DNA from: Spartobacteria bacterium LR76
GTDB taxonomy: Bacteria; Verrucomicrobiota; Verrucomicrobiia; Chthoniobacterales; Terrimicrobiaceae
Assembly: GCA_003054655.1 (NCBI GenBank)
Contig: QAYZ01000016.1
Span: 372,001-436,000, forward strand
DNA length: 64,000 nucleotides
Direction of reading: 5' to 3'
In this document: in pieces, positions 1 to 64,000 of the stretch
Layout: every line of letters starts with the position of its first letter
Numbering within the stretch: position 1 is the first letter of the stretch
Position numbers and translations under genes: made by a program
Notes under the pieces: generated by a model
What the model saw: the letters and a program-made list of their open reading frames with translations, nothing else
What the model was told of the DNA's origin: nothing
Database searches by the model: none

Positions 1-488
1 ATGAGCGGGAGCCACTCGGCAATTTCCTCCGCGGTATTGGCAAACTGCATGCCGTCAAAGGCATGGTGGCCTTTCAAAGCTTCAAAGCGCCTGCGCAGAA
101 AAGAGGTATTGGCTTCTCCCCGGACGAAGCTGTGATGTGGCACCCGGTGGATGAATTTCTCGGGCGAGGCAATAACTCCCCGCTGAGCGAGGGTGGACCA
201 GCACTGCTTCGAGATTTCGAAGGCCTCGTTGATTTTCAAGGCCTTGGAGACATCGACTGATCCGTCGGCCCGCTCGGGCGTGTAGTTCAACTCGCAGAGG
301 GCGGCATGCCCTGTTCCCGCGTTATTCCACGCGAGGCTGCTCTCCTGGGAAACGTCGTCGAGCGACTCCAGGATCAAAATTTTCCAATCTGGTTCCAGCG
401 CATTGAGGATGACCCCCAGCGTGCTGCTCATGATACCCGCCCCGACGAGGATGACGTCGGCGGCCCCTTCTCCCTTCCCGCTTGGCAT
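1..488 (-). CDS. mqo: Malate:quinone oxidoreductase, 5' part (cut by window edge)
   Basis: Membrane-associated FAD enzyme oxidising malate to oxaloacetate and passing electrons to quinone in the TCA cycle. Translating the reverse strand from the ATG at 488 gives about 162 residues that run off the left edge without a stop. It shows the FAD-binding start VILVGAGIMSSTLGVIL (about residues 13-29), then LEPDWKILILES, then the family signature AWNNAGTGHAALCELNYTP (about residues 55-73) and an INEAFEIS stretch. These match Mqo rather than NAD-dependent malate dehydrogenase. The start precedes the GxGxxS loop by about 15 residues, as is usual. It lies downstream of carB on the same strand, but a terminator separates the two. 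Only the N-terminal third is visible, so integrity cannot be judged. Confidence 0.93.
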   Translation of the reverse strand, partial: MPSGKGEGAADVILVGAGIMSSTLGVILNALEPDWKILILESLDDVSQESSLAWNNAGTGHAALCELNYTPERADGSVDVSKALKINEAFEISKQCWSTLAQRGVIASPEKFIHRVPHHSFVRGEANTSFLRRRFEALKGHHAFDGMQFANTAEEIAEWLPL

Positions 489-527
489 AGCGGGATAGGG
501 GAAGCAGGTTGTATTCCAGTTGGCAAG

Positions 528-554
528 AAAGCCGTCGAAAAAATCGACGGCTTT
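528..554 (-). terminator. Intrinsic terminator after carB
   Basis: A perfect 11-bp inverted repeat (528-538 with 544-554) encloses a 5-base loop of A on the plus strand, U in the minus-strand transcript. It begins 12 bases after the carB stop. On the minus strand it is followed by a short interrupted pyrimidine run, weaker than a classic U tract. It separates carB from mqo. Confidence 0.7.
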
Positions 555-566
555 CGGGGTTAGTCC

Positions 567-3500
567 TTACGCGTGGTATTCCTGGATGCTCTTGACGGCA
601 TAGCCGGCCTGTTGCAGGGCGCGAATGGCGGCGGCGCTGGCGCGGGCGCCGCGGAGAGTCGTCATCGTGGCGACGCGACCGGCGACGGCCGCGCTGCGGA
701 TCACCACCTCGTCGCGGCGAGGCTGCTGGCCGCTCGGGGTGTTGATGATGAACTGGATATCTCCGTTCTTGATCAGGTCGAGCACGTTGGGACGGCCTTC
801 CTGGAGCTTAAGGAGATTTTTCACCGGCACTCCGGCCTGGGTCAGCACTTTTGCCGTTCCGCTTGTGGCGTGAATGACAAAGCCGAGTTCGGAAAACTCC
901 CTTGCGATTGGTATTACCGCATCCTTGTCGGCATCCTTCACGCTGATGAAGACATTACCCTTGGTTGGGAGCGGCGGTTGGGCCGACATCTGGCTCTTGG
1001 CGTAGGCAATGCCGAGATCGGCGTCGATGCCCATGACCTCGCCGGTCGAGCGCATCTCGGGGCCGAGGATGATGTCGACGCCCGGGAACTTGATGAACGG
1101 GAAGACGGCTTCCTTGACCGAGAAATGGGTCGGGATGATCTCCTCCGTGAAGCCGAGTTCGCGCAGCGTCTGGCCCGCCATGATCTTGGCGGCGAGCTTG
1201 GCGAGCGGCTTGCCGATGGCCTTGCTGACAAAGGGAACCGTGCGCGACGCGCGCGGGTTGACCTCCAGCACATAGACCTGCTCGTCCTTGACGGCGAACT
1301 GCACGTTCATGAGGCCGCGGACCTGAAGTTCGCGGGCCATGGCCTTCGTGGCGCTCTTGATCGTCTCAAGTACGGTCGCGGAGAGCGAAAAGCTCGGGAT
1401 CACGCAGGCACTGTCGCCGGAGTGAATGCCAGCCTGCTCGATGTGCTCCATCACGCCGCCGATCACGCAGGTTTCCCCGTCGGCGATGCAATCCACGTCG
1501 ACCTCGGTGGCGTCCTCAAGGAAGCGGTCCACGAGTACCGGACGTTCCGGGCTGGCGGCGACGGCCGTGCGGATGTAGTGGCGCAGTTCCTCTTCGTTAT
1601 GAACGATCTGCATGGCGCGGCCGCCGAGAACGAAGGACGGACGCACGAGCACCGGGTATCCGATCCCGGAGGCGACGGAAACGGCCTCCTGTTCATTGGT
1701 GGCCGTGGCACCCTCGGTCTGCTTGAGGCCGAGCTTGCTGAGCATCGCGGCGAAGTGCTTGCGATCCTCCGCCATCTCGATGCTGCTCGGCTGCGTGCCG
1801 ATGATCTTGCAACCATTGGCGGCGAGGCCAGCGGCGAGGTTCAGTGGCGTCTGACCGCCGAACTGCACGATGATCGCGTCGGCGCGCTCGCGCTCGTAGA
1901 TGTTGAGCACGTCCTCGAGGGTGAGGGGTTCAAAGTAGAGCTTGTCGCTGGTATCGTAATCGGTCGAGACGGTCTCCGGGTTGGAGTTGACCATGATTGT
2001 CTCCCAGCCGAGTTCCTTCAGCGCGAAGGCGGCATGGACGCAGCAGTAGTCAAACTCGATGCCCTGGCCGATGCGGTTCGGTCCGCCGCCGAGGATCATG
2101 ACTTTCTTCTTGTCGCTGGCGCGGGTCTCGTCCTCGTCGCCATAGGTCGAGTAGAAGTACGGCGTGTAGGCTTCAAACTCCGCCGCGCAGGTATCGACGA
2201 GGCGGTAGGTCGGCACGACTCCGGCGGCCTTGCGGGCGTCGCGGATTTCCGGCTCGGTGGCCTTGGTCAGGATGGCAAGCTGGCGGTCGGAGAAGCCGAG
2301 CTTCTTGGCCTTGCGGAATCCCACCTCGGCGATGCCCTTGGTGCGGATGCGCTCCTCCTCCTCCACGATCTGGCGGATGTTCTCAAGGAACCACGGGTCG
2401 ATGGCGGAAATCTCGTGAATGCGCTCCGGCGTGATGCCGACCTGCAGGGCGTACCGCAGGAAGAAAATGCGCTCGTGATTCGGGATGCGTATCTTCTGCT
2501 CGATGGCGGCGATATCGGGCTTGCCGTCGGGGAGGGTAGGCAGGGCGTCCTTGCCGTCCGCGCCGAGGCCGAAGCGGCCGATTTCCAGCGAGCGAAGGGC
2601 CTTTTGCAGGGCTTCCTTGAACGTCCGGCCAATGGCCATGGCCTCGCCCACGCTCTTCATCTGCGTGGTCAGGGTCGGGTCGGCCTGCGGGAATTTCTCA
2701 AAGGTGAAGCGCGGGATCTTCACCACGCAGTAGTCGATCGACGGCTCGAAGCAGGCGGTCGTCTCGCGGGTGATGTCGTTGCGCAGTTCGTCGAGGGTGT
2801 AACCCACGGCGAGCTTGGCGGCGATTTTCGCGATCGGGAAGCCGGTGGCCTTTGAGGCGAGGGCGGAACTGCGCGAGACGCGCGGGTTCATCTCGATAAC
2901 GATCATGCGGCCGTTCTGCGGATTGACGGCGAACTGGATGTTTGATCCGCCGGTTTCCACGCCAATGGCGCGAATGACGGCAAAGCTCGCGTCGCGCATG
3001 ACCTGGTATTCCTTGTCGGAGAGGGTCTGGACCGGGGCGACGGTGATCGAGTCGCCGGTATGCACGCCCATGGGATCGAGGTTTTCGATCGAGCAGATGA
3101 CCACGCAGTTGTCGGCGCGGTCACGCACCACCTCCATCTCGTACTCCTTCCAGCCCAGGAGGGATTCTTCGACGAGAACTTCGGAAACCGGGGACAAATC
3201 GAGGCCGCGGCGGACGATCTCCTCGAGTTCGTCGCGGTTGTAGGCAATGCCGCCGCCTGCTCCGCCGAGGGTGAAGGCGGGGCGGATGATCAGCGGATAA
3301 GAGCCGATGCGACCTGCGATCTCGCGGGCCTCATCGAGCGTATGCGCCACGCCGGAGGCGGCCACATCGAGGCCGATCTCGAGCATGATGTCCTTGAAGA
3401 TCTGGCGATCTTCGCCGCGGCGGATGGCCTCGGCATTTGCGCCAATGAGGCGGGCACCGTGGCGCTCCAGGGCGCCATTCTCCACGAGAGCCATGGCGGC

Positions 3501-3791
3501 ATTGAGGGCAGTCTGGCCGCCGAGGGTCGGAAGGACGGCGTCCGGCTTCTCCCGCTCGAGGATTTTCTCAATCGCCTCGGGCGTAATGGGTTCGATGTAG
3601 GTGCGCTGGGCAAATTCCGGGTCCGTCATGATGGTGGCGGGGTTGGAATTTACGAGGACGACAGAGTACCCTTCCTCGGCCAGGGCCTTGCAGGCCTGGA
3701 CACCAGAGTAGTCGAATTCACAACCCTGGCCGATGACGATGGGGCCGGAGCCGATGAGCAGGATTTTTTTGATCGAAGTATCTTTGGGCAT
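567..3791 (-). CDS. carB: Carbamoyl-phosphate synthase large subunit
   Basis: Makes carbamoyl phosphate from bicarbonate, ATP and ammonia delivered by the small subunit CarA, feeding arginine and pyrimidine synthesis in the cytosol. The 1074-residue length is typical. The protein shows the expected internal duplication: the first half opens with [16 protein letters not shown] and carries an ATP-grasp fold, and the second half opens near residue 570 with [21 protein letters not shown] and has a second ATP-grasp. A C-terminal MGS-like allosteric domain (from about residue 935, [23 protein letters not shown]) is intact. carA is not adjacent, so the two subunits are encoded apart. The start MPKDTSIKK is the usual N-terminus. 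Confidence 0.98.
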
Positions 3792-3888
3792 GGAGAGCGG
3801 CGCTGGTTTACCGGATATCTGACATCATCGCAAAGGCAAACGATGCGAATCGTCTTGATTTTCGTCCGAGACGACAGACCATGGGGGC

Positions 3889-4161
3889 ATGGTTGATCTT
3901 GAGGTTTATGCCGCCGGAGTGCGGAACCCGGACAAGATGTTGGCTTTGGCCCTGGAGCTCGATGTCGTTCCAGGTCTTCGTTATAAAGTCGATACCAACC
4001 ACGATATTGTTTATATGGAGTTTAGCGGGGACGCGCCAACAGTCTCCAGCCTCCAGTCCATCTTTCGTAAGATCGAGCTCGACGCCAAGTTCGTCGGCCA
4101 GATGCCCTCGGAAGTCAGTACGAAAAAGAAAACGCAGCGCCTGGACGTCCTTGAGGCGTAA
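3889..4161 (+). CDS. Small conserved-looking protein upstream of mlaE, function unknown
   Basis: A 90-residue soluble protein of unknown function. It reads like a compact alpha/beta domain: a hydrophobic strand (MVDLEVYAAG), a helix (PDKMLALALELDV), two strands around YKVDTNHDIVYMEFSG, then a helix and the ending IFRKIELDAKFVGQM, followed by a charged tail. The overall pattern resembles ACT/NIL-type ligand domains, but I see no diagnostic motif. It ends 33 bases before mlaE and is probably co-transcribed with the lipid transport genes. An overlapping frame starting at 3881 has poorer codon use and no recognisable fold. A GGGGG stretch directly before the ATG could serve in ribosome binding. 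Confidence 0.7.
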   Translation: MVDLEVYAAGVRNPDKMLALALELDVVPGLRYKVDTNHDIVYMEFSGDAPTVSSLQSIFRKIELDAKFVGQMPSEVSTKKKTQRLDVLEA

Positions 4162-4194
4162 CAAGCGCGCGATTCTCGACCTCGTATCGGCTTC

Positions 4195-4989
4195 ATGAAG
4201 TTCATTCCGGTTTTCTTTTCCCGCCTGATTTTGTCCTTCTTCCTCGCTCTTGGGGATGTTGCACAACTGGCCTTTGAGACCTTTGGGTCAATTTTCCGGG
4301 GTCGCATTCGCGGAAAGCTGCTCCTCCAGCAAATCGCCGAGGTTGGGTATCGCTCCCAGTTGGTGGTTATCGTCACAGGGGCATTTACAGGGGCGGTCTT
4401 TACGGCGCAGGCCTACTTTCAGTTCGCCAGCCTGAACATGCAGACCGCCGTCGGTCCGGTGGTGACGCTGGCCATGTTTCGCGAATTGGGTCCGGTGCTG
4501 ACCGGCCTGATGGTGGCAGGTCGTGTCGGTGCGGCGATGAGCGCCGAGATCGGCACGATGAAGGTGACTCAGCAAATCGACGCCCTCCGTGCACTGGCGG
4601 TCCATCCGGTCGATTACCTCGTCGTTCCCCGTGCGCTGGCGATGTTCATCTCCATGCCCCTCCTGGTGGTGGAATGCGTCGGCTGCGGTGTGCTGGCGGC
4701 CTATTGGGTCGCGGTAAAGGTCCTCAACGTCGAGGCGGTTTATTTTGTCAACAACCTCAAGAAGTTCACCGATTCCAGCGACATTGCGATGTCCCTGATC
4801 AAGGGCGCGGTCTTTGGCGTGATCATCGTCTTCATCAGTTGTCGCGAAGGACTGCGGGCCAAGGATGGTGCGGTGGGCGTGGGCCGGGCCACCACGGAAA
4901 CCGTGGTGACGTGCTCCCTCGCGGTTCTCATCGTGAATTTCTTCATGACGATGTTCCTCAACATCATCTTCCCGGCAGGCCAGCGCTGA
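4195..4989 (+). CDS. mlaE: Mla-type lipid ABC transporter permease (MlaE/YrbE)
   Basis: Inner-membrane permease of the MCE-type phospholipid transporter that moves lipids between inner and outer membrane. The 264-residue protein has the family's hydrophobic segments and the cytoplasmic coupling signature SAEIGTMKVTQQIDALRALAVHPVDYLVVPR in the middle, which is highly characteristic of MlaE/YrbE proteins. It is followed with a one-base overlap by the ATPase gene and then by an MCE-domain gene, giving the order mlaE-mlaF-mlaD. No mlaB (STAS) or mlaC gene is visible beside them. Confidence 0.95.
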   Translation: MKFIPVFFSRLILSFFLALGDVAQLAFETFGSIFRGRIRGKLLLQQIAEVGYRSQLVVIVTGAFTGAVFTAQAYFQFASLNMQTAVGPVVTLAMFRELGPVLTGLMVAGRVGAAMSAEIGTMKVTQQIDALRALAVHPVDYLVVPRALAMFISMPLLVVECVGCGVLAAYWVAVKVLNVEAVYFVNNLKKFTDSSDIAMSLIKGAVFGVIIVFISCREGLRAKDGAVGVGRATTETVVTCSLAVLIVNFFMTMFLNIIFPAGQR

Positions 4990-5777
4990 TGAATTCCGAA
5001 CCGCTCATTTCCGTTCGTGATCTTCACCAAAAGATCGGCCGCCAGGAGATCCTGCGCGGATTTTCCCTCGATATCTTCAAGGGGGAAACGCTCGTCCTGC
5101 TCGGCAAGAGCGGTGGTGGCAAGAGCGTCTTCCTGCGTCACCTGATCGGGCTGATGAAGCCCATCTCGGGCCAGATCATCTTTGAGGGTGACGACATTAC
5201 CAAGTATAACGAGCGCGAACTTGAGCCCGTCCGCCGCAAGATCGGGATGCTTTTTCAGGATGGCGCGTTGTTTGACTCGATGACGGTTTACGAAAACGTC
5301 GCCTTCCCGCTCCGGGAGCGTGGCGAGCGCAACGAGAAGGTCATCCGCGACAAGGTGCACGACGCCCTCGGGATGGTGAACCTCCACGGCCACGACCAAA
5401 AGATGCCGGTGAACCTGAGCGGCGGCATGCGCAAGCGCGTGGCTTTGGCCCGGGCGATCATTTCGCCGCCGCATGTCATTCTGTACGACGAGCCAACGGC
5501 GGGTCTCGATCCCATCGTCTCGGATAGCATCAACCGACTCATCCGCCGCCTCCAGAAGCAGCTCGCGGTTACCTCGATCGTCGTCACCCACGACATGATC
5601 AGTTGCGATCATATCGCGGACCGGGTGGCTTTACTTAACGAAGGTAAGCGGTACTTTCACGGGACGCTGCAGGAATTGCATGCCACCCAGGACCCGGTGA
5701 TTCGCAACTTTGTGGACGGGAAGTCGACGGATGACGACGACCTGGCTCCGCTTGACTCGCCGAACGAAGACAACTGA
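4989..5777 (+). CDS. mlaF: Mla-type lipid ABC transporter ATPase (MlaF)
   Basis: ATPase partner of MlaE. The 262-residue protein has Walker A GKSGGGKS (residues 39-46), Q-loop FQDGALFDSMT, signature LSGGMRKRVALARA, Walker B VILYDEPTAGLDP and the switch His in VVTHD. GALFDSMTVYENVAFPL is typical of the MlaF branch. The ATG at 4989 overlaps the mlaE stop by one base (TGATG). A longer in-frame opening upstream lies inside mlaE and has no family similarity, so this start is preferred. The C-terminal tail is acidic. Confidence 0.95.
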   Translation: MNSEPLISVRDLHQKIGRQEILRGFSLDIFKGETLVLLGKSGGGKSVFLRHLIGLMKPISGQIIFEGDDITKYNERELEPVRRKIGMLFQDGALFDSMTVYENVAFPLRERGERNEKVIRDKVHDALGMVNLHGHDQKMPVNLSGGMRKRVALARAIISPPHVILYDEPTAGLDPIVSDSINRLIRRLQKQLAVTSIVVTHDMISCDHIADRVALLNEGKRYFHGTLQELHATQDPVIRNFVDGKSTDDDDLAPLDSPNEDN

Positions 5778-5796
5778 AGATTATAAGGTCAGCACT

Positions 5797-6663
5797 ATGA
5801 CAGAACGTGGATCCCAGCTGAAGGTAGGCATTTTCATGGCCATCGGACTGGCCGCCATCGCGGCCATGGTCGTTTATTTTGGCCGTTTCGGAGACAGTGT
5901 GCGCGGTTACTACCAAATCCGGGTCGAGTACCCGAATGCCAGCGGCATCATGCAGGGGGCGGGTGTCCTGCTCGCGGGAGCGAAGGTCGGCGTGGTGGCG
6001 ACTCCGCCGGTGATCCTGCCGGACATGAATGGCGTCTACGTGATGCTGAAGATTTACGAAGAGGTGAAGATCCCGAGCAAATCCGAGTTCACCATTGGCA
6101 GCTCTGGCCTGCTGGGCGACCGTTTCATCCAGATCAATCTCCAGCCGGGAGCGAGCCAGTCCGAGCCGATCCAGCCGGGCGCGGTGATCCAGGGCAAGAA
6201 CGAGACAGGAATGTCGGAGATCTTCGATCAGGTCGGCCCGGTCGTGGGCGAGGCGAGGGAAGCGATCACGAATATCAAGAACATCTCGAAGAAGCTGAAC
6301 GAGCAGGTGCTGACCGAGACGATGTTGAAGGACCTCAATGCCTCCATGGCGAACCTCAAGACGACCACCCAGTCCTTTGCCGATGCCTCGAAGCGCCTCG
6401 ACTCCATCATGGACAAGGCCGAGAAGACCATCGGCACGGGCGAGGACGCATTGCTGTCCGCCAAGGGCGCGGCTGATGAACTCAAGAAAACCATCACCGA
6501 CGTGCGAGGCATTGTGCAGCAGGTGAAGGCTGGCAACGGCGCGCTCGGTGTTCTCCTCAGCGACAAGCAGACTGCCGAGAATCTCCGCATCCTGGTCGAG
6601 AGCATGCGCAAGCGCGGCATCCTCTGGTACAAGGACACCTCGAGGGGAAATCCCGACCGGTAG
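5797..6663 (+). CDS. mlaD: MCE-domain lipid-binding protein (MlaD)
   Basis: Substrate-binding MCE subunit anchored in the inner membrane. The 288-residue protein has one N-terminal membrane segment (about residues 10-26, IFMAIGLAAIAAMVVYFG) followed by an MCE domain with VEYPNASGIMQGAGVLLAGAKVG and GSSGLLGDRFIQI. The second half (about residues 150-270) is a long Ala/Lys/Asp-rich helical region, as in MCE proteins whose C-termini build a helical needle. The ATG at 5797 is chosen because AAGG lies 9 bases upstream and the preceding in-frame residues look non-coding. Last gene of the mla block. Confidence 0.92.
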   Translation: MTERGSQLKVGIFMAIGLAAIAAMVVYFGRFGDSVRGYYQIRVEYPNASGIMQGAGVLLAGAKVGVVATPPVILPDMNGVYVMLKIYEEVKIPSKSEFTIGSSGLLGDRFIQINLQPGASQSEPIQPGAVIQGKNETGMSEIFDQVGPVVGEAREAITNIKNISKKLNEQVLTETMLKDLNASMANLKTTTQSFADASKRLDSIMDKAEKTIGTGEDALLSAKGAADELKKTITDVRGIVQQVKAGNGALGVLLSDKQTAENLRILVESMRKRGILWYKDTSRGNPDR

Positions 6664-6668
6664 ACGCC

Positions 6669-7352
6669 ATGAGCACCGCCGCCCCGCAGCCGCGCGCCGG
6701 GTTTTCCGAGACGTGCCTGCTTGCCTCCGTGGGCGGTTCGGTCGACGCGATCGGCGTCATCACTCTGGGCGGGTTGTTCGTTTCCCACATGAGCGGAAAT
6801 ACCGCCGCGCAGGGTGTCTTTTTCGGGCAGGGGCAGTGGTGGCTGGCGTGGCCGCATCTCGTGGCCGTACCGATTTTCCTGCTCGGGCTCTTCCTCGGCT
6901 ATCTCCTGATGGAGCGGGCGCCGACCCCTCGGCAGTGCGCCGGGGTTCTGGTGCTGGAGGCCGGGCTGCTATTCCTCTTTTTCATCCTGCTCCTGCTGGG
7001 GGCGGACTACCGGGTGGAGAATCCCTGGACGTTTCTCACGGCGGTTCCCCCGTTGATCGCCATGGGCATCCAGAACGCGACCTTGCGGGGGTTGAAACTC
7101 TCGGCCTTTCCCTCCACCTACGTGACCGGGGTGCTCGACACGGTGGGCCGGACTTTTGCGAAAGCCATTGCCGGAAAGGCAGAGGAGCGTGCTGAGAATG
7201 CCCTCATGGCCCGGCGTGCCGCGCTGGTCTGGACGTCCTACGCGCTGGGTGCGATCGCGGGCAGCGCGATCTTTTTCGGCATCGGGAAGTGGGTTGTCCT
7301 CTTCCCGATCACCTCGCTCCTGGCGGTGGCGTGGTCGGTCGCCAGGAGGTGA
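6669..7352 (+). CDS. DUF1275 (YoaK-type) integral membrane protein
   Basis: A 227-residue polytopic membrane protein of the DUF1275 family, whose biochemical role is not established. The family signature is clear near the N-terminus: GGSVDAIGVITLGGLFVSHM followed by SGN. Several further hydrophobic segments follow, with the conserved MGIQNATLRGLKL stretch near residues 138-150. It starts 5 bases after mlaD on the same strand, so it may be read through from the mla operon, although the family is not known to take part in lipid transport. It converges on gltX. Confidence 0.85.
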   Translation: MSTAAPQPRAGFSETCLLASVGGSVDAIGVITLGGLFVSHMSGNTAAQGVFFGQGQWWLAWPHLVAVPIFLLGLFLGYLLMERAPTPRQCAGVLVLEAGLLFLFFILLLLGADYRVENPWTFLTAVPPLIAMGIQNATLRGLKLSAFPSTYVTGVLDTVGRTFAKAIAGKAEERAENALMARRAALVWTSYALGAIAGSAIFFGIGKWVVLFPITSLLAVAWSVARR

Positions 7353-7359
7353 AACGAAC

Positions 7360-8673
7360 CTAGATCGTCGCGGCGCGGGCGAAACGGGCGAGCACGCGGT
7401 CTTTGCCGAGAACTTCCATCATTTCGTACAGGCCGGGGCCGACGGAGCGTCCGCTCACAGCCACGCGGGCTGGGTGGACGAGTTCGCCGACCTTCACGCC
7501 GAGCGAGGCGGCCAGTTCTTTGAGTTTGGCTTCGATGTTGGGATGGGTCCACTCGGTCACGGTCGAGAAGGCCTCGCCGAGCTGCTTGAGACGCTCAAGC
7601 GCGCCTTCCTTGCGCAGGCTCTTTTCCACGGACGCGGGATCAAAGGCAAAGTCCTCGGTGAAGAGGAATCCGATCCAATCCGGCACGTCGCTGAGGTGCT
7701 TGACCTTGGGCTTTACGATGGCGAGGGCGGGCAGGAGGGCTTCATTCGTGCCGTAGTTCACGCCAGCCTTGTCGATGAAGGGCAGGGAAAGCTCGGCGAA
7801 ACGCTCGATCGGCATGTTCTGGATGTACTGGCCGTTGAGCCAGAAGCACTTGTCGAGGTCGAAGATCGCATTGCGGCGGTTGATGTTCTCCAGTTCGAAA
7901 ATCTGGCTGACTTCCTCGATGGAGATCACTTCGCGGTTGTCCTTGGGCGACCAGCCGAGGAGGCAGAGATAGTTGATGACGGCTTCGGGAGCGTAGCCGT
8001 TCTCGATGAAATACTGCACGCTGGAACCGCCATCGCGCTTGCTCAGCTTTTTGCCCTCGTGATTGAGGATGAGCGGGATGTGGGCAAACTTCGGCGGCTC
8101 GAATCCGAGGGCCTTGTACAGCTCAACGTGCTTCGGGGTGTTCGAAAGGTGGTCCTCACCGCGAATGACGTGGGAGATTTTCATCTCGATGTCGTCGACC
8201 ACGTTGACGAAGTGGAAAATCCACGAGCCATCCGGGCGGCGGATCGTCATGTCGGGGTGGGTCGCCGGATTGGACATGTCAAACTCGATGCGGCCGCAGA
8301 CGAGGTCCTCGACGAGCACGCTCTTGCGGGGCGAGCGGAAGCGGATCGCGCCCTCGTCCTCGTAGAGATGGCCGCCCTGCTCGAGGATGGCGAGGTACTT
8401 CTCGTAAATGGCGTTGCGCTCGCTCTGGCGGTACGGGCCGTAGTTGCCGCCCTTGTCCGGACCTTCATCCCAATCGAGCCCGAGCCAGGTCATGCCGTCA
8501 TAGATGGCTTGGACGGCCTCGGCGGTGTTGCGCTTGTCGTCGGTATCCTCCACGCGGAGGACGAGAGTGCCGCCGAAGCGACGGGCGTAGAGCCAGTTAA
8601 AAAGGGCCGTGCGGGCGCCTCCGACGTGGAGGTAGCCGGTGGGCGAGGGAGCAAAACGGGTGCGAACAGACAT
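7360..8673 (-). CDS. gltX: Glutamyl-tRNA synthetase
   Basis: Class I aminoacyl-tRNA synthetase charging tRNA-Glu. The 437 residues begin with RTRFAPSPTGYLHVGGARTALFNWLYAR, where HVGG (16-19) is the HIGH motif. The KMSKS motif appears as KKLSKRDG around residue 235. The GED dipeptide region (HVIRGEDHLSNTPKHVELY) is intact. It is somewhat shorter than the usual 460-500 residues, with a compact anticodon-binding end, but I see no frameshift. The gene stands alone between two plus-strand blocks. Confidence 0.96.
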   Translation of the reverse strand: MSVRTRFAPSPTGYLHVGGARTALFNWLYARRFGGTLVLRVEDTDDKRNTAEAVQAIYDGMTWLGLDWDEGPDKGGNYGPYRQSERNAIYEKYLAILEQGGHLYEDEGAIRFRSPRKSVLVEDLVCGRIEFDMSNPATHPDMTIRRPDGSWIFHFVNVVDDIEMKISHVIRGEDHLSNTPKHVELYKALGFEPPKFAHIPLILNHEGKKLSKRDGGSSVQYFIENGYAPEAVINYLCLLGWSPKDNREVISIEEVSQIFELENINRRNAIFDLDKCFWLNGQYIQNMPIERFAELSLPFIDKAGVNYGTNEALLPALAIVKPKVKHLSDVPDWIGFLFTEDFAFDPASVEKSLRKEGALERLKQLGEAFSTVTEWTHPNIEAKLKELAASLGVKVGELVHPARVAVSGRSVGPGLYEMMEVLGKDRVLARFARAATI

Positions 8674-8808
8674 GAGAGCGGGAAATGTAGCCGATCAGAA
8701 TGCGCAGGGTTTGCCTGGAAAGGAAAGTCTCCATCGCGGGGGAATGTCGGCGAGCGAGCGGCGTGGATTTTCCTAGGCACCGATTTTCGCCCGCTTCATG
8801 ATGCGGGG

Positions 8809-9261
8809 ATGAGTCTCCAAGCCAAAGTCGACAACGACATCAAGGACGCAATGCGCGCCAAGGACATGCCGCGCCTGAACACCCTGCGTCTCCTCAAAGC
8901 CGCCCTCAAAAACACCGCCATCGAAAAGGGCGGGGCGGATGCCGTGCTCGACGACGTGGAGGCCTCTGCGGTCATTCGCAAGCAGGTGAAGCAGCGCCAG
9001 GATTCCATCGAGGGATTCGAAAAGGGCGGTCGCCCGGAACTCGCGGCCAACGAAAAGGCTGAGATCGAGATCCTGAGCGCGTACCTGCCGAAGGCGCTTT
9101 CCGCCGAGGAACTCGCCGTCATCGTGCGTGATGCCATCGCCGAGGCCGGAGCTACCACCCGCCAGCAGATGGGCGCGGTGATGAAGATCGCCTCCGCCAA
9201 GGCCGCGGGCCGAGCGGATGGCAAAGCCCTCAGCTCGGAGGTCCAGAAGCAGCTTTCGTGA
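8809..9261 (+). CDS. yqeY: GatB/YqeY-domain protein
   Basis: A 150-residue protein of the YqeY family, related to the helical tail domain of the amidotransferase subunit GatB and thought to bind tRNA. The sequence follows the family throughout: SLQAKVDNDIKDAMRAKDMPRLNTLR at the start, VIRKQVKQRQDSIEGF and EILSAYLPK in the middle, and MGAVMKIASAKAAGRADGK near the end. The ATG at 8809 is the family start; a much longer in-frame opening upstream is antisense to gltX and is not coding. It overlaps ispD by 4 bases. Confidence 0.92.
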   Translation: MSLQAKVDNDIKDAMRAKDMPRLNTLRLLKAALKNTAIEKGGADAVLDDVEASAVIRKQVKQRQDSIEGFEKGGRPELAANEKAEIEILSAYLPKALSAEELAVIVRDAIAEAGATTRQQMGAVMKIASAKAAGRADGKALSSEVQKQLS

Positions 9262-9947
9262 GCGTGCCGACGCTCGCCGCCATCGTCGTCGCCGCGGGAT
9301 CGAGCCGCAGGATGGGCTTTGACAAGCTCACGGCTCCGCTCGGCGGCAAGCCGCTGGTCCGACATAGCCTGGAGGCGTTTTGCCGGACGGCTGAGGTTTC
9401 CCGCGTCGTGCTCGTATGCTCGGCGGAGCGAATCGGTGAGTTTTCCGAAATCGCCGCCGGTTTGCCCAGGGTCTCCCGCATCGTGGCGGGAGGTGTCGAG
9501 CGTGCTCATAGTGTGCTGGAGGGCGTCCGGGCGCTGGTGGAGGATTGCCCGGAGTTTGTCGCGGTCCATGATGGCGCTCGTCCGCTCATCACGCCCGAGG
9601 CGATCAGCCAGTGCTTCCGCGAGGCGGTCGAGCATGGTGCCTCCGTGAGCGCGGAGCCGGTGACGGATACGCTCCATCGCACGGATGCCGGGCGTTTTGC
9701 CCGCGAAACTGTTTCCCGGGATAACCTCTGGCGGATGCAGACCCCGCAGGTGATGCGGACGGATTTCCTGGAGCGCCTTTTAAAGGAATCCATCTCCCTT
9801 GGCGGAGCGATTACGGATGAAATCTCGCTCCTCATCCGCTCCGGCGGTTCCGCCCGTATCGTCGAAAATCCCGACTGGAATTTCAAAGTGACCTACCCGC
9901 GAGACCTGGAGCTCGCCGAATTGATTTTATCGAAACGCAACGCATGA
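9258..9947 (+). CDS. ispD: 2-C-methyl-D-erythritol 4-phosphate cytidylyltransferase
   Basis: Third step of the MEP isoprenoid pathway: CTP plus methylerythritol phosphate gives CDP-ME. The 229-residue protein has the nucleotide-binding start AAIVVAAGSSRRMGFDK, GGVERAHSVLEGV, VAVHDGARPLITPEAI and the late signature ITDEISLLIRSGG followed by NFKVTYPRDLELAE. These distinguish it from other nucleotidyltransferases. The start is GTG at 9258, overlapping the yqeY stop (GTGA). ispF is not adjacent. The next gene overlaps by 4 bases, so all four genes from yqeY are probably one operon. Confidence 0.95.
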   Translation: MSVPTLAAIVVAAGSSRRMGFDKLTAPLGGKPLVRHSLEAFCRTAEVSRVVLVCSAERIGEFSEIAAGLPRVSRIVAGGVERAHSVLEGVRALVEDCPEFVAVHDGARPLITPEAISQCFREAVEHGASVSAEPVTDTLHRTDAGRFARETVSRDNLWRMQTPQVMRTDFLERLLKESISLGGAITDEISLLIRSGGSARIVENPDWNFKVTYPRDLELAELILSKRNA

Positions 9948-11209
9948 AAACCGAGCTGACCACACTGCCCTCCGGCCTGAGAGTGGCGACCTGTGAGATT
10001 CCGCACGCGGAAACCGCCTCCCTGGGCATCTGGGCCGACGTCGGCGGACGCCACGAGCCCGCGAAGCTGAACGGCATTTCGCATTTCATCGAGCACATGC
10101 TCTTCAAGGGCACCAAACGCCGCTCGGCCCGTCGCATCATGGAAGAGGTGGAGGGCGTAGGCGGCGACCTGAATGCCTACACCGCCGAGGAGCGCACCTG
10201 CTATTACGCCGCAGCGGCGGCGGAGTTCTTCCCGCGCCTTTGCGACGTGCTCAGCGACCTGTATCTGGATGCAAAGTTCTCGCTCACGGACATCGAGCGG
10301 GAGAGGGGAGTCATCGGGGAGGAAATCCTCATGTACCGGGATGAACCCGCCTCCTGCGTGCAGGAGATGCTCAATGAGCACTACTGGCCGAATCACCCGC
10401 TGGGCCGTCCGCTCACCGGCACGCTGGAAACCATCGCGACCTTCAAGCGCGACGACTTCCTCGACTATCGCACCTCGCATTATCACGCGGGCAGCACGGT
10501 GGTTTCCGCCGCAGGCAAGCTGAAGCACGAGGAGGTCGTGGACCGGATCGCGAAGCTCTTCGAGTCCATTCCCAAAAAACGCGCCACGCGCTTCTCCAAA
10601 GCGCCCGAGCCGAAGGCGACGACGCGCATCATTTCCGAAAAACGCGACACGCAGCAGACCCAGATCGCCATCGGGTTGCCGGGGCCGAGCCACTTCGATC
10701 CCCGCCGTTACGCGGTGCAGATCCTGCATGTGATTCTGGGCGGTAATGGCAGCTCGCGGCTGTTTCAGGAGGTGCGCGAAAAGCGCGGGCTGTGTTACTC
10801 GGTGAGCACGCATCCCTCGGCCTTTCACGACACGGGCATGCTCAATGTCTCACTCGGTCTGGAGCAAAAGAACGTCGAGAAATCGCTCCGCCTCATCCTC
10901 GCGGCTTTTGACACGATCAAGAGCAAGCCGGTGGGCGCGGCGGAACTGCGACGCGCCAAGGAGTACGCCGTCGGCACCAGCCGCATGTCGCTGGAGCGCA
11001 CGTCGAACCAGAACATGCGTATTGGCGGCTCCGTGCTGGTCTATGGAAAAATCACTGATCCCGAGGACGTGCATGCCAAGCTGCGCGCGGTGACGGCGGA
11101 AGACGTGATGGCCGCTGCCCGGGATTTCCTCGATACGAGCCGGGCGACGATTGCGGTGATCGGACCTTCGCCGGACGATAGGAAGATTCTCAGCCTTTTC
11201 GAATCATGA
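9944..11209 (+). CDS. M16 family zinc peptidase, single-repeat type
   Basis: A 421-residue M16 (pitrilysin/processing-peptidase) protein without a signal peptide. The inverted zinc motif HFIEH is at residues 47-51, with the downstream glutamates of VIGEEI at about 126-127 likely supplying the third ligand. The C-terminal M16 domain has LGGNGSSRLFQEVREKRGLCYSV, the family's substrate-groove signature. The size matches YmxG/PqqL-like bacterial M16B enzymes that act as homodimers. It overlaps ispD and the following HAD gene by 4 bases each. The natural substrate is unknown. A larger two-domain relative lies at 28848-31487. Confidence 0.93.
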   Translation: MKTELTTLPSGLRVATCEIPHAETASLGIWADVGGRHEPAKLNGISHFIEHMLFKGTKRRSARRIMEEVEGVGGDLNAYTAEERTCYYAAAAAEFFPRLCDVLSDLYLDAKFSLTDIERERGVIGEEILMYRDEPASCVQEMLNEHYWPNHPLGRPLTGTLETIATFKRDDFLDYRTSHYHAGSTVVSAAGKLKHEEVVDRIAKLFESIPKKRATRFSKAPEPKATTRIISEKRDTQQTQIAIGLPGPSHFDPRRYAVQILHVILGGNGSSRLFQEVREKRGLCYSVSTHPSAFHDTGMLNVSLGLEQKNVEKSLRLILAAFDTIKSKPVGAAELRRAKEYAVGTSRMSLERTSNQNMRIGGSVLVYGKITDPEDVHAKLRAVTAEDVMAAARDFLDTSRATIAVIGPSPDDRKILSLFES

Positions 11210-11865
11210 GTGACTTTTACGCGATCTTTGACTGGGACGGCGTTGTTATTGACTCGTCCAGCGCCCACGAGCGTTCGTGGGAAATGCTGGCGGCGGAAAT
11301 CAAAAAGCCGCTGCCTCCGGATCACTTCAAGCGAGGCTTTGGCAAAAAGAACCAGATCATCATCCCGACGATCCTGGACTGGAGCCACGACGAGGCGGAG
11401 ATCATCGCGCTCGGTGATCGCAAGGAGGAGCTTTATCGAGAGATCGTTCGCGATGAGGGCGTGGAGATCCTGCCGGGTGCGGTGGAGATGTTTCAGTCGC
11501 TCAAGGCTGCCGGGATTCCTCGCGCTATCGGATCATCGACGCCGCGTGGCAACCTCGATGCCATCTTTGCCTCGACGGGGCTGAATCAGTATTTCGATGC
11601 CGTGGTTTGCGGCGATGATGTGGTCCATGGCAAACCCGCGCCCGATGTGTTCCTGAAAGGAGCCGAGTTCCTGCACGCCGATCCTGCGAAATGCGTCGTC
11701 TTTGAAGACGCGCTTTTCGGCATCGAGGCGGCGCAGCGCGCGGGCATGAAAGTCGTGGGCATCGCGACGACGAATCCGCCGGAACTTCTGTCCCACGCCG
11801 ATCTCGTCGCGCCGAATCTTGCCGGGGTGACCGTGGACGAACTGAGAAAATTATTCCTCGCTTAA
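11206..11865 (+). CDS. HAD-superfamily hydrolase, phosphoglucomutase/phosphatase-like
   Basis: A 219-residue HAD hydrolase. Motif I is DWDGVVIDS with the nucleophile at Asp9 and acid/base at Asp11, motif II is the Ser of IGSST, motif III the Lys of GKPAPDVFL, and motif IV VVFEDALFGIEAAQRAGMKVVGI. The cap lies between residues 18 and 85. This is the beta-phosphoglucomutase-like subclass, but the cap does not allow a substrate to be named. The start overlaps the M16 stop (ATGA), and the gene ends just before a convergent lipoprotein gene. Confidence 0.9.
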   Translation: MSDFYAIFDWDGVVIDSSSAHERSWEMLAAEIKKPLPPDHFKRGFGKKNQIIIPTILDWSHDEAEIIALGDRKEELYREIVRDEGVEILPGAVEMFQSLKAAGIPRAIGSSTPRGNLDAIFASTGLNQYFDAVVCGDDVVHGKPAPDVFLKGAEFLHADPAKCVVFEDALFGIEAAQRAGMKVVGIATTNPPELLSHADLVAPNLAGVTVDELRKLFLA

Positions 11866-11871
11866 CCCGCG

Positions 11872-11909
11872 CAGGGGAACCGGGACTACTTGTTCGTCTG
11901 GTTCCCCTG
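11872..11909. terminator. Candidate bidirectional terminator at convergent gene ends
   Basis: A perfect 10-bp inverted repeat, CAGGGGAACC at 11872-11881 and GGTTCCCCTG at 11900-11909, encloses 18 bases and overlaps the last codons of the minus-strand lipoprotein gene. It sits exactly between two converging genes. There is no run of T on either side, so termination is inferred from position only. Confidence 0.4.
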
Positions 11910-12257
11910 GAACGTCTGCTGGATGTCCTTGGCGGTGTCCTTGACGGCTTGGCCAAAGCCCTGGATGGCGTTCTTGGCGTCGTTGAGCGCCTTGGCCAGC
12001 TTGGCGGTCTGATACTGCTCCTTCAGCGAAGTGAGCTGATCTGAGATGGCGTCCGCCTTGGCGTCGCCGCGCTTCTGGAGCGCGGCGAGCTGGGTTTCCA
12101 ATTTTGCAAAGTGCTCTTCGATCAACGCCTGCTTCTTGTCATCCGGCGTGTTTTTGAACTCCGCGATTTCCACGCGCAGCTTGTCCGCCGTGCTCTGGGC
12201 GGAATCGCATCCGGCCAGAACGAGGGCGCAGGTGAGAGCGAGGAGCGCGCGTTTCAT
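11886..12257 (-). CDS. Small helical lipoprotein
   Basis: A 123-residue predicted lipoprotein of unknown function. The N-terminus [17 protein letters not shown] is a signal peptide with the lipobox LAGC, so Cys17 would be lipidated. The mature part is almost entirely charged and helical, with coiled-coil character (AEFKNTPDDKKQALIEEHFAKLETQLAALQKRG, then a Lys/Ala-rich stretch), reminiscent of small periplasmic coiled-coil lipoproteins, but no family motif is seen. Its ATG overlaps the pgi stop by one base (TGATG), so it is co-transcribed downstream of pgi. Confidence 0.85.
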   Translation of the reverse strand: MKRALLALTCALVLAGCDSAQSTADKLRVEIAEFKNTPDDKKQALIEEHFAKLETQLAALQKRGDAKADAISDQLTSLKEQYQTAKLAKALNDAKNAIQGFGQAVKDTAKDIQQTFQGNQTNK

Positions 12258-13837
12258 CAGGCGAGAGAAACGGTGTCGGCTGCCGGGTTGGCTTCGGTCG
12301 TGTAAACGACACCGGGCTTGTTCGCCGCGATGTGGCGGGCGACGTGGAAGACGTCCTCCGCATCGGCTCCGATCGCTCCGGCGATCTGGTCGGCGGTGAA
12401 GGCCTTGCCCTTGTTGTCGGCGAGGTAGGCGAGGGTCTTGGCCTGGAGTTCCAGCACGCGGGCGGCGGCTTTCTTGCCAGCCTCCACGCCGGGCTGATGG
12501 TAGGCGTTGATATTCACCAGCGTGCCGTAGAAGCCCACAGCTCGCTCGTACAGGCCGATGAGGACGCCGAGGTAAAAGGCGTTGAACTCCGGGATGCTGA
12601 CGGTGATGGACTCGCGGCCCTTTTCATGGAGGGCCGTGCGGGTGCCGCGCAGGAAGCCCTGCAGGTAGTCGCCGCTCTCGACGCCGGGTTCCACCTCAAG
12701 CTGGGCGACGGGCGAGGCCTTGCGCACCTCGACAAAGGTGATGAAAAAATTGTTCACGCCGTCGCGGAGCTGCTGGACGTAGGCGTGCTGGTCGGTCGAG
12801 CCCTTGTTGCCGTAGACGGCGATGCCCTGATTGACCACGTTGCCATTCAGGTCGAGCTCCTTGCCGAGCGACTCCATGACGAGCTGCTGGAGGTAGCGGC
12901 TGAAGAGGAGGAGGCGATCCTTGTACGGGAGGACGACCATGTCCTTCGCGCCGCGTCCGCCGCCCGCGTGCCACCACATGAGGGCGAGCAGGAGCGAGGC
13001 GTTTTTGGAAAGATCATCCGTGCGGGTCTTGGCGTCGATCGCCTTGGCTCCGGCGAGGAAGGCCTCGACATCGAGACCCTGGAGGGCCATCGGGAGCAGA
13101 CCGACCGCGCTCATGACGGAGGTGCGTCCGCCGACCCAGTCCCACATCGGGAAGCGCTTCAGCCAGCCTTCCGCTGTGGCGACCTTGTCGAGTTCGCTGC
13201 CTTCACCGGTGACGGCGACGAAGTGCTTCGGGAAATCGAGTCCTGCCTTTTTGATGGCGTCCTGCGCTACGAGCATGCCGTTGCGGGATTCCTTGGTGCC
13301 GCCGCTCTTGGAGACGACGGCGACGAGGGTGGTCTCGAGCTTTTTGCCGAGCTGCTCGACGACCTTTTCCATGCCGTCGGGGTCGGTGTTGTCAAAGAAA
13401 TGGACCGCGATCGGGTCCTTGGACGACCAGAGGCTGTCGGCGACGAGTTGCGGGCCGAGGGCGGAACCGCCGATGCCGACGAGGAGGAGGTCGGTGAACT
13501 TCTTGCCCGTCGAGGAAAGGATCTTGCCGGAGTGAACGTCGGCGGCGAAGCCGAGGATGGCGGCCTTGGTGTTCTCAATCTCATCGGCCAGCTCCTTCGT
13601 CGGGGCGAGGCTGGAGTCGCGGAGCCAGTAGTGGCCCACCATGCGGTGTTCGTCCGGGTTGGCGATGGCTCCCTTTTCCAGGGCGAGCATCTGGGCTACA
13701 GCGTTCTTAGCCGCCTCGGCCTTGCTGCTGAGGAAATCATCCGCGAAATCCATCCGGCTGATGTCGAGCGACACGCCGAGGTCGTCGTAACGGAGGAAAT
13801 GAGACTGAAACCGATTCCAAAGGGAGATTGAGCTCAT
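12257..13837 (-). CDS. pgi: Glucose-6-phosphate isomerase
   Basis: Interconverts glucose 6-phosphate and fructose 6-phosphate. The 526-residue protein carries [21 protein letters not shown], the phosphate-binding [16 protein letters not shown], the [16 protein letters not shown] stretch with the active-site region, and the [10 protein letters not shown] and [12 protein letters not shown] segments typical of the long bacterial Pgi type. The ATG at 13837 (MSSISLWN) is preferred; the open frame continues 37 codons further, but that stretch is antisense to the tsaE start and lacks Pgi features. Only 29 bases separate it from the divergent tsaE. Confidence 0.95.
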
Positions 13838-13857
13838 GGGTCGGAGCGAACTAGATT
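13828..13857 (+). promoter_or_regulatory. Candidate promoter for tsaE
   Basis: TTGAGC (13828-13833), an 18-base spacer and TAGATT (13852-13857). Only 9 bases separate the -10 box from the tsaE ATG, so a normal start point would leave a leader of two or three bases. The -35 lies inside the first codons of pgi on the other strand. Matches are four of six in each box. Confidence 0.4.
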
Positions 13858-13866
13858 CGCCGCGGC

Positions 13867-14319
13867 ATGGCAAACCGAAAACTGTTACCAACCCGTCTTC
13901 TCTCAGCGGAAGGCGCGATCTGTCGCACCGAGGCGGAAATGATTTCACTCGGCGAGGAGGTCGGCCGTTTGCTGGGCCTCGGCGATGTCGTGAGCCTGGA
14001 AGGCCCCCTCGGAGCGGGAAAAACGCAGTTTTCCAAGGGCCTCGCGGCTGGGTTGGAAAGCAAGGCCGAGGTGTCGAGCCCGACCTTTGCCCTCGTGCAT
14101 GAATACGATGGGGGGAGGGTGCCAGTGGCGCACTTTGACTTTTACCGGCTGGAGTCTGCCGACGAACTCCTCACGACCGGCTATGACGATAATGTCGCGG
14201 AAGGCGTGACGATCGTAGAGTGGGGGAATAAGTTCCCCGAGGTGCTCCCTGTGTCTGCACTTCGTTTTGTTTTTGAGGTCGTCGATCCGTCCACCCGTGT
14301 CGTGAGGCTGGTGTCATGA
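13867..14319 (+). CDS. tsaE: tRNA threonylcarbamoyladenosine synthesis ATPase TsaE
   Basis: P-loop ATPase that works with TsaB and TsaD in making the t6A modification of ANN-decoding tRNAs. The 150-residue protein has Walker A GPLGAGKT (46-53), the [14 protein letters not shown] segment, [13 protein letters not shown] and [12 protein letters not shown], all characteristic of TsaE. There is an N-terminal extension of about 20 residues relative to the shortest family members. The stop overlaps the tsaB start (ATGA), the usual pairing of these functions. Confidence 0.94.
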
Positions 14320-14909
14320 TCCTGGCCATCGAAAGCTCGGGTCCGGTCGGCGGGGCGGCTCTCGTGGAGGGTGACGCTGTTATTGCGGAGCGATTGGTCG
14401 ACGCACCACGCGGTCGAGGCACAGCTCTGGTCGGGCTGGTCTCCGAATTACTGGCGATGGCTCCGGGACTTGAGCGTGTGGTCGTCGGGATCGGGCCGGG
14501 CAGCTATAATGGCATTCGCGGAGCGCTTGCGCTGGGGTGGGGAATTGCCGCCGCCCGGGATATCCCGCTCATCGGTCTTTCCTCGCTTCTCGGTTTCTCC
14601 GAGGAGCGATATGCCGCCGCCGGAGACGCCCGCCGGGGGCAATATTACTGGGCGCGGGTGGAGAATGGGCTGTTCATTGAGGAACCGGCCATTTTTGAGA
14701 AGGCCGACTTTGAACGCAAAGTCGCGGAAGCAGCCCGATTGCCGATCTTCCTGCCATCCCCGATCGAAGGCGTGGACGGAACCGTACAGGCGGCCTCCGC
14801 CGCGATTCTCGCGCGGCGCGGAGCCATGGCCGACCCTGCGCCGGGAGTGCCGGAACCGCTTTATCTGAAGCCCGCCTTTATCAACCTTCCCGGAAAGACG
14901 GGAGTCTAG
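14316..14909 (+). CDS. tsaB: tRNA threonylcarbamoyladenosine complex dimerisation subunit TsaB
   Basis: Inactive ASKHA-fold paralogue of TsaD and scaffold of the t6A complex. The 197 residues open with [19 protein letters not shown] and contain VVVGIGPGSYNGIRGALALGWGIA, the family hallmark, and a late EPLYLKPAFI. The middle HGR region is short, as expected for TsaB. It starts inside the tsaE stop. Its stop shares the tetranucleotide CTAG (14906-14909) with the convergent sensor kinase stop, so the two genes overlap by exactly four bases. Confidence 0.9.
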   Translation: MILAIESSGPVGGAALVEGDAVIAERLVDAPRGRGTALVGLVSELLAMAPGLERVVVGIGPGSYNGIRGALALGWGIAAARDIPLIGLSSLLGFSEERYAAAGDARRGQYYWARVENGLFIEEPAIFEKADFERKVAEAARLPIFLPSPIEGVDGTVQAASAAILARRGAMADPAPGVPEPLYLKPAFINLPGKTGV

Positions 14910-17900
14910 GTCGATGCCTTGGCGGTGGCGCCATTTGTGGCGTGAAGCGTCCGGTAGGCTTGCTCGAGCATCTGAGCCAGGCGTTCGATCTGTATCGGCT
15001 TGTTGAGGTAGCTCGACATCCCGGCGTCGAGGCAGATGTGGCGGATTTCCGTGGTGATATTAGCCGTAAGGGCGGAAATGAATGCAGGGGGGATGTGCTC
15101 GGCGATTTCGATTTTCCGAATTTCATGGGTCGCCTCGATGCCATCCATTCCGGGCATCTGGAGGTCCATGAGCACGCAGTCGGGAGCAAACTTGCGATAG
15201 GCTTCCACGGCCTCGATGCCATCGGACGAGGCGGTGGCGTTGTAGCCGAGTTTGCGAAGAATGGTGAGCATCAACTTGAGGTTAACCCGGTCGTCGTCGA
15301 CCACGAGAATGCGGAGAGGGCATCGCTCGGCGAGCTCTGTCGGCATGGCACGGCCATCGGAGTTTTCCGGGAGGGCTGCCCTGGGCGCGATTTCCAGGGG
15401 CAGCGTCAGGACAAACTCTGCTCCACCTGTTTGTCCTGCCCGGACAGTGAGGGTGCCGCCCTGCATTTCCGCCATTTTTCGCGCGATGGAGAGTCCCAGG
15501 CCCGTGCCGCCAAACTTGCGGGACAAGCCCCGGTCGATTTGCTGGAAGGGCTCGAAGATTTTGTCGCGCAATTCCTCTGGTATTCCCTGTCCCGTATCGC
15601 GAACGATGATTTCCCAGATGCTCTTCAAGGAGTCATCGCCTCGTCTGGCTTCGATGGTGATGGTGCCTGAGGGGCTGAACTTCACGGCATTGCCGACCAG
15701 GTTGAGCAGGATCTGCCGGAGCCGGCCCGGATCGGCGACCAAGGGGTCCGGCAGGCGGGGGGATATGATGGTGGCAAAGGTGAGCCCTTTCTCGCTGGCC
15801 GCAGGCGTGAGAAGGGTCTCAATGTCCTGGAAAAGAGAGCGGGGAGAGAACGAGCACTTGTCGATTTGCAGAATCCCGTTTTGCGCGCTGATGAAGTCCA
15901 GGATGTCGTCGAGGATTCTCAATAGCGAACGGCTGCAATGATTGAGAGTTTCCGCGTAGGCTCGATTGTCCCCGGTAAGATCGTGGGAACTGACCAGCAG
16001 GTCGGAGTAGCCGAGGATGCCGTGCATCGGGGTGCGCAGCTCGTGGCTCATCATCTGGAGAAACTCGGTCTTGGCCGTTTCCCCTGCCTGCGCTTTGACG
16101 GTGAGCTCCGTCTGCAGGGCGAGAGCATCCCGCAGCGCGGACTCTGCATTGCGGCGTTCTGTCAGGTCGCGGGTGACCTTGGCAAAGCCCATCAGGTCGC
16201 CGGACTTGTCGCGTATGGCGGTGAGGTCGGCTCCGGCCCAGAAGAGGCTGCCATCCTTGCGCACCCGCCATCCCTCATGGTACGAGGTGCCTTCGGTCGC
16301 GGCTTTGCGCAGGAGGTGTTGGGGGAGACTGGCGGAAATATCCTCCAGAGTGTAGAAACAGGAGAAGTGCCGCCCGATGATCTCGTCGCTGGTGTAGCCC
16401 TTGATGCGTTCGGCACCGCTGTTCCAGGTCGAGACGGTCCCGTCCGGACCCAGCATGAAGATGGCATAGTCCCTGATCGAATCGACCATGAGCCGGAATC
16501 GCCTTTCATTGGCCAAAAGCTCTTGCGTACGATCCTCCACCCGATCCTGCAAGGTGGAGTTCAGGTTGCGGAGTTCGTCTTCGATCTCCTTCTGCTTCGA
16601 GATATCCCGGGATACCGCGAGCAGGCGGACCGGTTCGCCGGATGCTCCCCGGATCGGAGACACGATGACGTCCCACCACTTTGGGGTTCCTCTCCGGGTG
16701 GGGCAGTAGCCTTGGAAGCGCCCGCTCTGCCCGGAACGCGCCTGCTCGACCGCTCGCGAGGCGCTTTCGTGGTCGGTTCCATTCCAGTACGCGAGCCAAT
16801 CGGTGTCGAGGAACGGCTCGTCATCGTCGGCTTCGAGCAGTTTGAGGCCATTCCTGCTGATCGAGGAGACGCGGCCGTCCAGAGTGAGCACCTTCAGGCA
16901 GTCGTCCACGCCTTCGACAATGGTGCGACTGTACTCCTCACTTTCCCGGAGAAGTTGCTGCGCGAGCTGGATATCCGTAACATCCCGGGCGGCGGCATAA
17001 ATACAGCCGGACTCCAGGATCGGGACCGCCTGCCAGGAAAGCGTTCGCCAACTGCCGTCCATGTGACGGTAGCGATTTTCAAAGAGCATGATCGGAGTGC
17101 CTGAGGTCTGGGAGTCCGCCATGACTTTCCGGGTCTTCTCCAGATCATCTGGATGGATCAAGTCAAAGAACGGACGGTCAAGAAACTCTTTCTCAGGAAA
17201 GCCCAGAACTTTGGTAAACGCTTGATTCACCCGCCGAAACTTCCCTGAGAAATCTGCTATGCACAGCAGGTCGGCAGAGAGTTCAAAAAACTGATCAAGC
17301 TCGCGGGTGCGCTGACTGATAATACCCTCGAGTTGATCTCGGGTGACCATGTTCTCCCGGAGGGAATCGAGCATGGAATCGAATGTCCGGGCGAGCAGGC
17401 CAAATTCATCGCTTCGTTCCATCCCGACCCGGATGCCCAGGTTTCCCCTGGTTACTTCGCGCGCGGCCTCTGTTAGCGTCCTCAGAGGGTGAAGGATCGT
17501 CCGGTACAGCAGGAACCCTGTGAATGCCGCTACGAGGACCGCTCCGACGGTGGTGAGGGCCAGATAAAGGTTGGAGGTTTTGAGAAGCTCCTGGGCTTGT
17601 GCGGCGAAATGTTCCATTTCGCTCACGGATTGGGTATTATATCTCGTAATGTCCGGGATGATGACTTGATCGAGAGTGTTCTTGATCTCTTCGATTAGAT
17701 TTGGAGATCCGGGATTGGCAAGGTGTGCCATCCAGGACTGCTCGATGACACCGACACCTGCGTGCATCTTCTGCAGATCGGAAAGCTCGCTCTCTTCGAC
17801 CTTTGTCTCCGCAGGTGTTCCCTTCGTCTGAGCGACGTTTCGTGCTGTCAAGGTGGCTTCGTAGCATATCCCAAGAGCATTCTTGATCTTGGCGAATCCC

Positions 17901-18130
17901 TTCTCGACCTCAGTCTGGTCGGACTTCCTGATCGCCACTCTGAGGTCGATGGCGCTTTGCATCATTGCCTGGGCAGCCATGGCCTCTGATCGGGAGGCCG
18001 TATATGACTCTGCGAGAATCCCCTGGATTCTTCTCAGGTGATCCAACTCGATTACCCCTTGGATCGAGACGATTGCAATGATGCAACCGAATCCATAGAT
18101 CACCTTTCTTTTGATCCCATAGGGCTTCAT
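14906..18130 (-). CDS. Membrane hybrid sensor histidine kinase with three PAS domains and a receiver
   Basis: A 1074-residue two-component hybrid kinase. Two membrane segments (about 10-27 and 188-209) flank a helical periplasmic sensor, followed by HAMP (about 205-260) and PAS domains at about 280-395, 400-515 and 545-665. The dimerisation/phosphoacceptor helix has His696 in MMSHELRTPMHG. The ATPase domain (about 795-912) shows LVGNAVKFS, DTGQGIP and GGTGLGLSI. The receiver (about 938-1060) has VVDDD, phosphoacceptor Asp989 in LMDLQMPGMDG and Lys1044. No response regulator or histidine phosphotransfer gene is adjacent, so its output partner is elsewhere. The ligand is unknown. Confidence 0.95.
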   Translation of the reverse strand: MKPYGIKRKVIYGFGCIIAIVSIQGVIELDHLRRIQGILAESYTASRSEAMAAQAMMQSAIDLRVAIRKSDQTEVEKGFAKIKNALGICYEATLTARNVAQTKGTPAETKVEESELSDLQKMHAGVGVIEQSWMAHLANPGSPNLIEEIKNTLDQVIIPDITRYNTQSVSEMEHFAAQAQELLKTSNLYLALTTVGAVLVAAFTGFLLYRTILHPLRTLTEAAREVTRGNLGIRVGMERSDEFGLLARTFDSMLDSLRENMVTRDQLEGIISQRTRELDQFFELSADLLCIADFSGKFRRVNQAFTKVLGFPEKEFLDRPFFDLIHPDDLEKTRKVMADSQTSGTPIMLFENRYRHMDGSWRTLSWQAVPILESGCIYAAARDVTDIQLAQQLLRESEEYSRTIVEGVDDCLKVLTLDGRVSSISRNGLKLLEADDDEPFLDTDWLAYWNGTDHESASRAVEQARSGQSGRFQGYCPTRRGTPKWWDVIVSPIRGASGEPVRLLAVSRDISKQKEIEDELRNLNSTLQDRVEDRTQELLANERRFRLMVDSIRDYAIFMLGPDGTVSTWNSGAERIKGYTSDEIIGRHFSCFYTLEDISASLPQHLLRKAATEGTSYHEGWRVRKDGSLFWAGADLTAIRDKSGDLMGFAKVTRDLTERRNAESALRDALALQTELTVKAQAGETAKTEFLQMMSHELRTPMHGILGYSDLLVSSHDLTGDNRAYAETLNHCSRSLLRILDDILDFISAQNGILQIDKCSFSPRSLFQDIETLLTPAASEKGLTFATIISPRLPDPLVADPGRLRQILLNLVGNAVKFSPSGTITIEARRGDDSLKSIWEIIVRDTGQGIPEELRDKIFEPFQQIDRGLSRKFGGTGLGLSIARKMAEMQGGTLTVRAGQTGGAEFVLTLPLEIAPRAALPENSDGRAMPTELAERCPLRILVVDDDRVNLKLMLTILRKLGYNATASSDGIEAVEAYRKFAPDCVLMDLQMPGMDGIEATHEIRKIEIAEHIPPAFISALTANITTEIRHICLDAGMSSYLNKPIQIERLAQMLEQAYRTLHATNGATAKAST

Positions 18131-18157
18131 GGGGAACGAGCGGAGGACAGTGCCCGG

Positions 18158-18186
18158 ATGTTAAGGCAAACCCTCCTCGAAGGCAA
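18158..18186 (-). promoter_or_regulatory. Candidate promoter for the hybrid kinase
   Basis: Read on the minus strand: TTGCCT (18186-18181), a 17-base spacer and TAACAT (18163-18158). It would start transcription about 20-30 bases before the kinase ATG at 18130. Each box matches four of six consensus positions. Confidence 0.4.
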
Positions 18187-18380
18187 TGTAATACTCAAGG
18201 TACGAAATGTTTGGGTGTGATTTGTTAGTTGCTTCTATTCAGTTGCTTGTGTGGATTTTTGCGAGAGTTTCGGAGGAAATCTGAGAGCTCCGAGGTCTTG
18301 CTGGATGATGTGTCTCCATCGCCATCGAAAATAGCGCTTCCCGTTTTTCCGCAGTTGGCTACATTCCTCAGTCCACCCAA

Positions 18381-18462
18381 GCCGGCGTGGCGGAACTGGC
18401 AGACGCGCGCGACTCAAAATCGCGTTCCTTCGGGAGTGTGGGTTCGATCCCCTCCGCCGGCA
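18381..18462 (+). tRNA. tRNA-Leu (anticodon CAA)
   Basis: An 82-base class II tRNA. The acceptor arms GCCGGCG (18381-18387) and CGCCGGC (18455-18461) pair perfectly and A18462 is the discriminator; CCA is not encoded. The D stem is GCG/CGC and the anticodon stem CGCGA/TCGCG with loop CTCAAAA, giving anticodon CAA at 18415-18417, which reads UUG. The long variable arm folds as TCC-TTCG-GGA. The T loop is TTCGATC; its stem GTGGG/CCCTC has one U-U mismatch. It lies between the kinase and rpmH. Confidence 0.95.
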
Positions 18463-18673
18463 GGGGGATTCCTTTGCAAATCTCGAGGCTTGGTTGGCTC
18501 CCTGCATTTTGATTCTGAAAATGCGCGATGCTTTCACCTGTGCCTGTATATCCATATCTGGGAGTATTCCGGCCCCATGGATAGTGGTTTGGCGGAGGTA
18601 AATCATTAAGCCGCTTGACAATTGAAGAGATGCTGCCAAGCTCCCCGATTCCACTTTTTGAATTTTTTAAGAT

Positions 18674-18847
18674 ATGAAGCGCACCTATCAACCCAGCAAA
18701 CGTACGCGCAAGCGCCAGTTCGGCTTCCGCGCGCGGATGAAGACCAAAAGCGGCCGCGCAATCCTGAGCCGTCGTCGTCAGCGTGGACGCAAGCGCCTGC
18801 TGCCGAAGGGTGTTGAAGTCCATTACGCCCGCCACACCGAAGCCTAA
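18674..18847 (+). CDS. rpmH: Ribosomal protein L34
   Basis: Small basic protein of the large ribosomal subunit. The 57 residues open with [19 protein letters not shown] and continue [24 protein letters not shown], which is unmistakable L34. A short C-terminal tail ([14 protein letters not shown]) extends beyond the usual 44-46 residues. It heads the conserved rpmH-rnpA-yidD-yidC-jag block. dnaA is not next to it, unlike in many bacteria; a tRNA-Leu gene lies upstream instead. Confidence 0.97.
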
Positions 18848-19229
18848 AAGGCTTCGGTTTCCTCGAGCGGCCCGGCTGAGAGCCAGTCGGGATTTTGCGC
18901 TAGTCCGCAAACAGGGCCGAACCGCCCAAGGCCGTCTCCTCCGCATCAGCGTGGTGCGCATGGAGGATGACACTCAGCCTACGCGGTTCGGCATTATTAC
19001 GTCCCGCAAAGTCGGCGGGGCGGTCGATCGCAATCGCACGCGGCGGAGGCTGCGGGAGTTGTGCCGTTTGTCGCGTCCGGAAGTCCTTGCCGGATGGCTG
19101 GTTGTGATCGTCGCAAAGTCCCCCGCTGCCAGTGCTTCGTTTTCCGAGTTGCGCGAGGAATGGTTGCAACTGGCACGGCGTCTCTCTATCGTGCCCCGCT
19201 CCGATGATCGCAAGGCAGAATCCAACTAA
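18810..19229 (+). CDS. rnpA: Ribonuclease P protein component
   Basis: Basic protein cofactor of the RNase P ribozyme in tRNA 5' processing. The core starts [29 protein letters not shown] and contains [25 protein letters not shown], where the RNR motif is diagnostic. After the rpmH stop there is no ATG, GTG or TTG before the core, only CTG at 18876 inside the first conserved helix. The start must therefore lie within rpmH: GTG 18810 (chosen; 139 residues), TTG 18813 or GTG 18783. The GAAGG just before 18810 is close to the start. The gene overlaps rpmH in another frame by at least about 35 bases. Confidence 0.9.
18837..18860 (+). promoter_or_regulatory. Terminator-like hairpin at the rpmH/rnpA junction
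   Basis: CCGAAGCC (18837-18844) and GGCTTCGG (18850-18857) form a perfect 8-bp stem with the 5-base loop TAAAA, followed by TTT. The rpmH stop codon lies in the loop. The U run is short, so partial termination is more likely than complete, which would yield more L34 than RNase P protein. Confidence 0.55.
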
Positions 19230-19276
19230 ACGGCAGACCGAAACCCGGTGGTTCTCGGCCACTCCGTATTAACCGG

Positions 19277-19525
19277 ATGAAGGCGGTCGTCATCTTCCTG
19301 ATCTATACCTATCGCTGGACACTCAAGCCGGCTCTGCATGTGATTTGCGGACCCGGTTGCGGCTGCCGGTACGAGCCGACCTGCTCCCAGTATGCCCTCG
19401 ACGCCGTGCGCGAGCATGGTGCCTGGAAAGGCTCCTGGCTGGCCCTGAAACGTCTGGCACGATGCCACCCATGGGGTGGTGCCGGGTATGATCCCGTCCC
19501 CAAAATGTTCAAACCGCACTGCTAA
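19277..19525 (+). CDS. yidD: Membrane protein insertion efficiency factor YidD
   Basis: Small membrane-associated protein aiding YidC-dependent insertion. The 82 residues contain the family core [45 protein letters not shown], with conserved cysteines in [13 protein letters not shown] and RCHP. The N-terminal amphipathic helix ([18 protein letters not shown]) is intact. It is followed directly by yidC: its TAA (19523-19525) touches the yidC ATG. Confidence 0.95.
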
Positions 19526-21274
19526 ATGGATCGCAAAGCCTGGATCGCTGTTACAATTTCCGTCCTCGGCCTGGTTGGCTGGTATTACTACTTCGGGATT
19601 CTCAATCCTCCCAAGCCTCCAGTCAACCCGCCGGTTGCCGAGGCTTCCCCTACGGCGTCGCCCGGTTCCGCGACACCGGCACCCACAGCGACCCCTGCTG
19701 CGGCCGAGGCCACGTCGGCTCCGGTCATCGTTGCCAGGACGGAGTCGCTCTCCTCTCTGGATTCCTCCTATGTCTTCACCAATGATATCGGAGGCATACG
19801 GCATGCGATCCTGAATCTTCATCTTGGCGAAAACGACCAGCCTATCGCTCTCAATGGCGACTCGGCTCTGCCGATCGGAGCCATCGGGGACGCCCCTGGG
19901 AAAGCTTGGGGCGGGTTTGACATGACCCTGGATCAGGCGAATGGCGTGGCGACCTTCACCCGCAAGGATGGCGACGTTCAGATCACCAAGCGTTTTTACC
20001 TGCCGGCCGATGAGGGGAAGAAGACGAACCTCTACGTCGTGCGGCTCGAGGTCGAGTTTAGCAACACCGGAACCAGCCAGGCTTATCGTCCGCCTTATTT
20101 CGTGAGCACGGGCGGAGCCGCTCCGATTCACTCGACAGATCTGCCGACCTATACCCGCTTCGATTGGATGCACGACTGGAAATTCGGCGGCATCGACGTG
20201 AACTGGTTCAATGCCGGATCGATCCCTTTGATCGGCATCCAGACTCACGCCGCCCGCGATGTCTATCTGGAAAGCCGCAACAAGGTCCAGTGGGCCGCGG
20301 TGGCCAGCCAGTACTTCTGCACCATCGTATCCGTGCCGGACTTTGAGGCCGTTTCCGTGGGCGCCCTCCGGTATTCGACGCAGAAGGCAAACCACACGCC
20401 CGTCTTTGGTATCGAGGGTGCGCTGGGGATGCCTGGCATCAACCTCCAGCCAGGACAAAAAGTCACCAAGACCTTCACCATTTACGCCGGTCCCAAGGAA
20501 CTTTCCCGCCTGAAAAAGCTGGGTGAGAAGCAGGATGCGGTGCTGAATTTCGGGTGGTTCGGCTTTATCAGCGAGATCCTCCTTGCAGCGATGAACTGGC
20601 TGCATGGCGTCCTTTTCAACAGCTTCGCGGCGGCAATCATCGTGTTGACGCTCATCATCAAATCGCTCCTCTGGCCGATCCAGAACAAGGCGACCAACGA
20701 GATGCGCAAAATGTCGCTGCTCGCGCCGAAGATGAACGAGCTGAAGGCGAAGTACCCGGATGACCCGCAGAAGATGAACGAAGAGGTCATGAAGCTCTAC
20801 CGCGAGTATGGGGTGAATCCCTTCAGCGGCTGCTTCCCGATGCTCATCCAGATTCCGATCTTCTTCGGCTTCTACGCGATGCTGGGCAGCGCGATCGAGC
20901 TGCGCAACAGCTCCTTCCTCTGGGTGCATGACCTTTCCCAGCCCGACACGGTCTTCCACGTCCTCGGGTTCCCGATCAACGTCCTGCCCATCATCATGGC
21001 TGGCACGATGGTCTGGCAGATGGCCATCACGCCGAAGACGGGAGATGCCATGCAGCAGCGCATCTTCTACTTCATGCCGATCATCTTCCTGGTGTTCTGC
21101 TATAATTATGCGAGCGGCCTTGCGCTCTATTGGACAACTCAGAACATTTTCTCTATCGTTCAGCTTTACCTGACCCGCAACAAGCCGCTTCCGACGCTGG
21201 AAAAGAAAAGCGTCATCGCGAAACGCGAGGCGGCGGCAACGGGCAAGAAGAAAAAGAAACGCCCCGGCCAATGA
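19526..21274 (+). CDS. yidC: Membrane protein insertase YidC
   Basis: Inner-membrane insertase. The 582-residue length and domain order are of the Gram-negative type: N-terminal signal anchor (about 6-25), a Pro/Ala/Thr-rich linker, a large periplasmic beta domain (about 70-330) and the conserved five-helix insertase core. The core includes FNSFAAAIIVLTLIIKSLLWPIQNKATNEMRKMSLLAPKM, with the hydrophilic-groove Arg region and the coiled-coil loop KYPDDPQKMNEEVMKLYREYGVNP, then GCFPMLIQIPIFFGFYAML. The tail is Lys-rich. Its stop overlaps the start of the KH/R3H gene (ATGA). Confidence 0.97.
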   Translation: MDRKAWIAVTISVLGLVGWYYYFGILNPPKPPVNPPVAEASPTASPGSATPAPTATPAAAEATSAPVIVARTESLSSLDSSYVFTNDIGGIRHAILNLHLGENDQPIALNGDSALPIGAIGDAPGKAWGGFDMTLDQANGVATFTRKDGDVQITKRFYLPADEGKKTNLYVVRLEVEFSNTGTSQAYRPPYFVSTGGAAPIHSTDLPTYTRFDWMHDWKFGGIDVNWFNAGSIPLIGIQTHAARDVYLESRNKVQWAAVASQYFCTIVSVPDFEAVSVGALRYSTQKANHTPVFGIEGALGMPGINLQPGQKVTKTFTIYAGPKELSRLKKLGEKQDAVLNFGWFGFISEILLAAMNWLHGVLFNSFAAAIIVLTLIIKSLLWPIQNKATNEMRKMSLLAPKMNELKAKYPDDPQKMNEEVMKLYREYGVNPFSGCFPMLIQIPIFFGFYAMLGSAIELRNSSFLWVHDLSQPDTVFHVLGFPINVLPIIMAGTMVWQMAITPKTGDAMQQRIFYFMPIIFLVFCYNYASGLALYWTTQNIFSIVQLYLTRNKPLPTLEKKSVIAKREAAATGKKKKKRPGQ

Positions 21275-21732
21275 GTACCACCCTGAATGCACGAGACCTC
21301 CTCGACACCATGCTGGGTTACCTCGGTTTCGTCTTCGAAATCGAGGAACAGGAGCGGGACGGGCATCTGGTGCTTCAGATCTATACCCACGAGGCCGACC
21401 GGCTGATCGGCAAGCGCGACCAGGTGATGGACGACCTGCAGTATCTCCTCAACCGGATGCTGCAAACGGCTGATCCTCAGGCTCGTCGAGTGATCGTGGA
21501 TGTGGAGCATCACCGCGCCATGCGGGATGACGCTCTGGTCGAGAAGATGAAGCACCTCGCCGAGGCGGTGAAAACCACCGGCCGCCCGATCCAGACCGAG
21601 CCGCTGAATTCCTACGACCGCTACGTGGTGCACAATGTCTTCAAGGATGATCCGGAGGTTGCGACCTGGAGTCCGCCGGATGATGCGAAGGTCAAACGCA
21701 TCACGCTGCGACTGCGCAAGAGAACCGCTTAG
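21271..21732 (+). CDS. jag: KH/R3H RNA-binding protein (Jag/KhpB type), lacking the Jag_N domain
   Basis: RNA-binding protein commonly encoded after yidC. The 153 residues contain a KH-like domain (about 1-75, with LVLQIYTHEADRLIGKRDQVMDDLQYLLNRM, where the usual GxxG is IGKR) and an R3H domain (about 75-153, RRVIVDVEHHRAMRDDALVEKM and a PLNSYDRYVVHNVF end). Canonical Jag proteins have an extra N-terminal Jag_N domain that is absent here. The ATG at 21271 overlaps the yidC stop; the upstream opening in the same frame lies inside yidC. Confidence 0.88.
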   Translation: MSTTLNARDLLDTMLGYLGFVFEIEEQERDGHLVLQIYTHEADRLIGKRDQVMDDLQYLLNRMLQTADPQARRVIVDVEHHRAMRDDALVEKMKHLAEAVKTTGRPIQTEPLNSYDRYVVHNVFKDDPEVATWSPPDDAKVKRITLRLRKRTA

Positions 21733-21752
21733 CCCGCAGCCGGTGCCTGGAG

Positions 21753-21768
21753 CTCATTACGTAATGAG
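21753..21768. promoter_or_regulatory. Perfect 16-bp palindrome over the carboxypeptidase start codon
   Basis: CTCATTACGTAATGAG is a perfect palindrome with no spacer at 21753-21768. It contains the ATG (21764-21766) of the downstream gene. A loopless palindrome of this length suits a dimeric DNA-binding protein better than an RNA hairpin. No regulator gene is adjacent. Confidence 0.5.
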
Positions 21769-22639
21769 AACGCTGCTTTGCGCCTGGCTGCTGGTGGTGA
21801 CTGGCGCTGTTGCCCTAGCCCAACACGCTCCGTCCTCCGGTCCGGCTGGACTCCCGGCTGTCCGGGCGGCGGCAGCCATCCTTTTCAACGCCCAGACCGG
21901 GGAGGTGCTGTACAAAAAAAACGAGACAGACCACCGGGCGGTCGCCAGTACGCAGAAGCTGCTCACGGCGCTCATCGTCGCCGAGAGCGGCAACCTGTCG
22001 GATCTCGTGACGGTTACGCGGTCGGATACCTTTGCCGATCCGACGAAGCTTTATCTCAAGCCCGGCGAGGTTTACCCCCGCAGCCAGCTCCTCACGGCGC
22101 TCCTGGTGAAGAGCGCCAATGACGTCGCCCGCATCCTGGCGCGGGACAATGCCGGGTCCGTCGAACAATTTGCCCGCAAGATGAACGAACGCATGGAGCG
22201 CCTGGGCGGAAAATCCTCGCATTTCATCAATCCGAATGGCCTGCCTGCCGAGGGGCAGTACTCCACTGCGCGGGACATGGCTTGCGTGGCCCGGGCCGCG
22301 TATTACAACCCTGTGCTCCGTGAGATCATGAAACAGCGGCATTTCCCATTTTGTTTCTCCAGCGGGAGAGTCAGCTCTCTTCGGAATACCAACCGGGTGT
22401 TGCGGACCTACTCCTTTTGCAATGGCATGAAGACAGGGTATACGGACGCAGCCGGTCATTGCCTCATCTCCAGCGGCAGTTACAACGGCAGGGATATGAT
22501 CGCCGTGGTGCTCGGAAGCAACAAGGCCAGGGTCTGGGATGAAAGCGCCCAACTGCTGGCCTATGGGCTGGGACTCAGCCAGGGCCAGATGGCTGCTTTG
22601 CGAGTCGACGAAACCAAGGTGCAGGACGACGAGGACTGA
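21764..22639 (+). CDS. D-alanyl-D-alanine carboxypeptidase (S11, DacA/DacF-like)
   Basis: Penicillin-binding protein that trims the terminal D-Ala of peptidoglycan stems in the periplasm. The 291 residues begin with a signal peptide (MRTLLCAWLLVVTGAVALAQ). All three active-site motifs are present: SxxK as STQK (Ser62, Lys65), SxN as SAN (117-119) and KTG starting at Lys223. The protein ends soon after the peptidase domain, so it lacks the C-terminal beta domain and membrane anchor of DacA. The ATG at 21764 is chosen because the signal peptide begins there. It is followed two bases later by the helicase gene. Confidence 0.93.
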   Translation: MRTLLCAWLLVVTGAVALAQHAPSSGPAGLPAVRAAAAILFNAQTGEVLYKKNETDHRAVASTQKLLTALIVAESGNLSDLVTVTRSDTFADPTKLYLKPGEVYPRSQLLTALLVKSANDVARILARDNAGSVEQFARKMNERMERLGGKSSHFINPNGLPAEGQYSTARDMACVARAAYYNPVLREIMKQRHFPFCFSSGRVSSLRNTNRVLRTYSFCNGMKTGYTDAAGHCLISSGSYNGRDMIAVVLGSNKARVWDESAQLLAYGLGLSQGQMAALRVDETKVQDDED

Positions 22640-22641
22640 CC

Positions 22642-24663
22642 GTGGCCCGACATTATCAACTCGATCCCGCCTCGACCGGGTCGGCCACGGACTTTGCCGC
22701 CGAGCTCAACGAGCAGCAACTCGCCGCTGTCACCGCCGCTCCCGGCCCTGCTCTGGTGATTGCCGGGGCAGGCAGCGGAAAGACCCGGACTCTGACCTAT
22801 CGGGTGGCCTGGCTGCTGGAGCAGGGAGTCGCTCCGCGAAACATCCTCCTGCTCACCTTTACCAACAAGGCCGCTCGCGAAATGCTCGAGCGCGTTGGCG
22901 CTCTTTCGCAGGGCGCGGCAGAGGGCATCTGGGGCGGGACGTTTCACTCCATCGGCAACCGCATCCTTCGGCGCCACGCGGAGCGTATCGGCTTCCGGCA
23001 GGGCTTCACGATCATGGATCGCGAGGACCAGGAGGAGATGATCGAGAGCATCGTGGCTCGCGAGGGGCTGAGGACAAACGATCGCCGTTTTCCGAAAGGC
23101 GAGGTGCTGGCCGACATCTTTAGCTATTCGATCAATACCGGCGCTCCCATCTCGCAGGTCGTCGCCACCAAGTATCGGTACTTTATGCCTCTCGTCGCGC
23201 AGATCGAGCGTGTGCAGGTGGCCTATGAAGGCCGCAAGCGCGAGGCTAATTCCCTCGATTTCGACGACCTGCTCTCCAAGACGCTGGAGCTTCTCCAGAT
23301 GTGCGAGGATGTCGCGGCGCAATATCAGCAGCAGTTTCAGCACATCCTCGTCGACGAGTACCAGGATACCAACCGCATCCAGGCGGAACTCGTTGACTGG
23401 CTCGGGCGCAAGCATGGCAACATCATGGTCGTGGGCGACGACGCGCAGAGCATCTACTCCTGGCGCGGGGCAAACTTTGCCAACATCCTCGACTTTCCCA
23501 AGCGCTACCCGACAGCCCAGGTCTTCAAGATCGAGACGAACTACCGCAGCGTGCCCGAGGTGCTCAAGGTCGCGAATGCCTCGATCCTCGGTAACGAACG
23601 CCAGTTTCCCAAGAATCTCGCTCCCGTCCGCACGTCCTACCCGATGCGCCCGGCGCTTGTTCCCTTGTCGACGAACAACCAGCAGGCCGCCTTCCTCGCC
23701 CAGCGCATCCTGGAGCTTCACGAAGAAGGCGTGCGCCTTAACGAGATCGCGGTACTGTACCGGGCGCACTATCACTCGATGGAGGTGCAGCTTGAGTTCA
23801 CACGCCGGGGTATTCCCTTTTCCATCACCAGCGGGCTGCGGTTCTTCGAGCAGGCGCATGTGAAGGACGTGTCGGCCTTCCTGAAGTTTGCCACCAATCC
23901 GCGCGACGAAGTGGCCTTCAAGCGCATGGTGAAGCTCCTGCCTGGGGTAGGGGCCAAGTCGGCGGAATCCATCTGGAGCCAGACCTCGGATGTTCTCGAT
24001 GGCGGTACGGAGTTTGGCCGCCTGCACGGGCTCAAGGTGCCCTCCAAATCGCTGAAAAGCTGGGATCAGCTCGTCCACACGCTGGCGGAGCTTTCTCCGG
24101 ATGGCAGCATTCTTTCACCCTCGACGATGATCGATAGCGTGCTCTTCGCCGTCTACGACGACTACATGAAGAGCAAATTCGCCAACTACGAGGCGCGGCG
24201 TGAGGATCTCAATACGCTGGCCGGGTTTGCCCGGCAGTTTGAGAGCACCGAGGAGTTTCTTTCCCAACTCGCCCTGCTCGGAGCAGTCGAGACCACGGAC
24301 GCTCTTGCGGTCGAGAGTGAGAGCGAGAAGGTGACGCTTTCCACCATTCACCAGGCCAAGGGGCTGGAGTGGAAGGTGGTCTTTCTCATCTGGCTTACCG
24401 AGGGCATGTTCCCCAGCGCCCGAAGCGCCGAGACCGACGAGGGCATCGAGGAGGAGCGGCGGCTTTTCTACGTCGGCGTCACGCGCTGCTGCGACGAACT
24501 CTATCTGACTTATCCCGACCTGCGGCTCAATGCTGGCTACGGAGAGGCCTTGCAAAGGCCATCACGGTTTCTGACCGAAATCCCTGAGGCTCTTGTGGAG
24601 GGCTGGGAGGTCTCCTCCAGCCGCCAGCCGGAAAAAATCTCCGAGGAAGACGCCCCGTTTTAG
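22642..24663 (+). CDS. UvrD/Rep-type ATP-dependent DNA helicase
   Basis: Superfamily 1A 3'-5' helicase for DNA repair or replication restart. The 673-residue protein shows motif Q/I (LNEQQLAAV, then AGAGSGKT at 41-48), motif Ia LLTFTNKAAREM, motif II VDEYQDTN, motif III VVGDDAQSIYSWRGA, motif IV ETNYRSVPEVL, motif V VTLSTIHQAKGLEWKVVFLI and motif VI EEERRLFYVGVTRC. It is about 50 residues shorter than E. coli UvrD and has a short C-terminus, so PcrA/UvrD/Rep subtyping is uncertain. The start is GTG at 22642. Its stop overlaps the convergent gene's stop. Confidence 0.95.
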   Translation: MARHYQLDPASTGSATDFAAELNEQQLAAVTAAPGPALVIAGAGSGKTRTLTYRVAWLLEQGVAPRNILLLTFTNKAAREMLERVGALSQGAAEGIWGGTFHSIGNRILRRHAERIGFRQGFTIMDREDQEEMIESIVAREGLRTNDRRFPKGEVLADIFSYSINTGAPISQVVATKYRYFMPLVAQIERVQVAYEGRKREANSLDFDDLLSKTLELLQMCEDVAAQYQQQFQHILVDEYQDTNRIQAELVDWLGRKHGNIMVVGDDAQSIYSWRGANFANILDFPKRYPTAQVFKIETNYRSVPEVLKVANASILGNERQFPKNLAPVRTSYPMRPALVPLSTNNQQAAFLAQRILELHEEGVRLNEIAVLYRAHYHSMEVQLEFTRRGIPFSITSGLRFFEQAHVKDVSAFLKFATNPRDEVAFKRMVKLLPGVGAKSAESIWSQTSDVLDGGTEFGRLHGLKVPSKSLKSWDQLVHTLAELSPDGSILSPSTMIDSVLFAVYDDYMKSKFANYEARREDLNTLAGFARQFESTEEFLSQLALLGAVETTDALAVESESEKVTLSTIHQAKGLEWKVVFLIWLTEGMFPSARSAETDEGIEEERRLFYVGVTRCCDELYLTYPDLRLNAGYGEALQRPSRFLTEIPEALVEGWEVSSSRQPEKISEEDAPF

Positions 24664-25076
24664 GCGGTGATTAGGGCTTCGCTATATTCCTGAACGCCTT
24701 TGGCGCTGGAGAGCAGGATCAAGGTAAATACTCCGAGGGTCGTCCCAAACGGAAACATGGCGCAGTTGATCGCGCCCATGACGATGCTGAACTTGCGCGC
24801 CTTGCGCTGGGCGATTTTCCGACCAGAGATGATCGTGAGAAGCCCCAGCGACCAACCGAACAGGACAAATACTGCGCCGAAAATCGCAAAGAAGAGGCCT
24901 ATGAATGCCGGCGGTTCATTGGCCGGACTTGTTTGAACCATGCTCCCGAATCCGCCAAAGAGCATGCATAAGCCCATGGTAAGGTGAATCAGCCCAAAGG
25001 AGCCAAACAACGCATGAAGCCCACCCACGACGTAATGGAAGATCGCGAGGAGATTCAGTTGTTCCTTGGTGCTCAT
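24660..25076 (-). CDS. Small integral membrane protein, function unknown
   Basis: A 138-residue protein with about four hydrophobic segments. A Gly/Phe/Leu-rich N-terminal half (LNLLAIFHYVVGGLHALFGSFGLIHLTMGLCMLFGG) is followed by FIGLFFAIFGAVFVLFGWSLGLLTIISG, a basic loop (RKIAQRKARK) and a final segment CAMFPFGTTLGVFTLILL. Such proteins recur as unannotated membrane proteins, and no catalytic or binding motif is visible. It is encoded after the L,D-transpeptidase on the same strand with four bases between them, so co-transcription is likely. Confidence 0.8.
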   Translation of the reverse strand: MSTKEQLNLLAIFHYVVGGLHALFGSFGLIHLTMGLCMLFGGFGSMVQTSPANEPPAFIGLFFAIFGAVFVLFGWSLGLLTIISGRKIAQRKARKFSIVMGAINCAMFPFGTTLGVFTLILLSSAKGVQEYSEALITA

Positions 25077-25080
25077 GGGA

Positions 25081-25692
25081 TCACTTGATGATCGTCACCG
25101 GGGTGCCCATCGGGGCATTGTCCCAGAAGATCTTCACCATTTTCTCCGGCATGCGGATGCAGCCATGGCTGTCGGGCACGCCGGGAAGGAAGCCCTGGTG
25201 CATGCCGACGCCGGCATTCGAAACGCGCATGAAGTACGGCATCGGAGACCCCTGGAACTTGGCTCCCGGAGGGCATGGGTCCTTGGAACTCACGTTCTTT
25301 TGTACGACGTTGCCCGAGGCATCGACGAAGTCGCCGTAGAGATTCGAGACGTGATTCTGGTTTTTCTGGAGGATTTTGTATTTCCCCGTAGGCGTATCGT
25401 AGCCCTCGCGGCCGCTGGAGATGGCGGACACGCCCACCAGCTTGTCGCCCTTGTAGAAGGAGGCGGTTTGCTTGGTCAGGTCGATGACGACGGACGGAGC
25501 GCCGTCGATGCCTTCGCCATCCCAGTAAGATTTCCGCATGGCCAGATCCTCCTTGGCCTCTGGGCTGACCACGGTTTCGCCGACGCCGAGGTACTTGACG
25601 GACGAGTTCGTGAGACGGGTATCGTAGTTGGCGCAGCCGCCGATCAGCAGAGTTGCGGCGGCGGTGAGTGCGAGGACGGCACGGATATTCAT
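25081..25692 (-). CDS. Lipoprotein L,D-transpeptidase (YkuD domain)
   Basis: Periplasmic transpeptidase that makes 3-3 peptidoglycan cross-links or attaches proteins to the wall. The 203 residues begin with a lipoprotein signal (MNIRAVLALTAAATLLIGGC, Cys20). The YkuD domain spans about residues 65-203: VVIDLTKQTASFYKG, GYDTPTGKYKI and the catalytic SHGCIRMP with His176 and Cys178, plus a downstream Arg180. The ATG at 25692 is chosen because the lipobox follows it at the right distance; the frame stays open further upstream without support. Confidence 0.93.
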   Translation of the reverse strand: MNIRAVLALTAAATLLIGGCANYDTRLTNSSVKYLGVGETVVSPEAKEDLAMRKSYWDGEGIDGAPSVVIDLTKQTASFYKGDKLVGVSAISSGREGYDTPTGKYKILQKNQNHVSNLYGDFVDASGNVVQKNVSSKDPCPPGAKFQGSPMPYFMRVSNAGVGMHQGFLPGVPDSHGCIRMPEKMVKIFWDNAPMGTPVTIIK

Positions 25693-25806
25693 GTATGTGC
25701 GAGGGCCTACAAGAGCACGCCCATGGAAAACGTCAAGCACGCCATAGTTCCGCGACGCTTCGGTTGCGTCCCTGAGCATCTCTTGCTAAGTTCTCAGGCC
25801 TTTGCC

Positions 25807-26091
25807 ATGCCAACGTACGAATACGAATGCAAGAAATGCGGAAAGACATTTGATGTCTTCCAGTCGATGAAGGACGAACCCCTGACTGTTTGTCCCGACA
25901 AAAAGTGCAAGGGCAAGGTGAAACGCCTGATCGGCACTGGAGCGGGACTGATTTTCAAGGGGAGCGGATTTTATATAACCGACTACCGGAGCGAGGGTTA
26001 TAAGCAGGCAGCGAAGAAGGACTCGAGCAGCGCCAGCTCGACGAGTTCCTCTTCGAGTACCTCGAAGCCCAAGAAACCCTCCAAGGAATGA
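25807..26091 (+). CDS. FmdB-type zinc-ribbon protein
   Basis: A 94-residue protein of the FmdB/putative regulatory family. The start MPTYEYECKKCGKTFDVFQSM is the exact family signature. Four cysteines (8, 11, 29, 34) form a zinc ribbon; the last pair has four residues between the cysteines rather than two. The C-terminus is a low-complexity Ser/Lys tail. The family's role is not established; members have been proposed as transcription regulators. Its stop overlaps the start of the next zinc-ribbon gene by four bases. Confidence 0.9.
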   Translation: MPTYEYECKKCGKTFDVFQSMKDEPLTVCPDKKCKGKVKRLIGTGAGLIFKGSGFYITDYRSEGYKQAAKKDSSSASSTSSSSSTSKPKKPSKE

Positions 26092-26912
26092 GTGCTGCGC
26101 TGGTTTGTAATCAGTGTGGGTTTCACAACGACCTGACCAGGGTTTTTTGCCACAACTGCGGCGCGAGACTGACCTCGCCTCCCACGGAGGTGGCTGCCAG
26201 TGAAGCTCCCGCTCCTGCCGCGGGAGCCTCAGTGCCGGGTCGTTTGCAGATCCCTCCAGCCAGGGGGGCAAATCGCGTGGCGGGGTCGTCGTCGCCTCCG
26301 CCCGGGTCGGCTTCGGCGGGAAGCGCTCTGGGGAAGTTTGTCCGGGCGATTTTCGCCACGGTGATATTTGCCGCCGTGCTGGCAGCGATGATTCAAATGG
26401 CGAGGACTCCGGATGGTCTTCCTCCGGCGCAGATCGTCAATACGGCCGTGGCGGACGGTGTGCTGTCTGCAGTGGAAACGACCGCCAGGACGGGTTCGGG
26501 TCTGGTTTTCAATCAGGCGCAGATCAATAACTTTCTCGCGGCCAAGATCCAGGCGGTGAATGACGGCACCCAGCCGGTTTATCAGCCCCGGTTCATCCGG
26601 GCCTTTGTGCGGCTCGGAAACGGCGAGTATCGGTTCTATGTCGAGGAGACCGTGTTGGGCTGGCCGGTTTTCCTTTGCCTTGCCCAGGTGCCGGCAGCCT
26701 CTCCGGGCGGACTCTCCAAGACGGACGTCGGCGGGTGGATCGGGCGTTTGCCCATACATCCGTCGCTGTTGCCTGTCGTGCAGCGGCTCGTGAATCCGGT
26801 CGCCGCATCGGCCCTCGAGGCAGTCCCGGATATTGCCAAGGCGACGTCGATTTCCGTGACTCCGGAGCAGATCACCGTGGGTTTCATCGGAGCATCCCAG
26901 AAACCTCATTAG
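26088..26912 (+). CDS. Zinc-ribbon membrane protein with extracytoplasmic domain, unknown function
   Basis: A 274-residue protein with an N-terminal double-CxxC zinc ribbon (Cys7, 10, 21, 24), a Pro/Ala/Ser-rich linker to about residue 80, one membrane segment (about 83-103, FVRAIFATVIFAAVLAAMI) and an extracytoplasmic domain of about 165 residues with no recognised family. With an N-in orientation the ribbon is cytoplasmic. It is translationally coupled to the FmdB-type gene upstream and followed 4 bases later by a secreted protein gene, suggesting a three-gene unit. Confidence 0.8.
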   Translation: MSAALVCNQCGFHNDLTRVFCHNCGARLTSPPTEVAASEAPAPAAGASVPGRLQIPPARGANRVAGSSSPPPGSASAGSALGKFVRAIFATVIFAAVLAAMIQMARTPDGLPPAQIVNTAVADGVLSAVETTARTGSGLVFNQAQINNFLAAKIQAVNDGTQPVYQPRFIRAFVRLGNGEYRFYVEETVLGWPVFLCLAQVPAASPGGLSKTDVGGWIGRLPIHPSLLPVVQRLVNPVAASALEAVPDIAKATSISVTPEQITVGFIGASQKPH

Positions 26913-26916
26913 GCCT

Positions 26917-28230
26917 TTGAGACATTGGGCATGGATGGTCGTCCTCTTTGCCGGGATGACTCTCGGGCTGGCGCAATCACCGGCGCCTGCTCCGAAGGTG
27001 TTGCCTTTGCAGCGTTCCTTCAGCAGTTCCCAGCAGTTCATCATTTACAATAACGACAAGATCCTGCGCGCACGGCTGGCGCGGCAGGTCGAGGACATCA
27101 AGGCGAGTTTCCTTCGCCGTCTGGGGCTTTCCGATGAATGGAAGTCGCCCATCATCATCCGGGTGCTGACGCTGCGCTCGTCCAATCAGCCGAAGATCAT
27201 CACCAATGCTTTTGAGAGCGATGGCGACCAGCTCAAGCTGCAGATCGATGTCTTCGAACCCGCGGTGATCGGAACGGCAGACTTCGACATCGAGATTTAT
27301 CGGGCGCTTTGTCTGGAGTATCAATATCGCAACTATGTGCTCAAGGCTGGCAAGCAGATCAGCCAGCCTCCCGCCTGGCTGATCGAGGCGCTTTATGAGG
27401 AGAGCCGCTCCAAGGAGGAGGGGCCGGCCGCAGGCCTCTACGAGATGCTCCTCCAGCGAGGCAACTCGCCGAAGCTTGAAGCCTTCCTCAAAGAGAAGCC
27501 GACAATGTACGACGGCACCTCGCGAGCGATTTACCGTGCCCAGGCGGTCGGACTTCTACGTGCGATCATGGCGTTCCAGGGAGCCCAGGCCAGTCTCTGC
27601 GATTACCTGTCGAAACTGCCGGAGAAAAATGCGGCGGACGCGAAGGAGCTCATCAAATCGTTCCCCGCTATCGAGCAAGACCCGTCTCTCCTGGCCAAGG
27701 CCTGGGTGCTCAGCATCGCCGACGTCTCGGCCGCAAACCGGCTGGATCCGATGACCATCGACGAGACGCGCAAACAACTCGCTCTCATCCTGGATCTGAG
27801 CGCTCCGCCAAATCCGAAGAAGCCCGACGAAAAGCCTGTGCGTGGCCCCATGGCGTTTCCGGAAATCGCACGGACGCCTGAGGGACGCTACGTAATCGAT
27901 CAAAAAAAGGATGACCTTCTGAGGCTGGAAGTCCGGTCGCATCCGCTCCTGCGTCCCATGGTTGCAGAATATCGGCTGATCGCGACGCAACTCGTGGCCA
28001 AGCCGAAGCGCAACGTACGGGATCGGCTGGAGAAAAATCAGGAACTGCTCGATGCCGTTTCACAACGAGCCAACGAGGTGGAGGATTATCTCAACTGGTA
28101 CGAGGCGGCAAAGCTCGAGACGCCGAGCGGTCATTTTAACAACGTCACCGATGAGCCGACCTTCCAGAAAACACGGCGTTCCGATGCGATCAGCCGTCGG
28201 CTCGACGATCTGGAGGCTCAGGGCTGGTAG
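26917..28230 (+). CDS. Secreted protein of unknown function
   Basis: A 437-residue protein with an N-terminal signal peptide (MRHWAWMVVLFAGMTLGLAQS, cleavage probably after the Ala before Gln). The mature protein is mixed alpha/beta. Its first third (about 35-150) has a beta-rich stretch, and about 148-165 reads QPPAWLIEALYEESRS, loosely like the scaffold of gluzincin-type peptidase folds, but no HExxH is present. The start is taken as TTG 26917, which gives the signal peptide its Arg; ATG 26935 is an alternative. It lies 4 bases after the zinc-ribbon membrane protein. Confidence 0.75.
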   Translation: MRHWAWMVVLFAGMTLGLAQSPAPAPKVLPLQRSFSSSQQFIIYNNDKILRARLARQVEDIKASFLRRLGLSDEWKSPIIIRVLTLRSSNQPKIITNAFESDGDQLKLQIDVFEPAVIGTADFDIEIYRALCLEYQYRNYVLKAGKQISQPPAWLIEALYEESRSKEEGPAAGLYEMLLQRGNSPKLEAFLKEKPTMYDGTSRAIYRAQAVGLLRAIMAFQGAQASLCDYLSKLPEKNAADAKELIKSFPAIEQDPSLLAKAWVLSIADVSAANRLDPMTIDETRKQLALILDLSAPPNPKKPDEKPVRGPMAFPEIARTPEGRYVIDQKKDDLLRLEVRSHPLLRPMVAEYRLIATQLVAKPKRNVRDRLEKNQELLDAVSQRANEVEDYLNWYEAAKLETPSGHFNNVTDEPTFQKTRRSDAISRRLDDLEAQGW

Positions 28231-28283
28231 CGTGTGTTGGCGCTTGCAGGGCGAGGGGAGCAGGCTATTTTTGCGGAGATTTG

Positions 28284-28412
28284 TTGACCCGACGCGAACA
28301 GATACTCGTAGCTTCCATCGTTGCCGCCTTTGCGGTCGGTATGGTCGTGAAGTGGTGGCGAGATTCGGCCTCGCTGCGTAGCCTGCCTCCCGCGACGGTC
28401 TCCACTCATTGA
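28284..28412 (+). CDS. Putative 42-residue single-pass membrane protein
   Basis: A short frame from TTG 28284 (preceded by GCGGAG at 28273-28278) encodes a basic N-terminus (LTRREQ), one membrane segment (about residues 6-22, ILVASIVAAFAVGMVVK), then KWWRDS and a short tail. The coding length is 42 codons plus TGA. The charge pattern (positive ends, hydrophobic middle) and the fit exactly between two genes, ending four bases before the next ATG, support translation. An alternative start is TTG 28281. No homologue is known to me. Confidence 0.5.
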   Translation: MTRREQILVASIVAAFAVGMVVKWWRDSASLRSLPPATVSTH

Positions 28413-28416
28413 TTTT

Positions 28417-28851
28417 ATGCAGTCGATTGGATTTCAAGAAGCCCTGGAGCAGATCCTGGCCTCCGACACCCGCTACCACGCCGAGGCCTACGCCTTCCTG
28501 CGCGATGCCTTGGAGGGTACGTTGAAGCGCCGCAAGAAAGCCCGCAAGGACGCTCCGCCCTCGCATGTGAACGCTGCCGAACTGCTCGATGGCTTCCGTA
28601 TCCATGCCTTGCAGGAGTGCGGCCCGATGGCCGTCACGGTGCTGGATTACTGGGGCGTGCGCTCCTGTGAGGATGTCGGCAACATGGTGTTCAATCTCGT
28701 GAATGCCGGAGCCTTTGGCAAAACGGACGAGGACACGATCGAGAGCTTCCGGCAGGGATATGATTTCCGGGAGGCCTTCGTGATTCCTTTCCTCCCCGAG
28801 CCAACAAATTTGAGCGCCGGAGCCTCCGGCGTTGTCGGAAAGAAACAATGA
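28417..28851 (+). CDS. Minf_1886 family protein
   Basis: A 144-residue protein matching the Minf_1886 family, common in Verrucomicrobiota and Planctomycetota and of unknown function. The conserved pattern is complete: FQEALEQILASDTRYHAEAYAFLRDALEGTL, then HVNAAELLDGFRIHALQECGPMAVTVLDYWGV, then DVGNMVFNLVNAGAFGK and a final YDFREAF. No catalytic residues can be named. It overlaps the M16 protease start by four bases (ATGA). Confidence 0.85.
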   Translation: MQSIGFQEALEQILASDTRYHAEAYAFLRDALEGTLKRRKKARKDAPPSHVNAAELLDGFRIHALQECGPMAVTVLDYWGVRSCEDVGNMVFNLVNAGAFGKTDEDTIESFRQGYDFREAFVIPFLPEPTNLSAGASGVVGKKQ

Positions 28852-31487
28852 AGTCGTTGATCCCCTGTGCCCTTCTCTCTATGTCCATTGCCCTAGCGCC
28901 CGCCAAGGAGCCCCGTGTCATCAAGGAAACCTCCCCGGTGTTGCCCGATAACAAGGCCCAGTCCTTCACTCTCCCCAACGGCCTCACCCTCATCGTCGAG
29001 GAGGACCACAGTGCTCCGGTCGCCAGCGTGCAGGCCTGGTGCGGCACGGGCAGCATTGACGAGGGCAAATGGATGGGCGCGGGCCTCTCGCACATCCTCG
29101 AGCACATGCTTTTCAAGGGCACGGAAAAGCGCAAGGCGGGCGATATCGCCCGGCAGATCCAGGACCAGGGCGGCTATATCAATGCCTACACCAGCTATGA
29201 CCGCACGGTGTACTGGATCGACATTCCCGCCACCGGCGTGGAGCAGGCCGTCGACATCCTCGCCGACGCAATGCTGCACTCGACCCTGCCCGAAGATGAA
29301 TACGTGAAGGAGCAGGAGGTCATCCGTCGCGAATTCGCCATGGGCTTTGACGACCCCGGCCGCCAGAGCACGCTGCTCATGTTTCGCACGGTTTTCACCG
29401 AGAGCCCGGTGCGCCATCCGGTCATCGGCTACCTCGATGTCTACAACCAACTGAAGCGCGAGGATGTCTTCGCCTATTACAAAAAGCGCTACGTCCCGAA
29501 CAACCTCACCTTTGTCGTGGTCGGCGATGTCGACGCGCAGAAGGTGCGCGAGCAGGTGGAGAATCTCTTCAAGGATGAACCCCGACAGGCGCTCGAACCT
29601 GTCTTCGTGGCCAGCGAACCCGAGCAGGTGGGCCGCCGCGATGTCCATGAGGAGTTTCCCACCGAGCTGACGCGTCTGAATCTGGCCTGGAGGACTCCTG
29701 GCCTGACCCATGCCGACACACCGGCTCTCGATCTCCTCGGCGACATCCTGGGCACAGGGCGCAGTTCGCTGCTCAATCAGGATCTCCGTGAGAAGCAGCA
29801 GATCGTCCACTCCGTGAGCGCGGGCATTTACGCGCCGCAGACGGACGGCATCTTTGCCATCCAGGCGCTGTGCGATCCCGACAAGCGCGAGCAGGCGGAG
29901 AAGGCCGCCCTGGCCATCCTCGACCGCGTCAAGAAGGACGGCGTGACCCAGGCGGAACTCGAAAAAGCCCGCCGCTCGCTCCTCTCCAGCCAGTTGTCGA
30001 ATCTCGACACCTCCAATGGCAAGGCCTCCGATCTCGGCTCGAACTGGCAACTGACGAAGAACCTCAACTTCAGCAAGGACTACCTTAACGCCATCGCCAG
30101 GGTGACGCCTGCGGACATTCAGCGCGTGGCCCGCCAGTACCTCCGAGAGGATCGCGTCAACGTCACGTCGCTCAACCCGATCGGCTCGCTCAGCCTGAAG
30201 TCCGACAAGGACAAGAACGCCGCCAACTCGGAGGTGAAGAAATTCGTCCTGCCCAACGGCCTGCGCCTGCTCGTTCGCGAGGACTCGCGCTTGCCGCTGG
30301 TGTCGATCTACTCGACCTTCCGCGGCGGTCTGCTGGCCGAGACGCCCAAGGACAATGGCGTGACCAAGCTCATGGCCCGCGCCATGCTCAAGGGCACCAA
30401 GACCCGCACGGCGGCGCAGATCGCCGGGCAGATCGAGGACGTGGGCGGCAGCATCGCTGCTGATGCGGGCAACAACAGCTTCAGCATCTCCGCCGATGTA
30501 ATGAAACCCGACCTCGCGCTCGGCCTGGACATCCTCGCCGACGTCATCAAAAACCCGACCTTCCCGGCGGGCGAGGTGGACCTCGAGAAGCGCGGCCTCC
30601 TTGCCGCCATCAAGGCGGAAGACGAGCAGCCGACCGCCGTGGCCCGCAATGCCATGCGCCGTAGCCTCTTTGGCACGCACCCGTATGCGCTGCGCGCCAA
30701 CGGCTCTGCCGAGAGCGTGGCCAGTCTTACTCCCGAGCAGCTCCAGGCCTTCCACGATGAATACGCCGTCGCGTCGAATGGCGTGATCGCCGTCTTTGGC
30801 GACGTGAAGGCCGAGGACGTGCTCAAGCTGGTCGAGAAGGACTTTGGCTCGCTGTCCGCGGGCAATCTGGCATTGACGAATCCGCCTCAGCCGGTCTTCC
30901 CGGACAAGGCAATAGACACTCAGGAGAATCGCCCGAAGCAGCAGGCCGTGCTGATGTTCGGCTTCCCGGGCACGGACATTCTCAGCGATGACCGCTCGGC
31001 CCTGGAGCTGATCAACGAAGCCTCGAATGATCTCGGGTCGCGGTTCTTCAACCGCATCCGCGAGCAGATGGGCCTCGCGTACTACGTGGGTGCGGGCAAC
31101 TTCATGGGCCTCGCTCCGGGGTGCTTTCTGTTCTACCTCGGCACCGATCCGAAGAAGGTCGATCGCGTGACGGTGGAGTTTCAGGACGAGATCGGGAAGC
31201 TGGCCAAGGATGGCCTCACGGAAGAGGAACTCGCCCGCGCGAAGAAAAAGCTCCTCGGCTCCGAGGCGATCCGCAACCAGAGCAACTCCGCTTTCGCCGC
31301 CGCCGTGGCCATCGACGAACTCGTCGGCCTCGGGTATGACAATTATTTGAAGCGCAAGGACCAGATCGAGAGCGTGACTCTCGACGACACGAAGCGCATC
31401 GCGGCGAAGTATCTTGGCGTACCGGGGCGGGTTGAAGTAATCGTTCAACCTCCGGCGCAAGCCGCCGCGAACAACCCTCAACCGTAG
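28848..31487 (+). CDS. Secreted two-domain M16 zinc protease
   Basis: An 879-residue periplasmic or secreted metalloprotease. A signal peptide (about 1-20) is followed by two tandem M16 halves. The first half has the active HILEH motif (His82, Glu85, His86) with GGYINAYTSYDRTVYW, and the Glu of EQEVIRREF as the probable third ligand. The second half, starting near residue 465 (KKFVLPNGLRLLVREDSRLPLVSIYSTFRGG), has the fold but no HxxEH (GVTKLMARAMLKGT instead), so it is the inactive partner, as in PqqL/pitrilysin-type fusions. The C-terminal half has SRFFNRIREQMGLAYYVGA. Confidence 0.94.
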   Translation: MKSLIPCALLSMSIALAPAKEPRVIKETSPVLPDNKAQSFTLPNGLTLIVEEDHSAPVASVQAWCGTGSIDEGKWMGAGLSHILEHMLFKGTEKRKAGDIARQIQDQGGYINAYTSYDRTVYWIDIPATGVEQAVDILADAMLHSTLPEDEYVKEQEVIRREFAMGFDDPGRQSTLLMFRTVFTESPVRHPVIGYLDVYNQLKREDVFAYYKKRYVPNNLTFVVVGDVDAQKVREQVENLFKDEPRQALEPVFVASEPEQVGRRDVHEEFPTELTRLNLAWRTPGLTHADTPALDLLGDILGTGRSSLLNQDLREKQQIVHSVSAGIYAPQTDGIFAIQALCDPDKREQAEKAALAILDRVKKDGVTQAELEKARRSLLSSQLSNLDTSNGKASDLGSNWQLTKNLNFSKDYLNAIARVTPADIQRVARQYLREDRVNVTSLNPIGSLSLKSDKDKNAANSEVKKFVLPNGLRLLVREDSRLPLVSIYSTFRGGLLAETPKDNGVTKLMARAMLKGTKTRTAAQIAGQIEDVGGSIAADAGNNSFSISADVMKPDLALGLDILADVIKNPTFPAGEVDLEKRGLLAAIKAEDEQPTAVARNAMRRSLFGTHPYALRANGSAESVASLTPEQLQAFHDEYAVASNGVIAVFGDVKAEDVLKLVEKDFGSLSAGNLALTNPPQPVFPDKAIDTQENRPKQQAVLMFGFPGTDILSDDRSALELINEASNDLGSRFFNRIREQMGLAYYVGAGNFMGLAPGCFLFYLGTDPKKVDRVTVEFQDEIGKLAKDGLTEEELARAKKKLLGSEAIRNQSNSAFAAAVAIDELVGLGYDNYLKRKDQIESVTLDDTKRIAAKYLGVPGRVEVIVQPPAQAAANNPQP

Positions 31488-31497
31488 CAGCACCGAT

Positions 31498-31899
31498 ATG
31501 GCAGAAGTTCAGACATCCACCCAGGCCGGGGCCTTGACCCAGCGATTCATCGAGTTCGTCGTCATGCAGGCGCAGCAGGCGTCCCTTTTTCTCGGGCGCT
31601 TCCCGCACCCGCAGACCGGCAAGACCGAGGTGCACCTCGAGGCCGCTCGCCTCTTCATCGACCAGCTTGAGATGATCCGGGAGAAAACCCGCGGCAATCT
31701 CAGCCCCGAGGAAGTCGAGATCCTGAAGAACGTCCTTTCCGACCTTCAGCTCGCCTTTGTGCAGGCGACCAACGAGGCCGCCGCAGGCGGAGCACCCGCT
31801 CCCGAGACGGCCAGCGCCGAACCCGCACCAGAGGTGATCGCCCCCGATGCAGGCGACGAGGAGAGCAAGAAGCGCTTCTCGAAGAGCTACGGCTCCTAG
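31498..31899 (+). CDS. DUF1844 family protein
   Basis: A 133-residue cytosolic protein of the DUF1844 family, function unknown. The family core is clear: FIEFVVMQAQQASLFLGRFP, TEVHLEAARLFIDQLEMIREKTRGNLSPEEVEILKNVLSDLQLAFVQ. The C-terminal third is an Ala/Pro/Glu-rich tail ending KKRFSKSYGS. It lies 10 bases after the M16 protease on the same strand and faces the lipocalin gene tail to tail. Confidence 0.85.
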   Translation: MAEVQTSTQAGALTQRFIEFVVMQAQQASLFLGRFPHPQTGKTEVHLEAARLFIDQLEMIREKTRGNLSPEEVEILKNVLSDLQLAFVQATNEAAAGGAPAPETASAEPAPEVIAPDAGDEESKKRFSKSYGS

Positions 31900-31906
31900 A
31901 CCGCCC

Positions 31907-32422
31907 TTACTTGGAGACTTTGATCAGCCGGGAGGTGTCGTAGCCTGCCCGGCTGATTTCCTCCAGGATGTGCTGGTAGGTTTTCTCGGGCAGACGCGGC
32001 TCCCGTGAGAGCACCCAGAGGTATTTGCGGGATGGGTGTCCCACCACGGCCCACTGGTACTTCGGATCGAGCGCGATGACCCAGTAGTCGCCGGTGAAGG
32101 GGCCGAAAAAGCTCACCTTCAGCTTGGCGTTGCCGCTATCCGGCACCACCCAGGCCCTGCCGATGGCCTGGATCGTCTTGCCGTTTTTATCGAGGCAGGT
32201 GTTTGTGACCTTGATGGAATCATTCGGCTGGGGTGCGTACTCCGCCGTGCTCTGGCAGGCGCATTTGCGCTGAAACCAGTTCGGGTAGCGCGCGATTTCA
32301 TACCATTTGCCAGAGTAGCGTTGCAGGTCGACGGAGGGAACCGTCTTGAGCGTCGGCGACGCGCAGCCGGGCAGGAAAAGGCCGAGGAGCAGCATTGCAG
32401 GGAGGGTCAGCTTCGTTTTCAT
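31907..32422 (-). CDS. blc: Outer-membrane lipoprotein lipocalin (Blc-like)
   Basis: A 171-residue bacterial lipocalin that binds lipids at the outer membrane. It has a lipoprotein signal with Cys20 (LFLPGC), the lipocalin first motif SGKWYEIARYPNWFQRKC, NTCLDKNGK, GDYWVIALDPKYQWAVVGHPSRKYLWVLSREP and a final helix, all in the usual order and length. The start lies 11 bases from that of the divergent solute-binding lipoprotein gene. Confidence 0.93.
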   Translation of the reverse strand: MKTKLTLPAMLLLGLFLPGCASPTLKTVPSVDLQRYSGKWYEIARYPNWFQRKCACQSTAEYAPQPNDSIKVTNTCLDKNGKTIQAIGRAWVVPDSGNAKLKVSFFGPFTGDYWVIALDPKYQWAVVGHPSRKYLWVLSREPRLPEKTYQHILEEISRAGYDTSRLIKVSK

Positions 32423-32433
32423 TGGGTGCTTCC

Positions 32434-34029
32434 ATGAGGATACGTATCTGGATGCTGGCTGGGATGCTTGCGATGGCGGGCTGTGATCGCCTGACGAAAC
32501 GCGCCGACCTCGTGTTCCTCAATGGCGCGGAGCCGGAAACGCTCGATCCCGCCCTGCTCGTCGGCCAGCCCGAGGGGCGCGTCGTGCAGGCGCTCTTTGA
32601 GGGGTTGACCACCTTTGACGCCAAGGGCCACGCCCAGCCCGGCATGGCCGAGTCGTGGACCATCTCCGACGACAAGCGCGTCTACACCTTTCGCATCCGG
32701 GACGATGCGAAGTGGAGCGACGGCACGCCGATCACCGCGCAGGATTTCGTGGAGTCCTGGAAACGCACGCTCACCCCGGAGACCGCGTCATCGTACAACT
32801 ACCAGCTCTTTTACGTGAAGAACGCCCAGCCATTCGCCGAGGGCAAGCTCACGGATTTCTCCCAGGTCGGCGTGAAGGCGCTCGACCCGCACACGCTCCA
32901 GGTCACGCTGGAGAACCCGACGCATTTCTTCCTGGAGCTCTGCGCCACGCCGCCGCTCTTTCCGGCCCCCGTGCGTACGATCGAGAAATACGGCGACGAG
33001 TGGATCAAGCCGCAGCACATCGTGAGCAATGGCGCGTACACCCTGAAGGAATGGCGGATCAATGACCGCATCCGCCTGGAGAAAAATCCCTACTACTGGA
33101 ATGCCGCCAATGTCGCGCTGGAGACCGTCGATATTCTCCCGGTGAGCAAGGCCAATGTCGCCTTCAACTTCTTCTCCAGTGGCGTCGCCGACGTGCTGCT
33201 CGACAAGGGGCTCGCGCCCCCGGCGTTGCTCGACGACCTGCGCAAGCAGCCGTACTTTCACTCCGCGCCCTTCCTCGGCGTGTATTTCCTGCGCTTCAAC
33301 TGCACGAAGCCGCCCTTCGACGACGTGCGCGTGCGCGAGGCGTTTTCCCTCGCCATCGACAAGCGCGTCATCACCGGGAAAATTACGCGGGCAGGGGAGT
33401 TGCCCGCCACGAGCTTCGTTCCACCCGGCATCGAGGGGTACACGTCGCCGACCGGCCCGGGTTTTGATCCCGCACGCGCGCGCCAGTTGCTCGGCGAGGC
33501 GGGCTACCCGGGAGGCAAGGGGTTCCCGCTCGTGACGTATCTCTACAGCGAGGGCGAGGTGAATGGTTTCATCGCCGACGAACTGCAAAACATGTGGTCG
33601 CGCGAACTCGGCGTCCGCGTCGAGCTGGCCCGGCAGGAGTGGAAGGTCTATCTGAACTCGCTCAACTCGCTGGAGTACAACATCGCCCGCTCCAGTTGGC
33701 TCGGCGACTACGCCGACCCGAATACCTTCCTCGATATGTTCGTCACCGGCAACGGCAACAACCGCACCGGCTGGAGCGATCCCGCCTACGACAAGCTCAT
33801 CGCCGAGGCCGCGAGCGAGGGCGAACCCGCAAAGCGCGCCGCCATCCTTCAGCAGGCCGAGGCCATGCTCGTCACCCGCGCCATGCCCATCTGCCCGCTG
33901 TATTACTACGTCGGCATCCAGTTTTACGACACCAGCAAGATCGGCGGCATCGAGCCCAACGTCCTGGACGAGCACCCGATCAAGAGTATGTTTCGCAAGG
34001 ATCGCCCCCCGGCGGCTCCGCAAAAATAG
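32434..34029 (+). CDS. Oligopeptide-type ABC transporter substrate-binding lipoprotein (OppA/MppA-like)
   Basis: A 531-residue extracytoplasmic solute-binding protein of family 5. It has a lipoprotein signal ending at Cys17 (MRIRIWMLAGMLAMAGC), then the family opening GAEPETLDPAL, VYTFRIRDDAKWSDGTPITAQDFVESWKR, VSNGAYTLKEWRINDRIRLEKNPYYW, DVRVREAFSLAIDK and GWSDPAYDKLIAEA. Partner permease genes are not adjacent; an isolated Opp/Dpp-type ATPase gene sits at 61763-62551. The ATG at 32434 starts the signal peptide. The T7 run about 60 bases downstream (34087-34093) may belong to its terminator, but the stem is weak. Confidence 0.93.
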   Translation: MRIRIWMLAGMLAMAGCDRLTKRADLVFLNGAEPETLDPALLVGQPEGRVVQALFEGLTTFDAKGHAQPGMAESWTISDDKRVYTFRIRDDAKWSDGTPITAQDFVESWKRTLTPETASSYNYQLFYVKNAQPFAEGKLTDFSQVGVKALDPHTLQVTLENPTHFFLELCATPPLFPAPVRTIEKYGDEWIKPQHIVSNGAYTLKEWRINDRIRLEKNPYYWNAANVALETVDILPVSKANVAFNFFSSGVADVLLDKGLAPPALLDDLRKQPYFHSAPFLGVYFLRFNCTKPPFDDVRVREAFSLAIDKRVITGKITRAGELPATSFVPPGIEGYTSPTGPGFDPARARQLLGEAGYPGGKGFPLVTYLYSEGEVNGFIADELQNMWSRELGVRVELARQEWKVYLNSLNSLEYNIARSSWLGDYADPNTFLDMFVTGNGNNRTGWSDPAYDKLIAEAASEGEPAKRAAILQQAEAMLVTRAMPICPLYYYVGIQFYDTSKIGGIEPNVLDEHPIKSMFRKDRPPAAPQK

Positions 34030-34143
34030 ACACGCGCAGCTTCCCCCCGGCAGACGAAAAGACGTTTCGACGATAGACCATCGGGCTTTTTTTAGCGGTG
34101 GAGATCGCTCCGCGAACCCGATAACCTACCCAAGTATTTCCCC

Positions 34144-35220
34144 ATGAAGATCTTCCACTGCGATAACTGCGACCAGCTCGTTTATTTCGAAAACTCCAAG
34201 TGCCTGAACTGCGGCAGCGTGCTGGCCTTTCTGCCGGATCAGCAGGATCTGTGCTCTCTGGATATAGGGACCGACGGCGCGTGGAAGGTGCCCGGCAAGG
34301 AACCCGATTCCTACCTGCTTTGCACGAATTACGTGAATGAGCAGGTCTGCAACTGGGCCGTCAATGTGGAGGACAACATCCCATACTGCGCCTCCTGTCG
34401 GCTGACCACCAGGATTCCCGACCTCAACGTGCCGGGCAACAAGGAGGCCTGGGGCAGGATCGAGCGGGCGAAACACCGCCTCGTCTACAGCCTGCTCAAC
34501 CTCGGGCTGCCCGTCATCTCCAAGCAGGAGGAACCCGAGACCGGACTCAGCTTTGAATTCCTCGCCGATGATCCCGCAGACGGCCCCGTGCTCACCGGCC
34601 ACGACAACGGCCTCATCACGCTGAACATCGCCGAGGCCGACGACGCCGAGCGCGAAAAGCGCCGCATGCAGCTCGGCGAACCCTACCGCACCCTGCTCGG
34701 CCACTTCCGCCACGAGGTCGGGCATTACTATTGGGATCGCCTCATCCGCGACGGAGGATTGATCGATTCCTTCCGGGAAATCTTCGGCGATGAATCGCGC
34801 GACTACGGCGAGGCGCTCAAGGCGCACTACGCGCAGGGCGCTCCGGCCGACTGGCGCGAGAGCTTCATTTCCTCCTATGCCACGGCGCATCCGTGGGAGG
34901 ACTGGGCCGAAACCTGGGCCCACTATCTGCACATGAGCGACACGCTGGAGACAGCGGCCACGTGCGGGCTGGCGTTATTTCCGCCGAGGGAGAACGAGCC
35001 GGAGCTCTGGCCCCTCCAGAGCGGGACGAAGCAGTCCTTTGACCACATGATCAAGAGCTGGTTCCCGCTCACTCACATCCTGAACAACCTCAACCGCGGG
35101 CTGGGACTGAGCGATGGATATCCCTTCGTCATATCCCCGCCCGTGGTTGAAAAGCTGCGTTACGTCCACCAGGTCGTACACGGCGATATCCTGGCCCCGA
35201 CCGCCATGGCGGCGGCCTGA
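34144..35220 (+). CDS. Putative zinc-binding metallopeptidase with N-terminal zinc ribbons
   Basis: A 358-residue cytosolic protein of the uncharacterised zinc-binding metallopeptidase family. The N-terminus carries two sets of cysteines (C6, C9, C20, C23; C60, C69, C82, C85) suggesting rubredoxin-like or ribbon zinc sites. The catalytic region has HFRHEVGHYYWDRL, an HExxH with His190, Glu191 and His194, and a later WAETWAHYLHM segment that probably supplies the third ligand. The substrate is unknown. It stands alone, preceded by a 114-base gap. Confidence 0.85.
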   Translation: MKIFHCDNCDQLVYFENSKCLNCGSVLAFLPDQQDLCSLDIGTDGAWKVPGKEPDSYLLCTNYVNEQVCNWAVNVEDNIPYCASCRLTTRIPDLNVPGNKEAWGRIERAKHRLVYSLLNLGLPVISKQEEPETGLSFEFLADDPADGPVLTGHDNGLITLNIAEADDAEREKRRMQLGEPYRTLLGHFRHEVGHYYWDRLIRDGGLIDSFREIFGDESRDYGEALKAHYAQGAPADWRESFISSYATAHPWEDWAETWAHYLHMSDTLETAATCGLALFPPRENEPELWPLQSGTKQSFDHMIKSWFPLTHILNNLNRGLGLSDGYPFVISPPVVEKLRYVHQVVHGDILAPTAMAAA

Positions 35221-35235
35221 GGCCGGGCGATCCCG

Positions 35236-36027
35236 CTACTCCAGCACCAGATTGCGGCGCGTATTGCCATCGGCGCGGATGCCGGTGGCGTAGCGCCAGC
35301 AGAGGCGGATGCCCGCCTCCGGGCTCGCCGCCCAGTTGCGCAGGGCCGTCGCGTGGTGAAACTGCCCCGCGAGATCCAGCGGCACGGCCAGGTACTCCGC
35401 CAGCGTGGCCGGGTCCTCGTACTCCTCGTACCAGAGGTCGTGCATCAGCGGGGTAAAGCCTGCCTTGTCCAGCCAGTCGGCCAGGTGCTTCCCCGCGCGG
35501 GTGTTGCCGCCGTTGCAATCCTGCAGCGTGCGATAGGCCTGGATGGCTCGATCCACGCGCACCGGGTGCGCGGTCAGGTCGATGGCATCCCAATCCGGGC
35601 TGCACACGCCGATGAATCCGCCGGGCTTCGTCACGCGATGAAACTCATTCAGCGCGGGCATCGGGTCGCGCAGGTGCTCGAGCAACGCATGAGCAAACAC
35701 CACATGAAACGCCTCATCGGCAAAGGGGAGCTGGTCCACGTTGCCAGCCACGAAATCCACATTCACGATCTCGCGCCCCTGCGCATTGCGCCGGGCTTGG
35801 TCGAGCTGCTTCTGCGAAAGATCAAAGGCCGTCACATGGCCGGGGAAAACGCTCTGCGCGATCCCGGTCGTGATCGTGCCTGGGCCGCATCCGGCGTCGA
35901 GCACGTCAAAGCCCGGTTGCAGCAGAGGTGTCAGGAAAAAGCCGTGCGTGTCCAGGTCGCGCGCTGCTTGGAAAGCAGTCGCGGTGGCCGTGTGTCCCGG
36001 CGTGTACTTTTGGCGAGTTGGATTCAT
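35236..36027 (-). CDS. Class I SAM-dependent methyltransferase
   Basis: A 263-residue UbiE/type 11 methyltransferase. Motif I is VLDAGCGPGTIT, motif II VTAFDLSQKQLDQAR, the post-II region VDFVAGNVDQLPFADEAFHVVFAHALLEHLRDP and motif III RVTKPGGFIGVCSPDW. The C-terminal half has no substrate signature, so the substrate cannot be named. The ATG at 36027 (MNPTRQKYTPGH) is chosen; an in-frame ATG at 36051 would add eight residues. Directly upstream on the same strand lie a terminator, a short leader frame and a promoter, suggesting attenuation control. Confidence 0.88.
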   Translation of the reverse strand: MNPTRQKYTPGHTATATAFQAARDLDTHGFFLTPLLQPGFDVLDAGCGPGTITTGIAQSVFPGHVTAFDLSQKQLDQARRNAQGREIVNVDFVAGNVDQLPFADEAFHVVFAHALLEHLRDPMPALNEFHRVTKPGGFIGVCSPDWDAIDLTAHPVRVDRAIQAYRTLQDCNGGNTRAGKHLADWLDKAGFTPLMHDLWYEEYEDPATLAEYLAVPLDLAGQFHHATALRNWAASPEAGIRLCWRYATGIRADGNTRRNLVLE

Positions 36028-36080
36028 TGGAGTTGGTTTTTGGTGGACCAACCCACTGTCCTTCTATTCAGCCGTGAAAT

Positions 36081-36112
36081 AAAAAATCCCACAGCCTTCA
36101 GAGGGCCGTGGG
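36081..36112 (-). terminator. Strong intrinsic terminator in the methyltransferase leader
   Basis: On the minus strand CCCACGGCC (36112-36104) pairs with GGCTGTGGG (36096-36088), nine pairs including one G-U, with a short loop. It is followed by an A and six T (36087-36081). This is a textbook terminator, and it lies 53 bases before the methyltransferase ATG at 36027, not after a gene, which suggests attenuation. On the plus strand the run after the stem is poor. Confidence 0.75.
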
Positions 36113-36137
36113 TTTGTCGTTTCAGTGAGTTCTCAAT

Positions 36138-36194
36138 TCACCACGATGCCACGGCTCCCCGGCCGACGACGGCCTTGGAGACGACGGAAATCAT
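36138..36194 (-). CDS. Candidate leader peptide, 18 codons, Val-rich
   Basis: ATG at 36194 to TGA at 36138 on the minus strand encodes MISVVSKAVVGRGAVASW, with five Val in 18 residues, Val-Val pairs at 4-5 and 9-10, and a final Trp. It lies about 20 bases after the predicted start of transcription and 25 bases before the terminator stem. No strong ribosome-binding site is seen (GAAG about 15 bases upstream). Placement between promoter and terminator is that of an attenuator leader; translation is not proven. Confidence 0.45.
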   Translation of the reverse strand: MISVVSKAVVGRGAVASW

Positions 36195-36223
36195 GATGGA
36201 AACGAGATGCTTCACTGCCGCCT

Positions 36224-36251
36224 AGTATAAGGACGGCTTATCCATCCGCAA
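36224..36251 (-). promoter_or_regulatory. Promoter for the leader and methyltransferase
   Basis: On the minus strand TTGCGG (36251-36246), a 16-base spacer and TATACT (36229-36224). The -10 box matches five of six positions. Transcription would start near 36217, giving about 22 bases before the leader ATG. It occupies the intergenic space shared with the divergent gene at 36314. Confidence 0.6.
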
Positions 36252-36313
36252 GCGGAATTTTCACCAGGCCGGAAAATCTTGAGGCGACCCCGTTTTCGGG
36301 CTACCTAATCCAG

Positions 36314-36742
36314 ATGGCCCTACGTGCTTTTCTCGCTCTCTTTGTATTGGCACTCGGTACGACGGTGGCGGCACCCCAACGGTTTGAAGCCTCCACGCTG
36401 AAGTTTCTCTACCACGTCTCCTTTGAGGAGAAAAAAGGCGAGGTCCGCGGCGTCCTCGAGCGCAGCGAATACGGCGTGAACCGCACCAAATACCGCTTCA
36501 CCGGCCAATGGACCCCGCTGCCCGCTGGCGACAAGGGCAGGGGACTCCTCGTCACCTACCTCCCCAAGGACCTCAAGAAATACGGCGACCCGTACTCCTT
36601 CCCCACCGCCGGCAAGGACCTCATCTGGCGTCTCGTCCCCACCAAGGACGGCGACCGCCTCTACATCCGCACCACCAGCCGTATGTACTCCTCCCCGACC
36701 AAGTGGAAAGTCACCGAGCTCGTCTTCGAGCCTCAGGATTAG
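36314..36742 (+). CDS. Small secreted protein, function unknown
   Basis: A 142-residue protein with a signal peptide (MALRAFLALFVLALGTTVAA, cleavage after about residue 20). The mature part is beta-rich and basic (TLKFLYHVSFEEKKGEVRGVLERSEYGVNRTKYRFTG, LLVTYLPKDLKKYG, RTTSRMYSSPTKWKVTELVFEP), consistent with a small periplasmic beta-barrel or beta-sandwich. No family is recognised. It is transcribed away from the methyltransferase. A run of eight T at 36823-36830, about 80 bases after its stop, may mark termination. Confidence 0.75.
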   Translation: MALRAFLALFVLALGTTVAAPQRFEASTLKFLYHVSFEEKKGEVRGVLERSEYGVNRTKYRFTGQWTPLPAGDKGRGLLVTYLPKDLKKYGDPYSFPTAGKDLIWRLVPTKDGDRLYIRTTSRMYSSPTKWKVTELVFEPQD

Positions 36743-36869
36743 GGAAAACACAAGCCAGCGAGATCGTTGAGAGCTGGCGCATAGACTGGAATCTCAACCG
36801 CCGCTCCGCCGCAGGCCTGGTGTTTTTTTTCTGCCCAGTGCGGGGAAATTATGTTTAGTTGAATGCTAA

Positions 36870-37076
36870 GTGAGCCCCGACGAGTACGACCCACGCGAGG
36901 AATCGAACGGCGATAACTCGCCGCTCTTCTTCCGCCATCGTCGCAAGATGAAGATCGGCGGCGGGATTGCCTTTGCCCTGCAGGCTCTCTGGCTGAACGC
37001 CATGACCTCCGTGTCCGCCCGGCCCCACGCGCCTGCTTCGCCCTCCGCCGCGCTGGCGGTGCGTTCTTATCGCTAG
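36870..37076 (+). CDS. Possible small protein, function unknown
   Basis: A 68-codon frame from GTG 36870. Codon choice is like that of neighbours (GCC, CTG, CGC, TTC). The peptide has an acidic start (SPDEYDPREESNGD), a basic middle (FRHRRKMK), a moderately hydrophobic stretch (IGGGIAFALQALWL) and an Ala/Pro/Ser-rich tail. It is the only coding candidate in the 349 bases between 36742 and 37092; otherwise that stretch shows only a T8 run. No known family and no clear ribosome-binding site. Confidence 0.35.
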   Translation: MSPDEYDPREESNGDNSPLFFRHRRKMKIGGGIAFALQALWLNAMTSVSARPHAPASPSAALAVRSYR

Positions 37077-37091
37077 GGCTCTATCGCAATC

Positions 37092-37538
37092 ATGGGCGAC
37101 TACCCTCGGGCGCCGCGAAATGCCGGGAAACTTCTCGCCTGTTTTGTGCTGTTGTCGGTCGTGCTGGCCGGGTGTGATCCTTGCGCCTCCAAAAGCATCT
37201 GCATCCGTTTGAAACCGGAGAAAGGCTCCGGGGAGATCGTGCTCCGCGTACTGGGCGACGTATTGCTGGATGCGGGCTTCCGAAGATCATCGGAGGACGC
37301 TGTCGGGGCGGCAACCTACATCGCGGATATTGCAGAGGGGGACAGGCACACCGCCGCGCACGTCCTGGTATCGTATCAGCCCGAGACGAGGGAAATCGCG
37401 GTCCATGTCGTGCAGTATTTTGGAAGCCAGTTGGGCCCGAAAATGAAAACCCTCCTCGCGACCGCGCAGGAGCGGATCGTGAAGACGGGCCGCGTGGAGG
37501 AGATTCTCTTCGGGAGCAAAAGCCTGTATCGGCCATAG
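37092..37538 (+). CDS. Predicted lipoprotein, function unknown
   Basis: A 148-residue protein with a signal peptide preceded by a short basic N-terminus; the lipobox VLAGC places the lipidated residue at Cys28. Two further cysteines (in CDPCASKSIC) follow at once. The rest is a small alpha/beta domain (GEIVLRVLGDVLLDAGFRRSSEDAVG, AHVLVSYQPETREIAVHVVQYFG, MKTLLATAQERIVKTG) reminiscent of small periplasmic sensor or pilotin folds, without a recognisable family. It stands alone on the plus strand. Confidence 0.72.
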   Translation: MGDYPRAPRNAGKLLACFVLLSVVLAGCDPCASKSICIRLKPEKGSGEIVLRVLGDVLLDAGFRRSSEDAVGAATYIADIAEGDRHTAAHVLVSYQPETREIAVHVVQYFGSQLGPKMKTLLATAQERIVKTGRVEEILFGSKSLYRP

Positions 37539-37631
37539 ACCCGGCAGGCGCGGAAGAGCGGTCTTTCATCCCTACCATAGAGGAACTGCTGTCGGGTTGC
37601 ATTGCGGGCAATCCGCTTCTACTTTTCCGGG

Positions 37632-37838
37632 ATGCCAACGCCCGCGGCGCTTTTCGGAATGATCCTTTTCGGAGGAATCGGAATGGGAGCGTTCGTTTAC
37701 GGCAAAAAGTCGGGTTCGGTGAAACCGGTGATCATCGGCATCGCGCTGATGGCATACCCGTATTTTGTTGCGAGCAGCGGGCTCATTTTCCTCATCGGCG
37801 GGCTTTTGACGGCGTCACTCTTTTTGTTCCGCGATTGA
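37632..37838 (+). CDS. Small conserved two- or three-TM membrane protein
   Basis: A 68-residue hydrophobic protein beginning MPTPAALFGMILFGGIGMGAFVYGKK and continuing PVIIGIALMAYPYFVASSGLIFLIGGLLTASLFLFRD. This pattern of a small membrane protein with a PYFV motif in the second segment recurs as a conserved hypothetical in several phyla; its function is unknown. The ATG at 37632 is chosen over an upstream TTG at 37602. A CCGGA/TCCGG hairpin follows just after the stop, without a U run. The next 258 bases (to 38097) hold nothing I can identify. Confidence 0.75.
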   Translation: MPTPAALFGMILFGGIGMGAFVYGKKSGSVKPVIIGIALMAYPYFVASSGLIFLIGGLLTASLFLFRD

Positions 37839-38096
37839 CCGGATGCGCTTCCGGCGGGCTGGAGCTCCGTGGTGGCGACCGCAAGCGGGAAGGGTACGCA
37901 AAACCCGGCTACGCGATCATGGTGATCCTGAGCATCGGGTAATCAACCAGCCCATACTCTGTAACTAAGCGATATTCATTCGAAGGCATCGGAGATGTTC
38001 TCTGTCTTCAAAAGCATTCTTTTGCGCAAGGCGCTTCAATCGCGAAACCCGGCTGGGTGCGGCAGCGCGGAGAGGGGAAATCGCTCAGCGAAACGC

Positions 38097-39002
38097 CTAA
38101 GCCTTTACCGAGCGCAGGCCGAGATTATCGAAGATGCGGCGGGTCGCGTCGGAGCGGTTGAGCGTGTAGAAGTGGATGCCGCGCACGTTGTTTTCCAGCA
38201 GGTCGGCGCATTGCTCGGTGGCGTAGTGGACGCCGATGCGTTCGACCGCAGCGGGATCATTCTGGCCGCGCTGGAGGGCGCGGAGGAGCTTGGCGGGGAA
38301 GCGCGCTCCGGCGGCGAGTTCCGCCATGCGGCGCATGCCGCCCAGCGACGTGATCGGCATGATGCCCGCGATGATGGGGATGTTGATCCCGGCCAGCGAG
38401 CAGCGGTCGCGGAAATCGAGGAAGTCGCGATTGTCGAAGAAAAGCTGGGTGACGATGTAGTTCGCCCCGGCATCGACCTTGGCCTTCAGGTAATCCATCT
38501 CCAGCAGACGGTTGGGCGTGGCGGGATGTCCTTCCGGAAATCCGGCGACGCCAATGCCGAAGCCGCGTGGGTCGGCGTGCTTGCCGCTGGCATTGAAGCG
38601 CGAGATGAAGCTGACCAGATCGGCGGCATGCTGAAAGGCGTCCTTGGAGCGGTCGTAGCCTTCGCGCACCGGGGGATCTCCGCCGAGGGCGAGGATGTTG
38701 CCGACGCCTTCCTCGGCATAGCGGGTGAGGATGCTCTCGACCTCGGCCTCCGTGTGGCACACGCAGGTGAGGTGCGGCACGGGGTTGAGCGAGGTGGTGC
38801 GCTTGATCCGCAGCACAAGGTCATGCGTGAGGTCGCGGGTTGAGCCGCCTGCGCCGTAGGTGACGCTGACGAAGTCCGGGCGGTACGCCTCGAGTTCGCG
38901 AATGGTTTGGTATAGATTCTCCGAGGCCTCGGGAGTTTTCGGAGGGAAAAACTCAAAGGAGAACGTGGTCTCGGATTCGCGCAGGGTGTCCTCGATATGC
39001 AT
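38097..39002 (-). CDS. metF: 5,10-methylenetetrahydrofolate reductase
   Basis: FAD enzyme reducing methylene-THF to methyl-THF for methionine synthesis. The 301-residue protein has TTFSFEFFPPKT at the start (Glu as proton donor), FVSVTYGAGGSTRDLT, PHLTCVCHT, NILALGGDPP, GIGVAGFPEGHP, YIVTQLFFDN and PIIAGIMPI, the complete MetF set. The ATG at 39002 is preferred because the longer opening lies antisense to the neighbouring gene's start region. There is no room for a SAM riboswitch in the 85-base gap to the divergent methyltransferase. Confidence 0.96.
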   Translation of the reverse strand: MHIEDTLRESETTFSFEFFPPKTPEASENLYQTIRELEAYRPDFVSVTYGAGGSTRDLTHDLVLRIKRTTSLNPVPHLTCVCHTEAEVESILTRYAEEGVGNILALGGDPPVREGYDRSKDAFQHAADLVSFISRFNASGKHADPRGFGIGVAGFPEGHPATPNRLLEMDYLKAKVDAGANYIVTQLFFDNRDFLDFRDRCSLAGINIPIIAGIMPITSLGGMRRMAELAAGARFPAKLLRALQRGQNDPAAVERIGVHYATEQCADLLENNVRGIHFYTLNRSDATRRIFDNLGLRSVKA

Positions 39003-39087
39003 GACGGGCCGGAAAGAATCACCTGTCAGAGGCAAATTGGCAATAATCCGTGTTTCCGAAGGGACGGTTTTGGCGCAAATTTTCCCC

Positions 39088-39870
39088 ATGGCCGCCCTCA
39101 ACGACGCGCAAAAAGCCTCCCGGGACCAGTTTCAGAAGCAGAGCGCCCGGTACGGGAAATCCCATATCCTGGCCAATGTCGAGGATGTCGCGGCGCTGCT
39201 CGATGGGGTGAGCTTTCCTCCGGGGGCGTGTGCCCTGGATGTCGCGACGGGTGGGGGGCATACTGCGCTGTATCTGGCCGGGCGCGGTCTCGTCGTGACC
39301 GCTAGCGACATTACACCTGCCATGCTGGAAAATACGGCGAAGCTCGCGGCGGAGCGTGGATTTTCCATCGAGACGGTGCTGCACGAGGCGGAGAGTTTTC
39401 CCTATCAGGATGCCGCTTTTGACGTGGTGACGTGTCGCGTGGCGGCGCATCATTTCAGCGATCCCCGCCGCTTTGTCATCGAGGCCGTGCGGGTGCTCAA
39501 ACCGGGCGGTTACCTCATGGTGATCGACGGCAGCGTGCCGGATGGCGAACCCGAGGCCGAGGAGTGGCTGCATCAGGTGGAAAAGCTGCGCGATCCGAGC
39601 CACGGGCGATTCATCGCTCCGGCGGTGTGGGCGCAATGGGTGCGGGAAAGCGGACTCGAGGTACTGGAGTGCGCCACGACGCCTTTCAAGCAGCCCGACC
39701 TGGAGTGGTACTTCCAGACCGCCGCAACCTCGGACGAAAATCGCGCCAAGGTGTTGGATTTGGTCGAGTCCGCGCCGGAATCCGCCCGCCGTGCCTTCCG
39801 ACTCGCCGTGGAGAATGGCAATATCGTCTGGTGGTGGCCGCGCCTTGGGCTGCTTGCGAGAAAGCCGTAG
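39088..39870 (+). CDS. Class I SAM-dependent methyltransferase (UbiE/type 11)
   Basis: A 260-residue methyltransferase. An N-terminal helix with FQKQSARYGKSHI precedes motif I ALDVATGGGHTALYLAGRG, motif II VTASDITPAMLENTAKLA, VLHEAESFPYQDAAFDVVTCRVAAHHFSDP and EAVRVLKPGGYLMVIDG. This N-terminal pattern is typical of small-molecule methyltransferases near UbiE/Coq5, but the substrate is not deducible. The ATG at 39088 is selected by family length. Its stop codon lies within the left arm of the inverted repeat at 39866. It diverges from metF. Confidence 0.9.
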   Translation: MAALNDAQKASRDQFQKQSARYGKSHILANVEDVAALLDGVSFPPGACALDVATGGGHTALYLAGRGLVVTASDITPAMLENTAKLAAERGFSIETVLHEAESFPYQDAAFDVVTCRVAAHHFSDPRRFVIEAVRVLKPGGYLMVIDGSVPDGEPEAEEWLHQVEKLRDPSHGRFIAPAVWAQWVRESGLEVLECATTPFKQPDLEWYFQTAATSDENRAKVLDLVESAPESARRAFRLAVENGNIVWWWPRLGLLARKP

Positions 39871-39974
39871 GGGTGGCGTCTCGCCGCCCCACTCGCAGGG
39901 CAAACTTAAGGTGCAGCGGGAACGACTCGATTATCGCTCGTCATTTTTTGGGGCGGCGGGACGCCACCCCTACG
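39866..39974. repeat. Large inverted repeat (REP/MITE-like or bidirectional terminator)
   Basis: Two 25-base arms, 39866-39890 and 39950-39974, are reverse complements with one mismatch and enclose 59 bases. Arms begin CGTAGGGGTGGCG and end in a GC block CGCCGCCCC. The left arm contains the stop codon of the methyltransferase gene, and the element ends 6 bases before the convergent oxidoreductase stop. No transposase is present. The arm sequence looks like dispersed intergenic repeats of GC-rich genomes, but only one copy is visible in this window. Confidence 0.7.
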
Positions 39975-39979
39975 ATCAA

Positions 39980-41005
39980 TCAGCTCTCGCCGATCTCGTC
40001 GTTGACGGTTTCCTCGAGGATGTCGGCCACACGCTGCACAACGCGCATGTAGCGAACGCCATCGGTGAAATCCGGATGCGGGCGCGGCCCGGAGGGGTCG
40101 CGCACCGCGCCGATGAAATCCGCCTCGACGGTCCAGCCTCCAAGCTGTTCCTGGGGAATCGGCAATACCTCGGGCTCCTTGCCGGGCCGCTGGAGCGAGA
40201 TGCGGTCCGCGAGGTAATCGTAGAAAAGAGTGCCCGTCGTGCCTGCGATCTCCAGGCGCTCAACCGGCTCCTGCGTGTAGACGCCGCTGAATTCCAGCGT
40301 GCCGGTGAAACCCGCCGCGCCTTCGATTTTGACGCGGAGCGCATCCGGAATCGAGATGCGGTAGCCGTGGCGTTCACGCACGTCGAAGCGGCCGACGGCG
40401 CGGAGCGGCGTGAAATCTCCCAGCCAGCGCTGGATCACTTCGGTGTGAATGCCGAGGGTGAGGATGTTCAGCCCGCTGATCTCGCGGCGCTGGCGCCAGT
40501 GGGCGGGTTTCTCGCGGTCTGAGAAGGCCCCGTTCAGGCTCAGCAGGTGGATATTGCGGATAGCGCCGATGACCTTTTCCCCGAGCAGCTCCCGGATGAA
40601 CCGGTCACCTGTCAGCCCATGCGGTGGCGGGCAGAGCATGGTGACGCGATCCGGTCGCTCGGACGCAGCCGCGTGCATGCGCTCGGCCTCGGCCAGATCC
40701 CGGGCCATGCGCGCCTGGCAAAACACGTGCTTGCCGTGGTGCAGGGCTGCGATGGTGGCGGGTTCGTGCAGGTAGGGCGTCGCGCCGATCCAGACGATGT
40801 CGACATCGGGGTGGGCGACCACCTCCTGCCAGCTCACGAGAGGCTTCGCTCCGGGCGCGTGTTCCTGGCAAAAACGTTCTGAACTCTCCAGCGTCGAGTT
40901 CGCTACTGCCGCGAACTCGACACCCGGAATGTTTTTCAGCCCCGGCAGGTGTCGTTGGAGAACGATACCGCCTGCCCCAACGAACCCTACTCGAAGCGTA
41001 TTCAT
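39980..41005 (-). CDS. Gfo/Idh/MocA-fold oxidoreductase with altered EKP motif
   Basis: A 341-residue protein with an N-terminal Rossmann domain (LRVGFVGAGGIVLQRHLPGL, residues 4-23; VDIVWIGATPYLH at 68-80) and a C-terminal alpha/beta domain with LGIHTEVIQRWLG and VEADFIGAVRD. In dehydrogenases of this family the Rossmann domain ends in an E-K-P motif whose Lys is catalytic. Here the position reads VFCQARMARD (94-103), so Gln97-Ala98-Arg99 replaces it. The protein may therefore be a non-dehydrogenase relative or use another residue. It precedes no obvious sugar operon; acnA lies 5 bases upstream on the same strand. Confidence 0.88.
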   Translation of the reverse strand: MNTLRVGFVGAGGIVLQRHLPGLKNIPGVEFAAVANSTLESSERFCQEHAPGAKPLVSWQEVVAHPDVDIVWIGATPYLHEPATIAALHHGKHVFCQARMARDLAEAERMHAAASERPDRVTMLCPPPHGLTGDRFIRELLGEKVIGAIRNIHLLSLNGAFSDREKPAHWRQRREISGLNILTLGIHTEVIQRWLGDFTPLRAVGRFDVRERHGYRISIPDALRVKIEGAAGFTGTLEFSGVYTQEPVERLEIAGTTGTLFYDYLADRISLQRPGKEPEVLPIPQEQLGGWTVEADFIGAVRDPSGPRPHPDFTDGVRYMRVVQRVADILEETVNDEIGES

Positions 41006-41010
41006 GATTT

Positions 41011-43899
<2,889 letters not shown>

Positions 43900-44059
43900 A
43901 GTTTGGTGGTTATAGAAGATAAAATAAAGCGTCGCGCCAGCAATTTATGCAGGCAAATGGACGGCGGAGGAAACCCATGCCAGCAAACGACATGCCAACC
44001 GGCGGATATTCCCGTGATTGACGGGCGATACGCAAGCGGGCAAAACGTCCCTTCACCGC

Positions 44060-44530
44060 ATGGTTTTATTTTTTCTTCGCCACGCAGAAGCCGAACGAGA
44101 CGCAGAGACGGATTTTGCCCGCAAGCTGACCTCCAAGGGTGTCGACCAGGCAGAAAAAGCGGGCAAATTCCTCCTCCGCCTCGGTATCGTACCCGATGTG
44201 ATCCTGACCAGCCCTCTCGTCCGCGCCCGCCAGACGGCGAAGATCGTGGCCGACCGCCTCGGGGATATGGAGGCGACGGAAGTTCCGTGGCTGGCCGCGG
44301 GAATGGCTCCCGAGACCTACCTGCGTGAGATTCAGGAGTATTCCAAAAACGAGTCCGTGATGGTCGTGGGCCACGAGCCGGACTTCAGCGAAACCATCGC
44401 CTATCTGCTCGGGCTGCCCGATCCCGACGCCTTGAAAATCCGCAAGACCACGCTGACCGCCATCCAACTCGGCGAGATCGAGCCCGGCAAGGCCCAGCTC
44501 CAGTTCCTCGTTCCCGCCCGCCTGATGTAA
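44060..44530 (+). CDS. sixA: Histidine phosphatase SixA-like protein
   Basis: A 156-residue member of the histidine phosphatase superfamily. The catalytic RHG-type motif is FFLRHAEAE with nucleophile His8. VILTSPLVRARQTAKIV and VMVVGHEPDFSETIAYLLG supply the second Arg and the second His. The small size and sequence match SixA, which dephosphorylates phosphohistidine in proteins. The ATG at 44060 starts directly at the core. It is followed 10 bases later by pgl on the same strand. Confidence 0.9.
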   Translation: MVLFFLRHAEAERDAETDFARKLTSKGVDQAEKAGKFLLRLGIVPDVILTSPLVRARQTAKIVADRLGDMEATEVPWLAAGMAPETYLREIQEYSKNESVMVVGHEPDFSETIAYLLGLPDPDALKIRKTTLTAIQLGEIEPGKAQLQFLVPARLM

Positions 44531-44540
44531 CCCTTTCCCC

Positions 44541-45221
44541 ATGAAACCCGAGATCATCCACTCCACCAACTTCGTCGCAGACGCCGTCAACCTGATCCGC
44601 GCGGAGGCCGCCGCCGCCATCGCCGCTCGCGGCGTTTTCCGCATCGCCCTGAGCGGCGGCAACACCCCGCGCCCGGTTTACGAGGCGCTCGTGAAGGAAC
44701 AGACCGACTGGTCGAAATGGGTCTTCACCTTCGGCGACGAACGCTGCGTCCCGCCGACCGACGAACAGAGCAACTACCGCATGGCCCGGCTGGCGCTGTT
44801 TGACCACATCGCGATCCCGGCAGAGAACATCCTGCGCATCCGCGCCGAGGCCGAGCCGGATGTCGCCGCTGCGGAATACGAGGCGACGCTCCGCCAGCAT
44901 GCCGCAGGGGAGGACTACTATCGCCACGATCTGCTCCTGCTCGGCATGGGCGACGATGGGCACACTGCCTCGCTGTTCCCGGGCACCGAGGCGCTCAAGG
45001 TCACGGATCGCTGGGTGGTTGCGAATTTCGTGCCGAAGTTCGACACGCATCGCATCACCTTCACCTATCCGCTGCTCGATGCGTCGCGCCACGTCTGCTT
45101 CCTCGTGAACAGCAAGGGCAAGGACGCCGTGCTCGACGAGGTCTTCAGCGGCACATCGCACTATCCGAGCGCCGCGGTGAATCCGACCGACGGCAAGCTC
45201 ACCTGGCTGCTGGGGGCGTAG
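44541..45221 (+). CDS. pgl: 6-phosphogluconolactonase
   Basis: Hydrolyses 6-phosphogluconolactone in the oxidative pentose phosphate pathway. The 226 residues contain FRIALSGGNTPRPVYEAL, VFTFGDERCVPPTDEQSNYRMA and LLLLGMGDDGHTASLFPG, the three hallmark blocks of the DevB/SOL type. zwf and gnd are not adjacent. Its last 23 bases overlap the end of the convergent ABC permease gene. Confidence 0.95.
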   Translation: MKPEIIHSTNFVADAVNLIRAEAAAAIAARGVFRIALSGGNTPRPVYEALVKEQTDWSKWVFTFGDERCVPPTDEQSNYRMARLALFDHIAIPAENILRIRAEAEPDVAAAEYEATLRQHAAGEDYYRHDLLLLGMGDDGHTASLFPGTEALKVTDRWVVANFVPKFDTHRITFTYPLLDASRHVCFLVNSKGKDAVLDEVFSGTSHYPSAAVNPTDGKLTWLLGA

Positions 45222-47205
45222 CCTCCTCGGCCAGCCCCTCCCAGATCTCGGTGCCATCCTGCTTCGGCGCGGGCCACCCCGCGCCGCAATGCTCGCAGGT
45301 CTCACGCTCCACCGAGCGCTTCCGGCTGCACGCCGGACAGGCGATGCGTCGCGGCCAGTCGTTGGCGATCCAGAAGGCGAGCAGCCCGAAGACTCCGAAA
45401 AAGAAGGCAAACACGGTCCACGCGAGGCGCTGCCCGGCGAACTGATCGCGCTTCAGCGGGAGCTGAATAAACGCGGCGCAGAGGAGACCGACCCCGGCAG
45501 CGGCCAGCCAGTTGAGCATTTCCTCTCTTTTCTGCGCTTCGCTATATGCGGTCACAGCGAAGTAGGACTCGTTCTCGAAAAATTGCAGGAACTTAATAAT
45601 CCCATGCCCCAGAAGTCTCGCTCCCACGGGCGCAATGGCTTCGCCCAGCCACGTTGAAAGTGATTGAGGTGTGTAATGATACAGCGAGGGGAGTGTCTGC
45701 TGACGGATGATTTTTCCTTCCGGCGAAGCGACAATAAGTTCGGAGCTTTGCGAGAAACTTCTGTTGAATAACAGAAGATAACCCCCGTTCTGGGGCCGGT
45801 AGACATCAATATCTTTGAATTCGTCCAGAGCGAAGGGTGGGGTAATACGTGGGCCCAGGCCGGACATGGAGACGATCTGTATGGACTTCTCCAGTCCGAT
45901 GGCATAGGTGGCCGGAGTCTTGTCGTTTTTTCGCAATTCCCCGAGGGGAGCTCCAGTGATTATTTTCTCGTCGGGGGGCGTGGAGTAGATCTTTTCGATG
46001 GATCGGCCATCGAGGAACGGAATAAACATTCCGTCTTTTGCGACGATGAACCATGCGTGGGCATAGGCATCAGATGCGAGATGAAAACGCCCGGCCATGG
46101 CGGGGTTTTCGATCGAAGCATAGCCGTTTGGGCCGAGGACGCCCAATGGCATTTTCGTTTCTGTGGAATAGAGTCTGAAGACACCCAGGTCGTTAATGTA
46201 ATACCAGGCAAGCGGAGCGGACTTGTTGCTTGATTCTTTTGCAAAATAAAGACGCGGGCTGCGAAAATCGCGCATGAAGCTATTGCCGCTATAGTTGAGG
46301 CTGGACGGCGAAAGGAAGTCAGCCCACTCGAATGCTCGTTTTTCGGGTTTGATTTGCTGCCCGTCGAGTGTTTCGACTTTTTCGTACCAGTTTGCCCGCG
46401 TGGTAACTCGGAGGACGTCGCCATTTTTTCCGACTCTGTATTGCTGCTCGGTTGCTGGGGAGAACGGGAATATCATAGTCCATGCCGACGACAGGATATT
46501 CAACACAACGAGCAGTCCGAGAAGGTAGACGGAAAGTATTCCGCACTTTCCAACAATGGACATTCGACGAAACAAGCCACTCGCGGCATGAGCGCTTGCC
46601 GCAGCGATGAGCAGACTCGTCAGGACGATGACGGGGCCTGTCACGGCGAGCGAGAGAATGATTGTATTGGAAAACGTCGATCCCAGCAGCGCTGCCGCAA
46701 GAGGTAAAACCTTCCGCCCATACCATCGCCCGGGGAGGATGCTGATAAGCAAAGCGGCATAATAATACGCGAGTCCGGTGAGGAGATTGACTGATCCCGG
46801 AAGGATCTGCCGGATGTCAAACGGCGCTGCGATGCTGCCGGGGAGGGAAAGCCAGTAAGCCGATGCAGCCAGGGGCAGCCCGCCCGCCAGGAGATACAGA
46901 GCGGTTCCCGGCAGGGCCTTGCCCCAGAAGACCTGGAGACGGGTGACGGGACGGTGCAGGAGAAAAGCCCATTGATCCCGGCGAAGCTCGGTCAGGATTT
47001 GGAGAAACCCCAGGGCCAGGGCGATGATGGGAAATCCGAACGCTGTGATGGTGAGGAACTGCTCGTTTTGAAGCCCTGCCCATGAGCTATCAACCGAGTC
47101 TCCACCTTGTCTCAGGGCGTAGACCATCGCGACAGCGATGGCCGCCATCGCCAGCAGGCCCCATTTCAGATTCTCCCTCCACTCTTTCCAAAACAATGCC
47201 TTCAT
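45199..47205 (-). CDS. ABC-2 type permease with large extracytoplasmic insert and C-terminal zinc ribbon
   Basis: A 668-residue membrane protein starting MKALFWKEWRENLKWGLL, the typical opening of ABC-2 exporters. About six membrane segments lie in residues 14-240. A long soluble region (about 245-560) without recognised motif follows, then two more membrane segments (about 567-583 and 595-615). The final 50 residues form a zinc ribbon with Cys623, 626, 637 and 640 (CPACSRKRSVERETCEHC). The topology places the insert outside and the ribbon in the cytoplasm. It overlaps the upstream ATPase gene by four bases. The substrate is unknown. Confidence 0.85.
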   Translation of the reverse strand: MKALFWKEWRENLKWGLLAMAAIAVAMVYALRQGGDSVDSSWAGLQNEQFLTITAFGFPIIALALGFLQILTELRRDQWAFLLHRPVTRLQVFWGKALPGTALYLLAGGLPLAASAYWLSLPGSIAAPFDIRQILPGSVNLLTGLAYYYAALLISILPGRWYGRKVLPLAAALLGSTFSNTIILSLAVTGPVIVLTSLLIAAASAHAASGLFRRMSIVGKCGILSVYLLGLLVVLNILSSAWTMIFPFSPATEQQYRVGKNGDVLRVTTRANWYEKVETLDGQQIKPEKRAFEWADFLSPSSLNYSGNSFMRDFRSPRLYFAKESSNKSAPLAWYYINDLGVFRLYSTETKMPLGVLGPNGYASIENPAMAGRFHLASDAYAHAWFIVAKDGMFIPFLDGRSIEKIYSTPPDEKIITGAPLGELRKNDKTPATYAIGLEKSIQIVSMSGLGPRITPPFALDEFKDIDVYRPQNGGYLLLFNRSFSQSSELIVASPEGKIIRQQTLPSLYHYTPQSLSTWLGEAIAPVGARLLGHGIIKFLQFFENESYFAVTAYSEAQKREEMLNWLAAAGVGLLCAAFIQLPLKRDQFAGQRLAWTVFAFFFGVFGLLAFWIANDWPRRIACPACSRKRSVERETCEHCGAGWPAPKQDGTEIWEGLAEEATPPAAR

Positions 47206-48128
47206 TTCACGTCCTCCAGATCTTTGGTGAAAAAGCTCTTCGCGCCGCGTTCGCCGACATAGGTCACGAAAGCGTCCTCCAGGCTGAGCGGAACCTCCTC
47301 GATACGGTTTCCCGTCAGCACCTGAATGCGCTGGATCTCGGCAGGGCCGATATTGGCAAAGGTCAGACTCGTTTCCGTATCTGTGCGGAAGGTTTGCAGA
47401 AGGCCGGGCAAGTCGGGCAGGGGAGGTTCGTTGCCGTCATGCCGGATGACAAACTGGCGGACATGCTGGCGAAAGGTCTCCAGCTTGCAGGATGCTCGCA
47501 GCGTTCCGCGATCGAGCACCGCGATTTCGTCCGCCACGCGCTCGACGTCGGAGAGAAGATGCGAGGAAAAGAGGATGGTGCGGTCGGTCGTTCGCGTGAC
47601 GTAGAGCATCGACTGGATGAGGCTGCGGCGGGCCACGGGATCAAGGCCAAGCGCAGGATCGTCGAGGATGAGGAGTTCCGGCTCCGGCGCGAGCACGAGC
47701 GCCAGGCAGAGTCCCGCGCGCTGACCGCGCGAAAGATTGCCCGCCCTGTTTTTGCGGTCGAGACGGAAGTGCGATAGGACGGCGTCAAAGATGCTTGAGT
47801 TCCAGTGTTTATAAAACGCGGCTTGAAACTTTCCGCACTCCTCGATGGTCATCCAGCCGTAGACGTGGTGCCCCTCCGGGAGATAGCCAATACTGGCGCG
47901 ATCATCAGGTGATAGGTTCCAGCAGTCTTTCCCAAGCACCTGGGCGGACCCGCGCGAAGGTTCGACCAGACCGAGAAGCATGCGGATCGTCGTGCTTTTC
48001 CCGGCGCCATTGCGCCCGAGGAAGCCGAAGATGCTGCCTTTCGGCACCTTGAGATTGAGTTCGGAGACCACGCAGGTCTTGCCGAAGTATTTCGTGAGTC
48101 CCTGGGTTTCGATCACGTATTCGCTCAT
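47202..48128 (-). CDS. ABC transporter ATPase (YtrB-like)
   Basis: A 308-residue ATPase pairing with the downstream permease. Walker A is GRNGAGKS (38-45) and the His switch is in LFSSHLLSD. The signature reads LSRGQRAGLCLALVLA instead of LSGGQ, and Walker B ends ILDDPALGLDP, with Asp replacing the usual catalytic Glu. The same DDP form occurs in other GntR-linked ABC ATPases, so the enzyme may still be active. A C-terminal region of about 90 residues follows the ATPase core. It overlaps the GntR gene by four bases. Confidence 0.93.
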   Translation of the reverse strand: MSEYVIETQGLTKYFGKTCVVSELNLKVPKGSIFGFLGRNGAGKSTTIRMLLGLVEPSRGSAQVLGKDCWNLSPDDRASIGYLPEGHHVYGWMTIEECGKFQAAFYKHWNSSIFDAVLSHFRLDRKNRAGNLSRGQRAGLCLALVLAPEPELLILDDPALGLDPVARRSLIQSMLYVTRTTDRTILFSSHLLSDVERVADEIAVLDRGTLRASCKLETFRQHVRQFVIRHDGNEPPLPDLPGLLQTFRTDTETSLTFANIGPAEIQRIQVLTGNRIEEVPLSLEDAFVTYVGERGAKSFFTKDLEDVK

Positions 48129-48526
48129 GGTTTCGGGGAATGGGTGAAGTAGTCGGTTCCGGCTGCCTCCAGACGACGGAGGATTTCGGCGAGAGGGATG
48201 TCGAGAAATGCCGTTTCATCGAAAAACCGCTTCATCGCGCAGGACAGCCGACGAAGACGTTCCTCTTCTGAGTAAATCTGCCGACGGGCGGCGATAAAGA
48301 CGCCGCGCCCTGCATGCGACGCCACCAATCCCTCGGCTGTGAGTTCGGAGTAGGCCCGGGCGACGGTGTTGGGATTGACGGTGAGCTGCTCGGCCAGTGC
48401 TCGCACGGACGGGAGCTGATCGCCTTCCTTGAGGGTTCCCGTCGCGATCCACCGCCGGATTTGTCCCTCGATCTGCTCGTAGATCGGCTGGGGCGAGCCG
48501 GGGGTGATGTCAAACCGAAGCGACAT
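48125..48526 (-). CDS. GntR family regulator, YtrA subfamily
   Basis: A 133-residue regulator with a winged-helix N-terminus (about 8-78: PIYEQIEGQIRRWIATGTLKEGDQLPSVRALAEQLTVNPNTVARAYSELTAEGLV) and a short helical C-terminus of about 50 residues, the YtrA layout without a metabolite-binding domain. It heads the operon with the ATPase and permease. A 21-bp inverted repeat just upstream is its likely autoregulatory operator. Known YtrA-type systems respond to cell-wall antibiotics or envelope stress, but the signal here is unknown. Confidence 0.93.
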   Translation of the reverse strand: MSLRFDITPGSPQPIYEQIEGQIRRWIATGTLKEGDQLPSVRALAEQLTVNPNTVARAYSELTAEGLVASHAGRGVFIAARRQIYSEEERLRRLSCAMKRFFDETAFLDIPLAEILRRLEAAGTDYFTHSPKP

Positions 48527-48529
48527 AAG

Positions 48530-48550
48530 TGTATTAATGCAAATAATACA
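48530..48550. promoter_or_regulatory. Operator candidate for the YtrA-type regulator
   Basis: TGTATTA (48530-48536) and TAATACA (48544-48550) form a perfect inverted repeat with a 7-base spacer. It begins 4 bases upstream of the regulator ATG and covers the predicted -10 box, the expected position for autorepression. Confidence 0.65.
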
Positions 48551-48561
48551 GTTGAGGTCAA
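48533..48561 (-). promoter_or_regulatory. Promoter of the GntR-ABC operon
   Basis: On the minus strand TTGACC (48561-48556), a 17-base spacer and ATTAAT (48538-48533). Only 6 bases separate the -10 box from the regulator ATG (48526), so transcription would begin at or next to the start codon. The inverted repeat at 48530-48550 overlaps it. Confidence 0.55.
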
Positions 48562-48603
48562 GAGATCGCTTTTTGACGACATGTCAGGGTACCCGCAGCA
48601 CTC

Positions 48604-48631
48604 TTGCCGGATGCAACCCCTTTGCTAGACT
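48604..48631 (+). promoter_or_regulatory. Promoter of the GT4 maltosyl/glycogen synthase gene
   Basis: TTGCCG (48604-48609), a 16-base spacer and TAGACT (48626-48631). The GTG start at 48638 follows after 6 bases, so transcription would begin at or next to the start codon. No ribosome-binding site is present. Confidence 0.5.
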
Positions 48632-48637
48632 CGTGTT

Positions 48638-49843
48638 GTGAAGGCACTCTTCCTGACAAACGAGTATCCTCCCCACATCTACGGTGGAGCGGGTGTCCAT
48701 GTGCAGTATCTCAGCCGCGAACTGGCCAAGCTGATGCCTGTCGACGTGAGATGTTTCGGCGACCAGAACCAGGTCTCGGGCAATCTGTCGGCGCTCGGAT
48801 ACGGGCTCGTTTCCGATGCCTACACCTGCCCGAAGCCATTGAAGTCGGTCTTTGGCGCTTTGCAGCGGTGCATTGATTTCAACACAACCAACATCGACGC
48901 CGATGTAGTGCACTGTCACACGTGGTACTCCCATTTCGGGGGCATCCTAGCGAAGCTCAACTACGGCATCCCGCTCGTCGTCACCGTGCATTCTCTCGAA
49001 CCCCTCCGCCCCTGGAAGCGCGAGCAGCTCGGCGGCGGCTATGACTTTACCTGCTGGCTGGAGCGCACCACGCTGGAGATGGCCGACGCGGTGATCGCGG
49101 TCTCCGAGGAGACCAAACGCGACGTGAACAAGCTCTTCCACATCGCCCCGGAGAAGATGCATGTCATTTACAACGGCATCGACCTCGATGAGTATCGCCC
49201 GGTCACGAGCAAGAACGCGCTCAAGCGTTTCGGGATCAACCCCGTCGAGCCGTACATTCTTTTTGTCGGTCGCATCACGCGGCAGAAGGGCATCATTCAT
49301 CTGGTCAACGCCATCCGTCACATGAACCCGGGCTTTCAGGTCGTGCTCTGCGCCGGGGCTCCCGACACGGCGGAGATTGCCACCGAGATGAAGAATGCGG
49401 TCAGCGCGGCGCAGCGGTCGCGCCCCGGCGTGATCTGGATCGAGGAAATGGTCGATACCAAGAGCAAGGTGGAGCTTTACAGCAACGCCGCCGCCTTTGT
49501 CTGCCCCTCGATCTACGAGCCCTTCGGCATCATCAACCTGGAGGCCATGGCCTGCGGCACCCCCGTGGTCGCCAGCAATGTCGGCGGCATCAAGGAGGTG
49601 GTAATACACGGCGAGACCGGCTTCCTCGTTTCGCTCGACCAGATGACGGAGAGCCCGTTTGAAGCGACGAACCCGGATCGCTTCTCGCGTGATCTTGCGG
49701 CCCGCGTAAATGAATTGATGAGTGATCCGGGCAAGCGCAAGGCCTTCGGAGCCGCCGGACGCCGACGGGTTGAGGAAAAATTTGGATGGTCTGCCATTGC
49801 GCGACAGACCGCCGACCTGTACGAGACTCTCGTCACAAAGTAA
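48638..49843 (+). CDS. glgM: GT4 glycogen synthase / alpha-maltose-1-phosphate synthase (GlgM-like)
   Basis: A 401-residue retaining glycosyltransferase of family GT4. The opening MKALFLTNEYPPHIYGGAGVHVQYLSREL, then HCHTWYSHFGG, the PLVVTVHSLEPLRPWKREQLGGGY region and CPSIYEPFGIINLEAMACGTPVVAS (about 288-312, with the E-x7-E motif) match the actinobacterial 'glycogen synthase' group. Its Mycobacterium member (Rv1212c, GlgM) makes maltose 1-phosphate from ADP-glucose. The classic bacterial GlgA is GT5 and longer. Whether this enzyme makes glycogen or maltose 1-phosphate cannot be settled from sequence. Start is GTG. obg follows 7 bases later. Confidence 0.85.
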   Translation: MKALFLTNEYPPHIYGGAGVHVQYLSRELAKLMPVDVRCFGDQNQVSGNLSALGYGLVSDAYTCPKPLKSVFGALQRCIDFNTTNIDADVVHCHTWYSHFGGILAKLNYGIPLVVTVHSLEPLRPWKREQLGGGYDFTCWLERTTLEMADAVIAVSEETKRDVNKLFHIAPEKMHVIYNGIDLDEYRPVTSKNALKRFGINPVEPYILFVGRITRQKGIIHLVNAIRHMNPGFQVVLCAGAPDTAEIATEMKNAVSAAQRSRPGVIWIEEMVDTKSKVELYSNAAAFVCPSIYEPFGIINLEAMACGTPVVASNVGGIKEVVIHGETGFLVSLDQMTESPFEATNPDRFSRDLAARVNELMSDPGKRKAFGAAGRRRVEEKFGWSAIARQTADLYETLVTK

Positions 49844-49850
49844 AAATCGG

Positions 49851-50942
49851 GTGAAATTCGTCGATCAAGTTCGTATCCATGCCAAGGCTGGCGATGGCGG
49901 CAACGGGTGTTGCAGCTTTCGCCGCGAGAAGTTCGTGCCCCGGGGCGGTCCGGATGGAGGCGACGGAGGAAAGGGAGGCAGCATCATCCTGGAGGCCGAT
50001 GTCCACACCGACAATCTCGTCTCCCTTTACTATGAGCCGAACATCCGCGCCAAACGCGGAGCGCACGGCCAGGGCAAGGACAAGCATGGCCGGAGCGCAG
50101 AGGATCATATCGTGCGCGTGCCCGTGGGTACGATCATCTACCGCCTTCCAGATCAGGTGCCCGCTCCCGCGGATATCCCGTTCTATGAAGACCTGGAGGC
50201 CTCGGAGGAGCCGGTAAAGAAAACCCATCTCGACCTGCGCACGATGGAGCCGGTGGCGGATCTTTCAGAACCCGGCCAGCGGTTCGTCCTCTGTGCCGGA
50301 GGAGACGGCGGCAAAGGAAACTCGCATTTCAAGACCTCAACGAACCGCGCCCCGCGCCGCACGACGGATGGCTGGCCCGGCGAGGAGGGGTGGTTCGCCC
50401 TAGAGCTGCGCACCATCGCCGATGTCGGCCTTGTGGGCTATCCCAACGCGGGCAAGAGCACTCTGCTGGGCAAAATTTCCGCCGCCCACCCGCGTGTGGC
50501 TCCATATCCCTTTACGACACTGAACCCCGTGGTCGGCGTGGTCGACCTGAACGGCTACCAGCGTCTCACCGTGGCGGACATTCCGGGATTAATCGAGGGC
50601 GCGCATGAGAACAAGGGCCTCGGCCACGAGTTCCTGCGTCACATCGTGCGCTGCCAGTTGCTCCTTTTTGTCCTGGATACCGCAGGCAGCGAGGGCCGCG
50701 ATCCGGTGGAGGATTTTCAGACGCTTCGGCAGGAGCTGAAGCTTTACGATCCCAATCTCGCAGCCAAGCCTTGGGCGGTCATCGCCAACAAGGTCGATCT
50801 GCCCGAGGCGAAGGAAAACCTGAAGCGCCTCAAGGCCAAGGTTCGCAAGGTGAAGATTATCCCGATGAGCGCCCAGGAGGGCGAGGGGATCGACGAGTTG
50901 CGGAAGCTTCTCGAGGAACTGGCTTCGTCGCCCGCCGTTTGA
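49851..50942 (+). CDS. obg: Obg/CgtA GTPase
   Basis: Ribosome-associated essential GTPase. The 363 residues contain the glycine-rich Obg fold (about 1-160: VRIHAKAGDGGNGCCSFRREKFVPRGGPDGGDGGKGG) and the G domain with G1 GYPNAGKST (about 197-205), TTLNPVVGVV, G3 DIPGLIEGAHENKGLGHEFLRH, G4 NKVD and G5 SAQEGEGI. The C-terminal OCT domain is absent, as in many species. The start GTG 49851 gives the standard N-terminus VKFVDQV. Its last 86 bases are overlapped by the convergent RibD-like gene. Confidence 0.96.
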   Translation: MKFVDQVRIHAKAGDGGNGCCSFRREKFVPRGGPDGGDGGKGGSIILEADVHTDNLVSLYYEPNIRAKRGAHGQGKDKHGRSAEDHIVRVPVGTIIYRLPDQVPAPADIPFYEDLEASEEPVKKTHLDLRTMEPVADLSEPGQRFVLCAGGDGGKGNSHFKTSTNRAPRRTTDGWPGEEGWFALELRTIADVGLVGYPNAGKSTLLGKISAAHPRVAPYPFTTLNPVVGVVDLNGYQRLTVADIPGLIEGAHENKGLGHEFLRHIVRCQLLLFVLDTAGSEGRDPVEDFQTLRQELKLYDPNLAAKPWAVIANKVDLPEAKENLKRLKAKVRKVKIIPMSAQEGEGIDELRKLLEELASSPAV

Positions 50943-51615
50943 TTCTGTAGGTCAGGAAGCACTCGCTGCCGAGGACTTCCTGATTCGCCAGCTTGAAGCG
51001 CACCAGATGCGGGAGGAACTCGCCGGGGAGCCCGGTGAGAGTGGCTGCCTCCCGGCCTCCAAAAATGACGGGGGCCCAGGTGAGGTGCAGGGTATCGACC
51101 AGATCCGCTTCCAGCAGGGATCGGAACAAGGTCGGCCCGCCCTCGCAGATCACCGAGCGGATCCGGTAATCCACCCGCAGGATGCGCATCATCTCCGCGA
51201 GGTCGACCGTCTTTTCAAAGAGCCACACGTCGGCCTTTGCGGCCAGCCACGACCGGACGCGCTCCGGCATGGCCTGGGTGGAGAAAATCACGATCGGAGC
51301 GCCGGGCGAGACGAAGACCTTTGCTTTTGGGTCAAGTCGACCGGAGGCGCTGACGATGACGCGAAGGGGCTGTGCGGATTGGCCGCGCTTTTTGCGGGCG
51401 CGTTGCAGGGTGGGCTCGCTCACGCCCATGGACATGTTGTCTGCCTTGAGCGTGCCCGCGCCGACCAGTACGGCATCGGCCTCGGCACGGATTTCGCGGA
51501 AGCGGCGCTTGTCGTTCCCCGAGGTGAAGCCCGAGGGCGTCTTTTTCCGCGTGGAGACCTTGCCATCGGCGGTGATGGCGAAGTTCACAGAGACCTTGGG
51601 CCGCGCTGCTTTCAC
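50857..51615 (-). CDS. RibD C-terminal domain / dihydrofolate reductase-like reductase
   Basis: A 252-residue NADPH-dependent reductase of the RibD-C family. RPKVSVNFAITADGKVSTRKKTPSGFTSGNDKRRFREIRAEADAVLVGAGTLKADN is the family opening; VICEGGPTLFRSLLEADLVDTLHLTWAPVIFGG is its late signature. The deaminase domain of RibD is missing, so this is the stand-alone form, which in various pathways acts on riboflavin precursors or other substrates. The last 28 codons (a Lys/Arg/Pro/Ser-rich tail) lie antisense to obg and may be a non-functional extension. It is the last gene of a four-gene minus-strand operon. Confidence 0.88.
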   Translation of the reverse strand: MKAARPKVSVNFAITADGKVSTRKKTPSGFTSGNDKRRFREIRAEADAVLVGAGTLKADNMSMGVSEPTLQRARKKRGQSAQPLRVIVSASGRLDPKAKVFVSPGAPIVIFSTQAMPERVRSWLAAKADVWLFEKTVDLAEMMRILRVDYRIRSVICEGGPTLFRSLLEADLVDTLHLTWAPVIFGGREAATLTGLPGEFLPHLVRFKLANQEVLGSECFLTYRIKRRATKPVPREASATRRSPRPPGRSSG

Positions 51616-52640
51616 GCAGCGTCTTCGATGGTCTTTTCGACCTTTTCAACTTCCTGCTCCACGTCACGGATGTGGATGCCGCCTACGGGACGGAAGAGCA
51701 TGTAGATGACTCCTCCGACGAGTCCCCAGAAGACGATCATCAGAAAGCCCGTCATGGAGATCATCGCGGCGGTTCCGATCGGGGTGTTGAACAACTCGGA
51801 GAAGACCTGCTGAAAGAGACCTTCACGCACGCCCAGACCGGAAAGGCTCACGGGCAGCGAGGCGATCGTCATGATCGCGGGGAGGACAGCGAAGACATCG
51901 ATCAGCCCATCAAACCCGCCGAAAAGGCCGAACGCCCGCGCGGCAAAGTAAAAGGCCAGGAACATCAGGAGATGTGAGGGAATAGAGATGCCAAAGGTCG
52001 CCAGCAGCGTCTTGGGACTGCGGGCATAGGTGGAGAAAGCCGTGGCAAACTCCAGGATCTTCGCGTGGAGCGGCAGCCAGGTGGGAAGCTTGTGGGCGAG
52101 GCGGAAGTAATCGACGAGGAAACCTGCAACGATGAAAGTGAGGGAACCGCCGAGGATGATACCCAGCGACCCCATGAGCGCCTGGGTGATCGGTTTGGAA
52201 AAGAGCAGGTTGAACTCCAGCGTGCAGAGCGTAGCGGCAACGGCGACGAGACCGAGCAGGCCCATCATGCGGTCGACGAGCACACTGAGGAAGGCCGCGC
52301 TTTTACGATCCTTCGTCTCTTTCATCGCGTAAAAGATCTTCACGACATCGCCGCCCGTGCCGCCGGGCAGGAAGAGATTGAAAAACGCGCCGATGAGAAA
52401 GATGCGCATCGCCCGCCACCACCCCATCTGAATGCCCTGCGCGGCCAGCAGGATGCGCCAGCGCTGGGTCTGGAGGGAAAAGGCGAGGCCCACGGCCAGC
52501 GCCCCGGGGATGAGCCAGAGAAAGTTGGCTGTGTGGAGGGCGGTCGCCATCTGCTCGCGCTTGGCGGGATCGCGGAAGATCCAGCACAGGAGCAGGACGG
52601 TGACGACGATTTGGAGGATGGTCAGGAGAGTGCGCTTCAT
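51612..52640 (-). CDS. YbhN/UPF0104-type integral membrane protein
   Basis: A 342-residue polytopic protein of the lysylphosphatidylglycerol synthase TM-region (YbhN/AglD2) superfamily. Landmarks are LAVGLAFSLQTQRWRILL near the N-terminus, FLIGAFFNLFLPGGTGGDVVKIFYA, and LPVSLSGLGVREGLFQQVF near the C-terminus. Seven or eight membrane segments are visible. The family includes lipid flippase-like and aminoacyl transfer proteins, so the function is not defined. The ATG at 52640 overlaps the upstream gene's stop (ATGA) and is preferred to GTG 52655. Confidence 0.9.
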   Translation of the reverse strand: MKRTLLTILQIVVTVLLLCWIFRDPAKREQMATALHTANFLWLIPGALAVGLAFSLQTQRWRILLAAQGIQMGWWRAMRIFLIGAFFNLFLPGGTGGDVVKIFYAMKETKDRKSAAFLSVLVDRMMGLLGLVAVAATLCTLEFNLLFSKPITQALMGSLGIILGGSLTFIVAGFLVDYFRLAHKLPTWLPLHAKILEFATAFSTYARSPKTLLATFGISIPSHLLMFLAFYFAARAFGLFGGFDGLIDVFAVLPAIMTIASLPVSLSGLGVREGLFQQVFSELFNTPIGTAAMISMTGFLMIVFWGLVGGVIYMLFRPVGGIHIRDVEQEVEKVEKTIEDAA

Positions 52641-53542
52641 CGGAGAGTGCGCCACCTGGCGGCGGCGGAGAGGATGTCTTCTTTGGACGTTCTTGGATGA
52701 AGTTCAAAGACGAAAAGGCAGTCTGCCGGAAGAAATTGCACCAATTTGTCAAAAGGGATCTCCCCAGTGAAGGGCGCGCGATGGTCCTGGAACGGCCAGC
52801 CGACATCATGCACGTGGCAGCCCATCGTGCGCGGCCCCATCTTTTGCAGCCAGTCGGTGTGATCCAGCAGGCCGAGGTTGTGCTTGATCTGGGCGTGGCC
52901 AAAGTCATGCCAGTACCGGGCGTTGGGCGCGTCGAGTCGCTGGAGGAAATTCACAAACTCATGCTCCGAGGGCATGGCCTCGTAATGCTCGCGGTTCTCG
53001 ATCCCGAGGCGGATGCCCTTTTGCGAGGCATAGTCGGTAATCTCCATGAGGCAGTCCAAAGCTCGCTGGACATAGACCTCGCCGACCTTTTCCCGCTTGA
53101 GCACCGCTCGCACCTTTTGCCTGGCGTACCCGTGAGTAAAGTTGCCTTCATTCTCCACGACCTCCCGGAGAGATCGGGTGAGATGGAGCGTCTTGATGCG
53201 GCCCGTGTGCAGGACGACGACCTTCGCTCCGAAGCGCTCGGCCATGTCGATCGTTTGCAAGGTCAGGCGGACGGCGCGCTTCCGGTCGGTGATCCGGTGC
53301 GAGGTAAATTCGTAGCAGTCTGGATTGTCGACCATCACCTCCGGGGGGAGGGGGCAAAAGTTGTGCAGGCTGGAAACCTGGAATCCCTCCTTCTCCTGAA
53401 AAGAAAGGATCTCGTGCACGGTATGAGCCTTCAACCCATGACCCAGCTCGATGGCATCGAATCCCATCTCCAGGATTTCGCGGACGATGCCTTCGCCGCT
53501 GCGATGCCGGTTTGAGTTCCAGGCTGTCGAGAAGGAGAGCAT
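52637..53542 (-). CDS. Sugar-phosphate isomerase/epimerase-like TIM-barrel protein
   Basis: A 301-residue AP endonuclease 2/xylose isomerase-like TIM barrel. Visible elements are a beta-strand start (MLSFSTAWNSNRHRSGEGIVREILEMGFDAIELGHG), AKVVVLHTG, RLGIENREHYEAMPSE, YWHDFGHAQIKHNLG and MGCHVHDVGWPFQDH, with His, Glu and Asp residues at the usual metal sites. The substrate is unknown. It lies 3 bases after the FAD oxidoreductase gene and overlaps the YbhN gene, so it belongs to the same operon. Confidence 0.88.
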   Translation of the reverse strand: MLSFSTAWNSNRHRSGEGIVREILEMGFDAIELGHGLKAHTVHEILSFQEKEGFQVSSLHNFCPLPPEVMVDNPDCYEFTSHRITDRKRAVRLTLQTIDMAERFGAKVVVLHTGRIKTLHLTRSLREVVENEGNFTHGYARQKVRAVLKREKVGEVYVQRALDCLMEITDYASQKGIRLGIENREHYEAMPSEHEFVNFLQRLDAPNARYWHDFGHAQIKHNLGLLDHTDWLQKMGPRTMGCHVHDVGWPFQDHRAPFTGEIPFDKLVQFLPADCLFVFELHPRTSKEDILSAAARWRTLR

Positions 53543-53545
53543 GTA

Positions 53546-54781
53546 TCAGTGCGATTCCAGAACGATCAGCGCCGCATTCTCACCGGATCGGATCGCGGCA
53601 TCAATACTGCTGCTGGAGACCTGATCACCTGCAAGATGGACGTTTGGCCAGGGTGATGTGGGAGGAGCGCCGGCCTTTACGGTCGCGTAGGGGATGTGAC
53701 GCTGGTGGAGGAATTTGAGGGATTCCGCCGCATGGGGGAAAATCTCCGAGATCTCCGCCTGGGCGCGAGTGACGATGTCTTCCGGACTCCGCCCCTGGTC
53801 TCTCAAGATCGTGGCGCTGATCAGGTGAGCACCATCGGGAGCATACTCGGGCGCTATGTTGGTGATCTGGACAAAATGCCGGACGAGGCGATCCTCTCCA
53901 GAGGGGAGGACGAGCATCCGGTCGGGGTAGAGACTTTTCCGGGAGGAGAAATAAACGACCCGGGTGGAGGTGTGTTCGCGGCAGGGTGTCGTGTCCTGGA
54001 TCAATCTCCGGGTCGTTGGTTCCGCCGTGGCGATCACGACTTGAGTGGCATGGACGATGCGGTCGCCGGTGAGAAAAATGCTCGCGCTTTTTCCCCCGAT
54101 GACCTCGATTTTTTGCACCGGGCTATCCAGCCGCAGCGAGCCGGGGAGGAGCCGGGAGGCCATCTGTACGGGAAGCGCTCCCATGCCGTCAGCAGGAACA
54201 AACACACGCCCCGATGTGAACTTCTTCAAGTAAAAGCGGAAAAGCGACGCCGGAGCGCTGAGCGTGTCATCCAGGAACACACCTCCGAAGAACGGCCGGA
54301 AAAATCGACGCAATGCCTGATCGCTGATGCCCCTTTTCCTCAGGAGTTGCAGGGTGGTTTCCTCGGGGTCTTCCAGATTCTCGAGATCCGTATCCACAGA
54401 CAACAGGAGGTCAGCCACCATCTTGGTGATCCGGGCCTTGTCCAGCCACGTGAGGGCGGAACTCGCAAAAGCCGCCCCGGCCGATGCGGGGTGCTTCAAG
54501 GGGTTGTGAACCTGATAAAACTTCCTGGCGTCCCACATGATGGCCCCCGAGTCGAAATACCTCGGTCGCAGGGCGGAGAGGTCAACATGCGCTCGCAGGC
54601 TGGTATAGGAATCCATGATGACCTGAAACCCCAGGTCGCAGGTAAATCCGCCGACCCGCTCGTGTCGGACCCGCCCGCCGACCTCCGGGTTGGCCTCGAG
54701 GACAATCACGTCTTTGCCGGCATGCTGCAAACTGCGCGCGCATGCCAGCCCTGCCAATCCTGCTCCTATGACTACGACCAC
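53546..54781 (-). CDS. FAD-dependent amine oxidase / phytoene desaturase-like oxidoreductase
   Basis: A 411-residue flavoprotein with a dinucleotide-binding start (VVVVIGAGLAGLACARSLQHAGKDVIVLEANPEVGGRVR) and a C-terminal FAD motif (NVHLAGDQVSSSSIDAAIRSGENAA). The middle has FYLKKFTSGRVFVPADGMGALPVQMA, as in carotenoid and amine oxidase relatives. The substrate is unknown. GTG 54781 is preferred as start because AGGAAAG lies at proper spacing and the FAD motif follows at once; the frame is open to ATG 54865, which would add 28 residues without similarity to the family. First gene of the four-gene operon. Confidence 0.88.
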   Translation of the reverse strand: MVVVIGAGLAGLACARSLQHAGKDVIVLEANPEVGGRVRHERVGGFTCDLGFQVIMDSYTSLRAHVDLSALRPRYFDSGAIMWDARKFYQVHNPLKHPASAGAAFASSALTWLDKARITKMVADLLLSVDTDLENLEDPEETTLQLLRKRGISDQALRRFFRPFFGGVFLDDTLSAPASLFRFYLKKFTSGRVFVPADGMGALPVQMASRLLPGSLRLDSPVQKIEVIGGKSASIFLTGDRIVHATQVVIATAEPTTRRLIQDTTPCREHTSTRVVYFSSRKSLYPDRMLVLPSGEDRLVRHFVQITNIAPEYAPDGAHLISATILRDQGRSPEDIVTRAQAEISEIFPHAAESLKFLHQRHIPYATVKAGAPPTSPWPNVHLAGDQVSSSSIDAAIRSGENAALIVLESH

Positions 54782-54948
54782 GGGGTTCTTTCCTGGAGGT
54801 GCCGGGATGCCATTCTCGCAGCTAGAGCTTTTCCGCGTACGGCAGCAAGGAAAACCAGCGCCCATGGCTCAAAAAGCGGCACAGTTCAAAAGTAAAAGCG
54901 ATAGTAACTTGGCAAATCGCTTCGGGCAATGGCATGTTCCCTGCCAAT

Positions 54949-55986
54949 ATGAAGTACCGCACATTCCGAGGCACGGACATACGTGTGAGCGAGGTTGGAT
55001 TTGGGCTCTGGACAGTCTCCACCGGGTGGTGGGGCAACTACACGGATGACGAGGCGGTGGCTTTGATGAAGGAGGCCCTGGATCTCGGGATCACCCTCTT
55101 TGATGCGGCGGATACCTACGGAAACGGCCGCAGCGAGGAACTCATCGGCAAGGCTTTCGCGGACCGTCGTGACGACATCGTCATCGCCACCAAGGTGGGC
55201 TACGATTTTGTGAATCACGGCGAGGAACGGCGCGGCCAGCGCGAGATCCCTCAGGATTTCAGCCCGGAGAATATCCGGCGCGCCACCGAGGCGGCCCTGA
55301 AGCGTCTCAAGACGGATACCATCGACCTCCTCCAACTGCACAACATCCGCTTTGAGCAGGTGGAGGACGATGCACTCTGGGCGACCCTGGAGGATCTGCG
55401 CGCCGCCGGCAAGGTGAAGCACTACGGGGTAGCGCTCGGGCCGGCCATCGGCTGGCTCGCAGAGGGCGTGCTCACCATCCGCCGCCGCAACCCCGGCGTG
55501 CTCCAGCACATTTACAACCTCCTGGAACAGCACCCCGGCAAGACCATCCAGGCTGCGGCGCGCGATGCACAGGCAGACACCATGTTCCTCATCCGCGTTC
55601 CTCACTCCTCCGGCATGCTGGAGGGCAAATACACTGCCGAGACCGTGTTTGCACCGAATGATCACCGCAGCCACCGTCCGAAGTCCTGGCTTACGAATGG
55701 CGTGAAGAAGGTCGAGCAACTCCGCTTCCTCGAACGCGGTGGCGAGCGTACCCTCGGGCAGGCTGCCATCCAGTGGCTGCTCGCGGATGATCTGGTGGCC
55801 TCCGTGCTTCCGAATATTTACAATGCCGAGCAACTCCGTGAGTTTGCCGCCGCCTCCGACGTGTCGCCACTCTCGCAGGATGAACTCGACCGCGTGGAGG
55901 AGCTGGTGAGGGGGAATTTCGGCCTGGAACCCGAGGAGGGGCGCTACAAAGGGACGATGGAGCTTCCCGTGGAAGCCACCGCGTGA
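54949..55986 (+). CDS. Aldo/keto reductase
   Basis: A 345-residue NADPH-dependent reductase with the AKR barrel. RTFRGTDIRVSEVGFGLWT opens the protein. LFDAADTYGNGRSEELIGKAF has the catalytic Asp and Tyr, and IVIATKVGYDF the Lys. The phosphate-binding end reads ASVLPNIYNAEQLREFAAASD. The barrel and C-terminal NADP elements are intact. ATG 54949 is chosen because the conserved core starts at residue 4. The HAD phosphatase gene follows with a four-base overlap. The substrate is not deducible. Confidence 0.92.
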   Translation: MKYRTFRGTDIRVSEVGFGLWTVSTGWWGNYTDDEAVALMKEALDLGITLFDAADTYGNGRSEELIGKAFADRRDDIVIATKVGYDFVNHGEERRGQREIPQDFSPENIRRATEAALKRLKTDTIDLLQLHNIRFEQVEDDALWATLEDLRAAGKVKHYGVALGPAIGWLAEGVLTIRRRNPGVLQHIYNLLEQHPGKTIQAAARDAQADTMFLIRVPHSSGMLEGKYTAETVFAPNDHRSHRPKSWLTNGVKKVEQLRFLERGGERTLGQAAIQWLLADDLVASVLPNIYNAEQLREFAAASDVSPLSQDELDRVEELVRGNFGLEPEEGRYKGTMELPVEATA

Positions 55987-56714
55987 AGCAGTGGGCACAT
56001 CGGGTCTTTGGGCGTCGCAAACCGAAGGCACCTGTCGTTGTCGCTCCCAAGGTCATCGTTTTCGATTTCGACGGGACGCTGGCCGACACGTTTGAGATCG
56101 CGTTTGATATTCTCAACAAGCTCGCGGACGAGTTTGGCTTTCGAAAGCTGAGCCGCGAGGAACTGGAGCATGCGCGCGACATGCGCACGCGGGAGCTGAT
56201 GAAATTTCTCGGCGTGTCTCCGACCAAGCTGAGCCGGATCGGGTCGCGCGGCACGGCGGCGCTGCGCGCCCAGATCGATAGCGTCGTTCCTCTTCCCGGC
56301 ATCCCCGCCTTGGTGAGGGAACTGCACCGGCGCCAGTTCGCCCTGGGGATCATTACCTCCAACAGCGAGGATAACGTGCGCACATTCCTGCGGAACCACG
56401 ACTTGGATCTCTTTCAGTTCGTCCGCAGCTCCTCCAAGCTGCTGGGAAAGGCGCGTGAGATCAAACAGGTGATGAAGGATTTCCACTTCGCTCCGGGCGA
56501 CATGCTTTTCGTTGGAGACGAGACGCGTGACATTGAGGCCGCGCACAAGGCCGGCATTCCCATGGCAGCCGTGAGCTGGGGGTATAACAGCCGCCGCTCT
56601 CTGGCGGGAATGAAGCCGGGGAAAATCTACGACCGGCCCGAGGATCTTCTCGATGCGCTGCAGAAGCCGGGTGAGGTGCTCGACATCCCTGTGGGCCGTC
56701 CGGTCAAGGAATAG
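55983..56714 (+). CDS. HAD phosphatase (phosphoglycolate phosphatase-like)
   Basis: A 243-residue HAD hydrolase. Motif I is VIVFDFDGTLADTF (Asp28, Asp30), motif II ITSN, and motif IV FVGDETRDIEAAHKAGIPMAAVSWGYNS, a form frequent in phosphoglycolate phosphatases. The N-terminus has a basic extension of about 22 residues before the core. A cap of about 65 residues follows motif I. Start is GTG 55983 inside the stop of the aldo/keto reductase gene (GTGA), so the two are co-transcribed. It converges on glgP. Confidence 0.9.
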   Translation: MKQWAHRVFGRRKPKAPVVVAPKVIVFDFDGTLADTFEIAFDILNKLADEFGFRKLSREELEHARDMRTRELMKFLGVSPTKLSRIGSRGTAALRAQIDSVVPLPGIPALVRELHRRQFALGIITSNSEDNVRTFLRNHDLDLFQFVRSSSKLLGKAREIKQVMKDFHFAPGDMLFVGDETRDIEAAHKAGIPMAAVSWGYNSRRSLAGMKPGKIYDRPEDLLDALQKPGEVLDIPVGRPVKE

Positions 56715-56749
56715 GACCGCATCAGGAAGGGGCGCGGAACAAGCCCTTT

Positions 56750-56780
56750 CCATCTGCCGCGGCCGGAGCCGGGCAGATGG
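56750..56780. terminator. Hairpin between convergent HAD phosphatase and glgP genes
   Basis: CCATCTGCC (56750-56758) and GGCAGATGG (56772-56780) form a 9-bp stem, extended inside by CGGC/GCCG with a bulge. It lies in the 85-base gap between converging genes. U runs are short on both strands, so this is a candidate bidirectional terminator based mainly on position. Confidence 0.55.
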
Positions 56781-56799
56781 TCAAAAGCTGGCTGGACGC

Positions 56800-59256
56800 C
56801 TAGAAGGGCTTCTGCTCCAGGTGCCAGATATCCTTGGCATACTCCATGATCGTGCGATCACTGGAGAATTTGCCGACTCGAGCAGTGTTGAGGATGGCCA
56901 TTTTGGCCCACTTGTCCTTGTCGCGGAAGGTGGCGTCGACCCGTTTCTGGGCGTCGCTGTAGGAGCGGAAGTCCGGCAGGCACAGGAACGGATCGCTGTA
57001 GTAGAGATTGTCCCGGAGCATGCTGAGGACGCCGTGTGGTTCGTCGGGGGTGAAGTAGTTGGACCCCACCCAGTCGACCACCGCACGCAGTTCCTCGTCG
57101 GCGTTGTAGTAATCCTGCGGATTGTACCCGCGAGCCCAGAGCGCGTTGACCTCCTCCACCGTCATGCCGAAGATGAAGATATTGTCGTCGCCGACCTCCT
57201 CGCGGATTTCCACATTGGCACCATCGAGGGTGCCGATCGTCAGCGCACCGTTGAGGGCGAGCTTCATATTGCCTGTTCCCGAGGCCTCCTTGCCTGCGGT
57301 CGAGATTTGCTCGGAGAGGTCGGCTGCCGGGACGATGCGCTGCGCGAGCGAGACGCGGTAGTTGGGCAGGAAGACGACCTTGAGGCGGTCGTTGATGCGC
57401 TTGTCGTTGTTGATCACCTTGCCGACCGAGTTGATCGCCTTGATGATGCACTTCGCCAGGTCGTAACCCGGAGCCGCCTTGGCCGCGAAGACAAACACGC
57501 GCGGGGTGATGTCCAGCGACGGGTCTTGCAGCAGCCTGCGATAGAGAGCGAGGATGTGCAGCAGGTTCAGGTGCTGGCGCTTGTACTCGTGGAGGCGCTT
57601 GATCTGGACATCGAAGAGCGCTGACGGATCGACTGAGACATCGCACGATTCCTTGATGATACGGGCGAGATCGACCTTGTTGGCATGCTTCACATGCATG
57701 AAGGCCGACTTGAATTCCTCATTGTCGGCGTAAGCCTCCAGTTCGCGCAGCTTGTCGAGATTGCGCTCCCAGCCGGTGCCGATTTTGGAGGTGATGAGAT
57801 CGCTCAGGCGCGGATTGCAGGCGAGCAGCCAGCGACGGGGAGTGATGCCGTTCGTCTTGTTGTTAAACTTGCCGGGATAAAGTGCGTCAAATTCCGGGAA
57901 CAGATCCTTTTTCAAAAGCTCCGTGTGTAGCGCGGCGACGCCGTTGACGGAGTGGCTGCCCACGACGGAGAGATGGGCCATGCGGACCATCTGGGTCGGA
58001 CCTTCCTCAATGAGCGAAAGGATTTGCTTCTTGTCCGTGTCGCCGGGCCACCTGGCCTCGACTTCTTCCAGGAAGAGCTTGTTGATCTCGAAGATGATCT
58101 GCAGGTGCCGCGGCAGCACCTTCTGAAACAAGCCGACGCTCCACTTCTCCAGGGCCTCCGGGAGAAGGGTGTGATTTGTGTAAGCGAAGGTCTTGGTCAC
58201 AAGGCCCCAGGCGGACTCCCACGGCATGCTGTACTCATCGAGGAGCAGTCGCATCATCTCGACGATCGCTACTGCAGGGTGCGTGTCGTTGAGCTGGATG
58301 GCGACCTTATCGGGGAATTCGCTCCAATCCTCATTGGTCTTGCGGAAGCGGCGGATGATGTCCTTTAGCGAACACGCCACGAAGAAATACTGCTGGAGCA
58401 GGCGCAGCTCCTTGCCGCTCTCCGTCTTGTCGTTGGGATAAAGAACCTTGGAAATCGTCTCACTGTGGTTTTTTTCGCGCACGGCCTCGTCGTAGCCACC
58501 ACGATTGAAGGCCTCGAAATCAAAATCCTCCGCCGCGCGGGATTCCCACAGGCGCAGGTAGTTGACAGTGTTCGTTCCGTAGCCGGGGATCGGAATGTCG
58601 TAGGGGATGCCGAGCAGCTTCTTCCAGCCGTTCCAGCGGGAGACGTAGTTGCCGCGGTCGTCGAAGACATTCTCGACGTAGCCGTAGACCTTGATCTCGG
58701 TGGCGTGCTCCGGGCGAACGATTTCCCATGGCGTGCCGTCGCGCATCCAGGCATCGGGCAGTTCCACCTGATAGCCGTTGCGGAACTCCTGCTTGAAGAG
58801 GCCGTACTGGTAGTGAATGCCGTATCCGATGGCTGGCAGGTCGAGCGTGGCGAGGGAATCGAGGAAGCAGGCGGCGAGGCGGCCGAGACCGCCATTACCG
58901 AGGCCCATGTCGTATTCCTCGCTGCGAAGCTCTTCAAAATCCAGCCCCAGCTCTTCGAGGGCGTGCACCATGTTTTCCATGATGCCGGCGCTGTAGATCG
59001 TGTTGGAAAACAGGCGTCCCATCAGGAACTCGAGGGACAAATAGTAGACCCGCTTGGCGTTGCTGTTGTGGTGAACCGCCTGAGTGGCGATCATTCGTTC
59101 CACCACCACGCTTTGTGCGGCCTTGCAGGTCGCCAGCCACCAGTCGCGCTTGGTCGCAGTCGAGGCGTCACGAGCCAAGCTGAACTTGAGGTGAGTCTGA
59201 ATCAGGCGTTTCAGGCCGGGAATGGAAGTATCGAGAGCGGATTGGAACTGGCTCAT
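56800..59256 (-). CDS. glgP: Glycogen/starch phosphorylase
   Basis: PLP enzyme releasing glucose 1-phosphate from alpha-1,4-glucan. The 818 residues carry [46 protein letters not shown] and the PLP-lysine block [25 protein letters not shown] (around residue 660). The length and motifs match bacterial GlgP/MalP of the non-truncated type. It lies 103 bases downstream of an acyl carrier protein gene on the same strand. Together with the GT4 synthase it points to alpha-glucan storage or turnover. Confidence 0.97.
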
Positions 59257-59359
59257 GCTTTATCTCGTTTCGTATGAATGGGAAGGCAGGGAAAGAGCAA
59301 AATTCGCGCCAAATTCGATTACGGCGAACTTGTTACACAAATTCGCCGAGGAGAGACGG

Positions 59360-59623
59360 TCAGCCCTGTTGCTTCCCGGCCACGTACGAAGCGATCGTAT
59401 TCACGCTGACGAAGGCCTCCCTGGCCACTTCCGAACTTGGGGTTGCCACGCCGAAGTTTTTCTCCAGGCTTACGGCCAGTTCCAGGGCGTCGATGGAGTC
59501 GAGGGCGAGACCCTCCGGGCTGAAGAGCGGGGTGTCGTCGCCGATCTCGTCGGGCGAAACCTTCAACATCAGGCTTTCCACGAGCATTTTCTTGATGCGG
59601 GAGGTCAGGTCGGAATCAGGCAT
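59360..59623 (-). CDS. Stand-alone acyl carrier protein
   Basis: An 87-residue phosphopantetheine-binding protein. Helix I is LTSRIKKMLVESLMLKVSPDEIGDDTPLF, and the carrier site GLALDSIDALELAVSLEKNFGV has Ser43 in DSID rather than the DSL of fatty-acid AcpP. This variant is common in secondary ACPs of unusual acyl or polyene pathways. No ketosynthase or transferase gene is adjacent, so the pathway is unknown. The ATG at 59623 is chosen because the longer opening lies antisense to the tlyA start. Confidence 0.88.
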   Translation of the reverse strand: MPDSDLTSRIKKMLVESLMLKVSPDEIGDDTPLFSPEGLALDSIDALELAVSLEKNFGVATPSSEVAREAFVSVNTIASYVAGKQQG

Positions 59624-59642
59624 GGCAACGTACGAATCGGGG

Positions 59643-59671
59643 TTTCCAAGTTGAACAGGATTTTTTATACC
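59643..59671 (+). promoter_or_regulatory. Promoter of tlyA
   Basis: TTTCCA (59643-59648), a 17-base spacer and TATACC (59666-59671), with 5 bases to the tlyA ATG at 59677. A normal start point would fall on the start codon itself. Four of six matches per box. Confidence 0.45.
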
Positions 59672-59676
59672 GGGGT

Positions 59677-60408
59677 ATGTCGTCAAAAATACGCCTCGAT
59701 AACCTCCTGGTGGCGAGGCAATTTTTTCCATCCCGCGAAAAAGCCCAGCGATCCATTATGGCCGGGTTGGTCTATGTAGCTGGTCAAAAAGCCGCCAAGG
59801 CCGGACAGCAGGTGCCCCAGGATGCCGAGATCGAGGTGCGGGGCGGCGAGAAGTACGTGGGCCGGGGAGGCCTGAAGCTGGAAGGTGCCCTGGATTTTTT
59901 CCGGGTCGATCCCACCGGTCGGGTGGCGGTCGATGTCGGGGCTTCCACCGGGGGATTCACGGATTGCCTCCTGCAAAGGGGCGCCTTGAGGGTGCACGCG
60001 CTCGACGTGGGCCATGGTCAGCTTGACTGGTCGCTACGCAATGATCCCCGGGTCAAGGTCTATGAGGGTTTCAACGCCCGCAATCTCAAGGCGGAGGATC
60101 TTGGCGAGCTGGTCGATCTCGCGGTGGCGGATGTGAGTTTCATCTCCTTGACGCTGATCCTCCCGGCTCTCTTTGCCCTGCTCGCCCCTCCTGGAGACAT
60201 GATCGTCCTTATCAAACCGCAATTCGAGCTTTCGGCCGCCAAGGTTGGCCGGGGCGGAGTCGTGCGGGAGTCGCAATATCATGACGAGGCGGTGGCTCGC
60301 ATCCGTGACTTCGTGGCCGAGCACGGCAAATGCTGGCATGGCGTCACGACTTCGCCTATCAAGGGCCGCGAGGGGAATGTCGAGTTCCTCGCTCATTTAT
60401 CTTTGTGA
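59677..60408 (+). CDS. tlyA: TlyA family rRNA 2'-O-methyltransferase / hemolysin-like
   Basis: A 243-residue protein with an N-terminal S4 RNA-binding domain (about 5-65: RLDNLLVARQFFPSREKAQRSIMAGLVYVAGQ) and an FtsJ-like methyltransferase domain (VAVDVGASTGGFTDCLLQRGALRVHALDVGHGQL, VDLAVADVSFISLTLILPAL, GDMIVLIKPQFE). Catalytic Lys and Asp residues of the FtsJ fold are in the expected blocks. In Mycobacterium the homologue methylates 16S and 23S rRNA. Its stop overlaps the GTG start of nadK. Confidence 0.93.
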   Translation: MSSKIRLDNLLVARQFFPSREKAQRSIMAGLVYVAGQKAAKAGQQVPQDAEIEVRGGEKYVGRGGLKLEGALDFFRVDPTGRVAVDVGASTGGFTDCLLQRGALRVHALDVGHGQLDWSLRNDPRVKVYEGFNARNLKAEDLGELVDLAVADVSFISLTLILPALFALLAPPGDMIVLIKPQFELSAAKVGRGGVVRESQYHDEAVARIRDFVAEHGKCWHGVTTSPIKGREGNVEFLAHLSL

Positions 60409-61259
60409 TCGGACTCATCGCCCATACCGAAAAAACGGAAGCAGCCGAGCAGGTGCGCGCCATGATCAGCGCCCTGGAGGAAAAAAACGTCCGCTTCCTT
60501 CTCGAAAAATCCACCGCCGAGCTCGTCGGAGCGCTTTCCGACCTGGATGAGCGGGCTCTCGCTCGTCAGTGCGACCTGCTGGTCGTGATGGGCGGCGATG
60601 GCACCATCCTGCGCGTCGTCCACAAGATCGGCGAGGACATCAAGCCCATCTTTGGCATCAATATCGGCTCCCTGGGTTTCCTCACCTGTGCCGCCGCCAC
60701 CGAGATCCCGCGGGCCGTTGAGAGCATTACGCGCCAGGACTACATCCTGAGCCAGCGAAGCCTTCTTTTGACGGAACTGATCTCTTCCGGCGGAAAAATC
60801 CGCAGGATGTTTGGATTAAATGACGTCGTCATCAGCCGTGGCGAGCGATCCCAGTTGGTGAAACTGCGCGTCAAGATCGATGGAGCCGAGCTGACGGATT
60901 ACAATGCCGACGGCCTGATCATCGCGACCCCGACCGGGTCCACGGCCTATTCGCTCTCCGCCGGCGGGCCGATCCTCATGCCGGAGTCGGGCGGATTTGT
61001 CATTACTCCGATCTGCCCTCATGTGTTGACCAATCGCTCCACCGTCGTGAGTGATCGATCGGTCATCACCAGCGAACTCATCGTGGCCGAGCACTCGGTC
61101 TTTGTGACGGTCGATGGACAGGGTAATCACGCCATGCATCTTGGCGATACCCTGCGGATTTCCCAGAGCGACCGGACTCTCCCCCTCGTCATGCTCCCCG
61201 AGAAACTCTTCCCGGAGGTGCTCCGCCAGAAACTCAAGTGGAGCGGAAGCAACGTATGA
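60405..61259 (+). CDS. nadK: NAD kinase
   Basis: Phosphorylates NAD to NADP. The 284-residue protein has the diacylglycerol-kinase-like GGDGT motif at 63-67 (LLVVMGGDGTILR), NIGSLGFLT, the LNDVVISRG and NADGLIIATPTGSTAYSLSAGGPI blocks, and PICPHVLTNRSTVV. These are the full NadK set. Start GTG 60405 overlaps the tlyA TGA; the frame is open further upstream only within tlyA. tlyA followed by nadK is a frequent bacterial arrangement, often continuing to recN, which is absent here. Confidence 0.95.
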   Translation: MIGLIAHTEKTEAAEQVRAMISALEEKNVRFLLEKSTAELVGALSDLDERALARQCDLLVVMGGDGTILRVVHKIGEDIKPIFGINIGSLGFLTCAAATEIPRAVESITRQDYILSQRSLLLTELISSGGKIRRMFGLNDVVISRGERSQLVKLRVKIDGAELTDYNADGLIIATPTGSTAYSLSAGGPILMPESGGFVITPICPHVLTNRSTVVSDRSVITSELIVAEHSVFVTVDGQGNHAMHLGDTLRISQSDRTLPLVMLPEKLFPEVLRQKLKWSGSNV

Positions 61260-61717
61260 CCCCCATTTCCGATGTCCTGCAGCCAGATCATGTGAATCTC
61301 GCGCTTTCCGCCAAGTCGCGGAAGGAAGCGGTGGAGGCCGTGCTATCCAAGCTGAATGGCGATCCGAGGGTGACGAATTTTGCGCAGTTGGAGGAGGCGG
61401 TCAAAGCCCGCAATGCTCCTGCCATTTCAGAAAACGGGTGGGGGATCTGCCTCGCCCACGGCCGGACGGACAGCGTCAGCGAACTCGTCATGGCGGCGGG
61501 CCGGGTTACGCCGGGTTTCAACTGCCGCGATGTCAAGGAGCCGGTGCGGCTCGTCTTCGTGGCAGGAATCCCGAGCGCCTTCGACTCCGAGTACCTTCGT
61601 ATCGTGGGCGTCATTGCCCGCATCTGCCGCGATCATCATCAGTTTGATCGCCTTTTGGCCGCGAAGACTCCCGAGGATTTTATCCATTTGCTTGGGGCGG
61701 CCGAGGTCAAATTGTGA
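61256..61717 (+). CDS. PTS EIIA type-2-like protein (PtsN/FruA-like)
   Basis: A 153-residue EIIA domain of the fructose/mannitol/PtsN class. LQPDHVNLALSAKSRKEAVEAVLSKL opens the protein, and the phosphorylation site region is GWGICLAHGRTDSVSEL, with His68; the usual residue before the His is Pro, here Ala. VRLVFVAGIPSAFDSEYLRIVGVIARICRD completes the fold. No EIIB or EIIC gene is adjacent, so a regulatory role like that of PtsN is more likely than sugar uptake. Start ATG 61256 overlaps the nadK stop. Confidence 0.82.
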   Translation: MTPISDVLQPDHVNLALSAKSRKEAVEAVLSKLNGDPRVTNFAQLEEAVKARNAPAISENGWGICLAHGRTDSVSELVMAAGRVTPGFNCRDVKEPVRLVFVAGIPSAFDSEYLRIVGVIARICRDHHQFDRLLAAKTPEDFIHLLGAAEVKL

Positions 61718-61762
61718 AGGCTGCCTTGACACTTGCTCCCACACGCCTTTGCTTATCCGCCA

Positions 61763-62551
61763 ATGCCTTTGCTTGAGGTCAAAGATTTACGCGTTTGGTT
61801 TCCGGTTCACGGAGGAGTGCTTCGGCGCAAGGTGGGTGACATCAAGGCGGTGGACGGAGTTTCCTTTACCATCGAACCCGGCCAGACGGTCGGTCTCGTG
61901 GGCGAAAGCGGCAGCGGAAAGACGACGGTCGGCCGTGCTCTCTTGAAACTCGGCCCGGCCACCTCTGGCGAGGTCTTTTTCGAGGGGAGAAACATCCTGC
62001 CCCTCAGTGAGCGGGAGTTTCGACCGCTACGCCGCCAGATGCAGATGATCTTTCAGGATCCTTTTGGTTCGCTCAATCCGCGCCTCACCTGCGGCGCGAT
62101 CATCGGCGAGGCACTGACGACGCACTTCAAAGACATGACGGCTGCCCAGCGGCGCGCCCGTGTCTCCGACCTGCTGACTCAGGTGGGGTTGAAGCCCGAG
62201 ATGGCGTCACGGTATCCGCACGAGTTCAGCGGCGGCCAGCGGCAGCGCATCGGGATCGCCCGCGCCCTGGCCGTGGAACCCAAGTTCATCGTCTGCGATG
62301 AAGCTGTGAGCGCGCTCGACGTGAGTGTGCAGGCGCAGATCGTCAATCTGCTCATGGATTTGCAGGAAAAACTCGGCATCGCCTACCTGTTCATCGCCCA
62401 CGATCTCGCGGTGGTTCAGCATATCAGCGACCACGTGCTGGTCATGCACCATGGCCGTATCGTGGAGTCCGCCTCCTCCGACGAGATCTATTCACGCCCC
62501 CAGCACGAATACACGAAAACCCTGCTGGCCGCCGTGCCGCAGCTTGCGTAA
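61763..62551 (+). CDS. Oligopeptide/dipeptide ABC transporter ATPase (OppF/DppF-like)
   Basis: A 262-residue ATPase. Walker A is GESGSGKTT (47-55), signature [15 protein letters not shown], Walker [20 protein letters not shown], switch His in FIAHDLAVV, and the C-terminal [19 protein letters not shown] is the hallmark of the Opp/Dpp group. The opening [33 protein letters not shown] is that of OppF. No permease or OppD gene is next to it, so the transporter is encoded elsewhere. The binding protein at 32434 may or may not be its partner. rodA follows 15 bases later. Confidence 0.92.
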
Positions 62552-62566
62552 AGATTTTCCGCTTCG

Positions 62567-63667
62567 ATGCATCCTCTTCTCCGAAAGATTCTGGGCATGA
62601 ACTGGTTCGTCATGTTGCTCATGACGGCCTTGATGGCCTACGGCGTCTACTCGATCTACAGTGCCACCTGGATGCGTAACGAGGCCTACTGGTCGTCTCA
62701 ACTCATCTGGATCGGCATCTGTCTGCCAGTTTTCTTCGTTACCGCGCTGATCGACTACCGATGGATTCGCTTCGGCGCTGTGCCCATCTACGTGCTGGGT
62801 ATCCTCGGGCTGGTGGCGACGATGGTGATCGGTGAGGAGCGCTATGGAGCGAAAAGCTGGCTCGATCTGAAGGTCATGAGCTTTCAACCCTCCCAGCTTG
62901 CGATCGTGGCGGGCATCATGACCCTGGCGGTGTATCTGGAGGCGTCGCGCCGCACCATGCCCATCCTGCGCATCCTGGCCTGTGGAGCCATCGTCGGCGC
63001 TCCCTGGCTGATGATTCTCATCCAGCCGGATCTGGGTTCCTGCATCGTCTGGGTGCCGGTGCTCCTGGGTATGATGTTCATCGGCGGCATCCCGAAGCGC
63101 TGGCTCGCCGCCATGCTCATCGTCGGCGTGGCGCTGGTTCCGCTCGTGGTCCACTTTGGACTCAAGCCGTACCAGTACGCGCGTATCACCACTTTCCTGA
63201 ATCCCGACCTCGACCCTCAGGGCGATGGCTGGAATATCAACCAATCTCTCATCGCCATCGGCTCCGGCGGCTTTTATGGCAAGGGCTTCAAAGCTCCCAA
63301 TACCCAGAATGAGCTGGGTTTTCTTCCCGTCACCATCGTCCATAATGACTTCATCTTCTCCGTCATGGGAGAGCAGCATGGGTTCATCGGCGGCGTGATC
63401 CTCATCGGTGTCCTTGCTCTGCTTTTCGTGGGCATCCTGCACATCGGCATGGAGGCGAGTGATGATCTCGGGCGATTATTGTCGATCGGCATATTGCTGC
63501 TGCTGTTTACGCACACTTTCATGAACATCGGCATGACCATTTCCGTGACGCCGATCACCGGTTTGCCCCTGCCTTTTGTGAGCTATGGCGGATCATTCCT
63601 CCTGATCACTCTTTTCAGCATGGGACTCCTCCAGAGCATCTGGATTCACCGCAAGGTGGTGCGATAG
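62567..63667 (+). CDS. rodA: Rod shape-determining peptidoglycan polymerase RodA
   Basis: SEDS-family glycosyltransferase elongating peptidoglycan strands. The 366-residue protein has about ten membrane segments, with GAKSWLDLKVMSFQPSQLAIVAGI, LIQPDLGSCIVWVPVLLGMMF and QGDGWNINQSLIAIGSGGFYGKGF. The Asp in the IQPDLGS block and the last extracellular loop with TGLPLPFVSYGGSFLL are conserved. The size and motifs favour RodA over FtsW. No mreC, mreD or pbp2 gene is visible within the window; they may lie elsewhere. Confidence 0.95.
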   Translation: MHPLLRKILGMNWFVMLLMTALMAYGVYSIYSATWMRNEAYWSSQLIWIGICLPVFFVTALIDYRWIRFGAVPIYVLGILGLVATMVIGEERYGAKSWLDLKVMSFQPSQLAIVAGIMTLAVYLEASRRTMPILRILACGAIVGAPWLMILIQPDLGSCIVWVPVLLGMMFIGGIPKRWLAAMLIVGVALVPLVVHFGLKPYQYARITTFLNPDLDPQGDGWNINQSLIAIGSGGFYGKGFKAPNTQNELGFLPVTIVHNDFIFSVMGEQHGFIGGVILIGVLALLFVGILHIGMEASDDLGRLLSIGILLLLFTHTFMNIGMTISVTPITGLPLPFVSYGGSFLLITLFSMGLLQSIWIHRKVVR

Positions 63668-64000
63668 TCTGATTCGCTGACCAACCCGACACGGTTTTCG
63701 CGAATGTTCCAACCCTTGGTTGGAAAGATGGGAATCAAGGCCGCAAGGAGCATTCCTACCACGGCAAGTCCGATGAAATGAATCGCTGTGGCGGAGAAGG
63801 CATTGTGCAGCCAGTTCTGCGAGTGGAATCTGGTATGAAATCCGCCGATTCGCTCCGGCAGCAGCTTGTGGCAGATCACATCGGTGAGCGCCCAGGCTGT
63901 GCGCCATCGAGGCTTGTCCAGGGCGCAAATGGCACTGAGTAAAGACGGCGAGTGCGGTACTCTCGTTCCTCCCAAGCCGCTCGAGCTTCGTCTCCGAACT
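63646..64000 (-). CDS. Possible membrane protein C-terminus, cut by the right edge
   Basis: An open frame enters from the right edge on the minus strand and ends at TGA 63648-63646, overlapping the rodA end by 22 bases. Its readable 117 codons have codon use like real genes (CTG, GCC, ATC, TTC preferred). The peptide has WRTAWALTDVICHKLLPERIGGFHTRFHSQNWLHN followed by one membrane segment (TAIHFIGLAVVGMLLAALIPIF). No family is recognised. No plus-strand gene is seen after rodA (63668-64000). Confidence 0.45.
   Translation of the reverse strand, partial: VRRRSSSGLGGTRVPHSPSLLSAICALDKPRWRTAWALTDVICHKLLPERIGGFHTRFHSQNWLHNAFSATAIHFIGLAVVGMLLAALIPIFPTKGWNIRENRVGLVSESDYRTTLR

Follow-up and report, generated by a model that had tools for sequence, protein, structure and literature searches.

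A probable valine-responsive transcription attenuator, related to ilvB leaders of Verrucomicrobiota, ahead of a methyltransferase gene

The element described here lies on the minus strand of a 64,000-nucleotide stretch of DNA from Spartobacteria bacterium LR76 (the window). It is very probably a ribosome-mediated transcription attenuator that responds to valine, a homologue of the leader found at ilvB in related Verrucomicrobiota, and it stands before the gene of a small-molecule-type SAM methyltransferase (MT). An earlier note on this DNA had pointed to a minus-strand promoter, a short frame, a strong terminator with a T6 tract and, 53 nt later, a methyltransferase gene. All of these are where it had placed them, and its proposal of a leader-peptide attenuator before a non-Erm methyltransferase gains support from a conserved frame, terminator and antiterminator. 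Since homologous leaders precede ilvB and leuA and the MT leaders keep a Val character, the element is best read, on these sequence comparisons, as an ilvB valine attenuator that has been moved or copied to MT. Its conservation, its reading frame, its mutually exclusive structures and its homology to ilvB leaders emerge directly from the computations.

The leader peptide frame (36138-36215, minus strand) has a GTG start and 25 codons followed by TGA: VKHLVSIMISVVSKAVVGRGAVASW. The earlier note had recognized a real frame and its correct stop, but had started it at ATG 36194 (18 codons, 36194-36138). That internal ATG is not conserved, and comparison with relatives puts the true start at GTG 36215, seven codons upstream, where G003, G004 and G076 have ATG. 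The leader peptides of a second genus, MNHLVFVKISVVSKAVVGLGAVALLRS and MNQLVSVKISIVSLAVVGPGAVAILRS, likewise both begin with ATG where the window has its GTG. The frame, whose conservation in relatives had been proposed as a check, is indeed conserved: start (ATG or GTG) and stop are kept, and in an alignment of 11 MT leaders all 32 runs of gaps within the frame have a length divisible by three (3, 6 or 9), unlike the gaps in the spacer. Conserved ends and this gap pattern together point to translation of the short frame that precedes the terminator. Valine accounts for 22% of the residues in 12 MT leaders and 25.5% in 58 ilvB leaders, as against 4.8% in MT proteins; for the window's own leader taken alone the enrichment is modest (P 0.007 at an assumed background of 7.5%). 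The control codons (36165-36185, minus strand) are two Val-Val pairs, both GTC GTC, at codons 11-12 (36185-36180) and codons 16-17 (36170-36165). The Val cluster sits at the edge of the antitermination window, an enrichment of regulatory amino-acid codons at the control position, and Val codons fall within the stall window of every MT leader. MT leaders have shorter Val runs than those of ilvB, and beyond Val richness the peptide sequence is not conserved between families.

Upstream of the frame lie a -35 hexamer, TTGCGG (36251-36246, minus strand; TTGC or TTGACA at the same place in relatives), and, after a 16-nt spacer, a -10 hexamer, TATACT (36229-36224), separated by 8 nt from the start codon of the leader. 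Only 8 of the 12 positions of this promoter agree with the consensus, and a generic promoter scan scores it below threshold; it is nevertheless backed here because the homologous leaders show both promoter enrichment and a characteristic -10 spacing. The best promoter score averages 7.45 over 71 homologous leaders, compared with 5.55 (sd 0.21) in shuffles, and in the 48 leaders that score at least 8 the -10 element mostly ends 7-10 nt 5' of the leader start codon. SD-like tetramers are scarce (4 of the 71 leaders). In view of this spacing, these scores and the near absence of SD-like tetramers, the leader transcript is probably nearly leaderless, its transcription starting at or just before the start codon.

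The intrinsic terminator is a stem-loop, CCCACGGCC-CTCTGAA-GGCTGTGGG (36088-36112, minus strand), with a T6 tract (36081-36086), and the ATG of MT (36027) follows 53 nt past that tract. Its stem (36112-36104 with 36096-36088) comprises 9 bp, seven of them G-C, with a folding energy of -16.1 kcal/mol (z -4.0 relative to shuffles), and it heads the terminator scan list for the surrounding 4 kb. Over 11 leaders, 99% of the stem cells are paired, so that an intrinsic terminator precedes the structural gene throughout; the stem is too invariant for covariation to inform. The 5' arm, CCCACGGC, is invariant among the aligned MT leaders, and its complement, GCCGTGG, lies near the end of the frame (36149-36155, codons 21-23), with GCCG kept in 11 of 11 aligned MT leaders. 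This is the 5' strand of the antiterminator; it pairs with CCACGGC (36111-36105) of the terminator arm, which doubles as the antiterminator 3' strand. Family f7 has GCCGCGGG or GCCGTTGG in place of GCCGTGG, and its helix is extended, GCTTCGTTT pairing with AAACGAAGC. The antiterminator strand is hidden by a long leader hairpin whose core, GGCCG-TCGT-CGGCC (36161-36174), is invariant in the five leaders of family f1. The whole leader RNA folds as this one long hairpin plus the terminator, at -59.7 kcal/mol (z -4.8).

How a translating ribosome would choose between these structures was modelled by moving the P site codon by codon and folding the downstream RNA as far as the terminator 5' arm, with the 3' arm absent, on the assumptions of a 16-nt offset of the ribosome edge and of equilibrium folding. 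With the P site within or before the Val cluster (the last such codon being 13-17) the antiterminator forms with a probability of about 0.75-1, with dips, in all 11 MT leaders, and it is lost as the ribosome nears or covers the GCCGTGG strand. When the complete RNA is folded at equilibrium, the choice also switches in f1, f8 and G210; in f7 and G212 the terminator mostly prevails. With no ribosome, most leaders hide the antiterminator strand in the long hairpin. In G004, G071, G072 and G073 the naked RNA is predicted to prefer the antiterminator while the 3' arm is still missing, and the untranslated off state is less clear there. In a swap test on the flanking antiterminator helix, strands at the frame end were given the pre-terminator partners of other species: over 62 leaders a strand's own partner pairs better than those of others (z -7.1, 0 of 5000 shuffles), and for the 12 MT leaders alone z is -3.8 with the terminator arm and a weak -1.7 without it. 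Ribosome-position folding and the swap test together point to a mutually exclusive antiterminator that a stalled ribosome would free.

The combination of leader, terminator and MT recurs in 14 genomes from six families of one Verrucomicrobiota class, a conservation that excludes chance as the origin of the layout. Two genomes of the window's genus carry the leader at 95-96% DNA identity, and in a second genus it is present in two genomes although MT is only 62-65% identical. With the MT protein as query, 213 genomes of the order yielded more MTs, five of which, in families f7 and f8, show the same layout with diverged leaders. A first covariance model, trained on nine MT leaders, led to two further leaders in family f13 (E 2.7e-10 and 6.5e-8) and in both the next gene is the same MT, a gene that had no part in the search; two more pairs come from other families of the class (G294 and G339). 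In a tree of 30 MTs, a branch with support 98/99 separates the 14 that have a leader from the 16 that lack one, and no leader match was found at the MT relatives in Nitrospirota, Burkholderiales, a cyanobacterium and Amycolatopsis. In the sample covered by a phylum-wide search at E 1e-6, the window's own copy was the only convincing match. Weak model matches in the window's own genome lie within coding frames and were judged to be due to chance. In family f13 (L032 and L033, from about 1654) the leader is retained even though the MTs have become shorter and have diverged (28-32% identity).

A covariance model built only from 11 MT leaders was run over the whole class; 85 of 384 genomes gave a match, and 75 loci were read. 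The gene directly downstream is ilvB (acetolactate synthase large subunit) at 62 of them, MT at two and leuA at two, ilvB leaders being reached at E values down to 1.5e-14. The remaining nine, most of them among the weakest matches, look like chance terminators or coding sequence. Homologous sequence and architecture thus unite the MT leader and the Verrucomicrobiota ilvB leader in one RNA family. The window copy precedes MT, and the window genome's own ilvB was not found to be under the same leader, a difference that concerns the target and not the RNA. G339 carries the element before MT and before one of its two ilvB genes. Among the other MT-leader genomes checked, there is no leader at ilvB where its upstream region could be read (the ilvB locus of G004, and G210, were not judged), so MT is not co-regulated with ilvB by this element in the checked genomes except G339. 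The ilvB leader peptides carry Val runs (VVVV), for example MLKNVTQAVSLVVVVVGDAVGAC and MNQVLVQLVTISVVVVSDSAAVELCA, and those of the leuA loci are rich in Leu, for example MNRNLNLLLTSALLTGAAVGF. Since homologues precede ilvB with Val runs and leuA with Leu codons, it is most likely the codons, and with them amino-acid supply, that are read, rather than an arrest motif; this kind of RNA appears to read codons for the amino acid made by the pathway under its control.

These ilvB valine attenuators (L065-L131 and L133; 62 loci) are common in the class; their terminators are very similar in sequence and their promoters nearly leaderless. One of the ilvB leader loci also holds an Acido-Lenti-1 RNA match (RF01687, 45.7 bits, L080:2137-2183). 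The leuA leaders (L117:200-330 and L125:200-350) have the same kind of terminator, CCCACTGCC...GGCGGTGGG, and look like a leucine version of the switch.

From all this we infer valine as the signal, the sense of the regulation, near-leaderless initiation and the working of the element in the cell. Transcription would begin at the start codon of the leader or just upstream of it, and ribosomes would load on a nearly leaderless mRNA. With Val-tRNA plentiful, the ribosome would pass the Val codons to the stop and cover or pass GCCGTGG, the terminator (36112-36081) would form and MT would not be transcribed. With Val-tRNA scarce, it would wait at Val codons 11, 12, 16 and 17 and disrupt the long leader hairpin; GCCGTGG and the following TCGT would then be free to pair with CCACGGC and ACGA, blocking the terminator and letting polymerase continue into MT. 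The comparisons suggest, then, that valine shortage switches on an uncharacterized MT in these Verrucomicrobiota.

Whether it is valine in particular that is sensed deserves a closer look. Ile and Leu codons also occur in the MT leaders (V, I and L together make up 8-12 of 25-29 residues) and Ala is the second commonest residue, as would suit an attenuator sensing branched-chain amino acids generally, or another amino acid such as Ala. That possibility is an improbable one, given that Val is the commonest residue and has codons in every stall window, and that the homologues have Val runs at ilvB and Leu-rich peptides at leuA.

Still less probable is an erm- or cat-like leader, in which a ribosome-targeting drug and the nascent peptide (ISVV/KAVV) would stall the ribosome and induce a resistance methyltransferase. 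Control of erm genes works by drug-dependent arrest of the nascent chain and is mostly translational; the peptide is conserved at the arrest site and the target is an rRNA methyltransferase. The general layout, a short frame before a methyltransferase gene, is shared with erm leaders such as ErmAL1 (IAVV), and in our leaders the stall window has Ala-Val or Ser-Val steps close to its edge; such steps would suit context-specific peptidyl-transferase drugs. However, there is no conserved arrest peptide, the families differing except in Val richness, and the homologues at ilvB and, with Leu codons, at leuA point to codon reading, so that the likeness to drug-dependent leaders entertained in the earlier note is unsupported. 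Nor is the downstream gene one for an rRNA adenine dimethyltransferase. MT (35236-36027, minus strand; 263 amino acids) is a class I SAM-dependent enzyme of the Methyltransf_11 type (Pfam, 6.9e-25), like small-molecule enzymes; its family matches include no Erm or rRNA adenine dimethyltransferase family, and no curated NCBIfam cut-off was reached among the families shown. Its predicted structure (pLDDT 91) best matches the solved structure 3mgg (Z 25.6 over 235 residues, rmsd 2.2, 23% identity), a Methanosarcina mazei protein listed only as a methyltransferase and with no known leader. The fold search returned the general small-molecule class I methyltransferase fold only, with no rRNA methyltransferase among the matches listed. 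The third explanation, that promoter and terminator belong to a small-protein gene or structured small RNA standing on its own and that MT has a separate promoter, can be set aside as very improbable, as can the same idea in the earlier note: the leader RNA does fold strongly, into a long hairpin and a terminator, but it stays directly before MT or ilvB, its antiterminator is conserved and the scan, which covers the gap that the note had singled out (36081-36051, between terminator and MT), found no promoter consensus there.

A valine-responsive attenuator of this design has well-known counterparts. In E. coli ivbL-ilvBN and ilvL-ilvGMEDA, the position of the ribosome at Val, Leu or Ile control codons chooses between terminator and antiterminator. 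The same control logic is proposed here; the E. coli systems differ in leader sequence, in having branched-chain amino acid biosynthesis as their target and in their Shine-Dalgarno-led leaders, with which the near-leaderless look of the present ones contrasts. Leader-peptide attenuation of ilvB has been argued to be common in other lineages (Narunsky et al., PMC10272879). The ilvB-II uORF attenuator of Corynebacterium and the ilvB-OMG and Leptospira ilvB motifs, the last with at least three consecutive Val codons, resemble our leaders in combining a peptide rich in branched-chain amino acids with transcription attenuation upstream of ilvB (PMC10272879). In contrast, the leaders described here match no Rfam family, and the window copy controls a methyltransferase gene instead of ilvB. 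In Rfam 15 no family exceeded its gathering cut-off on a leader, the matches being weak and due to chance, and among open-licence papers we found none on Verrucomicrobiota ilvB leaders or on MT under such control, in keeping with the earlier suggestion of a possibly undescribed leader-controlled methyltransferase. The mechanism is thus of a known kind, and the RNA family and its MT target appear to be new; what is added is an apparently undescribed family of RNA regulators, common before ilvB in one Verrucomicrobiota class. The same switch would serve ilvB and a gene without assigned function.

What MT does for the cell can be approached through its neighbours. In the window, metF lies upstream of it on the same strand (38.1-39.1 kb); hom lies 81-130 nt downstream of MT in three f7 genomes, and metY and metA lie upstream of it in G339. 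These neighbours hint at methionine or aspartate-family metabolism in some genomes, not all. The window's metF (methylenetetrahydrofolate reductase, minus strand) and a second class I methyltransferase-like gene on the plus strand are arranged head to head (38100-39870). The idea that MT stands in for a lost step of the valine pathway is unsupported, ilvB, ilvC and ilvD being otherwise present (of 11 MT-leader genomes tested, all have ilvD and 10 have ilvC; ilvB was also found). We would speculate, and hold the idea only tentatively, that valine limitation induces an MT with an unrecognized role in amino-acid metabolism, the ilvB attenuator having been copied once and its pairing kept in every member of the branch found. 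If that were so, MT might tie SAM and methionine metabolism to valine supply, or act on a branched-chain intermediate; an anonymous methyltransferase in any case gains a testable inducing condition, valine limitation.

Elsewhere, families f4 and f5 (L034, L035, L036 and L037, around 1500-1700) have short frames, for example MCQRFAVWAVARSGGERI and MVVRIWNTNMGRGAF, followed by a terminator such as AAAACCCACTGC..GCAGTGGGTTTTTT and then by a small gene (about 65-75 amino acids) and, in one case, a lexA-like gene after it, possibly a further attenuator family.
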